Part shown: positions 1 to 41,568 of the stretch, piece after piece | How positions within the stretch are numbered: position 1 is the first letter of the stretch | Layout of the letters: every line of letters starts with the position of its first letter | Source of the DNA: a virus | Direction: 5' to 3' (one strand) | IMG/VR virus record: IMGVR_UViG_3300037459_000159 | Span: 1-41,568 of that record | Length of the DNA: 41,568 nt | Position numbers and translations under genes: made by a program | Notes under the pieces: generated by a model | The model's database searches: none | The model's input: only the letters and a program-made list of their open reading frames with translations | What the model was told of the DNA's origin: nothing

Positions 1-117
1 GTCGAGGAACATCGCAACGCCCTGTTGCGGCTCGAAATCCACCGTATCGGAGAGCGCCGAATCCATGTACATCGCCTGAAGGCGAATGAAATCGACGTAG
101 CCGTTACGATAGAAGGT
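1..117. repeat. Terminal direct repeat (left copy): circular assembly overlap
   Basis: Bases 1-117 are identical to 41452-41568. The repeat lies inside the capsid reading frame and joining the ends restores that frame, so this is best read as an assembly overlap of a circular or circularly permuted genome of about 41,451 bp, not as biological terminal repeats. A true short direct terminal repeat inside the capsid gene would be odd. Confidence 0.93.
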
Positions 118-135
118 TTCGATTGGGTCGGGCAT
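1..135 (-). CDS. Major capsid protein, N-terminal part (continues at 41451)
   Basis: This is the 5' part of the capsid gene that wraps around the window edge. Translation starts at the ATG whose first base is 135 (MPDPIETFYRNGYV...), ten bases downstream of GGAGG at 146-150, and runs through base 1 into 41451 and on to the stop at 40693. The joined protein is 297 residues. The first in-frame Met visible at the other end (41523) is internal. See the entry at 40693-41568 for family evidence. Confidence 0.9.
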   Translation of the reverse strand, partial: MPDPIETFYRNGYVDFIRLQAMYMDSALSDTVDFEPQQGVAMFLD

Positions 136-302
136 AGCCGACAAACCTCCCGTCGAGCAAGTTCACTTGCGACGAGAGGTTGCCCCGGCCAACCGGCCCT
201 CCCTTGGAGCGATAACGCTGCCCCCGGCGGGTTCAGACCGCCCCGTTTACACGGGTTGCCCGGCCAGTGGTCTTTGAGATTACAGGCGAGCCGGGGGGCT
301 CG
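136..302 (-). promoter_or_regulatory. Capsid gene leader with several hairpins
   Basis: This 167-bp gap between scaffold and capsid genes is the longest gap in the late block. Read on the minus strand it has a hairpin directly after the scaffold stop (CGAGCC-CCCC-GGCTCG, 287-302), the dyad CCCGTGTAAACGGG (about 243-256) containing one of eight GTGTAAAC octamers, and a hairpin with GCAAGT/ACTTGC arms (151-174) just upstream of the Shine-Dalgarno GGAGG. No convincing sigma-70 promoter is visible and no U-run follows the first hairpin. It probably sets capsid expression above its neighbours, by RNA stability, partial termination or a non-standard promoter; which one cannot be told from sequence. 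Confidence 0.5.
245..252 (-). repeat. GTGTAAAC octamer (one of eight copies in the genome)
   Basis: Exact copies of GTGTAAAC were found by reading at 245-252 (-), 12970-12977 (+), 14934-14941 (+), 16601-16608 (-), 17690-17697 (+), 19359-19366 (+), 22379-22386 (-) and 32917-32924 (+). Five of eight are followed by G. Three are non-coding (this one in the capsid leader, and those at 12970 and 16601); the rest lie in genes. Function unknown. Confidence 0.6.
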
Positions 303-1142
303 TCAAGGAGCGAGGCCCTGGTCGGGTTGCAACTGCTTGTCGCTTCCCCCGGCGTAGCCAGCTTCCGCGAGAGCCTTCTGGAGCACGTAATACTCCTCGA
401 AAATGATCTCGTGCTTGGGGTCTCTCTTGTTGTTGAACTCGGTCGTGAGGAGGATCTGGCGGACCCTCATAGCCTTGGTTTTCGCGTCGGCGAGCGTGAG
501 ATCCATCTTGGGTTTTCCTCCTCCTTCGTCGGTGGGCAGGGTGTCATCCGCCGCCATCGTAGCAGCAGCGAGTAGCATCTTCACGAACGCGGGGTCGGTG
601 CTGGCCCCGATGGCATCGAGCTTCGCCTTGAGCTCCTCATTGCCCCCGGTGGCGTCCTTGTAGCCGCGCTCCACGAGCGCCCAATTCTTCTCGGCGTTCG
701 CCCCCCACTCGGTGTTGAGGGTCGCCTTGTCGGCTGTGACCTTGGCGGCAAGCACCTTCTGTGCCTCGGTCCTGATCGCCGTCGCCCGCTCTATCGCGGT
801 GTTGCAGAAACGCTCGTAGACGTCTTTCGGGATGTGGCCGGAGAGCGCGACATCGCGCAGTGCGGCGAGCTGCTCCGAGACTCCCGGAGCGTTCGGTGAG
901 GCGACGACGGTGTACCCTTCGACGTCGGTAGGGGTGCCGAACGTCTCCTGATGGAACTTCGCCACGTCGGCGGCGCTGGCGTTCTCTCCGGGCATCCTCT
1001 TGGTGGTTTGGATGAGCTTCTGGCCCTCGATGTACTGCAAGGCCAGATGGTTGACGTCCTTGTCCATGCCCATCCCCAGTTTCGCTAGGGCGTCCCTGTG
1101 CCCGCTCTCAACAGTGATGAGCTCCTCAAGCGTTGCCACCAT
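303..1142 (-). CDS. Putative capsid scaffolding protein
   Basis: A 279-residue, mostly helical, charged protein lying between the portal-side genes and the capsid gene, the position of the scaffold in T7-type and BPP-1-type podoviruses. It has no signal peptide or membrane segment. The central part (about residues 85-190) is rich in Ala, Glu and Lys and looks helical, and the C-terminal ~60 residues are basic and charged, the region that binds capsid in many scaffolds. The start ATG (1142) is preceded by AGGAG seven bases upstream and overlaps the previous gene by 17 bases. The assignment rests mainly on gene order; no catalytic protease motif is evident. Confidence 0.7.
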   Translation of the reverse strand: MVATLEELITVESGHRDALAKLGMGMDKDVNHLALQYIEGQKLIQTTKRMPGENASAADVAKFHQETFGTPTDVEGYTVVASPNAPGVSEQLAALRDVALSGHIPKDVYERFCNTAIERATAIRTEAQKVLAAKVTADKATLNTEWGANAEKNWALVERGYKDATGGNEELKAKLDAIGASTDPAFVKMLLAAATMAADDTLPTDEGGGKPKMDLTLADAKTKAMRVRQILLTTEFNNKRDPKHEIIFEEYYVLQKALAEAGYAGGSDKQLQPDQGLAP

Positions 1143-1464
1143 CGTTCACTCCTGTCCTTCTTCGGGTCGTGGCCATGTCGGCGATGAGTAGATCCGCCGC
1201 GTGAATCCTCGCAATGATCTTCCAGTAGGCTTTCTTGCCGCCGTTGCGCTCCTTGTAGGCGATGTCGTCGATGGGGATGAAGGCGTTCACCTCGCCTTTC
1301 GCCCGCGCCTCGATGGTCAACTCCACCTCGGGCTCGATGGAGTGCTCCACGTAGAGCATCCGCCGCAGGTCGGCGAGGATGATCCGTCCGTCCGCTGTTT
1401 GCGAGAAACGATGATACGCGAGCAATAGATCGCGAGGTAGGTCCGGCTTCTTCGGGTCCGTCAC
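1126..1464 (-). CDS. Bbp19-like phage protein
   Basis: A 112-residue protein directly downstream of the portal gene. The segment RFSQTADGRIILADLRR (about residues 19-35) resembles the core of the Bbp19-like family found beside portal genes of BPP-1-type podoviruses, and the second half is charged. The start is GTG at 1464, sharing its first base with the last base of the portal stop, so translation is probably coupled. The function of the family is unknown; its position suggests a role in head assembly. The family assignment is from memory of the motif and is moderate in confidence. Confidence 0.65.
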   Translation of the reverse strand: MTDPKKPDLPRDLLLAYHRFSQTADGRIILADLRRMLYVEHSIEPEVELTIEARAKGEVNAFIPIDDIAYKERNGGKKAYWKIIARIHAADLLIADMATTRRRTGVNDGGNA

Positions 1465-3134
1465 TACGCCGGGACCGCCTGAAGGTTCCGTCCCTCTTGC
1501 ACCGTCTTGTTCACTTCGGCTCCCTGCTGAATCAGATCGGCTCGGCGTTGCTGCTCCAGAAGATCCGCTCTTTCTTCTCGGATCAAGTCCACTTCCTCAT
1601 CGGGGCGCAGAATCTCCGCCGGGACATCGCTCAGGTTGGCGCGAAGAACATTGGCCCTGTCGAAGTCGATGCGGTCGAGCATCGAGGGGTCGCCGGCGGC
1701 TGCAGCCACCGCAATGCTGCGCTCAATGAAGGCGTCGATCACGAGAAGGGATTGCGCCTTCTGCGCCGTAAAGAAGGGCGAAGCGAACTCGATGCTGACC
1801 TCTAGACCGCCAGTGAGTTGCGCCAGGAGATCCAATTCTGGAAGGGCTCCGCGCTTGCGCATCATGGAAATACAGGTCGCCACGATGGGGGCAAGGAACT
1901 CGCGATCCATGATGTCGGCGGGGGCCGACAGCTCTTGGAGCGCCCGAATCTGCCGATCCTGGGTCGCAGTCGCGCTGCGCTCTTGAATCTCTGGGCCTCG
2001 GATCAGCTCCTTGTAGAACGCCTCGTTGATCTGCTTTCGGTCTTCATTCCCGATCTCGTTGGCGACGGCGAAGTCGGTTCCACTCTTCAGGTATTGCGGC
2101 TGGAGTGTGGTGAACGGGCGAACGATGTTGAGGCCGTGGGGTCCGACGTCGAGCTCGATGGCGGTCTCTTCTTCGACCAGGAGCGGCGGGTTGATCTCGC
2201 GTCCTGCCGCGATCAGGACTTGCCGCTTCAGCTCCGAGACGCCTTTCGCATCCAGTCGCGCCACGTTGCCGCGGCCTCGACCCCACTCTTCGCCATCGAC
2301 GACCATCCAGCGGGTGTTGATGAGTTGCCGCTCGTCCATCCCGGACTCTTTGATGAATTCGGGTTCGCCGCTTTCTTCGTTCATCGCGAGCCAGTCAGAG
2401 TTCCAAGCAGCGTCGGAAGCTGGGCGGAGTCCGTGAGGGACTTCGTTCTCGTTCTTGTAGATGAACTGCGTGAACACCGCTTCTTCCATTGGCCGCCCGT
2501 TGTTGAGCGCGGAATCCACGTCGCGGCCAGCGTTGCCCTTGAAGTGGCGGTAAGCCTCGGTCGACGGCATCGTGAATTCACGGGAGATGATCGAGGGGAT
2601 TCCGCCGCGACCCGTGATCCAGTGAACGCGACGGATCGGAACGCTCGTGAAGATGAAGCCGCCGAACGTGTCTCCGTTGCCGTTGCGTTTCGGAGTGTCC
2701 TCCTCGATGGCCATCGTCTGGTTTCCCAGAACAGCAAGATCGAGGATAGACGTCCCTGCCTGGACGTAGAAGTTTGAAGCGTAGAGAGCCGCAGCAACCT
2801 TGCTTGCAACTCTATCCAGAAGGGCCTTGACCTCGATGATGCCGTCGAGAAAAGACGGAGGCATGACCCGGAGCCACTTCGTACCAGCGGGAAGAATCGT
2901 GCCCTTGATGAAGCCGGCGAACGACAACGCGGCCAGCATCATCGTCGTGTCGAAGACGCCCTCGATGCGCGGCCCGCCCTTGGTTCTTATCGTGGAGACA
3001 TCGCCCCGGAACGGCATCCCGAGGTCGCTGATCTCCTGCATGTCATCCTCGAAGTTGACTTTCTTGGATGCCATGTGGCCGAGCCTGGCGATGAGCTCGC
3101 GGGCTCGCTCGTGGATAATGGGCGAGAGGTGCAT
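1464..3134 (-). CDS. Portal (head-tail connector) protein, T7 gp8-like
   Basis: At 556 residues it is close to T7 gp8 (536). Portal-family features are the N-terminal helix with a YLxP-type context missing but FEDDMQEISDLGMPFRGD present, a central alpha-beta wing, and a C-terminal charged helical tail (EEVDLIREERADLLEQQRR, about residues 512-530) seen in podovirus connectors. Twelve copies would form the ring through which DNA enters and leaves the head and on which the tail is built. It lies downstream of TerL and a small beta-rich gene and upstream of scaffold and capsid, the canonical head order. No frame problems are seen. Confidence 0.9.
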   Translation of the reverse strand: MHLSPIIHERARELIARLGHMASKKVNFEDDMQEISDLGMPFRGDVSTIRTKGGPRIEGVFDTTMMLAALSFAGFIKGTILPAGTKWLRVMPPSFLDGIIEVKALLDRVASKVAAALYASNFYVQAGTSILDLAVLGNQTMAIEEDTPKRNGNGDTFGGFIFTSVPIRRVHWITGRGGIPSIISREFTMPSTEAYRHFKGNAGRDVDSALNNGRPMEEAVFTQFIYKNENEVPHGLRPASDAAWNSDWLAMNEESGEPEFIKESGMDERQLINTRWMVVDGEEWGRGRGNVARLDAKGVSELKRQVLIAAGREINPPLLVEEETAIELDVGPHGLNIVRPFTTLQPQYLKSGTDFAVANEIGNEDRKQINEAFYKELIRGPEIQERSATATQDRQIRALQELSAPADIMDREFLAPIVATCISMMRKRGALPELDLLAQLTGGLEVSIEFASPFFTAQKAQSLLVIDAFIERSIAVAAAAGDPSMLDRIDFDRANVLRANLSDVPAEILRPDEEVDLIREERADLLEQQRRADLIQQGAEVNKTVQEGRNLQAVPA

Positions 3135-3142
3135 GGGTTCTC

Positions 3143-3463
3143 CTACAGTTGAATCGTGACGAGTAGTTCCCCGCCGGTCAGGGTCCGGTCGCCGCTAGTC
3201 TTGAATCCGACGATGAGGTCTTGCCCTGGCTGTAGCGACACGAACGGGAACAGTGACTCGAACTCCGTAGCGCCGACGAGGTCGGTGCTTTCCCAAATCT
3301 CCGTAGCGGCAGATTTGACCGTGAGTCGGGCGTCCCCGGTTGAGCCACCAGTAGTTACGCCGTTTATGGCGAGTCCGACGATCTCGGACACTCCGCGCTC
3401 TGCTGGAACGGTCAGGGCGATGGTGTCAGCGGCGGCGCTGGCCACCTTGGATATGCGGGGCAT
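3143..3463 (-). CDS. Small beta-rich virion-associated protein
   Basis: A 106-residue protein rich in Thr, Val, Gly and Ser with alternating hydrophobic residues, suggesting a small beta-sandwich such as a decoration or head-fibre protein. No Cys, no signal peptide and no membrane helix. It starts at ATG 3463 with AGGAG seven bases upstream, inside the 3' end of the large terminase gene (38-base overlap), and ends just before the portal start. I do not recognise the family. Position between TerL and portal suggests a virion or packaging accessory. Confidence 0.7.
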   Translation of the reverse strand: MPRISKVASAAADTIALTVPAERGVSEIVGLAINGVTTGGSTGDARLTVKSAATEIWESTDLVGATEFESLFPFVSLQPGQDLIVGFKTSGDRTLTGGELLVTIQL

Positions 3464-4997
3464 GGCGTTCTCCTGTGTAGAAGTCTATTTGCGGTAAACG
3501 CGGCGGCGTTGATCGTTTCATCGCCGACGAAATCTCTGGGGGACGACCCCAATTCAGCATCATCATTCCCTTGTGCATTCCGTCGAGGCAGTGGTCGTCC
3601 TGCCTCGTGACGATCCTCCCGTCCTTCGCTTTGTAGAGCCGTTTCTCGCGAGCGATCATGGGGCAAGTGTTGAAGAACTTCAGGCGACCTGTGAGCATCC
3701 GATCGTTGCACTCTTCAATGATCGGCATCGTAGCGGTGCTCTTTTTGCCCTTGTCGTCGATCATGTGTGCGTGAATGCCGAGCATCTTGAGACCGGACTT
3801 GCGGTAGGCCATCGCGGTCGATGGTCCGTGTCCGTCCGCCTCGTCCTTGCGCCCGCCGTCGTGGGGCCAGGCGCAGTTGATGCGATCCCCGCCCATGAGC
3901 TTCGTTGCCTCGATGTAAATCAGTCGAGCGAGGCCCTTCTGCTTGTACTCGGCGATGACGTAGACGATGTCTTCGGTCTGGTTCCACGCCAGCTTGACCG
4001 CTGCGTAGGCTCCGGTGGTGTGCGGAAAGTCGATGCCGATGATCTGCGGCCAGTGAACGGGGATCGGGATCGGGTCACAGATAACCTGATCGTTGGATGC
4101 GATGTACAGAGGACCGAACCCGCTGACGGGCTCTCCCATGACGCGAGCATCGAAGAGTGGGCTTCCCTCCTTCTGCTTGATGATGCGTTGCTGATCCTCT
4201 TCGGTGAGGTGGTCGCAGTCGAAAATGTTGTACTTGATGAGTTCCCAGTTTTCGGGGTCCGTCGCGGTGTGCTGCCCCTCGGGATCAGTCCAACCCTTCT
4301 CCTCGAAATGCACCATCAACTCGGAGTCGCCGTAGAGCGGTGTCTCTCCGATCAGCAGATATCCGTTGGTCACACTGAGCCGCGATTGCAGCTCGTCGAA
4401 AACCTCGTAAGGGTAGGGCTCCTCGTCGCAGAAGACGAAGTCGAGAGTCAGTCCGCCGAGTCGCTGCCAACCCTTCGCGTAGGCGAAGACGTGGAACTTC
4501 GACCAACCGTTGAACTTCCCATCGGGTCCGTAGTGTCTGACTTCGAACCAGTCAACCTGGTTCGAGACCTGGCCACCCTTCATCGGTTCGATGTGGCCTA
4601 GTTCATCGGCTGGGATGAACCCGGTCCCTCGCCGGCCATGTTCGCCGAGGAGGTCGTCGGTGACGTTGTTTCGCGTGAATTCCGCGGTCATGGAGCCGAT
4701 GGCGGCCTTGATGGGATGATCGCAGCGCGGCCCGGTCCACTCGAGGGGGTACTTGCCGGTTCCGTGGACCGTCGCGTGATACTGGATGGCGGTGGACTTG
4801 CCGCCGGCCTGGTTCGGCCCACGGAGCATGACGAAGTGAGCGATCGATTGCCCGAGCGCCCATTGCTTCGTATTCAGCGCGATCTGGCCGAGCTTGTCGT
4901 GCTCCAGGCGGTCGATGAGCTCGATCTGCGAGCGGAGGATGTCGATGACGTCCTGCTCGTGTTCGTAGAGATCAGGAAGAGTGTTCGTACTCGGCAT
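3426..4997 (-). CDS. terL: Terminase large subunit (packaging ATPase/nuclease)
   Basis: A 523-residue TerL that pumps DNA into the procapsid through the portal and cuts concatemers. The ATPase domain shows a Walker A motif GPNQAGGKST (residues 60-69), a Walker B strand with acidic pair LDFVFCDEE (185-193), and a coupling motif LLIGETP (214-220). The C-terminal nuclease domain begins with the first acidic strand IIGIDF (Asp323), followed by further acidic and His-rich segments. The start ATG overlaps the small-terminase gene by 26 bases. The sequence type fits TerL of T7/BPP-1-type podoviruses. Length and motifs look intact. Confidence 0.95.
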   Translation of the reverse strand: MPSTNTLPDLYEHEQDVIDILRSQIELIDRLEHDKLGQIALNTKQWALGQSIAHFVMLRGPNQAGGKSTAIQYHATVHGTGKYPLEWTGPRCDHPIKAAIGSMTAEFTRNNVTDDLLGEHGRRGTGFIPADELGHIEPMKGGQVSNQVDWFEVRHYGPDGKFNGWSKFHVFAYAKGWQRLGGLTLDFVFCDEEPYPYEVFDELQSRLSVTNGYLLIGETPLYGDSELMVHFEEKGWTDPEGQHTATDPENWELIKYNIFDCDHLTEEDQQRIIKQKEGSPLFDARVMGEPVSGFGPLYIASNDQVICDPIPIPVHWPQIIGIDFPHTTGAYAAVKLAWNQTEDIVYVIAEYKQKGLARLIYIEATKLMGGDRINCAWPHDGGRKDEADGHGPSTAMAYRKSGLKMLGIHAHMIDDKGKKSTATMPIIEECNDRMLTGRLKFFNTCPMIAREKRLYKAKDGRIVTRQDDHCLDGMHKGMMMLNWGRPPEISSAMKRSTPPRLPQIDFYTGERHAPHIQGGQRRR

Positions 4998-5604
4998 CGG
5001 ACACCTTCCCTTCCGTCATCGTCAGCATCGCTTTCTTCCGGGCGACCTGGGCCTTCTCCTGGTTCTCGGCGAGAACCTCGAGCCGCTTCGTGTTGGATGC
5101 GACCATCGCCACCAGTTTCGCGAGCGGCATCTGCTCCAGCTCGTCCTTGCTGCTGATGTGCTCGATTTGGGCCATCTGCTCTTTGGGGAGGGTGTCGCGG
5201 AGGACGCCGTACTGGAGAAGCATCTTCATCACAGCCATCGCGGTCTTGTTCTTGTTCTCGTCCGTCGAGGGCTTTGCCATCTTCGCCCATTTGACGATGT
5301 TTGAGTAAAACCCGGCCTCTTCGAGCCCCTGCGCCAGCTTGACCTTTATGTCGAGGGTGTTTCGTTGTTTTCGACGACGGGCTGGAACGAGGCCGGTTTC
5401 TGCTACCAAGCGGAAGATGTGGGCTAGTTCGGGGTGCTTGAGGTTGCCATCCTCGCCCGTGGCGTCCTTGGCGGCGCAGAGCAGCTCGTACGGGATTTGC
5501 AGCTCCTCGGCGGCGTCCACGGGGTCCATGCGCTCGCCCAGACAGAGTCTTACGAACTCGTCTTTGACGTCGTCGAGAAGGGTGCGCTCCGTTGTGGCGC
5601 TCAT
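4972..5604 (-). CDS. Putative terminase small subunit
   Basis: A 210-residue helical protein immediately upstream of TerL and first gene of the leftward block. Residues about 10-60 could form a helix-turn-helix (MDPVDAAEELQIPYELLCAAK), as in small terminases that recognise the packaging site; the middle has the basic stretch RRRKQRN and the C-terminal half is a long charged helix typical of oligomerisation or TerL contact. The assignment rests on position, size and helical nature. No clear Shine-Dalgarno precedes ATG 5604, so the message may be nearly leaderless or start at another site. Confidence 0.75.
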   Translation of the reverse strand: MSATTERTLLDDVKDEFVRLCLGERMDPVDAAEELQIPYELLCAAKDATGEDGNLKHPELAHIFRLVAETGLVPARRRKQRNTLDIKVKLAQGLEEAGFYSNIVKWAKMAKPSTDENKNKTAMAVMKMLLQYGVLRDTLPKEQMAQIEHISSKDELEQMPLAKLVAMVASNTKRLEVLAENQEKAQVARKKAMLTMTEGKVSDAEYEHSS

Positions 5605-5607
5605 GGG

Positions 5608-5637
5608 TTGACACCAGGACTACGCCCCCACGATACT
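5608..5637 (+). promoter_or_regulatory. Sigma-70-type promoter for the rightward early block
   Basis: TTGACA at 5608-5613 and GATACT at 5632-5637 are separated by 18 bp, giving a predicted start near 5644, about 25 bases before the first rightward gene. It lies in the 65-bp divergent interval between the leftward terminase genes and the rightward block. The phage encodes no RNA polymerase, so host-type promoters are expected. Confidence 0.7.
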
Positions 5638-5669
5638 GTTGAAACGCCAGTGACAGCAAGGAGTGACCG

Positions 5670-6206
5670 ATGACAGGGTCCAGGAAGTGCCCCCACTGCC
5701 CCGCGGTCGTCCACTCGGGGAACCTCGATGAGCACATCGCTCTCAATCACCCATTGGTCGCCCAGGAGGACCCAAAGCAGCCCGAGCAATCGGCCCCAGC
5801 CGCCGTCGCGAGCGGCAAAGGGACGCTTTCCGCCGACCTCACGGTGAGCCCCGCCGAGGACAACGCCTGCTGGAAGGTGCTCCCAGACGAAGACGGCGGC
5901 GACAATCTCGGCCCGTTCACGACCGGTGAGCTGGAAAACCAGTACCGGATGGGCATCGTCACGGGCGAAAGCCTGGTGTGGCGCGAGGGTATGCAGAGCT
6001 GGATGTCCATGAGGGGCGTTGCGGAGCTTCAGCATATCGTCGGCCCCCCCGTGGACGAGGTTGGAGGCGTGGCCGGCGCTCTGGCCGAGGCCGCCGTGAA
6101 GCCCGGGGAGAATGCGCCGCTGCACACGCTCACCACCGAGGACGAGACGCCCGATGACGCGCAGGATGACGACGACGGCCCGCCGGAAACTCCCCCGGCT
6201 GAGTAG
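5670..6206 (+). CDS. GYF_2-domain protein with N-terminal zinc finger
   Basis: First gene of the rightward block, 178 residues, with AGGAG nine bases before ATG. Residues 7-27 form a C2H2-like finger (CPHC ... HIALNH). Residues about 66-122 match the GYF_2 (DUF4339) pattern: an initial Trp, GPFTTGEL, a Gly-Ile/Val turn, LVWREGM and a closing W, a domain that in other proteins mediates protein contacts. The C-terminal 30 residues are acidic (DETPDDAQDDDDG). No enzyme motif is visible. Leading position behind a strong promoter suggests early expression, perhaps binding a host protein; that role is inference. Confidence 0.85.
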   Translation: MTGSRKCPHCPAVVHSGNLDEHIALNHPLVAQEDPKQPEQSAPAAVASGKGTLSADLTVSPAEDNACWKVLPDEDGGDNLGPFTTGELENQYRMGIVTGESLVWREGMQSWMSMRGVAELQHIVGPPVDEVGGVAGALAEAAVKPGENAPLHTLTTEDETPDDAQDDDDGPPETPPAE

Positions 6207-6427
6207 TGGCCCGCTACCAAGTCAGCGCCGCCGTAACGGACCTGAATCTGGAAGCGGAACTCGCGACCGAGCTGGACGGCGATCAGAAACGCGACCTCGT
6301 CGGCATCTTCCTCCAGTCCGATGACACGTTCGTCATCGTGAGCGAGACCCGGCTGCGGAAAACCGTAGGTGACGCCGTATCGGAACGCGCAACTGTATCC
6401 CCCGCACCGGAGGCCCGCGATGAGTGA
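6206..6427 (+). CDS. Small hypothetical protein
   Basis: A 73-residue soluble protein of unknown family. It starts with GTG whose first base is the last base of the upstream TAG stop and lacks its own clear Shine-Dalgarno, implying translational coupling. The first 50 residues (MARYQVSAAVTDLNL...) could form a small alpha-beta fold; the tail is Ala/Glu-rich. Nothing identifies a function. Confidence 0.7.
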   Translation: MARYQVSAAVTDLNLEAELATELDGDQKRDLVGIFLQSDDTFVIVSETRLRKTVGDAVSERATVSPAPEARDE

Positions 6428-6680
6428 AGTTGAAACCGATCTCGCCCCCAACCCCTACCGCGTCTACCAATGCTCCAAGAAGGACCTGAAGGACACGCTC
6501 TACCGAATCATGATGACGGACAAACGAACGGTGCTCATCTGCCAGTGGTGCGTGGATGAGTTCGTGATTGCAACGCTGCCCCTGCCTCTCCCGCAGACCG
6601 CCGAGAACAAAAAGATTCTCGTGCAGCCTGCCGGGCCTGGGTCGGCTCTACCCGCCTTTGTGAAAGGGCAAACCCGATGA
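6420..6680 (+). CDS. Small hypothetical protein with CxxC
   Basis: An 86-residue protein of unknown family. ATG 6420 is preferred over upstream in-frame starts because it overlaps the previous stop by eight bases, the habit of this operon. A Cys pair (CQWC) sits mid-protein with another Cys near residue 18, possibly a weak metal site. A Pro/Leu run (LPLPLPQ) follows. No further assignment is possible. Confidence 0.7.
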   Translation: MSEVETDLAPNPYRVYQCSKKDLKDTLYRIMMTDKRTVLICQWCVDEFVIATLPLPLPQTAENKKILVQPAGPGSALPAFVKGQTR

Positions 6681-6997
6681 AGACTTTGAAGGCGCTAGTC
6701 AAGCTCGACAAGCTACTCGGCGATCTGGTCGTGACGATGGCGGAAGTGGACGAGTTCCGCCGCGAGGAGGACCGTAGCGAGGAGGCCGACAACTTCGTCG
6801 CGGCGGTCTCCCTGAAGATGAGGCAGGTCCGGAAGTATTGGGACGCCACGAAGCGCCATTGCAAACAGGGCGAGGTTCAGATGTCCCTGTTCGGTGACGA
6901 CGCCGAGGTCGAGCCCGAGGAAGAGGACGAGGAGCCGAAGAAGCCCGCCACGACGCCCGGACCGGGTTCTGAGCAACGAGTCGCCTCCGAGTCTTGA
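6677..6997 (+). CDS. Small acidic helical protein
   Basis: A 106-residue protein starting at an ATG that overlaps the previous stop (ATGA). Residues 1-75 look helical and charged; residues 78-95 are a very acidic stretch (EVEPEEEDEEPKK) followed by a Pro/Gly/Ser tail. Such acidic tails occur in DNA-mimic or nucleic-acid-associated phage proteins, but nothing more specific supports that. Family unknown. Confidence 0.7.
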   Translation: MKTLKALVKLDKLLGDLVVTMAEVDEFRREEDRSEEADNFVAAVSLKMRQVRKYWDATKRHCKQGEVQMSLFGDDAEVEPEEEDEEPKKPATTPGPGSEQRVASES

Positions 6998-7500
6998 GCG
7001 GATTCATCGTCCGGATCGGCAAGGATGATCACGCCCCGAAGATCGACCATCTCCAAGATGCCGCCAGCTATAACGAGGCCAAGGCAGACATCCTGCACAA
7101 GCGGGCCTGCGAGCGGATGCTGCTCCAGCAGAAGCGCGACAAGCAACGCCTGAAGTACGACGAGCGGCGCTTGCACTTCCAGGGTCCCAACCGAGAAGCC
7201 TACGATCGCGAAGTCCTTCGTACGATGGCGGCGCAACACGCATCACTATTGCGCGTCGGGCTCGGCAGTCCGGACGAGCAGGTCAAGGGTCTCTTGGCTC
7301 GGCACGAGCAGATGAAGGTGCAGCGCGAGGCCCTCAAACAAGCCAACCTCGATCTGAACCCGGCGCTCATGCTGCCGGAGCCCAAGCGCTTTCACTGGTT
7401 CGGCATGACGCGTCTCGGACGGTGGCTCGATCGAGTGGACATGCAACGCCAGGAGCGAAGAAGGAAACGAAGTGACGAGCGAAACAGTCGAGCAGCGTAA
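6994..7500 (+). CDS. Basic coiled-coil hypothetical protein
   Basis: A 168-residue protein that starts at TTG overlapping the upstream TGA. Most of it is predicted helix rich in Arg, Lys, Gln and Glu (for example RMLLQQKRDKQRLKYDERRL), and its C-terminus is strongly basic (RQERRRKRSDERNSR). It may bind nucleic acid or form a coiled coil. No conserved enzyme motif or Cys cluster. Not recognised. Confidence 0.7.
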   Translation: MSGFIVRIGKDDHAPKIDHLQDAASYNEAKADILHKRACERMLLQQKRDKQRLKYDERRLHFQGPNREAYDREVLRTMAAQHASLLRVGLGSPDEQVKGLLARHEQMKVQREALKQANLDLNPALMLPEPKRFHWFGMTRLGRWLDRVDMQRQERRRKRSDERNSRAA

Positions 7501-7690
7501 CAACGAGTGGGCGAACGACCTTCTGAGGTTTCACAAAATGAGCCTTGAGGGTCGTCGCTCGTTCTGGGTCTGGTTTCACGAGAGCTACAACGTCGTCCCG
7601 GGCGGCAAGCGGGCATTCAACTGGACATCGAAGGCTCGCATTCTTGCGAGGCTCGGCATCGGTGGGGATGGAGAGGAGGAGTTCTCATGA
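7472..7690 (+). CDS. Small hypothetical protein
   Basis: A 72-residue protein starting at GTG 7472, with AAGGA upstream, inside the previous gene (29-base overlap). It is rich in Trp, Arg and Asn (RRSFWVWFHESY). It is coupled to the next gene by an ATGA overlap. Unknown family. Confidence 0.65.
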   Translation: MTSETVEQRNNEWANDLLRFHKMSLEGRRSFWVWFHESYNVVPGGKRAFNWTSKARILARLGIGGDGEEEFS

Positions 7691-8046
7691 TGCTCGACCG
7701 ACGCAAATTCCTCAAGGCCGCGTCCGCTGCGTTTGCGGTGGCATGCGTCGATCTCCCTGCGGCGCTCGCCCCCAAGGTCGAGTTTTCCCAGTGGAAAGAG
7801 TTTGCGGTCATCGACGACAGGGAATTCTGGGTCGAGGTCCGATGGATAAGACATCGCCTTAGCGAGCCATTCGCGAGGTTCGAGTACAGTCAGAAGTTCG
7901 AGCGGGGCGACCTTCCTCGCCACTACTTCGCCAGCGGCCCCCGAACCAAGCCACGAGACCGATGGAACTTTGCCGAGAAGTTGCTACAGGACGTCAGGGT
8001 CGAGCGCGACGAGGCATGGAGCGATTTCCTGAAGGGAGCAGCGTGA
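7687..8046 (+). CDS. Putative Tat-exported protein of unknown function
   Basis: A 119-residue protein beginning with a textbook twin-arginine signal: a basic start with DRRKFLK (residues 4-10), a weakly hydrophobic Ala-rich core (AASAAFAVA) and a likely signal-peptidase site after ALA near residue 28. A Cys at residue 20 is preceded by AVA, only a poor lipobox. The mature ~90 residues are polar and rich in Trp, Arg and Phe, with no recognised domain. Tat substrates fold before export, so the protein would act in the periplasm or outside the cell. It sits mid-operon among cytoplasmic small proteins. The start at the first ATG (ATGA overlap) is clear. Confidence 0.75.
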   Translation: MMLDRRKFLKAASAAFAVACVDLPAALAPKVEFSQWKEFAVIDDREFWVEVRWIRHRLSEPFARFEYSQKFERGDLPRHYFASGPRTKPRDRWNFAEKLLQDVRVERDEAWSDFLKGAA

Positions 8047-8468
8047 GACGTGAATGCTTTGGATGCAAGGGCGACAAGGACGGCGTCGAGTTTCAGATGG
8101 TGCCCCTAGAGAACGGGGTGAAGCAACCGACGCCGCTCTGTCCCGAGTGCTGGGCACCGTACGTGCAAGACGAAGTGTCATTGCGAGCTAGGGCCGCTGC
8201 GCGAGTCGCCGAGGGGATTGCCTACTACGGAGAGCTCGGGAGCAAGCTCGACCAGCAGTCCGGGATGACGAAGGGTCGCCACTACTCGAAAGGCGTCAGT
8301 TCTGTTTCGCTAGAGGACATGGAGGCGGCAATGCTCAACCCGAACGACAGCGACCCGCCCGATCGGCCTGGAGACCGCGCACCATCGAGGCCTCGCCCGG
8401 CGCCGAAGAAGCGACGAGCGAAGAAGGCGACGGAGAAGAAGCTGCCACGCCGGAAGCTGTCCAAGTGA
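8043..8468 (+). CDS. Zinc-ribbon protein with basic tail
   Basis: A 141-residue protein starting at GTG overlapping the upstream TGA. Two Cys pairs near the N-terminus (CFGC at 5-8 and CPEC about residues 33-36) can bind one zinc. The C-terminal 40 residues are Pro/Arg/Lys-rich (PAPKKRRAKKATEKK), which suggests nucleic-acid binding. It is one of many zinc-ribbon proteins in this block. Function unknown. Confidence 0.75.
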   Translation: MRRECFGCKGDKDGVEFQMVPLENGVKQPTPLCPECWAPYVQDEVSLRARAAARVAEGIAYYGELGSKLDQQSGMTKGRHYSKGVSSVSLEDMEAAMLNPNDSDPPDRPGDRAPSRPRPAPKKRRAKKATEKKLPRRKLSK

Positions 8469-8950
8469 AGTACGAAGATGCGCAACTAGCTGTCGACAAA
8501 TACACCGCCGGATTCCTGTGGCTTCTTCAGATTCAGGAGTGGGACGTTCAGGTAAATCACAACAACTTCAACGGGGAGCGGACCGCCGGCGACGTAGTCA
8601 TCGACCTCGACTATCGAAGGGCGACGATCCGGCTTGATTACACTTGGGCCGACGACGAAGAGGAATTGCTAGGCTGGCTCTTCCACGAGTGCATCCATAT
8701 CCTGGTCGGTCAGTACGAGCTATTCAAGACTTGCGCATTTCAACACGTTGAAGGAGCGGGGCTCCAAGCTCTCAAGCGGATATGGGTCTTCGCGATGGAG
8801 AGAACAATCGTGAGCATAGAGCACGCATTCAAGAACGGCGTTGGGAAAACGGCCAAAGAAGTCTCCGAGGCTGGCCTAGAGAAAGCTGCCCAGGCAATGC
8901 CGGGGAAGTACGGCGAGAAAGACAGCGAGGGAACGACAGGAAAGGAATGA
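8465..8950 (+). CDS. Small HExxH protein, possible minigluzincin
   Basis: A 161-residue protein starting at GTG (GTGA overlap). It contains LFHECIHIL (about residues 75-83), an HExxH motif followed by a hydrophobic helix and later by QHVEGAG, where a third ligand could lie. N-terminal beta strands precede it (WDVQVNHNNF, VVIDLDYRRATI), a layout like small phage zincins. It may be a metallopeptidase or a toxin-type minigluzincin; the active-site Glu is present. Alternatively the motif is coincidental, but it lies in a hydrophobic helix as expected. The next gene start (8947) overlaps its stop. Confidence 0.7.
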   Translation: MKYEDAQLAVDKYTAGFLWLLQIQEWDVQVNHNNFNGERTAGDVVIDLDYRRATIRLDYTWADDEEELLGWLFHECIHILVGQYELFKTCAFQHVEGAGLQALKRIWVFAMERTIVSIEHAFKNGVGKTAKEVSEAGLEKAAQAMPGKYGEKDSEGTTGKE

Positions 8951-9090
8951 ATGGGCTGGGTCTATACGCCGGAACGGGCGGTCTTGATCTTGGGCTCATT
9001 CTCGCTTGCCCCGAGTACCGTCCGCATCGACGTACGTGAAGCTGATCAACTGGCTGTATTCTGCAAGGCAAAGAAAAACCCGCGATCCTC
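8947..9090 (+). pseudogene. Broken start of a DNA (cytosine-5) methyltransferase
   Basis: The ATG at 8947 (overlapping the upstream stop) encodes MNGLGLYAGTGGLDLGL..., which has the SAM-binding motif I pattern (F/Y-A-G-x-G-G-x-x-L-G) at the N-terminus of C5-cytosine methyltransferases, but this frame stops at 9039. In the +1 frame from about 9012 the DNA encodes TVRIDVREADQLAVF, a plausible motif II continuation (TVxYVExDxxA). The later motifs, the PCQ active site and ENV, are absent from the window. So this is a frame-broken fragment of at most about 45 codons, cut off just before the leftward terminator at 9073. It is a relic rather than a functional enzyme. Confidence 0.65.
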
Positions 9091-9112
9091 GGTAGACCCA
9101 AGGCGCGGGGTT
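9073..9112 (-). terminator. Intrinsic terminator for the leftward gene 9194-9400
   Basis: On the minus strand the RNA would fold as CGCG(C)-CCTTGG-GTCTA-CCGAGG-AT-CGCGGG with outer CCCGCG/CGCGGG pairs, then run into TTTTTC. One inner pair is G-U on the minus strand but a C-A mismatch on the plus strand, so the hairpin is better suited to leftward transcription. The plus-strand flank is only weakly U-rich. Confidence 0.75.
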
Positions 9113-9193
9113 CTCTTGCTCCCCTGTCGTAACTCCCCCTCAGAAAGGCGAAGCCCGTACAGGCGAGCACAGCGCTCTTTAGTGTTCGCAGAA

Positions 9194-9400
9194 TCAGACT
9201 CGGACGGTCTTGATCTGACGGATGCTTCCCGACCCCTCTTCGTACGGACCGATCGAAGTCCCGCCTCGCCGCGTGGAACCTCCGAGGCTCTGGCCGCCAT
9301 CGGTGCCGGGACGGCTGAAGTTCTTGGTGAGGTGTGAGGTTCCGTGAGAAGTGCCGGATCCGCTCGTACTCTTCCTCATCTTGACTGGGTGCTGGGCCAT
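9194..9400 (-). CDS. Lone leftward small Ser/Gly/Thr-rich basic protein
   Basis: A 68-residue gene pointing against the whole rightward block. Support is strong for its size: ATG 9400 is preceded by AAAGGAG at a good distance, and about 80 bases after its stop lies a hairpin with a T-run that works leftward. The protein is low in hydrophobic residues, rich in Ser, Gly, Thr and Arg (STSGSGTSHGTSH), and probably disordered or nucleic-acid binding. No family is recognised. No convincing promoter was found in 9401-9535, though one must lie there or upstream. The isolated, self-contained layout resembles a moron cassette. Confidence 0.7.
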   Translation of the reverse strand: MAQHPVKMRKSTSGSGTSHGTSHLTKNFSRPGTDGGQSLGGSTRRGGTSIGPYEEGSGSIRQIKTVRV

Positions 9401-9535
9401 TGCCGTCTCCTTTCAAAGAGAGCCACCGGAGAGCCAGGTGGATGGCTCACCGGCAGCGACTCATGTCTCGCCAAATAGGCTACCACCGCGACGGCTGGTT
9501 TGCTAGAGTTCGGTACGCCATCCGAAGGAGGCTCG

Positions 9536-9841
9536 TTGCCGGTCCCTCCCCCCAAATTCGCGCTCATGGACGAGCAAACAGGCGAGATGTTCTATCCCTC
9601 CTGCCAGCCCCGACTCACAGACGACCGAATCAACGTCGACCCCATGCTCTGGGAAGCCTCCTGCGTCGAGAGGGTGCTCATCCTCGTCGCGATCACCGCC
9701 GTAGACGAGAAGCTCGGCCCGATGGTCGTTCCCCCCGGAGAGACCCCCCGATGTCACCCGATGACCGTCAGATTCGACGCATCGGAACAACCCGCCCCCG
9801 AAGACGACTGGATGGAGCAAGCCTTTGGCAAAACGGATTAG
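9536..9841 (+). CDS. Small hypothetical protein
   Basis: A 101-residue protein. The start is taken as TTG 9536 because AAGGAGG lies five bases upstream; the in-frame upstream start has no such site. It begins MPVPPPKFALMDEQTGEMFY and has three Cys, not arranged as a clear ribbon. An extended -10-like TGCTAGAGT at about 9501-9509 could serve as a promoter after the leftward cassette, without a good -35. A similar ALMDEKTG phrase occurs in the ORF at 10505, so the two may be distant relatives. Confidence 0.65.
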   Translation: MPVPPPKFALMDEQTGEMFYPSCQPRLTDDRINVDPMLWEASCVERVLILVAITAVDEKLGPMVVPPGETPRCHPMTVRFDASEQPAPEDDWMEQAFGKTD

Positions 9842-10040
9842 CGGCATGCTGCACCACCCGCCGGAGGATGTCTCGGTGGCGAAGCTGCACTCGATGGCGC
9901 TCGCATCGCTGGTTCAGCGGTCCCCTGGGCGCTCTCTCGAGATCGAGTTTCGCGATATCGACCGGCTCGGGAAGAAAGTCATTCTGCTCGCCACGGAGAC
10001 CCCCAACAGCGTCATCTTCACGCTCCAGGGCGATTCTTGA
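9825..10040 (+). CDS. Small hypothetical protein
   Basis: A 71-residue protein starting at TTG 9825 (GGAG upstream) or ATG 9846; the TTG gives the overlap with the previous gene seen across this operon. The second half has alternating hydrophobic residues (LEIEFRDIDRLGKKVILLATE), suggesting a small alpha-beta fold. Unknown function. Confidence 0.6.
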   Translation: MAKRISGMLHHPPEDVSVAKLHSMALASLVQRSPGRSLEIEFRDIDRLGKKVILLATETPNSVIFTLQGDS

Positions 10041-10183
10041 AGGCGTCAGCGAAGCGGTGCTCTGCCCTGCTGCGTAGGGGCGTCCGCTGCCCCGACGAGG
10101 GAGTCGTGCAAGAGGGCGTCCGCTGGTTCTGCAAGGTCTGCATGGCCGAGCGCCTGGGGCGAGAGAAGGCCCGCAAGAAGTGA
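10037..10183 (+). CDS. Tiny zinc-ribbon protein
   Basis: A 48-residue gene starting at TTG that overlaps the upstream TGA (TTGA). Four Cys (residues 8 and 17, then FCKVC) can form a treble-clef or ribbon site, followed by a basic tail (RLGREKARKK). The coupled start and Cys spacing, both shared with neighbours, support it despite its small size. Function unknown. Confidence 0.55.
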   Translation: MKASAKRCSALLRRGVRCPDEGVVQEGVRWFCKVCMAERLGREKARKK

Positions 10184-10247
10184 CGAAAAAGCACTGAAAC
10201 TCACCCTAGAAAAGCTCCTGGAAGCGAGAAAGCTCCTCGACCGGGCA

Positions 10248-10529
10248 ATGGACGAGTGGGGGGATATTCGAGACTTGCTAGAACACATCGACGGCGTCTT
10301 CCAGCTCCGATTCTTGGGAATTCCGATGGACGTGCCCATTTCGCTCCAGAGTTTCCAGGAAGAGAACCTCTACCGATTCGGCCCGGTGGTTGTAGGAATA
10401 CGCCCGGCCCATCGGTGGGCACTGAAACCACTTTCTGCACGTAGGCCCGAACGGCGGTGCAGAGGTCCCCCGGCGAGGCCGTGGAGCGGGGCGAGGGTCG
10501 GCGAATGGGTTCTGAGCTGGACTTGTTGA
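10248..10529 (+). CDS. Hypothetical protein, possibly frame-damaged at both ends
   Basis: An ORF of 93 codons from ATG 10248. The open frame extends upstream to about 10182, where a GTGA overlap start (10180, frame off by one) would give a natural N-terminus if the AAAAA run at 10186-10190 had one more A. Residues 1-60 (DIRDLLEHIDGVFQLRFLGI...) look like real protein; the last ~30 (RPERRCRGPPARPWSG) look like translation of the wrong frame. It is probably a real but disrupted gene. Family unknown. Confidence 0.4.
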   Translation: MDEWGDIRDLLEHIDGVFQLRFLGIPMDVPISLQSFQEENLYRFGPVVVGIRPAHRWALKPLSARRPERRCRGPPARPWSGARVGEWVLSWTC

Positions 10530-11092
10530 ATCACGCCCGAATCGCCCCGGTGTCCACGGCCTTGATGGACGAGAAAACTGGACCAGATGTAGTTCTGGTC
10601 CACCCCGAAGGAGCGAGTAGATGCCGACTCTCGAGCAATTTAGCCGACGACTGTGGGGACTCCGGAGACTCCGCGCCCGGGTTTCCGAGGTGGCCACACG
10701 CAAAGAGTTCTGGGCCGACAGCTACGCCGGGCCACCGCTGGTCAACAGGACGTCGCAAAAAGCGCACATCGTCATGCTCGACGAGGCCCACGAGTGGCAC
10801 GAGCTCACCGTCTACCCCGATATCGACCCGGACTTCATCCGGCTCGTCTGCTCGTGCCACATCTCGACCCACGACGCCGAGGCCATCGGCTCGACGTGCT
10901 ACATCTGCAAAGGAGTCATCGAATCGTGAACGACCACCAATTCGCGCAGCTCATGGAGGGGATCGACATCGGGAAGTGCCAGATTCTCGAGAAGACCGAG
11001 GAATGCACGGAGCTAATCCTCCAAGCCCTGGGCCGCATCGAGCAGAAACTCGACAAGCCGATGATCCAGATCAACGAGACCGAGGGGGATGA
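10505..11092 (+). CDS. ORF whose N-terminus looks coding but whose tail overprints two genes
   Basis: From ATG 10505 (GAGGG upstream) the first ~39 codons (MGSELDLLNHARIAPVSTAL...) look coding and share ALMDEKTG with the protein at 9536. The frame then stays open to 11092 through 10621-10929 and 10926-11219, both clearly coding in other frames, so the tail is low-complexity and probably not a product. Either the gene has lost its stop, or a frameshift near 10615 would bring it to the TAG at 10618-10620. Only 10505-10620 should be taken seriously. Confidence 0.3.
   Translation: MGSELDLLNHARIAPVSTALMDEKTGPDVVLVHPEGASRCRLSSNLADDCGDSGDSAPGFPRWPHAKSSGPTATPGHRWSTGRRKKRTSSCSTRPTSGTSSPSTPISTRTSSGSSARATSRPTTPRPSARRATSAKESSNRERPPIRAAHGGDRHREVPDSREDRGMHGANPPSPGPHRAETRQADDPDQRDRGG
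10621..10929 (+). CDS. Zinc-ribbon protein
   Basis: A 102-residue protein with AAGGAG ten bases before ATG 10621. Near the C-terminus CSCH and CYIC (about residues 80-97) form a likely zinc site; the middle has the segment EWHELTVYPDIDPDFIRLV. Coupled to the next gene by a GTGA overlap. No known family recognised. Confidence 0.75.
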   Translation: MPTLEQFSRRLWGLRRLRARVSEVATRKEFWADSYAGPPLVNRTSQKAHIVMLDEAHEWHELTVYPDIDPDFIRLVCSCHISTHDAEAIGSTCYICKGVIES

Positions 11093-11219
11093 CCACTGCA
11101 AGCTCCACGGCGTCCGAGACTGCGTGATATGCGCGCCCTCGCGGGCCTGCACATGCCGAACCCCGGTTCCCGTCATCATGGGTACGGACTGCCACGTCTG
11201 TAAGAGGAGGATTCCGTGA
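10926..11219 (+). CDS. Helical protein with C-terminal double zinc site
   Basis: A 97-residue protein from GTG 10926 (GTGA overlap). The first half is an acidic amphipathic helix (CTELILQALGRIEQKL); the second half holds CKLH, CVIC, CTC and CHVC, enough for one or two zinc ions. Part of the run of tiny zinc-ribbon proteins. Function unknown. Confidence 0.75.
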   Translation: MNDHQFAQLMEGIDIGKCQILEKTEECTELILQALGRIEQKLDKPMIQINETEGDDHCKLHGVRDCVICAPSRACTCRTPVPVIMGTDCHVCKRRIP

Positions 11220-11446
11220 GGTTTCCCGGACTGATCACCCGACCGGAGTGCCCATGCTGCCAAGCCCAGGTAGAGTTCATCGAAATCGGCGGGCAGCGTG
11301 TCCGCAGCCACGGAGTCGCCCAGGTCGAGAGCCACTGCATCCAGTGCTATTTCTACCACCGACACGGGTTTATCCGAGTCCTGTGGAGGCCCCTGATCCC
11401 AGACCTGATCATGCGCGAGTGGCTCAGGAGGCACTGGAAGCCATGA
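11216..11446 (+). CDS. Zinc-ribbon protein
   Basis: A 76-residue protein from GTG 11216 (overlapping the previous TGA). CPCC near residue 12 and CIQC near residue 42 make a four-Cys ribbon with a ~27-residue knuckle. The tail is Trp/Arg-rich (RVLWRPLIPDL). Unknown family. Confidence 0.75.
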   Translation: MRFPGLITRPECPCCQAQVEFIEIGGQRVRSHGVAQVESHCIQCYFYHRHGFIRVLWRPLIPDLIMREWLRRHWKP

Positions 11447-11637
11447 AGCCCCCCCTCCGCAAGATCCTCGAGCGAGTCCACGGCATCGGAAAAGGTTGGG
11501 GAGCCGCCAAGGGTGGCCACAACGTCCGCCTCACCCTCGAGTGTGGCCACACGATCATCGTCAACCACTCCAAGATGCCCAAGGGCAAGAAGGCCCGCTG
11601 CCCCAAGTGCGTCCGGATAAGGAAGTTGCTCGGATGA
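11443..11637 (+). CDS. Zinc-ribbon protein
   Basis: A 64-residue basic protein from ATG 11443 (ATGA overlap). CGHT near residue 32 and CPKC near residue 55 could bind zinc with Cys/His ligands; Lys and Arg are abundant. The ORF extends upstream but the coupled ATG is preferred. Unknown function. Confidence 0.7.
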   Translation: MKPPLRKILERVHGIGKGWGAAKGGHNVRLTLECGHTIIVNHSKMPKGKKARCPKCVRIRKLLG

Positions 11638-11825
11638 CCAGCGGCATCGTGACCCCATTCCCTCGAGGGAAGCAACGACCCTGCCCTTTCTGCGAGACCC
11701 AGCCCCCCCAAGGCCTCCTGCTCTGCTGCCACCCAGCGCTCCGCCCCGCCCTGTTCTGCCCACAGTGCGGCTACCAGGAGGAGTTCATCCTGGAGTTCAC
11801 CGGACCCCCGGAATGTTCCACGTAG
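11634..11825 (+). CDS. Zinc-ribbon protein
   Basis: A 63-residue protein from ATG 11634 (ATGA overlap). CPFC, CC and CPQC give six Cys within ~35 residues, a ribbon similar to those in transcription-factor-like small proteins. Last gene of a tightly coupled run that starts at 10621. Unknown function. Confidence 0.7.
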   Translation: MTSGIVTPFPRGKQRPCPFCETQPPQGLLLCCHPALRPALFCPQCGYQEEFILEFTGPPECST

Positions 11826-11883
11826 AACAATCCCAGCCCAAGCCCCCAGACGTTAGCATGCCACCAACTGAAAGGGGCTCCCT

Positions 11884-12114
11884 ATGCCACAACCCGTCTT
11901 CAACCTCACCATCGAGAAACTACTCGAAGCCTTCGATACCGCCAAAGACCTTCACGGCGAACTCAGCATCAACAACGTCACCACACAGCTCGCCATCGCT
12001 CTGGCACTCTGCGAACGCATCCAGCAGCTCGATGAGACCCTCCAGACTCTCACGACCACCTTTTCCACCAAGATGGACGAACTCATCGCAGCCCTACCAG
12101 GCATGAACCCCTAG
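11884..12114 (+). CDS. Small helical hypothetical protein
   Basis: A 76-residue protein with AAGGGG before ATG 11884. It looks wholly helical, with leucine-heptad character (IEKLLEAFDTAKDL, LCERIQQLDETLQTL), and may be a small coiled-coil oligomer. It follows a 58-base gap holding nothing notable. Unknown family. Confidence 0.7.
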   Translation: MPQPVFNLTIEKLLEAFDTAKDLHGELSINNVTTQLAIALALCERIQQLDETLQTLTTTFSTKMDELIAALPGMNP

Positions 12115-12124
12115 AAGGAGACCC

Positions 12125-12364
12125 ATGGAACTTCTCAACGGAATCTACTACTTCGACGTGCTCACCATCGACGGCGTGGACTGCGTCCGGATCATCGAGC
12201 CCACAGGAGGACGCGACATCTCCGAGTTCCCCCGCAACGAGGTGTGTGTGCCTCTGCACGGAAGGGACCCCAAGAGAGCAGCGATGAACCTCCTCAGAGG
12301 CATCAGGCTGACCCGGGAGAACGAGAAACGGTTCGGCAAGAACCCCACGATCACTCTCGCATAA
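12125..12364 (+). CDS. Small hypothetical protein
   Basis: A 79-residue protein with a strong GGAG five bases before ATG 12125. The start is beta-rich (GIYYFDVLTIDGVDCVRI) and the end is basic and helical. Its stop shares its last A with the ATG of the next gene. Unknown family. Confidence 0.7.
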   Translation: MELLNGIYYFDVLTIDGVDCVRIIEPTGGRDISEFPRNEVCVPLHGRDPKRAAMNLLRGIRLTRENEKRFGKNPTITLA

Positions 12365-12498
12365 TGATCCCCGCGCTGCTGCTCATAGCCGCCGTGTTCT
12401 GTCTCTGGCAAGCCACGCGATGGAGGTGCCCTCACTGCGGAGGATCCCCGTCGGCCCCTGTGTGCCAAGAGGAGACCGAAAAGAAGAACAGCCCTTGA
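12364..12498 (+). CDS. Tiny membrane-anchored zinc-knuckle protein
   Basis: A 44-residue protein starting at ATG 12364 (TAATG overlap). Residues 2-15 (IPALLLIAAVFCLW) form a short hydrophobic N-terminal anchor, followed by RWRCPHC and one more Cys. It is the last gene before the long non-coding stretch. Too small to assign; a membrane regulator or lysis helper are possible but unproven. Confidence 0.55.
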   Translation: MIPALLLIAAVFCLWQATRWRCPHCGGSPSAPVCQEETEKKNSP

Positions 12499-12525
12499 CA
12501 TCCACCCCCCGCACATGAGTACAAT
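12495..12525 (+). promoter_or_regulatory. Candidate promoter facing the non-coding stretch
   Basis: A perfect TTGACA (12495-12500) and TACAAT (12520-12525) are separated by 19 bp, slightly longer than ideal. Transcription would begin near 12532 and enter about 900 bp without a convincing ORF, so the product may be a non-coding RNA or a long leader. Confidence 0.5.
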
Positions 12526-13183
12526 CCTGCTCCTTTCGGGCTCGCACGACATGGAAGGCTAATCAGCATGGTTCTCTCTTTCCCCGGTACACCGGAGAGT
12601 TACCCTCACCCTCGCCTGCCAAGGCCAGTGTGTGAGACCGGGTTTGATTCCTGGTGGGGGAGCCTCTTTCTTGAATAGCCCTCCATTCAGCGCAGCCAAA
12701 CGCCCACACACCATCTATCCGCTTTTCTGGCCCTTCCAAGGCTTCCATGTCGGATCGCTCCGCCCGCTTGCATCCGCACACGAGGCCGAGAAAACACAGG
12801 GACGGGACATGTCTTCTAAAGCCGTGGTCCCCCGTTTGGGGGCCTGCCCCCCTCTGGAATCGGCTCTCGATTCGGACACCCCACCCCCCGCCTAGTCGCT
12901 TTCTCCGTACCCATCGGGGCACTCATCAGAATGACCATTATCGGAACATGCGATGGGGGGGCCTTCGCCGTGTAAACGCCCTGTCTTCCGTCATCGAGGG
13001 GAGCTGATGGAGCTGGCGAGCTCTCGGGCTGGATGATCTCAGTACGTCCATCTGGTACCATGACGATCCGAGGGGTAGGCGGTCCCTGGTTCGGCGACGT
13101 GCCAGCTATGCGCCCCTCACTACTCCCTGCCCCGCTGGGTGTGTTACACTGGCCCCTGTGCTTTGCCGCACTGCTACACCGAT

Positions 13184-13209
13184 CCGGGGAGGTGCTCGAC
13201 CCTCCCCGG
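13184..13209. repeat. Perfect 9-bp hairpin (first of an adjacent pair)
   Basis: CCGGGGAGG (13184-13192) and CCTCCCCGG (13201-13209) are exact inverted repeats around an 8-base loop. No U-run follows in either direction, so a simple intrinsic terminator is unlikely. Only two bases separate it from the next hairpin. Confidence 0.75.
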
Positions 13210-13211
13210 TA

Positions 13212-13239
13212 TTTGTCACGCAGCCCCCTCCGTGACAAA
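13212..13239. repeat. Perfect 9-bp hairpin (second of an adjacent pair)
   Basis: TTTGTCACG (13212-13220) and CGTGACAAA (13231-13239) are exact inverted repeats around a 10-base loop, followed by an A+T-rich patch. As DNA it could be a dyad operator; as RNA the pair would form two stacked stems. Confidence 0.75.
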
Positions 13240-13371
13240 CCCTTAATTATTACGTTCACGTAGTGTGCCAATGCCCTGTCAATCCTGTCGCACTGGGCCT
13301 TATTCGTAAGTACAGCTATGCCAAGGGCTTACACCTAATCCTAAGTCACGGTGGTGTATAGACTTACGGGG

Positions 13372-13400
13372 TGGACAACAGGGGCAACAGTGGTTATACT
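13372..13400 (+). promoter_or_regulatory. Sigma-70-type promoter for the second rightward operon
   Basis: TGGACA (13372-13377) and TATACT (13395-13400) are separated by 17 bp. The predicted start near 13407 lies about 60 bases before the first gene of the operon (13467). A dyad sits just downstream of the start site (see 13410-13432). Confidence 0.7.
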
Positions 13401-13409
13401 CTATTGTGT

Positions 13410-13432
13410 GAGTTGGGAAGGGTTCCCGACTC
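13410..13432 (+). promoter_or_regulatory. Dyad at the start site: operator or leader hairpin
   Basis: GAGTTGGGAA (13410-13419), loop GGG, TTCCCGACTC (13423-13432): ten pairs with one G-U in RNA. It lies at about +3 to +26 relative to the predicted start. It could be a repressor operator or an early attenuator; a pyrimidine-rich tract (TCTTCTCTCTC) follows. Confidence 0.5.
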
Positions 13433-13466
13433 TCTTCTCTCTCGACCCGGTGAAAGGGGTCCGCTC

Positions 13467-13703
13467 ATGTCTCAAGTCTCCCATGCCAAGCTGATCGACG
13501 GTCTTCCTGGATCGGTCCAGGACGAGATCCTGTCTGCTTGTGAACGTTCGATGTTCGATCTTGGCTGCCCAGGTTTCTGTATCGCTTGCCACGAAGAGGT
13601 GGATGGCGTCGAGCCTGACGCCGAGCGCTATAAGTGTGAGTCGTGCGGAGAGCGTGCGGTGTACGGGGCTGAGCAGTTGCTGCTGCTGGGAGCGGTGTCT
13701 TGA
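13467..13703 (+). CDS. Zinc-ribbon protein, first gene of second operon
   Basis: A 78-residue protein with AAAGGGG before ATG 13467. Helical N-terminal half (SQVSHAKLIDGLPGSVQDEIL) and a C-terminal ribbon with CIAC and CESC. First gene downstream of the promoter at 13372. Unknown family. Confidence 0.75.
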   Translation: MSQVSHAKLIDGLPGSVQDEILSACERSMFDLGCPGFCIACHEEVDGVEPDAERYKCESCGERAVYGAEQLLLLGAVS

Positions 13704-14194
13704 ACCGGCCTGACGTCTCGACGGGCGACAACGGCGGGGGCCTGCTGTCGGTGTCCAATGATCAGGCCTTCCGTCTCCTGGACGGTCTTCTGGCGTGCTC
13801 TCCGGTCCATGTGGACAATGCCGACGTTGATGGGGAAGTCCGGTTCGCCGACGGGGACGCGGAAGTCCGGTTCGCCGGGGCGGCTGAGTTCATGCTGATG
13901 CGCCAGGATCGGTCCGAGTCTGGGGAGCTGGTGACGATTGCCTTCAAGCACGTCGAGACTCGGAACTATGTCCGAGTCGAGCTGGAATGGGGCGACGATG
14001 ACAACGGGAGTGTGGCGGCTGTCGCGGCTCTGGTCGTTCCAAGGACGGCCGAGCCGTTCCATCGGGGCGCGTTCGGTCCGAGTCCTGCCGATCTGGAGCG
14101 GGCAACGGCGGCGCTCAAGTCTCTCCGGCTTCCTTCGCTCCGACAGCAGGAGCACCTCGATGGGATGGCCGATCGCGGAGGTGCGACGTCATGA
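13700..14194 (+). CDS. Hypothetical protein with internal duplication
   Basis: A 164-residue protein starting at TTG (TTGA overlap). Residues about 46-60 contain a short tandem duplication, [15 protein letters not shown], mirrored in the DNA by a repeated 16-base word (GAAGTCCGGTTCGCCG). Acidic, alternating hydrophobic middle ([13 protein letters not shown]). No recognised domain. Confidence 0.7.
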
Positions 14195-14505
14195 TGCTGC
14201 TGACCAAGGAGATCCGTCGCAAGCTGCCCGCTCTCAGGTCCACCGATGATGACGATGATCCACTCGTAGTGGTCAAGTTCTTCCATCCCTACTCGGATTG
14301 GACGTGGTACGCGACCGAGTTTGATCCCGAGGACGGGCTGTTCTTCGGCCTGGTCGACGGGTTCGAGGCCGAGCTCGGGTATTTCAGCTTGGCCGAGTTC
14401 GAGAGCATCAAGTTCCGGGGGCTTGGGATGGAGCGTGATCTCCACTGGTCTCCCAAGCCGCTCTCCGAGGTGCGCATGGCCGTAGAGGCGAGGCACCATG
14501 GATAG
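14191..14505 (+). CDS. DUF2958 family protein
   Basis: A 104-residue protein that reads as a complete DUF2958 member: [14 protein letters not shown] at the N-terminus, [30 protein letters not shown] in the centre (residues ~27-56) and [11 protein letters not shown]...ERDLHW.PKPLSEV at the C-terminus. The family is common on plasmids, integrative elements and phages beside antirestriction and single-strand-DNA genes; its biochemical role is unknown. ATG 14191 overlaps the previous stop. Confidence 0.88.
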
Positions 14506-15154
14506 CGCGGCGCGGGCGTCCAGGATGGCGGCGTCGTTGGGTCTCACCGTCGATGCCCCAGTCGCCGAGAGCAATCGGGAACAGTGGCTCCAATCTGCGG
14601 CGGCGCTTCTGGGGCAGACTGAGTTCGCCGGGGTGGGCATCCAACTCCCTCCGGCGAGGATCTCGGTTGGGTTCCCTCACGGCGGCGGCAAGGGGTCGCG
14701 GTCGATCGGCCAGTGTTGGAACTCGAAGTGTGCCAGTGACGGGCTCTCTCAAATCTTCATCCATCCGCAGCTGATCGAAGGTGTCGACGTCATCGGCGTC
14801 CTGATTCACGAGCTGGTGCACGCCAGTGTCGGGACTGAAGCCGGGCACCGTGCGCCGTTTCGCAAGGTCGCGACGGCTATCGGGCTCGAAGGCAAGATGA
14901 CCGCGACGACGGTGGGGGCGGAGCTGGCGGAGCGTGTAAACAGCTCGCATCTGCCGTTCCTGGGTCCCTACCCTCATGCGGCTCTCCAAGTGTCGCAGCT
15001 GAGGAAGAAGCAAGTCGCTCGGATGATCAAGATGGAGTGTCTCGCGTGCGGCTATGTGGCGAGGGCGGCACGGAAGTGGATCGAGGAAGCGGGGGCGGTG
15101 TCCTGCCCTTGCAACGGGGAGCCGATGGAAGTCGAGGTGAAGGACGATGATTAG
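14498..15154 (+). CDS. SprT-like zinc metalloprotein
   Basis: A 218-residue SprT-like protein. The active-site helix [12 protein letters not shown] (about residues 105-116) carries HExxH, with a third ligand His in EAGHRAPF just after, as in SprT/Spartan folds. The C-terminus has a zinc ribbon (CLACGY ... CPC). An N-terminal ~45-residue helical extension precedes the fold. Phage SprT-like proteins are often called transcription elongation proteins but may act as DNA-protein-crosslink proteases; which applies is open. ATG 14498 overlaps the previous gene by eight bases. A GTGTAAAC copy lies in the gene at 14934. Confidence 0.85.
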
Positions 15155-15491
15155 CGCGTCGCTAGTGGCGAGGGTGCGGGCATATGCTGCGACCGACGCA
15201 GCTATGAGGGACGCCAACCCGAGCCCGCTCCCAGGGGAGTGGATTCATCATGGGCACAAGTCATCTTCAATCCTCCACTCCCTGCTGTCGGAGCTGGACG
15301 CCATCGAGGAGGGCGGGAGCATCGACTCCGGGCTCCGGCAGATTCTCGACGAGGACGCGGTGACGGGAGCGTGCCAGGACGTCGCGGACAAGTGCGAGCG
15401 GTTGCTCGGCGAGAAGTGCGAGGGCTGTCAGATGCCCCTGGACGATTGCGAGTGCCCACCGATGACGGTCGGAGAGCGGGGCGTCTGGTGA
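15147..15491 (+). CDS. Small protein with C-terminal Cys cluster
   Basis: A 114-residue protein from ATG 15147 (overlap of eight bases with SprT). Helical body and a C-terminal cluster CEGC...CEC that may bind zinc. Coupled to the next gene by GTGA. Family unknown. Confidence 0.7.
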   Translation: MISASLVARVRAYAATDAAMRDANPSPLPGEWIHHGHKSSSILHSLLSELDAIEEGGSIDSGLRQILDEDAVTGACQDVADKCERLLGEKCEGCQMPLDDCECPPMTVGERGVW

Positions 15492-15736
15492 ACCTGGCTC
15501 GTGAATCTGCTTTCACTCCCGGCGGCGGCAGTGGGGATCCCTCGCGGGTTGCTGACGCCGTCGGGACTTCAACTCTCGGTCATGTTTTTCCCCATGACGC
15601 CCCCGGTTCTTCCCCTCTTGCCCCAGCAAGATTGGCCCGGGGGTCTCTTACGCTCCGTGCCGTTCCTCGCATCGCCATCTCGGTGGTGGGGGGAGCGGCG
15701 CGGGGTCCTGCCCTGCTGGAAGTGGAGTTGATGTGA
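15488..15736 (+). CDS. Small hypothetical protein
   Basis: An 82-residue ORF from GTG 15488. This frame is chosen over the competing one (start 15501) because both its ends overlap neighbours in the operon's usual manner (GTGA at each end). Composition is Ala/Gly/Pro/Ser-rich with few charges, so it is a weaker prediction. Unknown function. Confidence 0.5.
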   Translation: MNLARESAFTPGGGSGDPSRVADAVGTSTLGHVFPHDAPGSSPLAPARLARGSLTLRAVPRIAISVVGGAARGPALLEVELM

Positions 15737-15963
15737 TCGTCTGGAAACTGTCGTGGGTGAACTGGAAAGGCGAGCACGTCTGCAACGAGTGGCTGCGGAC
15801 GGCTCGCGAGTCCAGAACGCGGGCCAACGAGCTGCTGGCCCAGAACGGCGGCAAGGTCGAGATCGAGAAGAAAGAGCTACGGATTCGGGGCGGCGGCATC
15901 CAGACCATCCTGGACTTCCTGAACAATGAAGCGGGCTACGCAGACGCAGGAGACATCGGATGA
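15733..15963 (+). CDS. Small hypothetical protein
   Basis: A 76-residue protein from GTG 15733 overlapping the previous TGA. Begins IVWKLSWVNWKGEHVC; mixed alpha-beta with a helical middle. No motif. Coupled to the next gene by an ATGA overlap. Confidence 0.7.
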   Translation: MIVWKLSWVNWKGEHVCNEWLRTARESRTRANELLAQNGGKVEIEKKELRIRGGGIQTILDFLNNEAGYADAGDIG

Positions 15964-16280
15964 ACCAGTGCGAGACTTGTTGCGCGGACGTAGCGCACGA
16001 CGGCGCGACGCAGTGCAACAACTGCTGGGAGGTAGACCGGCGACCGATTTCCCCTCGCTTGCTACTGAAGATGTTCCTGGAGTTCGCGAGTCCGGAAGAG
16101 GTCAGGAGCACCGACGACCTGAAGGATGACCAGTGCGAGGCCGTGCTACTGATGATCTCCCCAGCCGCGATCCACGCCATCTTGACGTTCGAGACACGCA
16201 ACAAGCTCAACGAGCTCATCGCCGTGATCCAAGCCGACGACGAAGAAGACGACACGGCGGACGATTGGAAGAAGAAGTGA
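15960..16280 (+). CDS. Zinc-ribbon protein with acidic tail
   Basis: A 106-residue protein from ATG 15960. CETCC and CNNC in the first 22 residues form a zinc ribbon; the rest is helical and ends in a strongly acidic tail (ADDEEDDTADDW). Its last 20 bases are partly duplicated beyond the next gene (see repeats at 16260 and 16513). Confidence 0.75.
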   Translation: MNQCETCCADVAHDGATQCNNCWEVDRRPISPRLLLKMFLEFASPEEVRSTDDLKDDQCEAVLLMISPAAIHAILTFETRNKLNELIAVIQADDEEDDTADDWKKK

Positions 16281-16287
16281 CACTACG
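16260..16287 (+). repeat. Direct repeat flanking the RHH gene (left copy)
   Basis: GACGATTG, then GAAGAA, then GAAGTGACACTACG. The right copy at 16513-16533 has GACGATTG followed at once by AAGTGACACTACG. The left copy contains the end of the upstream gene and lies in the leader of the RHH gene, so it could be an operator, a duplication scar, or both. Confidence 0.75.
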
Positions 16288-16304
16288 TAATGAGAGGACG
16301 CAGC

Positions 16305-16514
16305 ATGCCAAAGACCAGGCTGAACCTAACAATCACGCCTGCCGTTCGAGCACGCCTTGAGGATCTTCAAGAGGCCAGCGGGGCTGAATCCATGACGGAG
16401 GTCATCCGCCGCAGCCTGGCTCTCTACGAGCTCGCGTGGGATCTCGACAAGAAAGGCGGACACGTGATCTTCAAGCATGCAGACGGCAGCGAGGAGCGAC
16501 TGGCGCTTCTTTGA
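16305..16514 (+). CDS. Ribbon-helix-helix DNA-binding protein
   Basis: A 69-residue Arc/CopG-type regulator: RLNLTITPAVRARLEDL gives the beta strand and first helix, and AESMTEVIRRSLALYELAW the second helix (residues ~25-44). The C-terminal strand ends in HADGSEERL. ATG 16305 is chosen over 16290 because AGAGG lies eight bases upstream. The gene is framed by imperfect 21-28 bp direct repeats, the left one inside its own leader, suggesting autoregulation or module insertion. Unlike most neighbours it does not overlap adjacent genes. Confidence 0.88.
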   Translation: MPKTRLNLTITPAVRARLEDLQEASGAESMTEVIRRSLALYELAWDLDKKGGHVIFKHADGSEERLALL

Positions 16515-16533
16515 CGATTGAAGTGACACTACG
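16513..16533 (+). repeat. Direct repeat flanking the RHH gene (right copy)
   Basis: GACGATTGAAGTGACACTACG overlaps the stop of the RHH gene and matches the left copy at 16260-16287 apart from a 7-base gap. Confidence 0.75.
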
Positions 16534-16712
16534 GACCTTCGCTCGTCGCGCTGGTCCTGGCCCCGGGAGTCAAGCGATTGGCGTTGCAGCTCCCGGGGTC
16601 GTTTACACAGTACGCGGAATTACAACGGGCGGCGAGGGACAATGTTCGAAGCCGAGTGGCCGGTAGTCCTCATCAGTTCGCGTCCACCCCCGTTCTTTCT
16701 ACGGAGCTGCCA
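16534..16712 (+). other. Short non-coding gap with dyad and octamer
   Basis: Between the RHH gene and 16713. It holds the perfect 9-bp inverted repeat CCCCGGGAG/CTCCCGGGG (16561-16569 and 16590-16598, 20-base loop) and a GTTTACAC octamer (16601-16608) just after it. No U-run follows the hairpin and no clear promoter is seen. It may be a regulatory site for one of the three nearby DNA-binding proteins. Confidence 0.5.
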
Positions 16713-16874
16713 ATGAGTGTCAACTGGGCGACAGAGCCGAAGCAGTGCAAGGGCTGCGGCAACGAGTTCCTGGACTACTTCGGCTCGCGTGGATTCTGTG
16801 ACACTTGCATCATCGAGGTCGAGGAGGAGGAACGGGAGCGGCGGCACGAGGAAATCGAAGAGGACTACCGATGA
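16713..16874 (+). CDS. Tiny zinc-ribbon protein
   Basis: A 53-residue protein with GGAG before ATG 16713. CKGC and CDTC form a four-Cys ribbon, followed by a highly charged helix (EVEEEERERRHEEIEED). Coupled to the XRE gene that follows by an ATGA overlap. Function unknown. Confidence 0.75.
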   Translation: MSVNWATEPKQCKGCGNEFLDYFGSRGFCDTCIIEVEEEERERRHEEIEEDYR

Positions 16875-17113
16875 ACTTCGCCGAGTACACATGGCGGGCG
16901 CTGAACCCGTATCGCAAGGCCCGCCTCGAGAAGCCGATGAGTCGCGATGAGCTCGCCAGGGCTACGGGGTTCTCCAAGCAATGCATCTACCTCAATGAGA
17001 CTCGACAACCGAGTGAGCGACCGAGTACAGTCCTGGCCATCTGCAACGCCCTGGGGCTCGACCCTCTTCTCACCGGCCCCGCGCTCCAAGTGTGGTGGGA
17101 GCTGAAACCATGA
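16871..17113 (+). CDS. XRE-type helix-turn-helix regulator
   Basis: An 80-residue protein with a Cro/C1-type HTH: MSRDELARATGFSKQCIYLNE (about residues 23-43) matches helices 2-3, followed by RPSTVLAICNALGLDP, the typical fourth and fifth helices. No extra oligomerisation domain. It probably regulates phage operons; the target is unknown, candidates being the dyads at 16561 and 13410. Confidence 0.8.
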   Translation: MNFAEYTWRALNPYRKARLEKPMSRDELARATGFSKQCIYLNETRQPSERPSTVLAICNALGLDPLLTGPALQVWWELKP

Positions 17114-17325
17114 TCCAATTCCAATGCGAAGATTGTAGCGCGTTGGTCTCTATCGATTTCGTAGCTGGGCATGTGGTGAGGTCTCCCGATGTCGAGTGCG
17201 ATCGTTGCAAATCAAGGGCCTCTGGTTTCTTGGACATGATCTCGATCCGCCGAGACGAGTCACTAAGCGGACTTGAATTCCTGCTGGCCCTGACCCGTAA
17301 GTGCCGGGAGGTATCAGAGCTATGA
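17110..17325 (+). CDS. Zinc-ribbon protein
   Basis: A 71-residue protein from ATG 17110 (ATGA overlap). CEDC near residue 6 and CDRC near residue 30 form a ribbon with the beta hairpin ALVSIDFVAGHVV between. C-terminal helix with one more Cys. Unknown function. Confidence 0.75.
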   Translation: MIQFQCEDCSALVSIDFVAGHVVRSPDVECDRCKSRASGFLDMISIRRDESLSGLEFLLALTRKCREVSEL

Positions 17326-17729
17326 GCGTGAACACCGATTTTGACCAATGCTGCCGATGCGGTCGGGCATCCACCCGAGGGCTCCATCGCGGGATGACGA
17401 TCACGCTCGGTGTCCTTGAGTACAAGAACAAGAGCACGGAAAGCCGCCGTCTCTGTTTGGATTGCCAGGATGACGTGCTCAAGTGGATAGACCGCACTTC
17501 CAACGACAGTGGGTCTGATCTCATCAAACTGCTCAAGGAGGAGTGCGATCCCGCCGGCTACGTGAAGCACATCCAGAAGCAAGGCCGGCGAATCATGAGC
17601 GGCGAGATTCGCTACGACCGAGGCGACAAGGGCCAGCTCTGCATGGAGTGCGGCAAGCCGATGGGACAAGCAAGCGAAACAGAGACGCGGTGTAAACGCT
17701 GTCTCGAGAAGCCCCCGAAGGAGGATTGA
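17322..17729 (+). CDS. Double zinc-ribbon protein
   Basis: A 135-residue protein from ATG 17322. An N-terminal ribbon (CCRC ... CLDC, residues ~11-47) and a C-terminal ribbon (CMEC ... CKRC, ~107-128) flank a helical middle. The two-module layout suggests bridging nucleic acid or protein partners. A GTGTAAAC copy lies at 17690. Coupled to the next gene by TGATG. Confidence 0.75.
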   Translation: MSVNTDFDQCCRCGRASTRGLHRGMTITLGVLEYKNKSTESRRLCLDCQDDVLKWIDRTSNDSGSDLIKLLKEECDPAGYVKHIQKQGRRIMSGEIRYDRGDKGQLCMECGKPMGQASETETRCKRCLEKPPKED

Positions 17730-18157
17730 TGGGTACGAAGCGACCGAAGAAGTGCGCGAGCCACGAAGTATGCGAGCGTCGGTTCCTGATCGAGACTCGC
17801 GACGACGTTATGAAGGAGCGCGACGAGGCGGTGGAGAAGTTCGACTTGCTCAACACTCCTGATCTTGCGGCGCCCGAGCACGGCGTCGATGTCGGGATCT
17901 CTGTGGACCGCAAAAAGCTCTGGGTCAACCGCGATGGGGTTTGTGTTCTGCGTATCCAGGACATACCCGTGCTCGAAGTGGAGAGCGACGCAGTGAAGGA
18001 GCAAGAGCGTCTCAGGGCGAAGCTGAAGCAGCAGTCGGGTTACATCGACGACGCGAACAATCGCCTCTGCGCGGCTATGGGCGATAGCGAGACTACGGGG
18101 ACGCTGTTCGACACGGTCGGTAGGGCTTGCAAGTTTGGAATCCGAGAGTCGGATTGA
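17729..18157 (+). CDS. Hypothetical coiled-coil protein
   Basis: A 142-residue protein from ATG 17729, with GGAGG four bases upstream; a TTG three bases earlier is less likely. It has helical segments (ETRDDVMKERDEAVEKF, VKEQERLRAKLKQQ) around a beta-rich centre (GVDVGISVDRKKLWVN). Not recognised. Confidence 0.7.
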   Translation: MGTKRPKKCASHEVCERRFLIETRDDVMKERDEAVEKFDLLNTPDLAAPEHGVDVGISVDRKKLWVNRDGVCVLRIQDIPVLEVESDAVKEQERLRAKLKQQSGYIDDANNRLCAAMGDSETTGTLFDTVGRACKFGIRESD

Positions 18158-18444
18158 CGACGACTCTCTCCCTAGCTCTAGAGAAGTGGCGGCGAACGTG
18201 CCCCATGCGGCTACGGCGCGGTAAGCGGTCCCAGCAGACGCTACGGCGCGAAGCCGGGGTGGCGCTCTCTACCGTGAGTGACTGCGAGCGTGGCGCCTCA
18301 ATGCCTACCCTGACCTCACTTGAGGCTCTAGCTCATTGCTTGGAGACAACGCCGCTCGTCCTGGCCGATGAGCTCGGCGTGTGGATGGACTCAAGACCTA
18401 CAACCGAAACGGCGCAAGCCTTTCTAGAAGCGGAGATGTTCTGA
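18154..18444 (+). CDS. XRE-type helix-turn-helix regulator
   Basis: A 96-residue protein starting at TTG (TTGA overlap). The HTH spans about residues 24-75: SQQTLRREAGVALSTVSDCERG then MPTLTSLEALAHCLETTPLVLADE, a canonical XRE repressor pattern. Second XRE protein of the operon; no catalytic or dimerisation domain. The Arg-rich start (RRTCPMRLRRGKR) may aid DNA contact. Confidence 0.8.
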   Translation: MTTTLSLALEKWRRTCPMRLRRGKRSQQTLRREAGVALSTVSDCERGASMPTLTSLEALAHCLETTPLVLADELGVWMDSRPTTETAQAFLEAEMF

Positions 18445-18896
18445 TGGCCGAAGTACCTGTCGATAAAGTTCTCGCCCCCGACATCGGGGTTTGGCGATGC
18501 AAGAAGTGTGGAGATACATCGCCCACCGATGTTCTCGCTCCTCGCTTCGTTCCCGCTGGTGGTGGCCGTGGAATTCACCACGTCTGCCCTGGCACGAGCG
18601 AAGCCCAGGGCTGCGAAATCTTCGTGTCCGGGTTCGAGTTGCTCCATGAGGTGCTCAGGGGGCTTCGTCAACAGGTTGACGTGATTCTGGAGCTGATCCA
18701 TGGAGTTGAAGAAGAATGCCGATCACTGAAAAGCAGCGCAAAGAAAGACTCGCCCGCGCCGGCGGGAGCAGCGAGTCCCCCGCACTCTGCGGAGCCAGCA
18801 AGTGGCAGCAACCCTACGACATCTGGGCGCTCCGAAACCTCGACCTCAAAGTCACCCCGGAGGAAGAAGAAGCGAACCGCAACGCGAAAGCGATAG
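18444..18896 (+). CDS. Zinc-binding protein with tail overlapping the exonuclease gene
   Basis: An ORF of 150 codons from ATG 18444 (TGATG overlap). Residues 1-90 look coding: CKKCGD (about 16-21) and HHVCPGT...GC give a zinc site, then helices. From about 18716 it overlaps the YqaJ gene for 181 bases in another frame, and this tail is low-complexity (SPAPAGAASPP, then SPRRKKKRTATRKR), as expected of overprinting after loss of a stop. The N-terminal part is well supported, the tail doubtful. Confidence 0.6.
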   Translation: MAEVPVDKVLAPDIGVWRCKKCGDTSPTDVLAPRFVPAGGGRGIHHVCPGTSEAQGCEIFVSGFELLHEVLRGLRQQVDVILELIHGVEEECRSLKSSAKKDSPAPAGAASPPHSAEPASGSNPTTSGRSETSTSKSPRRKKKRTATRKR

Positions 18897-19663
18897 GCAA
18901 CTATCAGGAGGACGGCCTTCTAAGCTGGGGCGCTGACGAACTCGGGATTACCATCGTTCGCAACCAGTACGTGATTGGCGCTAACGACGTCATGGCGGCG
19001 CACCTCGACGCCCTGGTCGTCGTGCCCGGTCGCCAGATCATGGACCCGTCACACAAGGCTGTGATGGAGGCGAAGTGCCGAGGGATGCGCGACGATTGGG
19101 GAGCGCCTTACACTGCCGACGTGCCCCAGGACGTGAACTTCCAAGTGCAGCATCAGATGTATTGCAAGGGAGCCGACCTCGCCTACGTGATCGCCCTGCT
19201 CCCGTGTTTCAAGCACATGGAGATGATCCTCTACATCGTTCCCAGGGACGAGGAGCTCATCCAAATGATTTGCGCCGAGTGGGAATGGTTCTGGCCGAAT
19301 CACATCGTAGCGAACGTGCCGCCAGAGTGGGGGCACATGAGCGAGGAGATGCTAGGCCGTGTAAACTTTACGCCCGGCAAGATTATTCCCGTGGCTATCG
19401 ACCTCACCGACAACTGGCTTGATCTTCGCCAGCAACGACTCGACATCTCGAAGGAGGAGAAGAAAGCGAAGCTACACATCGAGACGCTCATCGTCGAGGC
19501 CGATGGCGGCTCCGTCGAGGGCGCAAACTACGAGCTGACCTACACGCCGACGACTCGAAAGAGCCACGGCAAAGACCCCGACAAGTACAAGGACCATTGC
19601 AAGGAATGCGGGCTCGGAGTCCGCGAATCGACTACCCGAACGCTGCGAAAACGAAAGGTGTGA
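18716..19663 (+). CDS. YqaJ-type viral exonuclease
   Basis: A 315-residue PD-(D/E)XK exonuclease of the lambda Exo/YqaJ class, which resects double-stranded ends for strand annealing. The N-terminus (RLARAGGSSESPALCGASKWQQPYDIW) carries the conserved start of the family; nuclease residues are likely Asp in HLDALVV (about 104) and Glu-x-Lys in VMEAKCRG (about 118-125), followed by a Gln-rich helix (VNFQVQHQMYC). The C-terminal third adds helices and a CxxC. It is followed directly by its probable annealing partner. ATG 18716 lies inside the upstream ORF. Confidence 0.88.
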   Translation: MPITEKQRKERLARAGGSSESPALCGASKWQQPYDIWALRNLDLKVTPEEEEANRNAKAIGNYQEDGLLSWGADELGITIVRNQYVIGANDVMAAHLDALVVVPGRQIMDPSHKAVMEAKCRGMRDDWGAPYTADVPQDVNFQVQHQMYCKGADLAYVIALLPCFKHMEMILYIVPRDEELIQMICAEWEWFWPNHIVANVPPEWGHMSEEMLGRVNFTPGKIIPVAIDLTDNWLDLRQQRLDISKEEKKAKLHIETLIVEADGGSVEGANYELTYTPTTRKSHGKDPDKYKDHCKECGLGVRESTTRTLRKRKV

Positions 19664-19665
19664 CC

Positions 19666-20739
19666 GTGAACCAAGAGACCATCACCGAGAGCCAGCTCAT
19701 GGCCCCGGAGACAAGCAAAGCGCCGACTGGCTTTGAAGTCGCGCTCATCGATAGGTGCGTGGTTACGGCGCGAGAGTATCCCCGAGACCTCGAGAAGATC
19801 GTCGCCGACGTCATGCTCTCCGCGACAATGGACATCGACATCGCCGGGGAGTGCTTCTACAGCTTGGAGCGCAAGGGTGCCGATGGAGTGAACGTGATCG
19901 AAGGCCCATCGGTGCGCCTCGCTGAGTTGTTCGTCCAGCAGTGGGGAAACCTCCGCGCCGACACGATCATTGACGACCCAGGACCACGCGACATCTCCGC
20001 TCATTGCGTCGTGTGGGACATGGAGAAGAACACGATGATGAAGGTGACGGCGAAGCGCGGCATCATGGGGAGAAAGGGTCGCTACGGAGACGACATGATC
20101 CGTGTGACGGGGCAGGCTGCGGCGTCGGTCGCGTACCGCAACGCGGTGTGGAAGGTCATCCCGATGGCCTTCGTTCGCAAGGTCATGGGCGCTTGCAAGG
20201 GCAAGATTAGGGGCGACAACGAGGACTCCAAGACGCCAGCGAAAGAGACCATCGCGCAGCGGCGCACCAAGGCCGTGAAGTTCTGGAACTCCCTCGGCAT
20301 CTCCAACAGTCAGATTTTCGCCAAGTTCGGAATCGACAAGCTCTCGAAGCTGACCGGCGACCACCTCGTGAGGCTGGCGGGCGGCTGGAACGCGATCCGC
20401 GAGGGGCAGACCAACCTCGATGGGATCTTCCCCGAGATCCAAGGCGACGACGACCAGGAGCAGGAGAAGGACGACCCGAAGGCGGCTCTGAAAGCGAAGC
20501 AGGATGAGCGTGCGAAACTGCAAAACGTACAAGAAAACTCGCCCCAAGATGACACTCGGGGAAGCGGAAAGGGAGTTACTGAGGGCGGCGACACTGGAGA
20601 TTCAGCGCCTCAAGAGGGAGCTGCGGACGGCGAAGGAGGAGCTGGCGCTTCTCAGGACGACACTTCCCCGCGCAGCCCTGGCGAGGCAGCGGGAGGTTCT
20701 CTACCGCTCGGCGGCGACGGCGACTCCCCGACTAGTTGA
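19666..20739 (+). CDS. Probable single-strand annealing recombinase partner of YqaJ
   Basis: A 357-residue protein immediately after the exonuclease. Residues ~20-190 match a widespread phage family with the pattern CFYSLERKG...IEGPSVRLAELFVQQWGN...DMIRVTGQAAASVAYRNAVWKVIP, often found beside YqaJ-type nucleases and presumed to anneal single strands like RecT/Erf. The annealing role is inferred from context. GTG 19666 is preferred (AAAGG upstream); GTG 19660 is an alternative. The last ~90 residues are low-complexity Gly/Asp/Ser and overlap the next gene by 236 bases. Confidence 0.7.
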   Translation: MNQETITESQLMAPETSKAPTGFEVALIDRCVVTAREYPRDLEKIVADVMLSATMDIDIAGECFYSLERKGADGVNVIEGPSVRLAELFVQQWGNLRADTIIDDPGPRDISAHCVVWDMEKNTMMKVTAKRGIMGRKGRYGDDMIRVTGQAAASVAYRNAVWKVIPMAFVRKVMGACKGKIRGDNEDSKTPAKETIAQRRTKAVKFWNSLGISNSQIFAKFGIDKLSKLTGDHLVRLAGGWNAIREGQTNLDGIFPEIQGDDDQEQEKDDPKAALKAKQDERAKLQNVQENSPQDDTRGSGKGVTEGGDTGDSAPQEGAADGEGGAGASQDDTSPRSPGEAAGGSLPLGGDGDSPTS

Positions 20740-20824
20740 GCTCCACGACCTCATCGGCGATGCCCGACGATTCGCCAATGAGGAGCTCGCCCGCGTCCGG
20801 AAAAGTATCGCCGCGCTACCCTAG
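20504..20824 (+). CDS. Coiled-coil protein overlapping the recombinase tail
   Basis: A 106-residue protein, basic then strongly helical: LRAATLEIQRLKRELRTAKEEL (kept short here; about residues 24-46) and ELHDLIGDARRFANEELARV. It begins inside the recombinase gene in another frame; an internal ATG at 20549 is an alternative start. Its regular heptads suggest it is real and that the recombinase C-terminus in the overlap is the less constrained frame. Function unknown. Confidence 0.6.
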   Translation: MSVRNCKTYKKTRPKMTLGEAERELLRAATLEIQRLKRELRTAKEELALLRTTLPRAALARQREVLYRSAATATPRLVELHDLIGDARRFANEELARVRKSIAALP

Positions 20825-20841
20825 GAAGGACCGACCTTGTG

Positions 20842-21033
20842 ATGAGTGATCTTGTGACGAGCGACGTACAGCTGAGACAAGCAGTGGACCATCTGAACGA
20901 GACCGTGGATGAACACCGGATCGTGGTGCTCCGAGGGTTCAACGACGTGATGGAAGCGCTGGGCCTGATCGCGGCCTCGATCGACCGACTTGCGGCTTTG
21001 AAAGGCTCAGAGCCGCTTGACGCGGAGGCGTGA
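20842..21033 (+). CDS. Small helical hypothetical protein
   Basis: A 63-residue protein with AGGAAGGA upstream; the start is ATG 20842 or the GTG just before. It looks wholly helical (QLRQAVDHLNETVDEH, MEALGLIAASIDRLAAL), likely a small coiled-coil. Last full gene before the terminator at 21090. Unknown. Confidence 0.65.
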   Translation: MSDLVTSDVQLRQAVDHLNETVDEHRIVVLRGFNDVMEALGLIAASIDRLAALKGSEPLDAEA

Positions 21034-21050
21034 TCTGCTCTAGTGAGGCA

Positions 21051-21107
21051 CATGGAATTCACCGACTCCCAACCCAAAGCCACGGAAGACCTCGGCGAGC
21101 CCTCCTA
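21051..21107 (+). CDS. Possible 18-codon peptide before the terminator
   Basis: ATG 21051 begins MEFTDSQPKATEDLGEPS and stops at 21107 within the terminator hairpin, so translation could affect whether the hairpin forms. The ribosome site is poor and the ORF may be chance. Confidence 0.2.
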
Positions 21108-21140
21108 ACGGTGGATTCCATCTCGCCGGGGTCGCTTTTT
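21090..21140 (+). terminator. Intrinsic terminator of the second rightward operon
   Basis: CCTCGGCGAG (21090-21099) pairs with CTCGCCGGGG (21122-21131) over ten pairs (one G-U) around a 22-base loop, followed after four bases by TTTTT (21136-21140). It separates the 13467-21033 operon from the replication initiator. The long loop may make it leaky. Confidence 0.65.
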
Positions 21141-21151
21141 CGGAGGCCCTG

Positions 21152-21940
21152 ATGGCCAAAGGGATTCCCCCTACCCGGTACTTCATCGCGCCGCGGCGGC
21201 TGTTCAAGTGTGGGCTGTCTGCGCAAGAGATCGCGATAGTCTCCTACCTCTGTAGCTTGGCCGGTCCGGACGAGGTTGCTTGGCCTTCCGTCAGGGCGAT
21301 CACGGAATCGACTAAGGTGAGCAGGGCTCAGGTGTTCCGTGTCCTGAAGGCTCTCTGCAACGCGGGGATCCTTGCGAGCGAGAGCGGGGGCGAGAAACAC
21401 AGAAGCAACCGCTACACGGTCAACTGGGAGGCAATAGGGGGGCCAAACGGTCTCACAGAGAGACTAGGGGTCTCACCAGGAGACGGGGAGGGTCTCGTAG
21501 AGAGACGGGGAGGGTCTCCTGGTGAGACCCCTATTGATCCATTATTGACTGATCCATCATCTACCACAACCCCCCTACCCCCCAAGGGGGCACGGTTCGA
21601 TTTCGAATCAGTTCGTCAGGAATGGAACGCGCGGGCGAAAAAGTGGGGGCTCAAGACGCTGGAGAAGGCGAGAGTCCCTAAGAGCAGAGCACAGAAGAAG
21701 CGAGAGACGGCCTGGCTTGCCCTGTGCCGCGATTGGGAGTCTCCAGCTAAGGTCTGGGTAGTCATGGACCGAGAGTTGCCTCTGCGGAAGCCCTGGGCCG
21801 TTGAGCAGCGTTTCCCATCATTCGACCAGATGTGCCAGGCGTCGACGTTCCAGAAGCTCTCGGAGGGGTTCTACCAGGGCGAGGGAGCCAGGAAGAGGGA
21901 CGAGGAGCGGAGGGAGGCGGACAGTGGCTGGCAACAGTGA
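21152..21940 (+). CDS. Helix-turn-helix replication initiator, lambda O-like layout
   Basis: A 262-residue protein with GGAGG before ATG 21152. Residues ~10-95 form a winged-helix HTH (LSAQEIAIVSYLCSL, EVAWPSVRAITESTKVSRAQVFRVLKAL, GILASESGGEKHRSNRYTVNW), the fold seen in phage replication initiators such as lambda O. A Gly/Ser/Pro linker (100-145) is encoded by four iterons, and a C-terminal helical domain (150-262) would contact host helicase or loader. Position beside recombination genes and the iteron array in its own gene support an initiator role. No helicase or primase is encoded here, so host ones must be used. Confidence 0.75.
   Translation: MAKGIPPTRYFIAPRRLFKCGLSAQEIAIVSYLCSLAGPDEVAWPSVRAITESTKVSRAQVFRVLKALCNAGILASESGGEKHRSNRYTVNWEAIGGPNGLTERLGVSPGDGEGLVERRGGSPGETPIDPLLTDPSSTTTPLPPKGARFDFESVRQEWNARAKKWGLKTLEKARVPKSRAQKKRETAWLALCRDWESPAKVWVVMDRELPLRKPWAVEQRFPSFDQMCQASTFQKLSEGFYQGEGARKRDEERREADSGWQQ
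21449..21528 (+). repeat. Four dyad iterons: candidate replication origin
   Basis: Four copies of GGTCTC-N5-GAGAC start at 21449, 21469, 21491 and 21513, that is at 20, 22 and 22 bp intervals, two helical turns. Each iteron is itself an inverted repeat (GTCTC/GAGAC). Copies 2 and 4 also form a perfect 20-bp inverted repeat (21465-21484 with 21514-21533), and a 15-bp word GACGGGGAGGGTCTC is repeated at 21482 and 21504. The array lies in the linker of the initiator gene, as lambda ori does in gene O. Confidence 0.8.
21531..21567 (+). other. A+T-rich stretch next to iterons (candidate unwinding element)
   Basis: Directly after the iterons the sequence becomes A+T-rich for this genome (CTATTGATCCATTATTGACT...) and carries the word TGATCCAT twice (21535-21542 and 21550-21557). 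This is where lambda-type origins open. It is suggestive only. Confidence 0.55.
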
Positions 21941-22160
21941 GCGCCCCAGGGTGAAGGTCTTCTGGGCTTGGTACGACGGATGGGTGGGCTACTTCTGGGA
22001 ATCCAAGAAACGGTGCCTGTATGTCTGCCCCATCCCTTGGCTGGTGTTTCGCGCCCATCGCCACCGTTGGCGCACCGAGTTCTCCGGAGCCTTGAGGACC
22101 TGCGTTGATTGCCACGAGGAGCAAGAGGACTTCGGGTTCGGCTGGGAGTCGATCTCGTGA
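21924..22160 (+). CDS. Small Trp/Cys-rich protein
   Basis: A 78-residue protein. GTG 21924 is chosen because GGAGGGAGG lies just upstream; it overlaps the initiator by 17 bases. It is rich in Trp, Phe and Cys (VFWAWYDGWVGYFW, CVDC), perhaps a small zinc protein with beta structure. Unknown function. Confidence 0.7.
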   Translation: MAGNSERPRVKVFWAWYDGWVGYFWESKKRCLYVCPIPWLVFRAHRHRWRTEFSGALRTCVDCHEEQEDFGFGWESIS

Positions 22161-22375
22161 CCGGCAAAACTGAGATCAGGTGGACCCACTACTACGACCT
22201 CCTAAGAGACTCGATTCTCTGCTCCCATACCTACCCAGGCCGTGGCGACCTCTACGGACACCCGGGCTGGGACCTTGTCGAAACGACCTGGAAAGACGGG
22301 CGCTTCAGCCGGAGTTTCCAGATCGATGACTCCCCACCATGGTGGATTGTCACGGTGCCCGATGCCCAGGACTGA
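22157..22375 (+). CDS. Small hypothetical protein
   Basis: A 72-residue protein from GTG 22157 (GTGA overlap). Aromatic and polar (TEIRWTHYYDLLRD, WWIVTVPDAQD), probably a small beta-rich fold. Overlaps the next gene by 14 bases. No family recognised. Confidence 0.7.
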   Translation: MTGKTEIRWTHYYDLLRDSILCSHTYPGRGDLYGHPGWDLVETTWKDGRFSRSFQIDDSPPWWIVTVPDAQD

Positions 22376-22847
22376 GGCGTTTACACTCGAAGCCCCCCGC
22401 CGCAAGGACGGCGAGACCGTCGCCACACTCACCGTCACGGGCTGGATCGAGAAGGTCGACGGAGGTAGCGAGTGCTTTCTCGAGATCAGGGGCGGGAAGG
22501 TGACGACGTTCGTCTGCGAGACGCCATCCCTACTGTCGAAGCTCCACGACGATGGCGGTCGCTGGTTCACCGTCAAAGACCTGTTCCAGAAGTCGATTTG
22601 CACGACTCGCCTCGCCTACGATGACTTCATGGCCCAGTGGGGCGCTCTGCTCAAGGAGTGGGAACGCCGCCGGCGCGGGGAGTTCGCCAGGGGCAAGGCC
22701 AACGCGAAACAGGCGATGAACGAGCTGCCGTTCGAGGAGATCGCGAAGGATGTCAACACCCACGCGCCGCCGCCGTGTCGTCACAACTGGACGCTGGTGG
22801 ACGGCGTCATCTCATGTCGGAAATGCCCGGAGGTGCTGAAGCGATGA
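22362..22847 (+). CDS. Hypothetical protein with C-terminal zinc knuckle
   Basis: A 161-residue protein from ATG 22362. Beta-rich N-terminal half (VATLTVTGWIEKV, CFLEIRGGKVTTF), a helical middle (WGALLKEWERRRRGEF) and a C-terminal CRHN...CRKC that can bind zinc. A GTTTACAC octamer lies at 22379 near its start. Unknown; its position among replication genes suggests DNA metabolism. Confidence 0.7.
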   Translation: MPRTEAFTLEAPRRKDGETVATLTVTGWIEKVDGGSECFLEIRGGKVTTFVCETPSLLSKLHDDGGRWFTVKDLFQKSICTTRLAYDDFMAQWGALLKEWERRRRGEFARGKANAKQAMNELPFEEIAKDVNTHAPPPCRHNWTLVDGVISCRKCPEVLKR

Positions 22848-23083
22848 AGTGGAAGCCGCCAGCATTGCTACCGCCAGAAGTGGAACAGCTGCGGGCCGTA
22901 GCGAACAGACCATCGACGTTCCCAGGAGATCTCATTTCGAAGCACCAAACGTTCCGGCTCTACGTTATGGGGCTTGTCGGATGCGACCCCTCCGGTGACT
23001 ACTACGCCACCGACAAGGGAGTGAACTGGTTGCAGCGGTGCGGGCTGGTGCCGTACGTGGACGTGGGGGAGGACAGCCCATGA
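22844..23083 (+). CDS. Small hypothetical protein
   Basis: A 79-residue protein from ATG 22844 (ATGA overlap). Pro-rich start (KWKPPALLPPEVEQL) and a helical centre. No motif. Coupled to the HNH gene by ATGA. Confidence 0.7.
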   Translation: MKWKPPALLPPEVEQLRAVANRPSTFPGDLISKHQTFRLYVMGLVGCDPSGDYYATDKGVNWLQRCGLVPYVDVGEDSP

Positions 23084-23463
23084 CCTTCTCTGGAGTCGTC
23101 GGCCACGGCGAGTACCCCGCAGACTGGAAAGAGCTGTCCCACCGCGCCAAGATCCAGGCCCAGTGGCGATGCGTTCGCTGCGACCACGAGCACGACGTCG
23201 AGACCCATTACGTTCTCACCGTTCACCATTGGGACGGGAACAAGAGCAACTGCGAATGGTGGAACCTGATGGCGCTCTGTCAACGGTGCCACCTCCGCAT
23301 CCAGGCGCACAGCAACCCAACCCAACCGTACATGCTCGACCACACCGACTGGGCGAAGCCCTACGCCGCTGGGTTCTACGCGAAGAAGTACCTGGGCGAG
23401 TTGCTGACCAGGGAACAAGTGATGGCGCGGTTCGATGAGCTACTCGCGCTGGAAGGAGTGTGA
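23080..23463 (+). CDS. HNH endonuclease
   Basis: A 127-residue HNH protein. CVRC (about residues 31-34) and CQRC (~68-71) bind the structural zinc; the catalytic core is LTVHHWDGNKSNCEWWNL (His pair ~48-49, Asn ~56-62) and HLRIQ following CQRC supplies the last His. It is intact and complete. It may nick or cut DNA in packaging or replication; here it sits between replication genes and the resolvase rather than by the terminase. A homing role is possible but no intron or split gene is seen. Confidence 0.85.
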   Translation: MTFSGVVGHGEYPADWKELSHRAKIQAQWRCVRCDHEHDVETHYVLTVHHWDGNKSNCEWWNLMALCQRCHLRIQAHSNPTQPYMLDHTDWAKPYAAGFYAKKYLGELLTREQVMARFDELLALEGV

Positions 23464-23699
23464 TGGCCAGCCCCACGCCGTTCCGGGAGTCCAACGCAGA
23501 GCTTGGCGCGCCAGAAAAGGAGGACGTTGCCTTGCCCATCCATCGAAGCAACGGCGTTGTCGTCTCCTGTTGGCGGTTCACAAAGCCCGAGATCGCCGAG
23601 ATCAATGAAACCGGGCGGGTATGGCTCATGTTTCGTGGCGAAACCCACAGCCCCGTTGTGGTCCTCGGACGTAAGAGTCAAGTTTTCCAGGAGCCCTAG
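23463..23699 (+). CDS. Small hypothetical protein
   Basis: A 78-residue protein starting at ATG 23463 (AGGAG upstream; GTG 23460 also possible). Mixed beta strands (GVVVSCWRF, VWLMFRGE). Its TAG stop overlaps the GTG of the resolvase gene. Unknown. Confidence 0.65.
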   Translation: MASPTPFRESNAELGAPEKEDVALPIHRSNGVVVSCWRFTKPEIAEINETGRVWLMFRGETHSPVVVLGRKSQVFQEP

Positions 23700-24217
23700 T
23701 GAAGACCATCGAAATCTACGTCCCCGGAGTCCCCCAGGCGTGGGAGCGCACCGGCCACCGCTGAGTGATTCCCAAGAGCGGCAGGAAGCCGTTCGTTCAC
23801 ACCTACACCGAGGCAAAGACTCGCGAGTACAAAGACAAGGTCGCCACCTACGCCAAGACCAAGATGCGCGACAGCAACCTCGGCATGTTCCTAGGTCCCG
23901 TGGTGCTCGAGGTCCACGGCTACTGGAACACACTCGGCGCACCGAGGAAGCGAGAGCCTCGCCCGATGTACCCCAAGGCCACGATCCCCGATTGGGACAA
24001 CCTCGGGAAAGGGGTCTCGGATGCGCTGAAAGGAGTTTGTTTCAAAGACGATGGCCAGGTCTTCGCCGCCGTCGTGCAGACGTGGCACTGTGGCCAGGGA
24101 GACAAGCCGAGAGTCGAGATCAAAGTTACCTCACTCACATTGGCTGAGTGCTACGGCCTGGTGCTGGCCCCGCGCTACACGTTCGAGGAACTCGACGGAC
24201 AACACGAACTCTTCTGA
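23699..24217 (+). CDS. rusA: RusA-type Holliday-junction resolvase with in-frame TGA
   Basis: The frame from GTG 23699 begins with the RusA first strand (KTIEIYVPGVPQAWERTGHR), then meets TGA at 23762-23764 and continues as VIPKSGRKP...TYTEAKTREYKDKV, with the family's catalytic region PDWDNLGKGVSDAL...FKDDGQV near the end, so the full product would be 172 residues. RusA resolves branched recombination intermediates. The TGA is followed at once by GTG (23765), which could restart translation and give a 150-residue protein lacking the first strand and its basic loop. TGA is the normal stop elsewhere in this genome. Options are a recent mutation, read-through, restart, or a sequence error. Confidence 0.8.
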
Positions 24218-24226
24218 GGAGGAACA

Positions 24227-24526
24227 ATGGATCAGGACTTCGTAGCGGCAGAAGTGATAGGGCATCTACAAGCGACCGCATCGGGCTTAGCGACCGCACT
24301 TACCCGCGAACGATTGGGCTGGATGAATCTCTCGGGAGGACTGCGCGACGAGGTCAACCACTTCCGGGAACTGGCGATCGCGGCCGACGAGAGGGCCAAC
24401 GAGGCGCGGGGCAAGGCGATTGACGAGTGTGTGGACATTGCACAGCGGAACACCATGGGGCCAACGAGAGATCGTGTCCTTCACAAGCTCCGCGCCCTGA
24501 AGGAAGTAAAACGGCCCGGGGTGTAG
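24227..24526 (+). CDS. Small helical protein, last rightward gene
   Basis: A 99-residue protein with GAGGAG before ATG 24227. Mostly helical (VAAEVIGHLQATASGLATAL, DERANEARGKAIDECVDIAQ). Similar Ala-rich helical proteins often close phage early operons. Its stop lies in the bidirectional hairpin at 24513. Unknown function. Confidence 0.7.
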   Translation: MDQDFVAAEVIGHLQATASGLATALTRERLGWMNLSGGLRDEVNHFRELAIAADERANEARGKAIDECVDIAQRNTMGPTRDRVLHKLRALKEVKRPGV

Positions 24527-24540
24527 TCGAGCCCCGGGCC
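24513..24540. terminator. Hairpin at the point where both blocks converge
   Basis: GGCCCGGGG (24513-24521) and CCCCGGGCC (24532-24540) are perfect 9-bp arms around a 10-base loop, between convergent genes. On the minus strand the stem is followed by GTTTTAC, so it can end the late transcript; in the rightward direction the U-run is missing and termination is less certain. Confidence 0.7.
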
Positions 24541-24553
24541 AACCCAGTGGAAG

Positions 24554-24916
24554 CTACTGCGCCTTGATTCCCCATTGTTTGACACGAGCATCGTACTTGG
24601 CCTGGTGGCGGTGGTCGAACTCCGCGTCGGTCTCGCCCTCGGCGTAGCGTTGACGCGAATGCACTGTGCGTTTCACACAGAGAGAGTCTTCCCAGACCGC
24701 AATTTCTTCTGACATTTCAATCTCGTTTTCTAGAAGCATTCGCAGCTCGTTCACGTCATGAGCCGTGGAGCTGAACGAGCTGACTGTGATGAAGGCAATT
24801 ACCAACGACGCACAGACGAACATAGTGAACAGGGCGATGGTTCTGGAGTGGTCCTTGACAGGCTTCTCTATAGCACCAAAGACAATACCGTTATTTCGGG
24901 AATTCGGGGATGTCAA
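24554..24916 (-). CDS. Single-TM protein, lysis candidate
   Basis: A 120-residue protein starting at TTG 24916 (GGGAG six bases upstream), overlapping the previous gene by 26 bases in another frame. Residues ~26-48 (TIALFTMFVCASLVIAFITVSSF in part) form one membrane helix with a short basic N-terminus inside; the rest is charged and would be periplasmic, including helix VNELRMLLENEIEMSEE. As last gene of the late block next to another TM protein, it could be a spanin or holin-type protein. No lipobox and no enzyme motif. Confidence 0.6.
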   Translation of the reverse strand: MTSPNSRNNGIVFGAIEKPVKDHSRTIALFTMFVCASLVIAFITVSSFSSTAHDVNELRMLLENEIEMSEEIAVWEDSLCVKRTVHSRQRYAEGETDAEFDHRHQAKYDARVKQWGIKAQ

Positions 24917-25151
24917 GGTTCGCTCCCGGGTTCTTATCCTTGAGCCTCTGGATCCACTGCAACATGTCAGCTCTGGAGATCCTACCCTTGATGACCTGCT
25001 CGATCCTAATTAAAGAATCGTCAATGTTCGAAAGATGCGACTCGATTGAGGTTATGTAAGCCCCACCCCCGAACGCCCCGCATATGCAGAGCACCACAAG
25101 CCCAAGCTGGATCGGTGTCGCCCGACTGATGGCGCCCGTGCCTTGTGTCAT
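24891..25151 (-). CDS. Single-TM protein, lysis candidate
   Basis: An 86-residue protein with GGGAGG before ATG 25151. One Gly/Cys-rich membrane helix (about residues 14-33, LGLVVLCICGAFGGGAY) is followed by an amphipathic coiled coil (SHLSNIDDSLIRIEQVI) and a short polar tail. Layout fits an inner-membrane spanin or small holin. It lies directly after the gp16-like gene, where T7 has its tail fibre then holin. Assignment is by context only. Confidence 0.6.
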   Translation of the reverse strand: MTQGTGAISRATPIQLGLVVLCICGAFGGGAYITSIESHLSNIDDSLIRIEQVIKGRISRADMLQWIQRLKDKNPGANLDIPEFPK

Positions 25152-25162
25152 GTCCGACCTCC

Positions 25163-28100
25163 CTATTCCTGTAGCCCGAGAGCCTCTGCGGTCGCATCCT
25201 CGACCTCGTCGAACAGCGCCCGAAAATAGAAAAGATTCTGGAACGGCATCAATCTTCTGAGTGTGTGCAAGTCACCAGCCGATGGGCCGTCGGCCTTGAA
25301 CGGCGCACCAATGACGCGAGCGATGTCCGTCGTCGCTCCGACCGCTGGACCAAACGCCGCGTCGATGATGTTACGAGCGCGGAAACGACTTGTGACCTCG
25401 CCGCCGAGGAGGGCCGAGGCGCCGAGGCGACCACTCGTCGCTTTTTCAACCAGCGCGTTGTAGTCGGAGTAGAGCCCCAGGATGCCCGATCGGTCTACGG
25501 CATTTTGCGCAATCACGAGCGGGTTGTCGCTGATCTTTCGACCGGCGAGCGTCTCCTTGACCAAGTAGATCATCGCGCCCATGCCGACCATGGCCATCAT
25601 GCCCTGGAACACCTGGGCATCTCTCCGCTGCATCCCCGAGAGCGTTGTGCGTTGCACCGCTGCGAACTGGAACGAACGAAACTGGCCCATGAGAGAGAGG
25701 ATCGGATCCGCCATGAATCGCGGAGCCTCTCCGACGCCAGGGAGGAGAACGCTTTTCTCTACGTCGGTAACGACGACGGCCCCGAAGTCCCGAGCAAGCG
25801 CCCTGTTATCAGGACCCCAATCCTCGACGCGAGCGAGGAGCAACCTTCCGCCGACACCCTCCTCAATGTCTCCCCCACGGTGGACCTCCCCGAACTCGTC
25901 CATCATCTTCGCGAATCGGATTGCCATCGTTCGGTTGACGCCGGCCAGGGCGAGCTGTACTTGCCGAGCCTGGGAGAGCTTCCCGGCCCGCCATGCCATC
26001 GAGTCTCGCATGATTCGATCCGCGACCATGAGCGAGCTTCCTGACGACAGGTAGGCGTTGTGATGATCGAGCCCTATGGCCTTGGAGAAGACGTTTTGAA
26101 TCGCCGCTAGGCCACGACCGAAGGCTGTCGTCGGGTCTTGTGCGAACAGGTCTCCCTTCCGCATCGAGCGCCTGGCGTTCCCGACGAGATTGTAGGCCAG
26201 GAACATGCGTTGCATGTCCGCGCCCTTGACCTTGGACAACAGCGCAGGGTCGGCGACGATGGCCTTGAAGGTCCGCATGAACGACGAGCTGCCGTTCGTG
26301 AAAATGATCTGCCCGAGGTCGGCCCATGACGAGATCCAGAAGCCCCCACCCTTCACGACGAAGTTGAGCCCCTTGATTGCCGAGGCTGCGCGATAGAAGA
26401 AGTTTCGAGGGTCCTCGGTCATCCCTGTGATGTTGAGGAGCTTCTTCCGGACATGCTCGATGTCGGTGAGGGTGTTGACGAGCTGGCGTTCTATCCGCGC
26501 TCTCTTCTTGACAGGGGCCGCGTCGATAAGAGCCGCGAACTCCCGACGGATGATCTTCTTCACTGTGACGAGCTGGACACCGTCGAACGCCTCGGCCTTG
26601 CGGAGCGAAACGGCCTGGTTCGCCAGGCCCAGGGTCGCGTTGGCGATGTCGGTCTTGTCTTCGATCTCCAGTACGGTCCCGTCCTTGCGTGTCACTCCGT
26701 CCTGCGAGAGCTGCACTCTGATTTCGCCCTCTAGCTCCGCCCTCAGATCCTTGTTCTTGAGCATCGCCGGCTGCAATTCTTTGTGGGCGATGGTGCGGAA
26801 CTCCTCCAGTTGATTCAGGACCCTAAGCAAGTCGTCCTCACCCTCCTTCAGTGCTCTCCCGATCCCCTGCACGAAGACCTCGTCACCATCGAACAATTGC
26901 TGAGACAGCAGCTCATTGTTTCTATGGAGGCTTTCCTGTTTCTTGATGAGGGCCTCTATCTTAGCCGCCGTCTTCCACCTCGAGCTGTGCGAGTACGCTC
27001 GCATCGTCTTGAGGTTCTCGATGCGATGCTGCACTAGCATCAACTCCAGGACGTCGCCCTTCTTGGCGTGGTCCCTTGCCGCGAGTACGTGCTCCCTCAA
27101 ACCGCCGATCATCGGGGTGTCGGTCGGAGCCATCCGGGCGAGCTCGATCTTCCCGGGCATGGTTTCCGAGAGACGTTCGAGGATGATGTCCATGTCGGAG
27201 ACGAGGAACTCCTCGATGTCAACGTCCTTCACCGTGAACGAGCGAGTCTGCAACGGGTCAGGGTTGAGGCCCCAGTCCCACTGCTTCACGTTGGCGATGA
27301 TGTCCTCGGCGATCTCCCGAGCCCCTTCGTCGGTGGTTGCCCTCCCGGTCTCTTTCGCCCATCGCATTGCCTGGTCCCCGAAGCCGGTCCCGTCCTCGCG
27401 CCAAGTGCCCTCGAGCACGGCATCCTGATCGTAGACCCTGGTAAGCCACGAGATGGCAGTGTCGGCGACCTCTCCGGGCTCGATGAGCCCGACCGCGACA
27501 AGCTGTTCGTTCATCTCGTTGAAGCGTTTCCGGACCTTGTTTGCCGACGCCTTCACCGCGATAGCGAGTAGCTCATCTTCGAGGAAGTCGGCCTCGTCTC
27601 CGCGCCTCATGGCCATCGCAACGCCCTTGGAAAACTCGGGGTACTTGGTCGTCCCCCCTTCCTTCCAATAGCGGGCGTGCTCGACGCGCATGTCGAGCCG
27701 CTCAAGCGTCACGTTGTAGCGCCAGAGGTCCGTGTAGGCTTCCACCGACGGCCCCATGGTCTCGCCGTCGCGAGTCGCCAAGCGAACGATCGGGGTAGAC
27801 ATGAGGCGAGCCGCGAGGTTCTGGACCTTGGGGATTCCGCTGAGATACATCCGCATCAATGGGGTTCGGATCAGGGCACCCAGCGCCTTGACGGCACGGC
27901 CCGAAGGAGCCTCTGCGCCGCTGGCCTTCTGCAACTGGGTCACTGCGTTTGCTGCGAACTCGTCCATCGAGATTTGCTCGCCGGCCATCATGGTGATCGT
28001 CGGGAAGTTGTGCTCCCCGGTCTCGTCGATGGACTTTCTCGCGACCGCCTCTTCGGCCTCGATCTTCTTTGCGAGGTCGGTCAGCTCCAGAGGCGAGAGC

Positions 28101-28747
28101 CACTTCGCCGAAGCGCCGCCCAGGACCCCCGAGATGATCGTCGCACCCGAGACGTTGAGGATCGACTCTCCGATGCCCCGAGTCTCCTGAAGCTCCTGAA
28201 GGCCAACCTCCGCAGCGAGCGAAGATACAAACCCCGCTGGAGCAGCTAGTTTAGCCCCTTTCATGAACGATGCGCCGACCTTTGCTGCCCTGGCCGGTCC
28301 AGCTATAAACCCGAAAGGGACCAGGTTCTCGGGAGAGATCAGCCCCGCGCCCATCATGGCGATGAAGCCAGCCCATCCGGAGTCGGCCAACACCTCACGC
28401 GCCGCGAGCTCCGAGTCGACCTTGCTCCGTAGTCGTATCGTTTCCGCTGGGGACCTGGAGCTCGTGAACGTATCAGCGAACTCGATTTTGTAGAAGTCAG
28501 GGAGCGTGTCGTCCTTGAAGGAGTTGTAGCCGGCGACGGGAGGGTCGTCCCCAGAGAACTCGGTAGCGTGTGCAAACGCCCCGAGAAGATTCTCTTGCTG
28601 GATCGCCGCGCCCCACACCCGTTCGGAGAACAGAGACTCGAAGAACCCCGGAGCCTTCGGCGTGGGCGTGGAGGTCCCGACGTCTCGACTGATCTTCGCG
28701 TCGATGCTCAGGTCGTCGAGGACTTCGGATGGTTCTACGGCTGGCAC
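25163..28747 (-). CDS. Large internal virion (ejection) protein, T7 gp16-like
   Basis: 1194 residues, close to T7 gp16 (1318), and last of the gp13-16 series. In T7 such proteins leave the head and form a channel across the envelope for DNA entry. Ala/Gly-rich hydrophobic stretches near residues 125-215 (AGFIAMMGAGLISPENLVPF) and near 1075-1100 (MMAMVGMGAMIYLV) could enter membranes; the middle (450-780) is long helical and charged. I see no lysozyme or transglycosylase motif, so the muralytic part of T7 gp16 seems absent or unrecognisable. GTG 28747 start, overlapping the previous gene by 13 bases. Confidence 0.75.
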   Translation of the reverse strand: MPAVEPSEVLDDLSIDAKISRDVGTSTPTPKAPGFFESLFSERVWGAAIQQENLLGAFAHATEFSGDDPPVAGYNSFKDDTLPDFYKIEFADTFTSSRSPAETIRLRSKVDSELAAREVLADSGWAGFIAMMGAGLISPENLVPFGFIAGPARAAKVGASFMKGAKLAAPAGFVSSLAAEVGLQELQETRGIGESILNVSGATIISGVLGGASAKWLSPLELTDLAKKIEAEEAVARKSIDETGEHNFPTITMMAGEQISMDEFAANAVTQLQKASGAEAPSGRAVKALGALIRTPLMRMYLSGIPKVQNLAARLMSTPIVRLATRDGETMGPSVEAYTDLWRYNVTLERLDMRVEHARYWKEGGTTKYPEFSKGVAMAMRRGDEADFLEDELLAIAVKASANKVRKRFNEMNEQLVAVGLIEPGEVADTAISWLTRVYDQDAVLEGTWREDGTGFGDQAMRWAKETGRATTDEGAREIAEDIIANVKQWDWGLNPDPLQTRSFTVKDVDIEEFLVSDMDIILERLSETMPGKIELARMAPTDTPMIGGLREHVLAARDHAKKGDVLELMLVQHRIENLKTMRAYSHSSRWKTAAKIEALIKKQESLHRNNELLSQQLFDGDEVFVQGIGRALKEGEDDLLRVLNQLEEFRTIAHKELQPAMLKNKDLRAELEGEIRVQLSQDGVTRKDGTVLEIEDKTDIANATLGLANQAVSLRKAEAFDGVQLVTVKKIIRREFAALIDAAPVKKRARIERQLVNTLTDIEHVRKKLLNITGMTEDPRNFFYRAASAIKGLNFVVKGGGFWISSWADLGQIIFTNGSSSFMRTFKAIVADPALLSKVKGADMQRMFLAYNLVGNARRSMRKGDLFAQDPTTAFGRGLAAIQNVFSKAIGLDHHNAYLSSGSSLMVADRIMRDSMAWRAGKLSQARQVQLALAGVNRTMAIRFAKMMDEFGEVHRGGDIEEGVGGRLLLARVEDWGPDNRALARDFGAVVVTDVEKSVLLPGVGEAPRFMADPILSLMGQFRSFQFAAVQRTTLSGMQRRDAQVFQGMMAMVGMGAMIYLVKETLAGRKISDNPLVIAQNAVDRSGILGLYSDYNALVEKATSGRLGASALLGGEVTSRFRARNIIDAAFGPAVGATTDIARVIGAPFKADGPSAGDLHTLRRLMPFQNLFYFRALFDEVEDATAEALGLQE

Positions 28748-29001
28748 GTTGCCTGATCGTTCATGCTCATGGGCAGCGACGGGCCTGGTTCCGGAGGAAC
28801 GTAAGTGCTCAGTCCGGTCATGATCGCTGAAATTGCGTCTCCGTTGGCGTCAAGGCTCACGGAGAATTCACCGGGAGAGAAGAGGAACTTGAGGCGATCA
28901 AGCCATTGCATCCTAACCCTTGTAGTGTGGATCGGGTCTTGCACATCGACCCTGGAAATCACCTGCCCGTTAATCTTCGTAGTAACCGACATTTCGATCA
29001 T
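28735..29001 (-). CDS. Small protein between the ejection-protein genes
   Basis: An 88-residue protein. ATG 29001 is chosen since GGAGG lies four bases upstream; the frame extends further without a ribosome site. Beta-rich (MSVTTKINGQVISRVDV, GEFSVSLDANGDAI) with a Pro-rich end. T7 has no counterpart between gp15 and gp16. Function unknown; probably a virion accessory. Confidence 0.65.
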   Translation of the reverse strand: MIEMSVTTKINGQVISRVDVQDPIHTTRVRMQWLDRLKFLFSPGEFSVSLDANGDAISAIMTGLSTYVPPEPGPSLPMSMNDQATCQP

Positions 29002-29064
29002 CGTTCCTCCTAATCTATCCAACGACGAATCGGGACCATGTAACTCACTCGCTTTGGACCGCAT

Positions 29065-31509
29065 CTACTGCGACCCCGGCGGCACGGATGGGAACAGCGG
29101 GGATGCGGACGTTCTCGGCCTCACAACGGGCGGGCCAGAAACCATCGGGATCTTGACCCCGACACGTTGCAGCCACTCCAGTTTTCTGAGACGCAAGCGA
29201 GCGTCCCCCGGTTCCAGGCTCCCCTCTCTCCGGAGCTTCGATGTCAGCTTGGAATAGGTGGCGACCTCCTTGTCGCGCAGGATCTCGAAGCGCCTCCAGA
29301 AGTGGTTGACCTCGCTCTGTTTGAACTTCCCGTCGGGGCCTTTGGAGAACTGGAGGTCGGAGTAGAGCTTGCTCCATCCGGCTGCGAACGTCGGGGCCAT
29401 GCCGCGAACGGGCTTCGTGAACATGCCCCGCTCCTCCCTGGCCGCGTCCCAGTTGTCCACGAGGAGATGGAGTCGCTCATCGTTCGTTGATCTTTTTATT
29501 TTCGCGACGTTCTCGGGCGAGGTTTGGTACTCGGGAACGAAGAAAAATTCCTTGCCGTCCTTGCGCCGGAGGTGCTGCGGCGCACCACCAGGGCCGATGG
29601 AAAAGATCGCGTAGCGAGGCTCGGACATCGTGCCGTCCCTGCCAGGGAGAGCGACGGACTTCAGCGAGTCGAGGTCGACTTTGTCGCCGCCGATGACGTT
29701 CTCGACGACCTCTTCTCGGAGCTGGTCGGTGCTGTACGTGCCGTAGCGCGTCTCCATCGCGTAGGCCACCCACTCGCCGCCGAACAGGCCCCCGGTGGGT
29801 TGCGTCCACTTCGATAGAAGCTGGAGCCTCGCAACTTGCCGGGCCTCGTTGATCTCCATCCTCTGAATCATGTTGGTCTGCACGAACCCCTCGAAATCGA
29901 TATACATCTGGAGGTTCGGATTCGGCGTGTAGCCCCAGTCATTGATGAGGTCTGGGAGCGCCTCGCGGTTCTTCTTTCGGATGCCCTGGATGTCGTACTC
30001 TTCCAGAATCCCCGAACGATCGAGCTTGCTTCGCCTTTCGAGGACGGACTTGTAAGCAGCGGCGATGTCGACCTCCCCGCCGGCTGTTCTGCGCCGCACC
30101 TCCAGCACGATGGAAAGTTGCGATGGAGAGAGAGTCGCCTCGATCTCCTTGACCAGGAGGCCCTTGATCTCGGGCGTGACGACTAGCATCTCGTTGTCCT
30201 CGACGGCGCGACCCATCGATTGCACGACGATCTCGAGATTCCTTCCGTTGCCCACCATCGGATTCTGAAGTCGCCCCTGCATCTCCCGCTGCCAGAAGTT
30301 AGACACGAACCCCGACGAAAGAACGTCCTCGTTGAACTTGGAAGCGATATCGAACGGCGTGCCATTGAGGAGGAGGTCGGCGTACGTTTCTGATTTCTCT
30401 TGAAACAGCGAGACGCCGATGGCGGTGAGGGGGTCGGCTGGTCCGCCGCTGGGAATGGTCCTGCCGAGCACGTTCTCTCCGTGAATGAACGCGGAGCGGT
30501 AGAAGTCGGCGCGGTCTCGGGACGTTTGCACGCTCTGGCGCATGGGCTCAAGCTGCGCCTTGGAGAATTGGCGCTTCGCCGTCCCTGTGTCGAGGAAGAT
30601 GAGCATCGCGTCGGCTTGCTTCATCTTCCGGGTCGCGCTCTCCAGACCCTCGCGCACGATCTCCTCGCGTGTCATCAGCGCGTTGACTGCGAGATTCTTG
30701 ACGGCCTGGTCTACTTCCCTCGACGCGATGTTCCGTGCAAGCGTGACGATCTGAGCATGTTGCTCGGAGTTCATCCGGTTGGCGAGAGCCTCGGGCTCGT
30801 CGTCGATGTCACGCGCCAGGTCTTCGACCTCCTGGCCTGACGTGAGCAGCCGGCGGAAGATGTTGAATTGCTGTTTCTGTACTTCCTCGGTCTTCTGCTC
30901 CTCGGTGAGCTGGGCACTGGCGAACGTCGCCGAGTTGATCTGATCCGTGACGCCTTCAACGTCCGTGATGCTCGTGACTCGGTTCGCTGCGTTGTCGTTG
31001 TCTTCGAACAACTGAGCCCGCGCCGCGTCCTTGGCCCGGGAGTCGAACTGCTGCTGATAGCTGTTGCGGAAGTTCTGAACGAGCGGTGGCGTGGCGAGCT
31101 CCAGTTGCCGTCTCACTGCGGGGCTGACGTCCTGGGCCTGCTCGTCGATGAGCTGAGACTGGAAGGCTTCGACGGCATCATCGACGTGCGACACCGCGTC
31201 TCTCTCTGACAGCAGAACCTCGCGAGGCGTCTCGTTGACGCCCTTCATGGCCTTGTCCGCGAAGCCGTTTATACGGCTCTCCACCAAGCTAAGCTGGGCC
31301 TTCTCGACATCTTCGTCGCGAGCCTTGGCTTCTGCCTCGATCTTCGATACCTGGCGGTCGAAGAGTTGGCCCGCCTCTGCGGCGACACCACGCAGCACCG
31401 ACGCCACGAGGAGCCGAGCCTGGACTGGGGCGTTGGGGTTTCCCGGGAGCCGCTCCAATGGAGAGACGCGGCCCGTGGGGGCGAGCGGGACTCTGACGAT
31501 CCCGGGCAT
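29065..31509 (-). CDS. Internal virion protein, T7 gp15-like
   Basis: An 814-residue protein (T7 gp15 is 747), almost entirely helical and charged, with Gln/Glu/Arg-rich segments (AEAKARDEDVEKAQLSLVE, about residues 54-72) and no Cys-rich or catalytic motif. The N-terminus (MPGIVRVPLAPTG) is like that of many podovirus gp15 homologues. It would assemble as part of the internal core and then the periplasmic tube during ejection. AGAGGAAAG precedes ATG 31509; it begins two bases after the gp14-like stop. Confidence 0.8.
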   Translation of the reverse strand: MPGIVRVPLAPTGRVSPLERLPGNPNAPVQARLLVASVLRGVAAEAGQLFDRQVSKIEAEAKARDEDVEKAQLSLVESRINGFADKAMKGVNETPREVLLSERDAVSHVDDAVEAFQSQLIDEQAQDVSPAVRRQLELATPPLVQNFRNSYQQQFDSRAKDAARAQLFEDNDNAANRVTSITDVEGVTDQINSATFASAQLTEEQKTEEVQKQQFNIFRRLLTSGQEVEDLARDIDDEPEALANRMNSEQHAQIVTLARNIASREVDQAVKNLAVNALMTREEIVREGLESATRKMKQADAMLIFLDTGTAKRQFSKAQLEPMRQSVQTSRDRADFYRSAFIHGENVLGRTIPSGGPADPLTAIGVSLFQEKSETYADLLLNGTPFDIASKFNEDVLSSGFVSNFWQREMQGRLQNPMVGNGRNLEIVVQSMGRAVEDNEMLVVTPEIKGLLVKEIEATLSPSQLSIVLEVRRRTAGGEVDIAAAYKSVLERRSKLDRSGILEEYDIQGIRKKNREALPDLINDWGYTPNPNLQMYIDFEGFVQTNMIQRMEINEARQVARLQLLSKWTQPTGGLFGGEWVAYAMETRYGTYSTDQLREEVVENVIGGDKVDLDSLKSVALPGRDGTMSEPRYAIFSIGPGGAPQHLRRKDGKEFFFVPEYQTSPENVAKIKRSTNDERLHLLVDNWDAAREERGMFTKPVRGMAPTFAAGWSKLYSDLQFSKGPDGKFKQSEVNHFWRRFEILRDKEVATYSKLTSKLRREGSLEPGDARLRLRKLEWLQRVGVKIPMVSGPPVVRPRTSASPLFPSVPPGSQ

Positions 31510-31510
31510 T

Positions 31511-32092
31511 CTACTTTCCTCTCGCCTTCTGGAGCTGGACGCCGGAGAGAGCGAGGCTCGCGCCGGCTGAGATACCGGCGATCAGGGATGCCGTCTTTAG
31601 GGCGCTGCCCGTCGCCTTGCCCTGCCGTATGATCTCGGACGCCGCTCGCGCTGCCGCCGCGTTGCCGCTGCGGATGGAGAACTCCGACTCCCTGGTCGTC
31701 CGCAATGCAGCGAGCACCGGAGAACCTGTGTTTGCCTGGAACCCAGCCGCCCCGCCTCGGGCGATCTGGAGAGAAGCCAGAACCCGAGCGGCTTTCCGCT
31801 GCGCGAACCGTCGCTCCTTCTGGGCTTCGATGATGAGTCCGGCCTGCTTCTTCGCGGTTCGCACGGCCTCGCGCCCAGCCTTGGCGGTCTCCTGGGATGC
31901 GAAGATCGCTGCGCCGGCCTCGACGGCGGCCAAGAGCGCCGCGCCCGCTACGTCGCCGCCGTCCCCGGAAGGAACGCCAACCGTCTTTGCGGCGTCGATG
32001 GGCTTACCGGAGCCCGTGGTAGAGACGCTGATGAAGACGTCCGCCGCCTCGCTGGCGAGGTCTCTCACAAAATCTCCTAATCCGCCCATCAT
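31511..32092 (-). CDS. Internal virion protein, T7 gp14-like
   Basis: A 193-residue protein (T7 gp14 is 196). Typical Ala/Gly-rich sequence with two apolar stretches (GGDVAGAALLAAVEAGAAIF, about residues 45-64; ALKTASLIAGISAGASLALSG near the C-terminus, given in part) around a basic helix (AQKERRFAQRKAARVLASL). In T7 gp14 forms the outer-membrane portion of the ejection channel. ATG 32092 overlaps the previous stop (ATGA); ATG 32089 sits better relative to GGAGGG and is an alternative. Confidence 0.78.
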   Translation of the reverse strand: MMGGLGDFVRDLASEAADVFISVSTTGSGKPIDAAKTVGVPSGDGGDVAGAALLAAVEAGAAIFASQETAKAGREAVRTAKKQAGLIIEAQKERRFAQRKAARVLASLQIARGGAAGFQANTGSPVLAALRTTRESEFSIRSGNAAAARAASEIIRQGKATGSALKTASLIAGISAGASLALSGVQLQKARGK

Positions 32093-32508
32093 TCCCTCCA
32101 GAATTCCAGAAGTGGCTGGCCACTCACTTTCTCTCTCCCGGTTGCTACGTGAGCGAAGCCGAGGAACTCGATGAACGCGATGCTCTGCTTGAAGCTGGGC
32201 ACGCAGTGACAGAAGAGACCTCCATCGAGCTCCGGCAGTAACCACTCGAGCCAATGTTTGAACGCCCTGGCAACGGAGATTCCCTTGCAATCGAAGCGAG
32301 TCACCATCCACGCGACGAAGCGTTCTTTCTTGTCGAGCTGCAACCCCCAGCAAGCGTGAACTACTCCATCGACTCGCAGCGTCCAGCCGACCCTCGTATC
32401 GTTGTAGAGGTGCCGCATTGGCTTGTCGGCGCGGATGAGGATCTCGGGCCGGACGTGCTTCATCCCCGCCAGGTCGTCCGTGTTGTAGTACCAAATGCTA
32501 GTTACCAC
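32089..32508 (-). CDS. T7 gp13-like protein with GNAT-like features
   Basis: A 139-residue protein (T7 gp13 is 138) between tail tubular B and the gp14-like gene, the position of T7 gp13. The pattern VDGVVHACWGL, then a helix FKHWLEWLLPEL, then a His/Cys segment and FIEFLGFAHVATGREKV near the end resembles the acetyltransferase-like (GNAT) fold described for such proteins. GTG 32508 is chosen because AGGAG lies seven bases upstream; a TTG at 32523 is possible. Any enzymatic role is unproven. Confidence 0.7.
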   Translation of the reverse strand: MVTSIWYYNTDDLAGMKHVRPEILIRADKPMRHLYNDTRVGWTLRVDGVVHACWGLQLDKKERFVAWMVTRFDCKGISVARAFKHWLEWLLPELDGGLFCHCVPSFKQSIAFIEFLGFAHVATGREKVSGQPLLEFWRE

Positions 32509-34972
32509 CGTACGACTCCTCAATCGTGAGAGCGATCAGCTCCCAGGCGAAGGGAGCGTGTCCCGTGATATGCAGCGATGGGTTCCGGTCGTCGATCCCG
32601 AGGCCGTCGATTGTAACCCACCCGGAAAACGGAACCGGGACATCGTCGCCGACGGGCGGGACGGAAGGAGTCGGGAGACGCAGCGGGGTTTGGATGTCCA
32701 ACGCATCGCCGCCGCCGTCCACCGCGCCACCCACGGAGGCATTCATCAGCATGTTGAGGCTTGTTTTGCGCGCTGATTTCCCGGCCTGGCTCCCACCGCC
32801 TGGCTCGCTGACGTAGAGGAATTGCGGCTCGATGTCGTGAGTGAATTCCAGCCCGATGATGACCGTTGTTGGTGGCGAGGTCAGTGCGGCGGACAGGTCG
32901 AGGCTGTTCCCAGTCAGTGTAAACAGCCCGAGGTAGACGCCGTCAGCTATCACCCCCACGACCTCATCGAAGAGGTGCCCGCTCGGCATGGTGAACGTCG
33001 TAGATCCCGGGCTTGTGACAGTCACTTGTGAATCGAACACGGCGTCGTAGTCGAGGATCTCGGCGTAGTAGACTACGTCCTCATCGATGGTCCGCTTCGC
33101 GTTGATCCACATGGCATCGATGGTCCCAGTGTTGATGACAGCCATCGAGTTGGTGGGGATCGACCAGGGCGACCAGGCGACGACGTTGTTCTCGCGCCGG
33201 TAGGTCATGGCCCGAAGGAGGCTGTCGGCGCGGAGAGCGAACACGACGGATTCCGGCTCCTTCAGGTAGTCGAGATCGACGATCTCTTTCCCGGCGTGGT
33301 AGTCAAAGAGATGATCCGCGTGATCGGTGAGGTCCGGGGCTAGGTACTTGTCGCGCTCGAAGCGGAACGCCATCTCCCGCATCCCCTGCCCGGCCCGCGT
33401 GGCGAACAGGATGTCGGTGCCCGCCTGAACCGGAGTGATTGCTCGCCCACCGTGCCCGCTCTGAAGGTCGGAGGCTCCCTCGATGATGGAAAGCGGGTTG
33501 CCCTTGAGAGAGAACTCGCCGTCCTCGGTGCCGACCAGGAGAACGCCAGCCGTCTTGATCCATGTGATGAGGTTGGCCTTGTCTCCTGACATGAAGAGGC
33601 GTAGCGCATCCGCCGGCAAGCCGCCACCGCCGAATATCTCATGCTGTCCTGTGCGAGAACCGATGAGGGTGTTCGGAAACTGTTCGCAGCCTCCGAGAAA
33701 CAGCCTGTCTTGGTGAATGCCCACGGCACGAGGGAACCCCGTCTCCGCGCTGTACCCCTGCCCCCAGAGGTTCGTTGGCTTTCGGTTCTTTGCGACGAGA
33801 TCCCAGTCCACCTTGGCCTGGAAAGCATCGGTGATGCTCTTGATCGTGCAGAACCCCCGATTGATCTGGAGAGTCGCGCCGATCATGTCGGAGGTGAACA
33901 GCTCCAGGTTGCACGCGACCCTGATGTCGGTGCCGGCGCTCTCGGCGATCTGAAGTAGAAAATTGTCGTCGAGTGTTCGGTCGGCGACTTGGTACGGGAA
34001 GATGCCGGGGTAGAGAGTCGTGGCTACTGTGCTTCCTTCGATCACGCGGGCCTGGAAAACAGTTGGAGAAGTGCGTTCCACGATGTTGAGCCAAAGCGTG
34101 TTGGGGTTGGCGATGGAGTCGATCATCCAAATCTCGGCGACCTCTTTCGTGAGGATGTTTCCGCCTACGGTGATCGTGAACGCGCCGGTCTCGCCGACGG
34201 CGAGAGTCTCTTCGGCCCTGATTGTTCGCCCCGTCTGCTCCGCCTGTTTCTGGAACGGCCCAGCCCAATCCTGAGAACCCTGCATGTCCGGTGGCTCCGC
34301 CCCGAAGATGTCGGCGGTGACCGAAGTGGAGATGGGGTTTCCGCTCGCAAGGACTCGGAAATAGCCGTTCTGCAAACGCCAGATGTCTTGGGCGTCGTCT
34401 GGAAGGAAGTACTTCTCGTCCGATGTGATCGTCGTCCCTTCCCTGGTCAAATTGAACGTGTGGACTCGACGGTCCCAGATCGGCACGGGAAGGCCGGCGC
34501 GGGACGCGACCGGGTTCATCTGGAAGTCGTCTCCGTCGAAGTCGCGAGTAACGACCTGTGGTTCACGTAGTGGGTGGACGAGGAACAGGCTCTTGCGGTC
34601 CTGCGTGTCTGCGATGTCGGGAAGGTCCGCCGTCGTGAACGGAGTGACAAACGAGATCCGCGCAGCGCCGCCGTCGAGTAGGTAGCCCTCGGAGTCGACG
34701 TCGAAGACCTGGCCGAGAAGGTTGGTGAGCTCGATGACGAAACGGCCATGTTTCTTGATCGTGAAAGGGATGTACCTCGCCGGGACGAGGTTGCTCGGAG
34801 AGGTGAAGGAAGCGAACCGGGTTCCAGGGCGACGCAGCGCTGCGCCGTGGCGACTGACGGTCATGTTTTCGAACGTCGGGCACCCCTCGAGATAGACGCG
34901 ACTGTCCACTTGGCCTTGCAGCCGTGGCGAAATCTCGCCGAACCCGAACCCCTGCTGAAGTTTCGTCGTCAT
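32498..34972 (-). CDS. Tail tubular protein B (T7 gp12-like nozzle)
   Basis: 824 residues (T7 gp12 is 794). The N-terminus, KLQQGFGFGEISPRLQGQVD, and RRPGTRFASFTSPS (about residues 46-59) are hallmarks of the family (GE.SP.L.GR.D then RRPGT.F). Large beta-rich body. It forms the distal tail nozzle below tubular A. Directly downstream of tubular A with overlapping stop and start (TAATG). A GTGTAAAC copy on the plus strand lies at 32917. Confidence 0.9.
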   Translation of the reverse strand: MTTKLQQGFGFGEISPRLQGQVDSRVYLEGCPTFENMTVSRHGAALRRPGTRFASFTSPSNLVPARYIPFTIKKHGRFVIELTNLLGQVFDVDSEGYLLDGGAARISFVTPFTTADLPDIADTQDRKSLFLVHPLREPQVVTRDFDGDDFQMNPVASRAGLPVPIWDRRVHTFNLTREGTTITSDEKYFLPDDAQDIWRLQNGYFRVLASGNPISTSVTADIFGAEPPDMQGSQDWAGPFQKQAEQTGRTIRAEETLAVGETGAFTITVGGNILTKEVAEIWMIDSIANPNTLWLNIVERTSPTVFQARVIEGSTVATTLYPGIFPYQVADRTLDDNFLLQIAESAGTDIRVACNLELFTSDMIGATLQINRGFCTIKSITDAFQAKVDWDLVAKNRKPTNLWGQGYSAETGFPRAVGIHQDRLFLGGCEQFPNTLIGSRTGQHEIFGGGGLPADALRLFMSGDKANLITWIKTAGVLLVGTEDGEFSLKGNPLSIIEGASDLQSGHGGRAITPVQAGTDILFATRAGQGMREMAFRFERDKYLAPDLTDHADHLFDYHAGKEIVDLDYLKEPESVVFALRADSLLRAMTYRRENNVVAWSPWSIPTNSMAVINTGTIDAMWINAKRTIDEDVVYYAEILDYDAVFDSQVTVTSPGSTTFTMPSGHLFDEVVGVIADGVYLGLFTLTGNSLDLSAALTSPPTTVIIGLEFTHDIEPQFLYVSEPGGGSQAGKSARKTSLNMLMNASVGGAVDGGGDALDIQTPLRLPTPSVPPVGDDVPVPFSGWVTIDGLGIDDRNPSLHITGHAPFAWELIALTIEESYGGN

Positions 34973-35616
34973 TATGGCGGTCCTGGTGGAGTGCTTCTGA
35001 ACGTGCCAGCGAATCGCGCCTCGACCAACGGAGCGCGCACGCGGATCCGCGGCGTCCCTTGCTGGCCGTCAACGGCCAGGGCGTGAGAGAGGATGTCCCG
35101 GGCCTCCTTCTGATAGGCGGTGTTCTCCGCTGGGGTCAGCGAGAAGTGCTGCCGCTGCTGAAGCCCGAGCTGCCACCCCATCGCCATCGCGGTGACGGGA
35201 GACAGCGAGTCGAGGTCCGCGTCGTCGAGGTCGAAAGAGAATTCGCATTTCGCGGTCGCAATGTCGGTGAGAAGGACGCGCTTCCGTCCGCCGCCACCCC
35301 CAGAGAACGCCACGCTGGAGACTTTCCAGAGGTCATCTCCGGGTCGCTGCTCGTCGCCGTTGAGGCTCCAGATCGTGATGCAGCCCGTCGGCAAGTCGAA
35401 GATTTGCCCCCACGACACATCGGGCGAGTCAGTGGGGTCGGTCGAGAGTACAAAGTCCTCTGTGCTCTCGGCGCCGTTCCAGCGCCAGTTGCCCAGAAAC
35501 CAAGGACGGAACATCGGCCAGTAGGCGTTGAGCCTCGGGGCGTCGGTCTCGACGGAAACCTCGGCGCGGCCCAGTCCGCTCAGGGCGATGTTGATGATGT
35601 CGAGCTTCTCGGGCAT
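34972..35616 (-). CDS. Tail tubular protein A (T7 gp11-like adaptor)
   Basis: 214 residues (T7 gp11 is 196). N-terminal helix KLDIINIALSGLG followed by PMFRPWFLGNWRWNGA (about residues 34-49) is typical of the family, in which an early helix and a W-rich segment contact the portal. Twelve copies form the adaptor between portal and nozzle. GGAGACCGAG precedes ATG 35616. A Gly-rich run GGGGGRK lies mid-protein. Confidence 0.88.
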   Translation of the reverse strand: MPEKLDIINIALSGLGRAEVSVETDAPRLNAYWPMFRPWFLGNWRWNGAESTEDFVLSTDPTDSPDVSWGQIFDLPTGCITIWSLNGDEQRPGDDLWKVSSVAFSGGGGGRKRVLLTDIATAKCEFSFDLDDADLDSLSPVTAMAMGWQLGLQQRQHFSLTPAENTAYQKEARDILSHALAVDGQQGTPRIRVRAPLVEARFAGTFRSTPPGPP

Positions 35617-35625
35617 CTCGGTCTC

Positions 35626-37752
35626 CTATGGTGTCAGCGCCGCACGAAGATTCGGAGCGGCGACCGCGTTTCCGGTCAGAGTCATTTTCGCGCCTTCGAT
35701 CAGGACCATGTCGTTCCGGAACGAGAGAATGATGACGGTCTGCCCCGTGACGGCGATGGCCCCGACCCCTGTCGGCGATTGAGTTTCCACCCCCACGACC
35801 GATGCGTCGAAGCCAGAGAGGAACGCATCGAGATCCCCCTTGGCGCCGATGTCCCCGAGGGGCGACGGGCCGATGGCGAGCGGCTCGTGGGCCAGAGCCA
35901 GCGTCGTGAGCTGGTAGCCCGGAGGGATCACGGCGAGCTCTAGCTCGTCGTCGGGGCTCCACCCAGACCCCACCGCGAGCTGGCCGAAGATCGGGATGGT
36001 TTGAACCTGAGTTGAGAGCCCCGCCCTTGGCAGGACTGTTTGGTCGATGACCTGTGCACTGCGTCGAGTCGTGCCCGCTCCAGCCGGCGGGACAACGGTG
36101 AGGTCCGCGACCATGAGCCCGGCCCCCTCGCACGTCGCCGAGATGTTCATCGTCCGGAGAAGGTCGACGACGATGAGGCCCTCGCCGGCGAACGTCGCGG
36201 CGAGGAAGTGTGTTACCGCCATATCGGCAGACAGGGATCCGGCTCCGGCGAACGTCGCGGCGAGGAACTTCTGAATGGTGAGATCCGCATCCAACTGAGA
36301 TGCCGCTAGGAAGGTCGCTGCGTAGGTCGCCTCCAGGTTTGCACTCAGGATCCCGGAGCCCAGAAACTCAGCGATCATGTTCCGAACCGGGGTCAGGTCC
36401 GCGCTCAGCTCCCCCGCGCCTAGGAAGTCCGCCGCTATGCCCGACGGGCTCAGCGAGGGGAGGAAGGCAGCCGCTCCCGAGAAAGTCGCTGAGAGCGGCT
36501 TCTCGAGGTGTAGGTCGGCGACCAGGCGCCCACTGGCGTCGAAGAAGGCGGGATCGAAGAATCCGGCGGTGAAGAGGTCCGGATCGACGAGCGCCCCCGC
36601 GCCCTGGAACGTTGCCGCCAGCGGGACAAGGACCGTCGCGTCCGCCTCCAGCAGCCCGGCCCCGAGAAACGCCGCGCTCAAGACTCTCAGGACTTCGAGG
36701 TCCGGGGGCACCATGAGGCCCGCCGCCAGGAACTCGGCATCGAGCGGCCCCAGGATGGAGAGGTCCGGAGCGACGAACAACCCAGCCGCCTCGAACTGCG
36801 CGGCCAGCGGCACGTTGACGACGAGCGCCGGGGCGTCGAGCAACCCAGCGCCGGCCATCGTGGTCGCCATGAACTTCTCGATGTGGAGATCGGCGGAGAG
36901 CTCGCCCGCGCCAACGAACGTCGCGACGTAGGGCACGACCCTCGTAATGTCAGCCGACATCTCGGCGGAACCGAGGAAGGTGGCTGCGAGTGCGACGTCA
37001 AGCACGGGATCGGGAAACGGGCTGTCGTCGAACCCGTGGGTATCGTTCACGGGGGCGTTGAGGTCGAAGATGTCGGCGGAGTCGATGAGTATGGCTTCGG
37101 TGCTCTCCTCGTTGAATCTCCAGTAGAGCTGCATACTCTCGGGGTCCGAGTGGAAGAACGCTTTCTCGGCGTTGATCTCGGCGTCACTGGGGCGCACATT
37201 ATGCACACGGAACTCAGCAAGCCTGCCCTGTAGCGGGGCGGACCCGTTCTGTCGATTCATAAAGTACGCTTGGTTGTTTGTGGAAGAGTTGAAGCCCCAG
37301 CCTCGGAAGGCGGTCCCGTTGATTACGTTGGTTGGAAAAGCCGTGTACCCAGAGGGATAGACATCGCCCTCCAGGCCCCAGTGGTAAGAGAAGATGCCTG
37401 ATATCGGGCCTTCCCTGATGACGTTGTGTATCCAGACCTCCGTTGGCCAGTCGACGTTGAAGGTTATCCCGCTGGCGGTCCCGTTGTTCGACACCCATTC
37501 AAACGTGAAGGGGATGTTAGGAGATGCTCCGAAGTTCCTCGTGAGCCTCGGAGACCGAACGGGGTTCGACCCTGCCCTCAAGAAGATCCAGCGGCTCTGA
37601 AAACTTGCTACGGGGTCGAAGTACGTGAACCACTCGTAGGCGAACACGTCCCCGGCGGGTGCGCCGACGATTCCCGTTGTCCGAGAAGCGTCGTCTCTCC
37701 CGGCCCCGTCTTCGTTCCTCATGCATAGGGTGTCGAGCGTTCCTATGGTCAT
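35626..37752 (-). CDS. Virion protein with LamG-like domain and fifteen tandem repeats
   Basis: 708 residues. Residues ~35-225 resemble a LamG/concanavalin-type beta-sandwich (WIFLRAGSNP, FTFEWVSNN, QGRLAEFRVHNVRPSDAEI). Residues ~252-554 are about fifteen repeats of ~20 residues with consensus LxATFxGAGxLxADLxxxx, spanning 36091-36999. The C-terminal 150 residues form another beta-rich part. The repeats suggest a stacked beta structure. Placed between the capsid-side genes and tubular A where T7 has nothing, it is a candidate tail fibre, head fibre or receptor-binding protein. Confidence 0.75.
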   Translation of the reverse strand: MTIGTLDTLCMRNEDGAGRDDASRTTGIVGAPAGDVFAYEWFTYFDPVASFQSRWIFLRAGSNPVRSPRLTRNFGASPNIPFTFEWVSNNGTASGITFNVDWPTEVWIHNVIREGPISGIFSYHWGLEGDVYPSGYTAFPTNVINGTAFRGWGFNSSTNNQAYFMNRQNGSAPLQGRLAEFRVHNVRPSDAEINAEKAFFHSDPESMQLYWRFNEESTEAILIDSADIFDLNAPVNDTHGFDDSPFPDPVLDVALAATFLGSAEMSADITRVVPYVATFVGAGELSADLHIEKFMATTMAGAGLLDAPALVVNVPLAAQFEAAGLFVAPDLSILGPLDAEFLAAGLMVPPDLEVLRVLSAAFLGAGLLEADATVLVPLAATFQGAGALVDPDLFTAGFFDPAFFDASGRLVADLHLEKPLSATFSGAAAFLPSLSPSGIAADFLGAGELSADLTPVRNMIAEFLGSGILSANLEATYAATFLAASQLDADLTIQKFLAATFAGAGSLSADMAVTHFLAATFAGEGLIVVDLLRTMNISATCEGAGLMVADLTVVPPAGAGTTRRSAQVIDQTVLPRAGLSTQVQTIPIFGQLAVGSGWSPDDELELAVIPPGYQLTTLALAHEPLAIGPSPLGDIGAKGDLDAFLSGFDASVVGVETQSPTGVGAIAVTGQTVIILSFRNDMVLIEGAKMTLTGNAVAAPNLRAALTP

Positions 37753-38336
37753 GGGATGAATCTCTGCTCGTTGAGGTCATAGGCAGAGTCCTGGAATGTT
37801 CGAGTCGGGAACGTCCTCGTCGCTTGTGCCCTAGAGAGCTTGGTCCCGTTCGTCCACATGTCGAGACCGCAAGTCACACGCCCGCTGCCGGAGAACGCCG
37901 TGACCGTGACCGCCGGTCGAACCCTACGCCAACGCCTTTCGATCCTGGGGTATCGAAGAACAACAGGCGCCCCGTTCTGAGAGAACGGGCCTGAGATCGT
38001 TACCCATCCGGGATCGTCGTCATCGGCGGTGATGTCTTTGTTGCCTTCGAGCCGCACCGAGAAGGATAGGTCGCCGTCGTCGCCGGTAAACTGTGCAAAG
38101 GCTCGGAACAGGAGATCGCCAAGGAAAGAAGATTCCTGGTCCTGGCCGACGACCTCCTTCGGAAGAGACTCGGTGTCGGTCACTGGAAACTGCGTCACGG
38201 AGGCGAGCACACGAGCAACAAGAAGCGTTGGCGACGGGAACAGCATTGAAGCCGCCCGGACTGGAGAGTGATTCCTTTGATCGTCCCCGGCGTTGCCATA
38301 GGCCCGTGAGTAAGCTGTAGAGTAAGCGCCCACCAT
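37749..38336 (-). CDS. Putative virion structural protein
   Basis: A 195-residue beta-rich protein (SFSVRLEGNKDI, GWVTISGPF, AVTVTAFSGSGRVTCGLDMWTNG) without signal or membrane segments. Its start overlaps the previous stop and its stop overlaps the start of the repeat protein. Likely part of the adhesion or tail-fibre cluster. Family not recognised. Confidence 0.65.
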   Translation of the reverse strand: MVGAYSTAYSRAYGNAGDDQRNHSPVRAASMLFPSPTLLVARVLASVTQFPVTDTESLPKEVVGQDQESSFLGDLLFRAFAQFTGDDGDLSFSVRLEGNKDITADDDDPGWVTISGPFSQNGAPVVLRYPRIERRWRRVRPAVTVTAFSGSGRVTCGLDMWTNGTKLSRAQATRTFPTRTFQDSAYDLNEQRFIP

Positions 38337-38851
38337 CAGTTGCCGACCTTCTTGACCAACATCTGACCCCGGACCATCGTGAAGTCGTCGTTGCCGCCGT
38401 CGCCATTCACTCGCACCGTGAGAATCTGCCCGTCTGCCGCGGAGAGGAAATCCATCATCGATGTAGGGAATGCAGTCCCCTGGCCCGCGCAGGAGATCCC
38501 GGTTGCTACGCCGTCGAGGTAGAATTCGAAATCGAGACGAGCGTTCAAGCGTGGGTCGATGAAGAGTCCGCAGAAGACCTGGAATGTCCCTCCCTCTGTG
38601 AGACCGATCTGGCTGTTTATAATCGACGGGATCGTGAATTCAGAAAGCCCGACTGTGAGCCAGTTGATTAGCTTCGTGGGCGTTGTCGTGGCAGTTTGCT
38701 GCGTCGACCCGTCCTTCGTTCTGATGCTTCCGAACCCCTGCTGATACATCGACACCAGCATGTCGCGTCCGTCTTCCGCGCCGATGAGCTCGGAAGTGTT
38801 GTCTAGCCAGAGCGCGATCAGTGCCGCGAGGTTTCGTTTTGTGTCGGGCAT
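38336..38851 (-). CDS. Putative virion structural protein
   Basis: A 171-residue protein, helical at the N-terminus (KRNLAALIALWLDNTSELI), then beta-rich with Gly and Thr (FEFYLDGVATGISCAGQG). Composition fits a jelly-roll virion protein. Tightly coupled with both neighbours. Family not recognised. Confidence 0.65.
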   Translation of the reverse strand: MPDTKRNLAALIALWLDNTSELIGAEDGRDMLVSMYQQGFGSIRTKDGSTQQTATTTPTKLINWLTVGLSEFTIPSIINSQIGLTEGGTFQVFCGLFIDPRLNARLDFEFYLDGVATGISCAGQGTAFPTSMMDFLSAADGQILTVRVNGDGGNDDFTMVRGQMLVKKVGN

Positions 38852-38858
38852 CTCTACC

Positions 38859-39527
38859 TCACATCACAATGAATTCATCGAGGTCCGCCGGGATCACCTG
38901 TAGCGCCGAGACAGTGAACGCGATCGGTGAATTACGGTAGACCTGGATTGTCGCAACAGCCCCAGCGTTGGCCCCGGTTGTAAAGTAGATTTGTCGGTCG
39001 ATGAGAATGTCGTTGACCGCCGCGCCACCGTCCCCAGAGACCTTGACAGCCTGGAAATCAGTCTTGGTCGGGGTGAATCCCGTGTCGTCGACGGTGTACT
39101 TCGTGGCCTTCGCGACCACCGCCGCGAATGCATCGGAAACGAGAACCGTGCCGATCTTCTTCATCGAGACGTCTGGAGCGTCGGTGTAGTCGGGTTGGAA
39201 CTGTGCGGCGGCGTTCCCCACAGTGTCGACCGTCAGGACTGTGTCCATCCATATCTTTGGGTCGGACTGGTCCGCCAACTTGACCATACCCCGCTTGAAC
39301 TTCATCTCGTCCGTGCCGGTGAACAGCACTTTGTAGATGCCGGTGGAGGCTACTTCGGTCGGGGCGTTCGTGATGTTGGTGAACGTCCCCTCGTCCTTGG
39401 ACAGAGTCACGTCTCCAGCAACGAACGACACGCCGGAAACTAACTTGTTCGGGTCTGCTGCGTCGTAGAGCGGGATCAAGATCCCCTCTGTGAAGGCGTT
39501 GTATTTCCTGATTCTGTGAATGGTCAT
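38859..39527 (-). CDS. Putative virion structural protein
   Basis: A 222-residue protein. ATG 39527 is chosen: AAGGATGAG lies upstream and it overlaps the previous stop (ATGA). Immunoglobulin-like beta features in the first half (GVSFVAGDVTLSKDEGTF, GIYKVLFTGTDE), as in several phage baseplate or fibre proteins, then a helical middle and a beta-rich end. Probably a fibre or neck component. Confidence 0.7.
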   Translation of the reverse strand: MTIHRIRKYNAFTEGILIPLYDAADPNKLVSGVSFVAGDVTLSKDEGTFTNITNAPTEVASTGIYKVLFTGTDEMKFKRGMVKLADQSDPKIWMDTVLTVDTVGNAAAQFQPDYTDAPDVSMKKIGTVLVSDAFAAVVAKATKYTVDDTGFTPTKTDFQAVKVSGDGGAAVNDILIDRQIYFTTGANAGAVATIQVYRNSPIAFTVSALQVIPADLDEFIVM

Positions 39528-40210
39528 GGGCTCATCCTTCTGCGGTTCGCGGAACGGAAGCGGCCCGAGCGAATCGCCATCGTTACGACATTTCCATCCA
39601 TCACGTTGGTCGGGCTCGATGTGTGGGTCCAAGCCCCGGGTACCTGGGAGCCGATGGTCGTCGCCTGCTTGGTGGCGACGATCTGAGCGCATTGATTGTG
39701 TGTCGCTCCGATCATGCTGCCGTGAAGCGTGAAACTCGAGGGGGCCCCAGCGGCGCTAATGTCGTCATGGCTTCCCATCTGTGCGATGAACACCAACGCC
39801 GCCGTCACAGTAGTTATAGAAGGGTTGATGGGCGTCGTGTCGTTTAGGAACTCGGCCCTCTGCACGGATGCATCCTCCGGGGTGAAGTTGTCGGCGCCCC
39901 GGAAGGCGTGCAGTTGGCCGGTACACATATCCGCGCTGGAATTGGTGTCAAACTGGGGACCGGAGTCTCCGGACTGGAGCACGCGGATGAAGATCGCCGA
40001 GCGAACATCACGTCCTATCGTGCCGAGCCAGTCTCCGACCAGCGCCCAACCTGCGGGGCCAGTCCATGCCGAACCGTTGTTGTCCAGGGCGTCCCTGGTG
40101 CAGGTCGCAATGCAAACATCTCCTGGAGCCCATCCAGTCGGCAAGGCCGGGCTGACCGAAGTCCCGGACGCCTCGAAATCTTGAGATGAAGCTACAAAGC
40201 TGATCGTCAT
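39524..40210 (-). CDS. Putative virion/adhesin-type protein
   Basis: A 228-residue beta-rich protein. The opening SFVASSQDFEASGTSVSPALPTGWAPGDVCIAT and later SGDSGPQFDTNSSA... resemble Ig-like modules common in phage tail and fibre proteins. Its C-terminus is basic (RFRSANRRR). No Shine-Dalgarno is seen before ATG 40210, but a hairpin precedes it (40223-40257). Confidence 0.65.
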   Translation of the reverse strand: MTISFVASSQDFEASGTSVSPALPTGWAPGDVCIATCTRDALDNNGSAWTGPAGWALVGDWLGTIGRDVRSAIFIRVLQSGDSGPQFDTNSSADMCTGQLHAFRGADNFTPEDASVQRAEFLNDTTPINPSITTVTAALVFIAQMGSHDDISAAGAPSSFTLHGSMIGATHNQCAQIVATKQATTIGSQVPGAWTHTSSPTNVMDGNVVTMAIRSGRFRSANRRRMSP

Positions 40211-40222
40211 GGCAAAGGAGTA

Positions 40223-40257
40223 GCCGGGCCGGCGCAGTGTGGTGCAACCGACCCGGC
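40223..40257 (-). other. Hairpin between structural genes
   Basis: GCCGGG (40223-40228) pairs with CCCGGC (40252-40257), with CGG/CCG inside after one mismatch. No U-run follows on the minus strand, so it is more likely an RNA-processing or stability element between the two genes than a terminator. Confidence 0.45.
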
Positions 40258-40269
40258 CCCCGAAGAAGG

Positions 40270-40677
40270 CTAATCTTCTTGAACGATGAGGGCACCGGCT
40301 GCGAACGTCGCAGTCTCACCGTCGTTTATCGTGCGACTCGTCGCCAGCAAGGCGTGGTACAGCAGGACGCCCCCGAGGGTAATATCGAAGATGCCTGCCG
40401 CTACCATCGTCTCGGTGCCGCCATCCCATGCCGTCCATGAGATCGGGACATTCGAGAGAATGCGTCTGCCGATGCTGGGTCCGTTGATGGGCGCGTCCCA
40501 TTCACCAGGAATAATCGGCTGCCGGCCATCCGACCCGTAAGCCGATTCGGTTCCGCCCCCGGTGTCCGTTGGAGCGAAGGTGAAGAGAGCGATGTGGGTG
40601 GTGCCAAAGTTCGTTACAGAGACACCACGTAAGAGATTGAGAATTGAATCGGAGTGAGCGTGAGTTTTTCCAACCAT
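40270..40677 (-). CDS. Virion structural protein of a common podovirus family
   Basis: A 135-residue protein directly after the capsid gene, with GGAGGAG before ATG 40677. It has the family pattern ALFTFAPTDTGGGTE (about residues 30-44), RQPIIPGEW and a terminal YHALL...TINDGETATFAAGALIVQED. Such proteins are frequent beside capsid and tail genes and are annotated as phage structural or tail-fibre proteins; the exact role is unknown. Confidence 0.75.
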   Translation of the reverse strand: MVGKTHAHSDSILNLLRGVSVTNFGTTHIALFTFAPTDTGGGTESAYGSDGRQPIIPGEWDAPINGPSIGRRILSNVPISWTAWDGGTETMVAAGIFDITLGGVLLYHALLATSRTINDGETATFAAGALIVQED

Positions 40678-40692
40678 CAGTCGCTCCTCCCG

Positions 40693-41568
40693 TTAATCGA
40701 CACACTCGATGCGAACGATCTTGGCCTCGTGCATCCTCGTCGCGTTCATCGTCGCGTAGTGCGCCACCTGGAGAGCGTGGCCCAGTTCCGGGATGATGTC
40801 GAAGTGGACCTCGATGTCTCCGTCCATCGCCAAGACCATCGAGTCCTGGGAGTAGACGTAGGCATAGTGCCCGGGGCCGCCCCCGAACGTGCCAGTGCCG
40901 ATCACGGTCGAAACGTGCCACCACAGCCCCATGAAGAAGACGACTTCACCGGACTCCAGCGGTCGAAGTTGGTTGAAGTCGAAGCTCGAGATCCGCTCGT
41001 CGGTGGACGAGGCAAAGAGAACCTGGGCGAGCTGGTTGGGGTGCAGCGCTATGTGCCAAGGGTTGTTCATGCGCTGCGTGTTGCCCGCGCGGAGAATCCG
41101 CGTGGCCTCGATGATCTTGTCGACCGTCAGGCTGGTGACGGTCTTGAAAGCGTCATCGACCGTTTGGCCGGCACCGAAGACGATGGGAGAACCCGCGTCG
41201 TCGGTGGCACTACCATCGAAAGCCGCCTCGATGAGAGTGTCCTTTTGGAGCTGGAATGCTCCCAGAACACTTCGGGCGAACTGAGAATCGGGACGAATGG
41301 CCCGCAAGAGGCGGACGCGATCCCTGGGGTCGAAATACTCGGTAAACTCCCAGAATCGGGGCGCGATCTGACGCCGGGCTCTGGGGACTTCCGCTGGTTG
41401 GTTTTCGACGTTCCGGGTCAGCCGCTCGGTCAGTGTGGGCTGGCCGTAGCTGTCGAGGAACATCGCAACGCCCTGTTGCGGCTCGAAATCCACCGTATCG
41501 GAGAGCGCCGAATCCATGTACATCGCCTGAAGGCGAATGAAATCGACGTAGCCGTTACGATAGAAGGT
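40693..41568 (-). CDS. Major capsid protein (3' part; N-terminus wraps to 1-135)
   Basis: The joined protein (135 to 1, then 41451 to 40693) is 297 residues. It is of the podovirus capsid type related to BPP-1-like phages (Phage_capsid_2 family): PAEVPRARRQIAPRFWEFTEYFDPRDRVRLL (residues ~63-93, quoted in part) is the diagnostic segment, followed by SQFARSVLGAFQLQKDTLIEAA. The fold expected is HK97-like. The base range 41452-41568 duplicates 1-117. No internal frameshift that would give a T7-style minor capsid form is obvious at the 3' end. Confidence 0.9.
   Translation of the reverse strand, partial: TFYRNGYVDFIRLQAMYMDSALSDTVDFEPQQGVAMFLDSYGQPTLTERLTRNVENQPAEVPRARRQIAPRFWEFTEYFDPRDRVRLLRAIRPDSQFARSVLGAFQLQKDTLIEAAFDGSATDDAGSPIVFGAGQTVDDAFKTVTSLTVDKIIEATRILRAGNTQRMNNPWHIALHPNQLAQVLFASSTDERISSFDFNQLRPLESGEVVFFMGLWWHVSTVIGTGTFGGGPGHYAYVYSQDSMVLAMDGDIEVHFDIIPELGHALQVAHYATMNATRMHEAKIVRIECVD
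41452..41568. repeat. Terminal direct repeat (right copy)
   Basis: Identical to 1-117; see that entry. These bases should be counted once in a circular map. Confidence 0.93.

Follow-up and report, generated by a model that had tools for sequence, protein, structure and literature searches.

Positions 21152–21940 of a 41,568-base virus record (IMGVR_UViG_3300037459_000159, positions 1 to 41,568; this whole stretch is referred to as the window) very probably (probability about 0.88) represent a self-contained, lambda-type replication origin of a tailed phage, in which iterated dyads are predicted to be bound by the product of the gene that contains them, with O-some-like opening and helicase recruitment. 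What we infer from the sequence is that the protein binds as dimers, that the DNA melts, that a helicase is recruited and that the locus acts as an origin. Comparison with other viruses further makes it likely that a simple code governs how phage initiators of the HTH_36 class recognize their own intragenic origin, with initiator and origin changing together in one gene and forming many mutually incompatible replicons whose origins would be readable from sequence alone. The principle of an intragenic origin is already known (lambda O; pSK41 and pPR9 Rep).

Iteron array, initiator protein and A+T-rich tract

Exact matches to GTCTC-N5-GAGAC were found only four times in the whole 41.6-kb record (starts 21450, 21470, 21492 and 21514). 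Each is preceded by a G (starts including this base: 21449, 21469, 21491 and 21513; spacings of 20, 22 and 22 bp), and all four lie within 80 bp (21449–21528) of a single gene, ORF 21152–21940(+). The features of the locus are as follows:

21152..21940, + strand: initiator gene encoding an O-like replication initiation protein of 262 aa (HTH_36 and PHROG matches)
21182..21436, + strand: winged helix-turn-helix (wHTH) DNA-binding domain, residues ~11–95 (AlphaFold2 pLDDT block means of 82–98 for residues 11–90)
21320..21340, + strand: start of the recognition helix, S57-R58-A59-Q60-V61-F62-R63 (helix 58–70 in the model; A59 is helix position 3)
21446..21592, + strand: codons of the low-confidence linker, residues 99–147, holding the iterons and the A+T-rich tract (pLDDT mostly 50–63)
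21449..21464, no strand: iteron 1, GGTCTC-ACAGA-GAGAC, exact dyad
21469..21484, no strand: iteron 2, GGTCTC-ACCAG-GAGAC, exact dyad; arm of a perfect 20-nt inverted repeat formed with iteron 4
21491..21506, no strand: iteron 3, GGTCTC-GTAGA-GAGAC, exact dyad
21513..21528, no strand: iteron 4, GGTCTC-CTGGT-GAGAC, exact dyad
21530..21569, no strand: A+T-rich tract, candidate DNA-unwinding element (37.5% G+C; holds TGATCCAT twice)
21602..21931, + strand: helical C-terminal domain, residues ~151–260 (helices in the model, pLDDT mostly 50–80; covered by the phrog_345 match)

When the initiator gene was shuffled among synonymous codons (n = 20,000; same protein and same codon usage), four copies of the dyad arose in none of the shuffles and three copies in one, while 87% contained no copy. 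The reading-frame phases of the four dyads are 1, 0, 1 and 2, and the encoded peptides are LTER, VSPGD, LVER and SPGET. Because the dyads occupy all three frames and specify differing peptides, the repeat is conserved at the level of DNA and not of the peptide.

The N-terminus of the protein matched HTH_36 (PF13730) with 34.4 bits, against a Pfam curated cut-off of 25. PHROG matches were obtained to phrog_270 (replication initiation, 6.5e-11), phrog_391 (O-like, 5.5e-8) and, over nearly the full length (residues 29–242), phrog_345 (O-like, 1.6e-5). Pfam scans up to E 1 returned neither a Phage_rep_O match nor a RepA_N domain; a weak similarity to PF03428 (RepC) was seen at E 0.0056. In the AlphaFold2 model, the iterons encode residues ~99–126, just past the winged helix (pLDDT mostly >90) and inside the low-confidence linker; the C-terminal domain presumably recruits replication proteins. 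S57 and R63 are (nearly) invariant in the homologue alignment. Fold searches with the winged helix returned generic winged helices and singled out no one family.

The 40-mer at 21530–21569 has a G+C content of 37.5%, compared with 61% for the genome, and ranks in the lowest 0.11% of the window's 40-mers; TGATCCAT occurs in it at 21535–21542 and 21550–21557. Within 18–25 kb, the A+T content of the tract is exceeded only at a gene boundary near 24.7–25.0 kb. This stretch (24700–25030) is the most A+T-rich of the record, with 40-mers down to 30% G+C, and marks a convergent boundary of early and late genes. Among 57 non-redundant relatives (GTCTC and GTGTC classes, see below), G+C was lower by 0.113 (s.e. 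0.016) in the 30 bp past the array and was back up by about 100 bp. An earlier note on this DNA had described four dyads at intervals of 20–22 bp that encode the linker of a protein with an HTH N-terminus and are followed by an A+T-rich tract with a repeat. These points were borne out by the exact pattern match over the record, by the HTH_36 match together with the modelled order of winged helix and linker, and by the composition and repeat of the tract.

Comparison with known systems

In the lambda record, four annotated iterons (CCCTC-AAAAC-GAGGG and variants) lie inside gene O at spacings of 20, 24 and 23 bp. The window shares with lambda ori the four dyads with 5-bp arms and N5 (spacing 20–24 bp in lambda), their location inside the initiator gene and the A+T-rich tract that follows, but has GTCTC in place of CCCTC arms. 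Experiments on lambda and Stx phages have established that O dimerizes, binds the iterons and forms the O-some, and that the A+T tract is required (PMC7466680). The window protein differs from lambda O in matching HTH_36 and not Phage_rep_O; in addition, the IstB/DnaC and DnaB_C models detected no protein of their types in the record, which may be incomplete. Given the missing Phage_rep_O match, the protein would work like lambda O but belong to the HTH_36 class of initiators. In gene family, copy number and spacing, in its N5 dyads and in its A+T tract the locus matches lambda ori, and the comparison thus supports the lambda-type origin that the earlier note had proposed.

The winged helix gave a fold match (Z 9.2, rmsd 6.7, 96 aligned) to 4pql, which we take to be the N-terminal domain of a RepA_N initiator, tied with many generic winged helices. 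In pSK41 Rep, an N-terminal winged helix binds four boxes within its own gene, and the ori-encoded linker is dispensable as protein (PMC5703833). Both proteins thus combine a wHTH N-terminus with four sites inside their own gene, binding being known for pSK41 and predicted for the window; RepA_N/pSK41 differs in belonging to a plasmid, not a phage, and in the Pfam domain that the window protein did not match. The Rep protein of plasmid pPR9 has an HTH_36 (pfam13730) N-terminus of phage type and its mini-replicon works, and in chimeric Rep proteins of the pPR9/pUSA03 type the N-terminus, together with the neighbouring ori DNA, supports replication and alters compatibility (PMC5703833). The HTH_36 N-terminus is common to this type of Rep and the window protein, pPR9 being a staphylococcal plasmid.

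Initiators of the phi11 type are homologous to the window protein over residues 8–90 and likewise have a wHTH domain with repeats in the codons that follow; they differ in their helix and repeats (TCGAC/TTGAAATTCAATCGG-like), and a DnaC-like loader gene follows in phi11. The origin of repABC replicons lies within the RepC coding sequence and comprises an A+T-rich region, with no iterons found in repC (PMC3155836). The window resembles it in the predicted intragenic origin, the A+T-rich region and the weak PF03428 similarity, but contains iterons.

Genome neighbourhood

The initiator gene is surrounded by a phage recombination/replication module (RecE-like exonuclease, RecT-like protein, HNH nuclease and RusA). 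Genes for a RecE-like exonuclease and then a RecT-like protein (phrog_3657) lie just upstream, at 18716–20739; the best relative of the latter is from Microcystis phage Mae-JY30 (36% identity), and its use as an anchor for finding relatives gave no match among viral contigs. A head-tail adaptor (phrog_332) and an internal virion protein (phrog_342) are encoded at 1464–3134 and 25163–28747 (-), on the strand opposite to the early genes. The cumulative GC skew of the record showed no clear turn at 21.5 kb, a point against an origin there. No relatives of the window at the DNA level were found in the annotated phage collection. The closest match by protein among viral contigs (L001) was rejected as not a true counterpart; it is without such iterons.

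Conservation of the array in other viruses

A total of 2.9 million viral contigs were scanned for two GTCTC-N5-GAGAC dyads 3–18 bp apart, with the arms read backwards as a control. The pattern was present in 81 contigs, the reversed control in 5. Counting the window, 60 of 82 sets (59 of them from the scan) had a gene with a related winged helix that the array overlapped or that lay just upstream of it. The array mostly fell in the linker after the winged-helix domain, with a typical start 27 residues past the domain core. Clustering of the wHTH-bearing sets at 60% identity gave 29–33 gene clusters with a median pairwise identity of 34% (N-terminal part), and phrog_270 was matched by 26 of 29 relatives and O-like phrog_391 by 24 of 29. 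Dyads were spaced by 20–25 bp in two thirds of cases, three or more copies were seen in many clusters, and dyads stood in more than one frame in 15–16 of about 30 clusters. The remaining 22 sets had no wHTH gene by model, at least five of them carrying a diverged one (helices PRASFYR, ARATYFR and SRANYFK).

The earlier note had named a lack of iteron conservation in homologues as refuting its proposal. The comparison did not refute it: initiators with the same helix keep the iterons at a median identity of ~34%, and those with other recognition helices mostly carry other repeats at the same place. PotUPM1 (SERAVQG) and phi11 (GKQRYQR) lack these dyads altogether, yet have repeats there. Among named isolates fetched by tblastn, GTCTC arrays were mostly absent: in Labrenzia phage V1 (helix SRATLNR) two sites with one mismatch each lie 83 bp apart, and no GTCTC sites were found in Vibrio phages with SRATVAK, in which helix residue 7 is not R, or in Salmonella SI8 (SRSTVKS). 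The divergence of alignments A2 and A3 was too high for a pattern search.

Several arrays departed from the common layout. In two large phages (L018:9597–9773 and L060:8161 onward), GTCTC arrays are located at or just past the 3' end of the wHTH gene, not in the linker, and two initiator genes (L028:2378–2560 and L136:4794–4988) contain nine-copy arrays, double the usual number. Open frames also contain three matches to the reversed control (L088, L089 and L090; CTCTG-N5-CAGAG arrays); two of these frames, those of L088 and L090, carry a different possible DNA-binding domain upstream, possibly reflecting another iteron class.

Correspondence between recognition helix and iteron arm

To relate helix and arm, 80 loci were collected by protein only, without regard to iterons. 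In this set, SRA, SRC and SRP helices occurred with GTCTC and helices of the type SRS-T/S-V/I-I/L-R with GTGTC (at some loci in just one exact copy), with no crossover; other helices had neither arm, save for single near-matches. Two or more N5 dyads with identical arms were present in 12 of 36 non-redundant genes, compared with 0.25 expected from synonymous shuffles, and N5 was the best spacer in these 36 genes. In the reverse direction, arrays of GTGTC, GTGAC and GTCGC were searched by DNA and the helices then read at the array loci. A winged helix was found at 67/80 (GTGTC), 51/80 (GTGAC) and 53/68 (GTCGC) of the loci examined.

Among non-redundant members, helix position 3 was A in 25 of 29 of the GTCTC class, S in 22 of 34 (plus R in 8) of the GTGTC class, R in 23 of 25 of the GTGAC class and A in 14 of 20 (plus S in 5) of the GTCGC class. 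At position 1, 17 of the 20 GTCGC members had H, N or D, as opposed to 28 of the 29 GTCTC members with S. The prior expectation of A at position 3 for GTCGC, based on one example (HRATIIR), held in most members but not all. On a fixed dyad (5-bp arm, N5, 5-bp arm), the code would probably read as follows: A at residue 3 pairs with GTCTC, S with GTGTC and R with GTGAC, and H or N at residue 1 along with A at residue 3 pairs with GTCGC. By its helix, the window protein is of the GTCTC type.

A tree on 42 non-helix columns contained 14 changes of iteron class, with little support, and only two independent pairs that were supported, each of which co-varied in most pairings. A column-by-column information test, in which the tree was not modelled, was used in its place. 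The domain columns most informative on iteron class were helix positions 3, 6 and 1 (excess of 0.81, 0.43 and 0.41 bits); the next column reached 0.26 bits and most were under 0.1. The tree does not prove phylogenetic independence of the link between helix and arm, and on these data shared ancestry is not fully excluded. In the non-subscription literature searched, we found neither a helix-iteron code for phage initiators nor a relevant paper joining GTCTC, GAGAC, iteron and phage.

Dyad pairs in bacteria and alternative functions

In bacterial genomes the GTCTC dyad pair was rarer (73 stretches in 84,980 genomes). A sizeable share of the pairs adjoin genes for AcoR-like or other activators, named by eye, whose Fis-type C-terminal helix reads SRAT-x-YRK. 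Such pairs lie at or near the start, or in some cases the end, of the activator gene on the bacterial chromosome (L104, L110, L112, L117, L119, L127, L128, L131 and L133; likewise L145, L147, L153, L155, L159, L160, L162 and L164). The hosts are mainly Nocardioides and Kribbella, and many of the genes are AcoR-like by eye, with the helix SRAT-x-YR(K/R). These pairs are probably operators, and the same helix letters in a different HTH family support a direct reading of GTCTC by SRA[TS]. Since the dyad pair beside bacterial regulator genes is more likely an operator there, the dyad alone is no proof of an origin.

By analogy, the dyads of the window could be operators through which the encoded protein controls transcription of its own operon, with the origin located elsewhere. 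The winged-helix fold, which the fold search showed to be common to MarR-, Fur- and Crp-type regulators, would suit this role, as would the dyad pairs at or upstream of the AcoR-like genes of Nocardioides, Kribbella and others. We consider it improbable: the array begins ~300 bp into the gene and not at its promoter, and it keeps roughly this position across some 30 diverged clusters, many of which have three or more copies at 20–25 bp; an A+T tract adjoins it, and the protein matches initiator families, not regulators. Still smaller is the chance that the dyads form a site for partition (centromere-like) or packaging, recognized by the initiator or another phage protein: repeated dyads occur in partition sites as well, but here the arm sequence varies with the recognition helix of the very protein whose gene holds the array, and no parA/parB-type neighbour was noted among the nearby ORFs scanned. 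The dyads might finally reflect a protein-level repeat of a low-complexity linker and not a DNA site, as their location in a low-confidence, probably disordered linker could suggest; the chance of this is negligible, the frame analysis having refuted it (different peptides in three frames, a pattern recurring in about half of the clusters), and synonymous shuffles do not yield the array.

Proposed mechanism and implications

As a lambda-type origin, the locus would operate through its N-terminal winged helix, which is predicted to bind, as dimers, the four 15-bp dyads in the codons of its own flexible linker; the correspondence between helix and arm points to such binding indirectly. Among known systems, lambda O and the Rep proteins of pSK41 and pPR9 are the strongest precedents. 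With half-sites 10 bp apart and dyad centres about two turns apart (20–22 bp), the four dimers would be placed on nearly the same face of the DNA. The resulting O-some-like complex could then open the A+T tract at 21530–21569, after which the C-terminal domain may bring in the replicative helicase or its loader, via a phage protein or the host loader.

The origin of the window is in itself one more lambda-type origin, in a phage without a close relative in the annotated phage collection. The new part is the correspondence between helix and arm over four iteron classes, in initiators of a class that is very common among phages. If the code holds at the bench, the sequences of many uncultured phages could serve to find their origins and to sort these into compatibility groups. 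Two long-standing questions, how the specificities of initiator and origin change together and why origins sit inside initiator genes, would then also be directly testable, for which a small set of natural domains would suffice.
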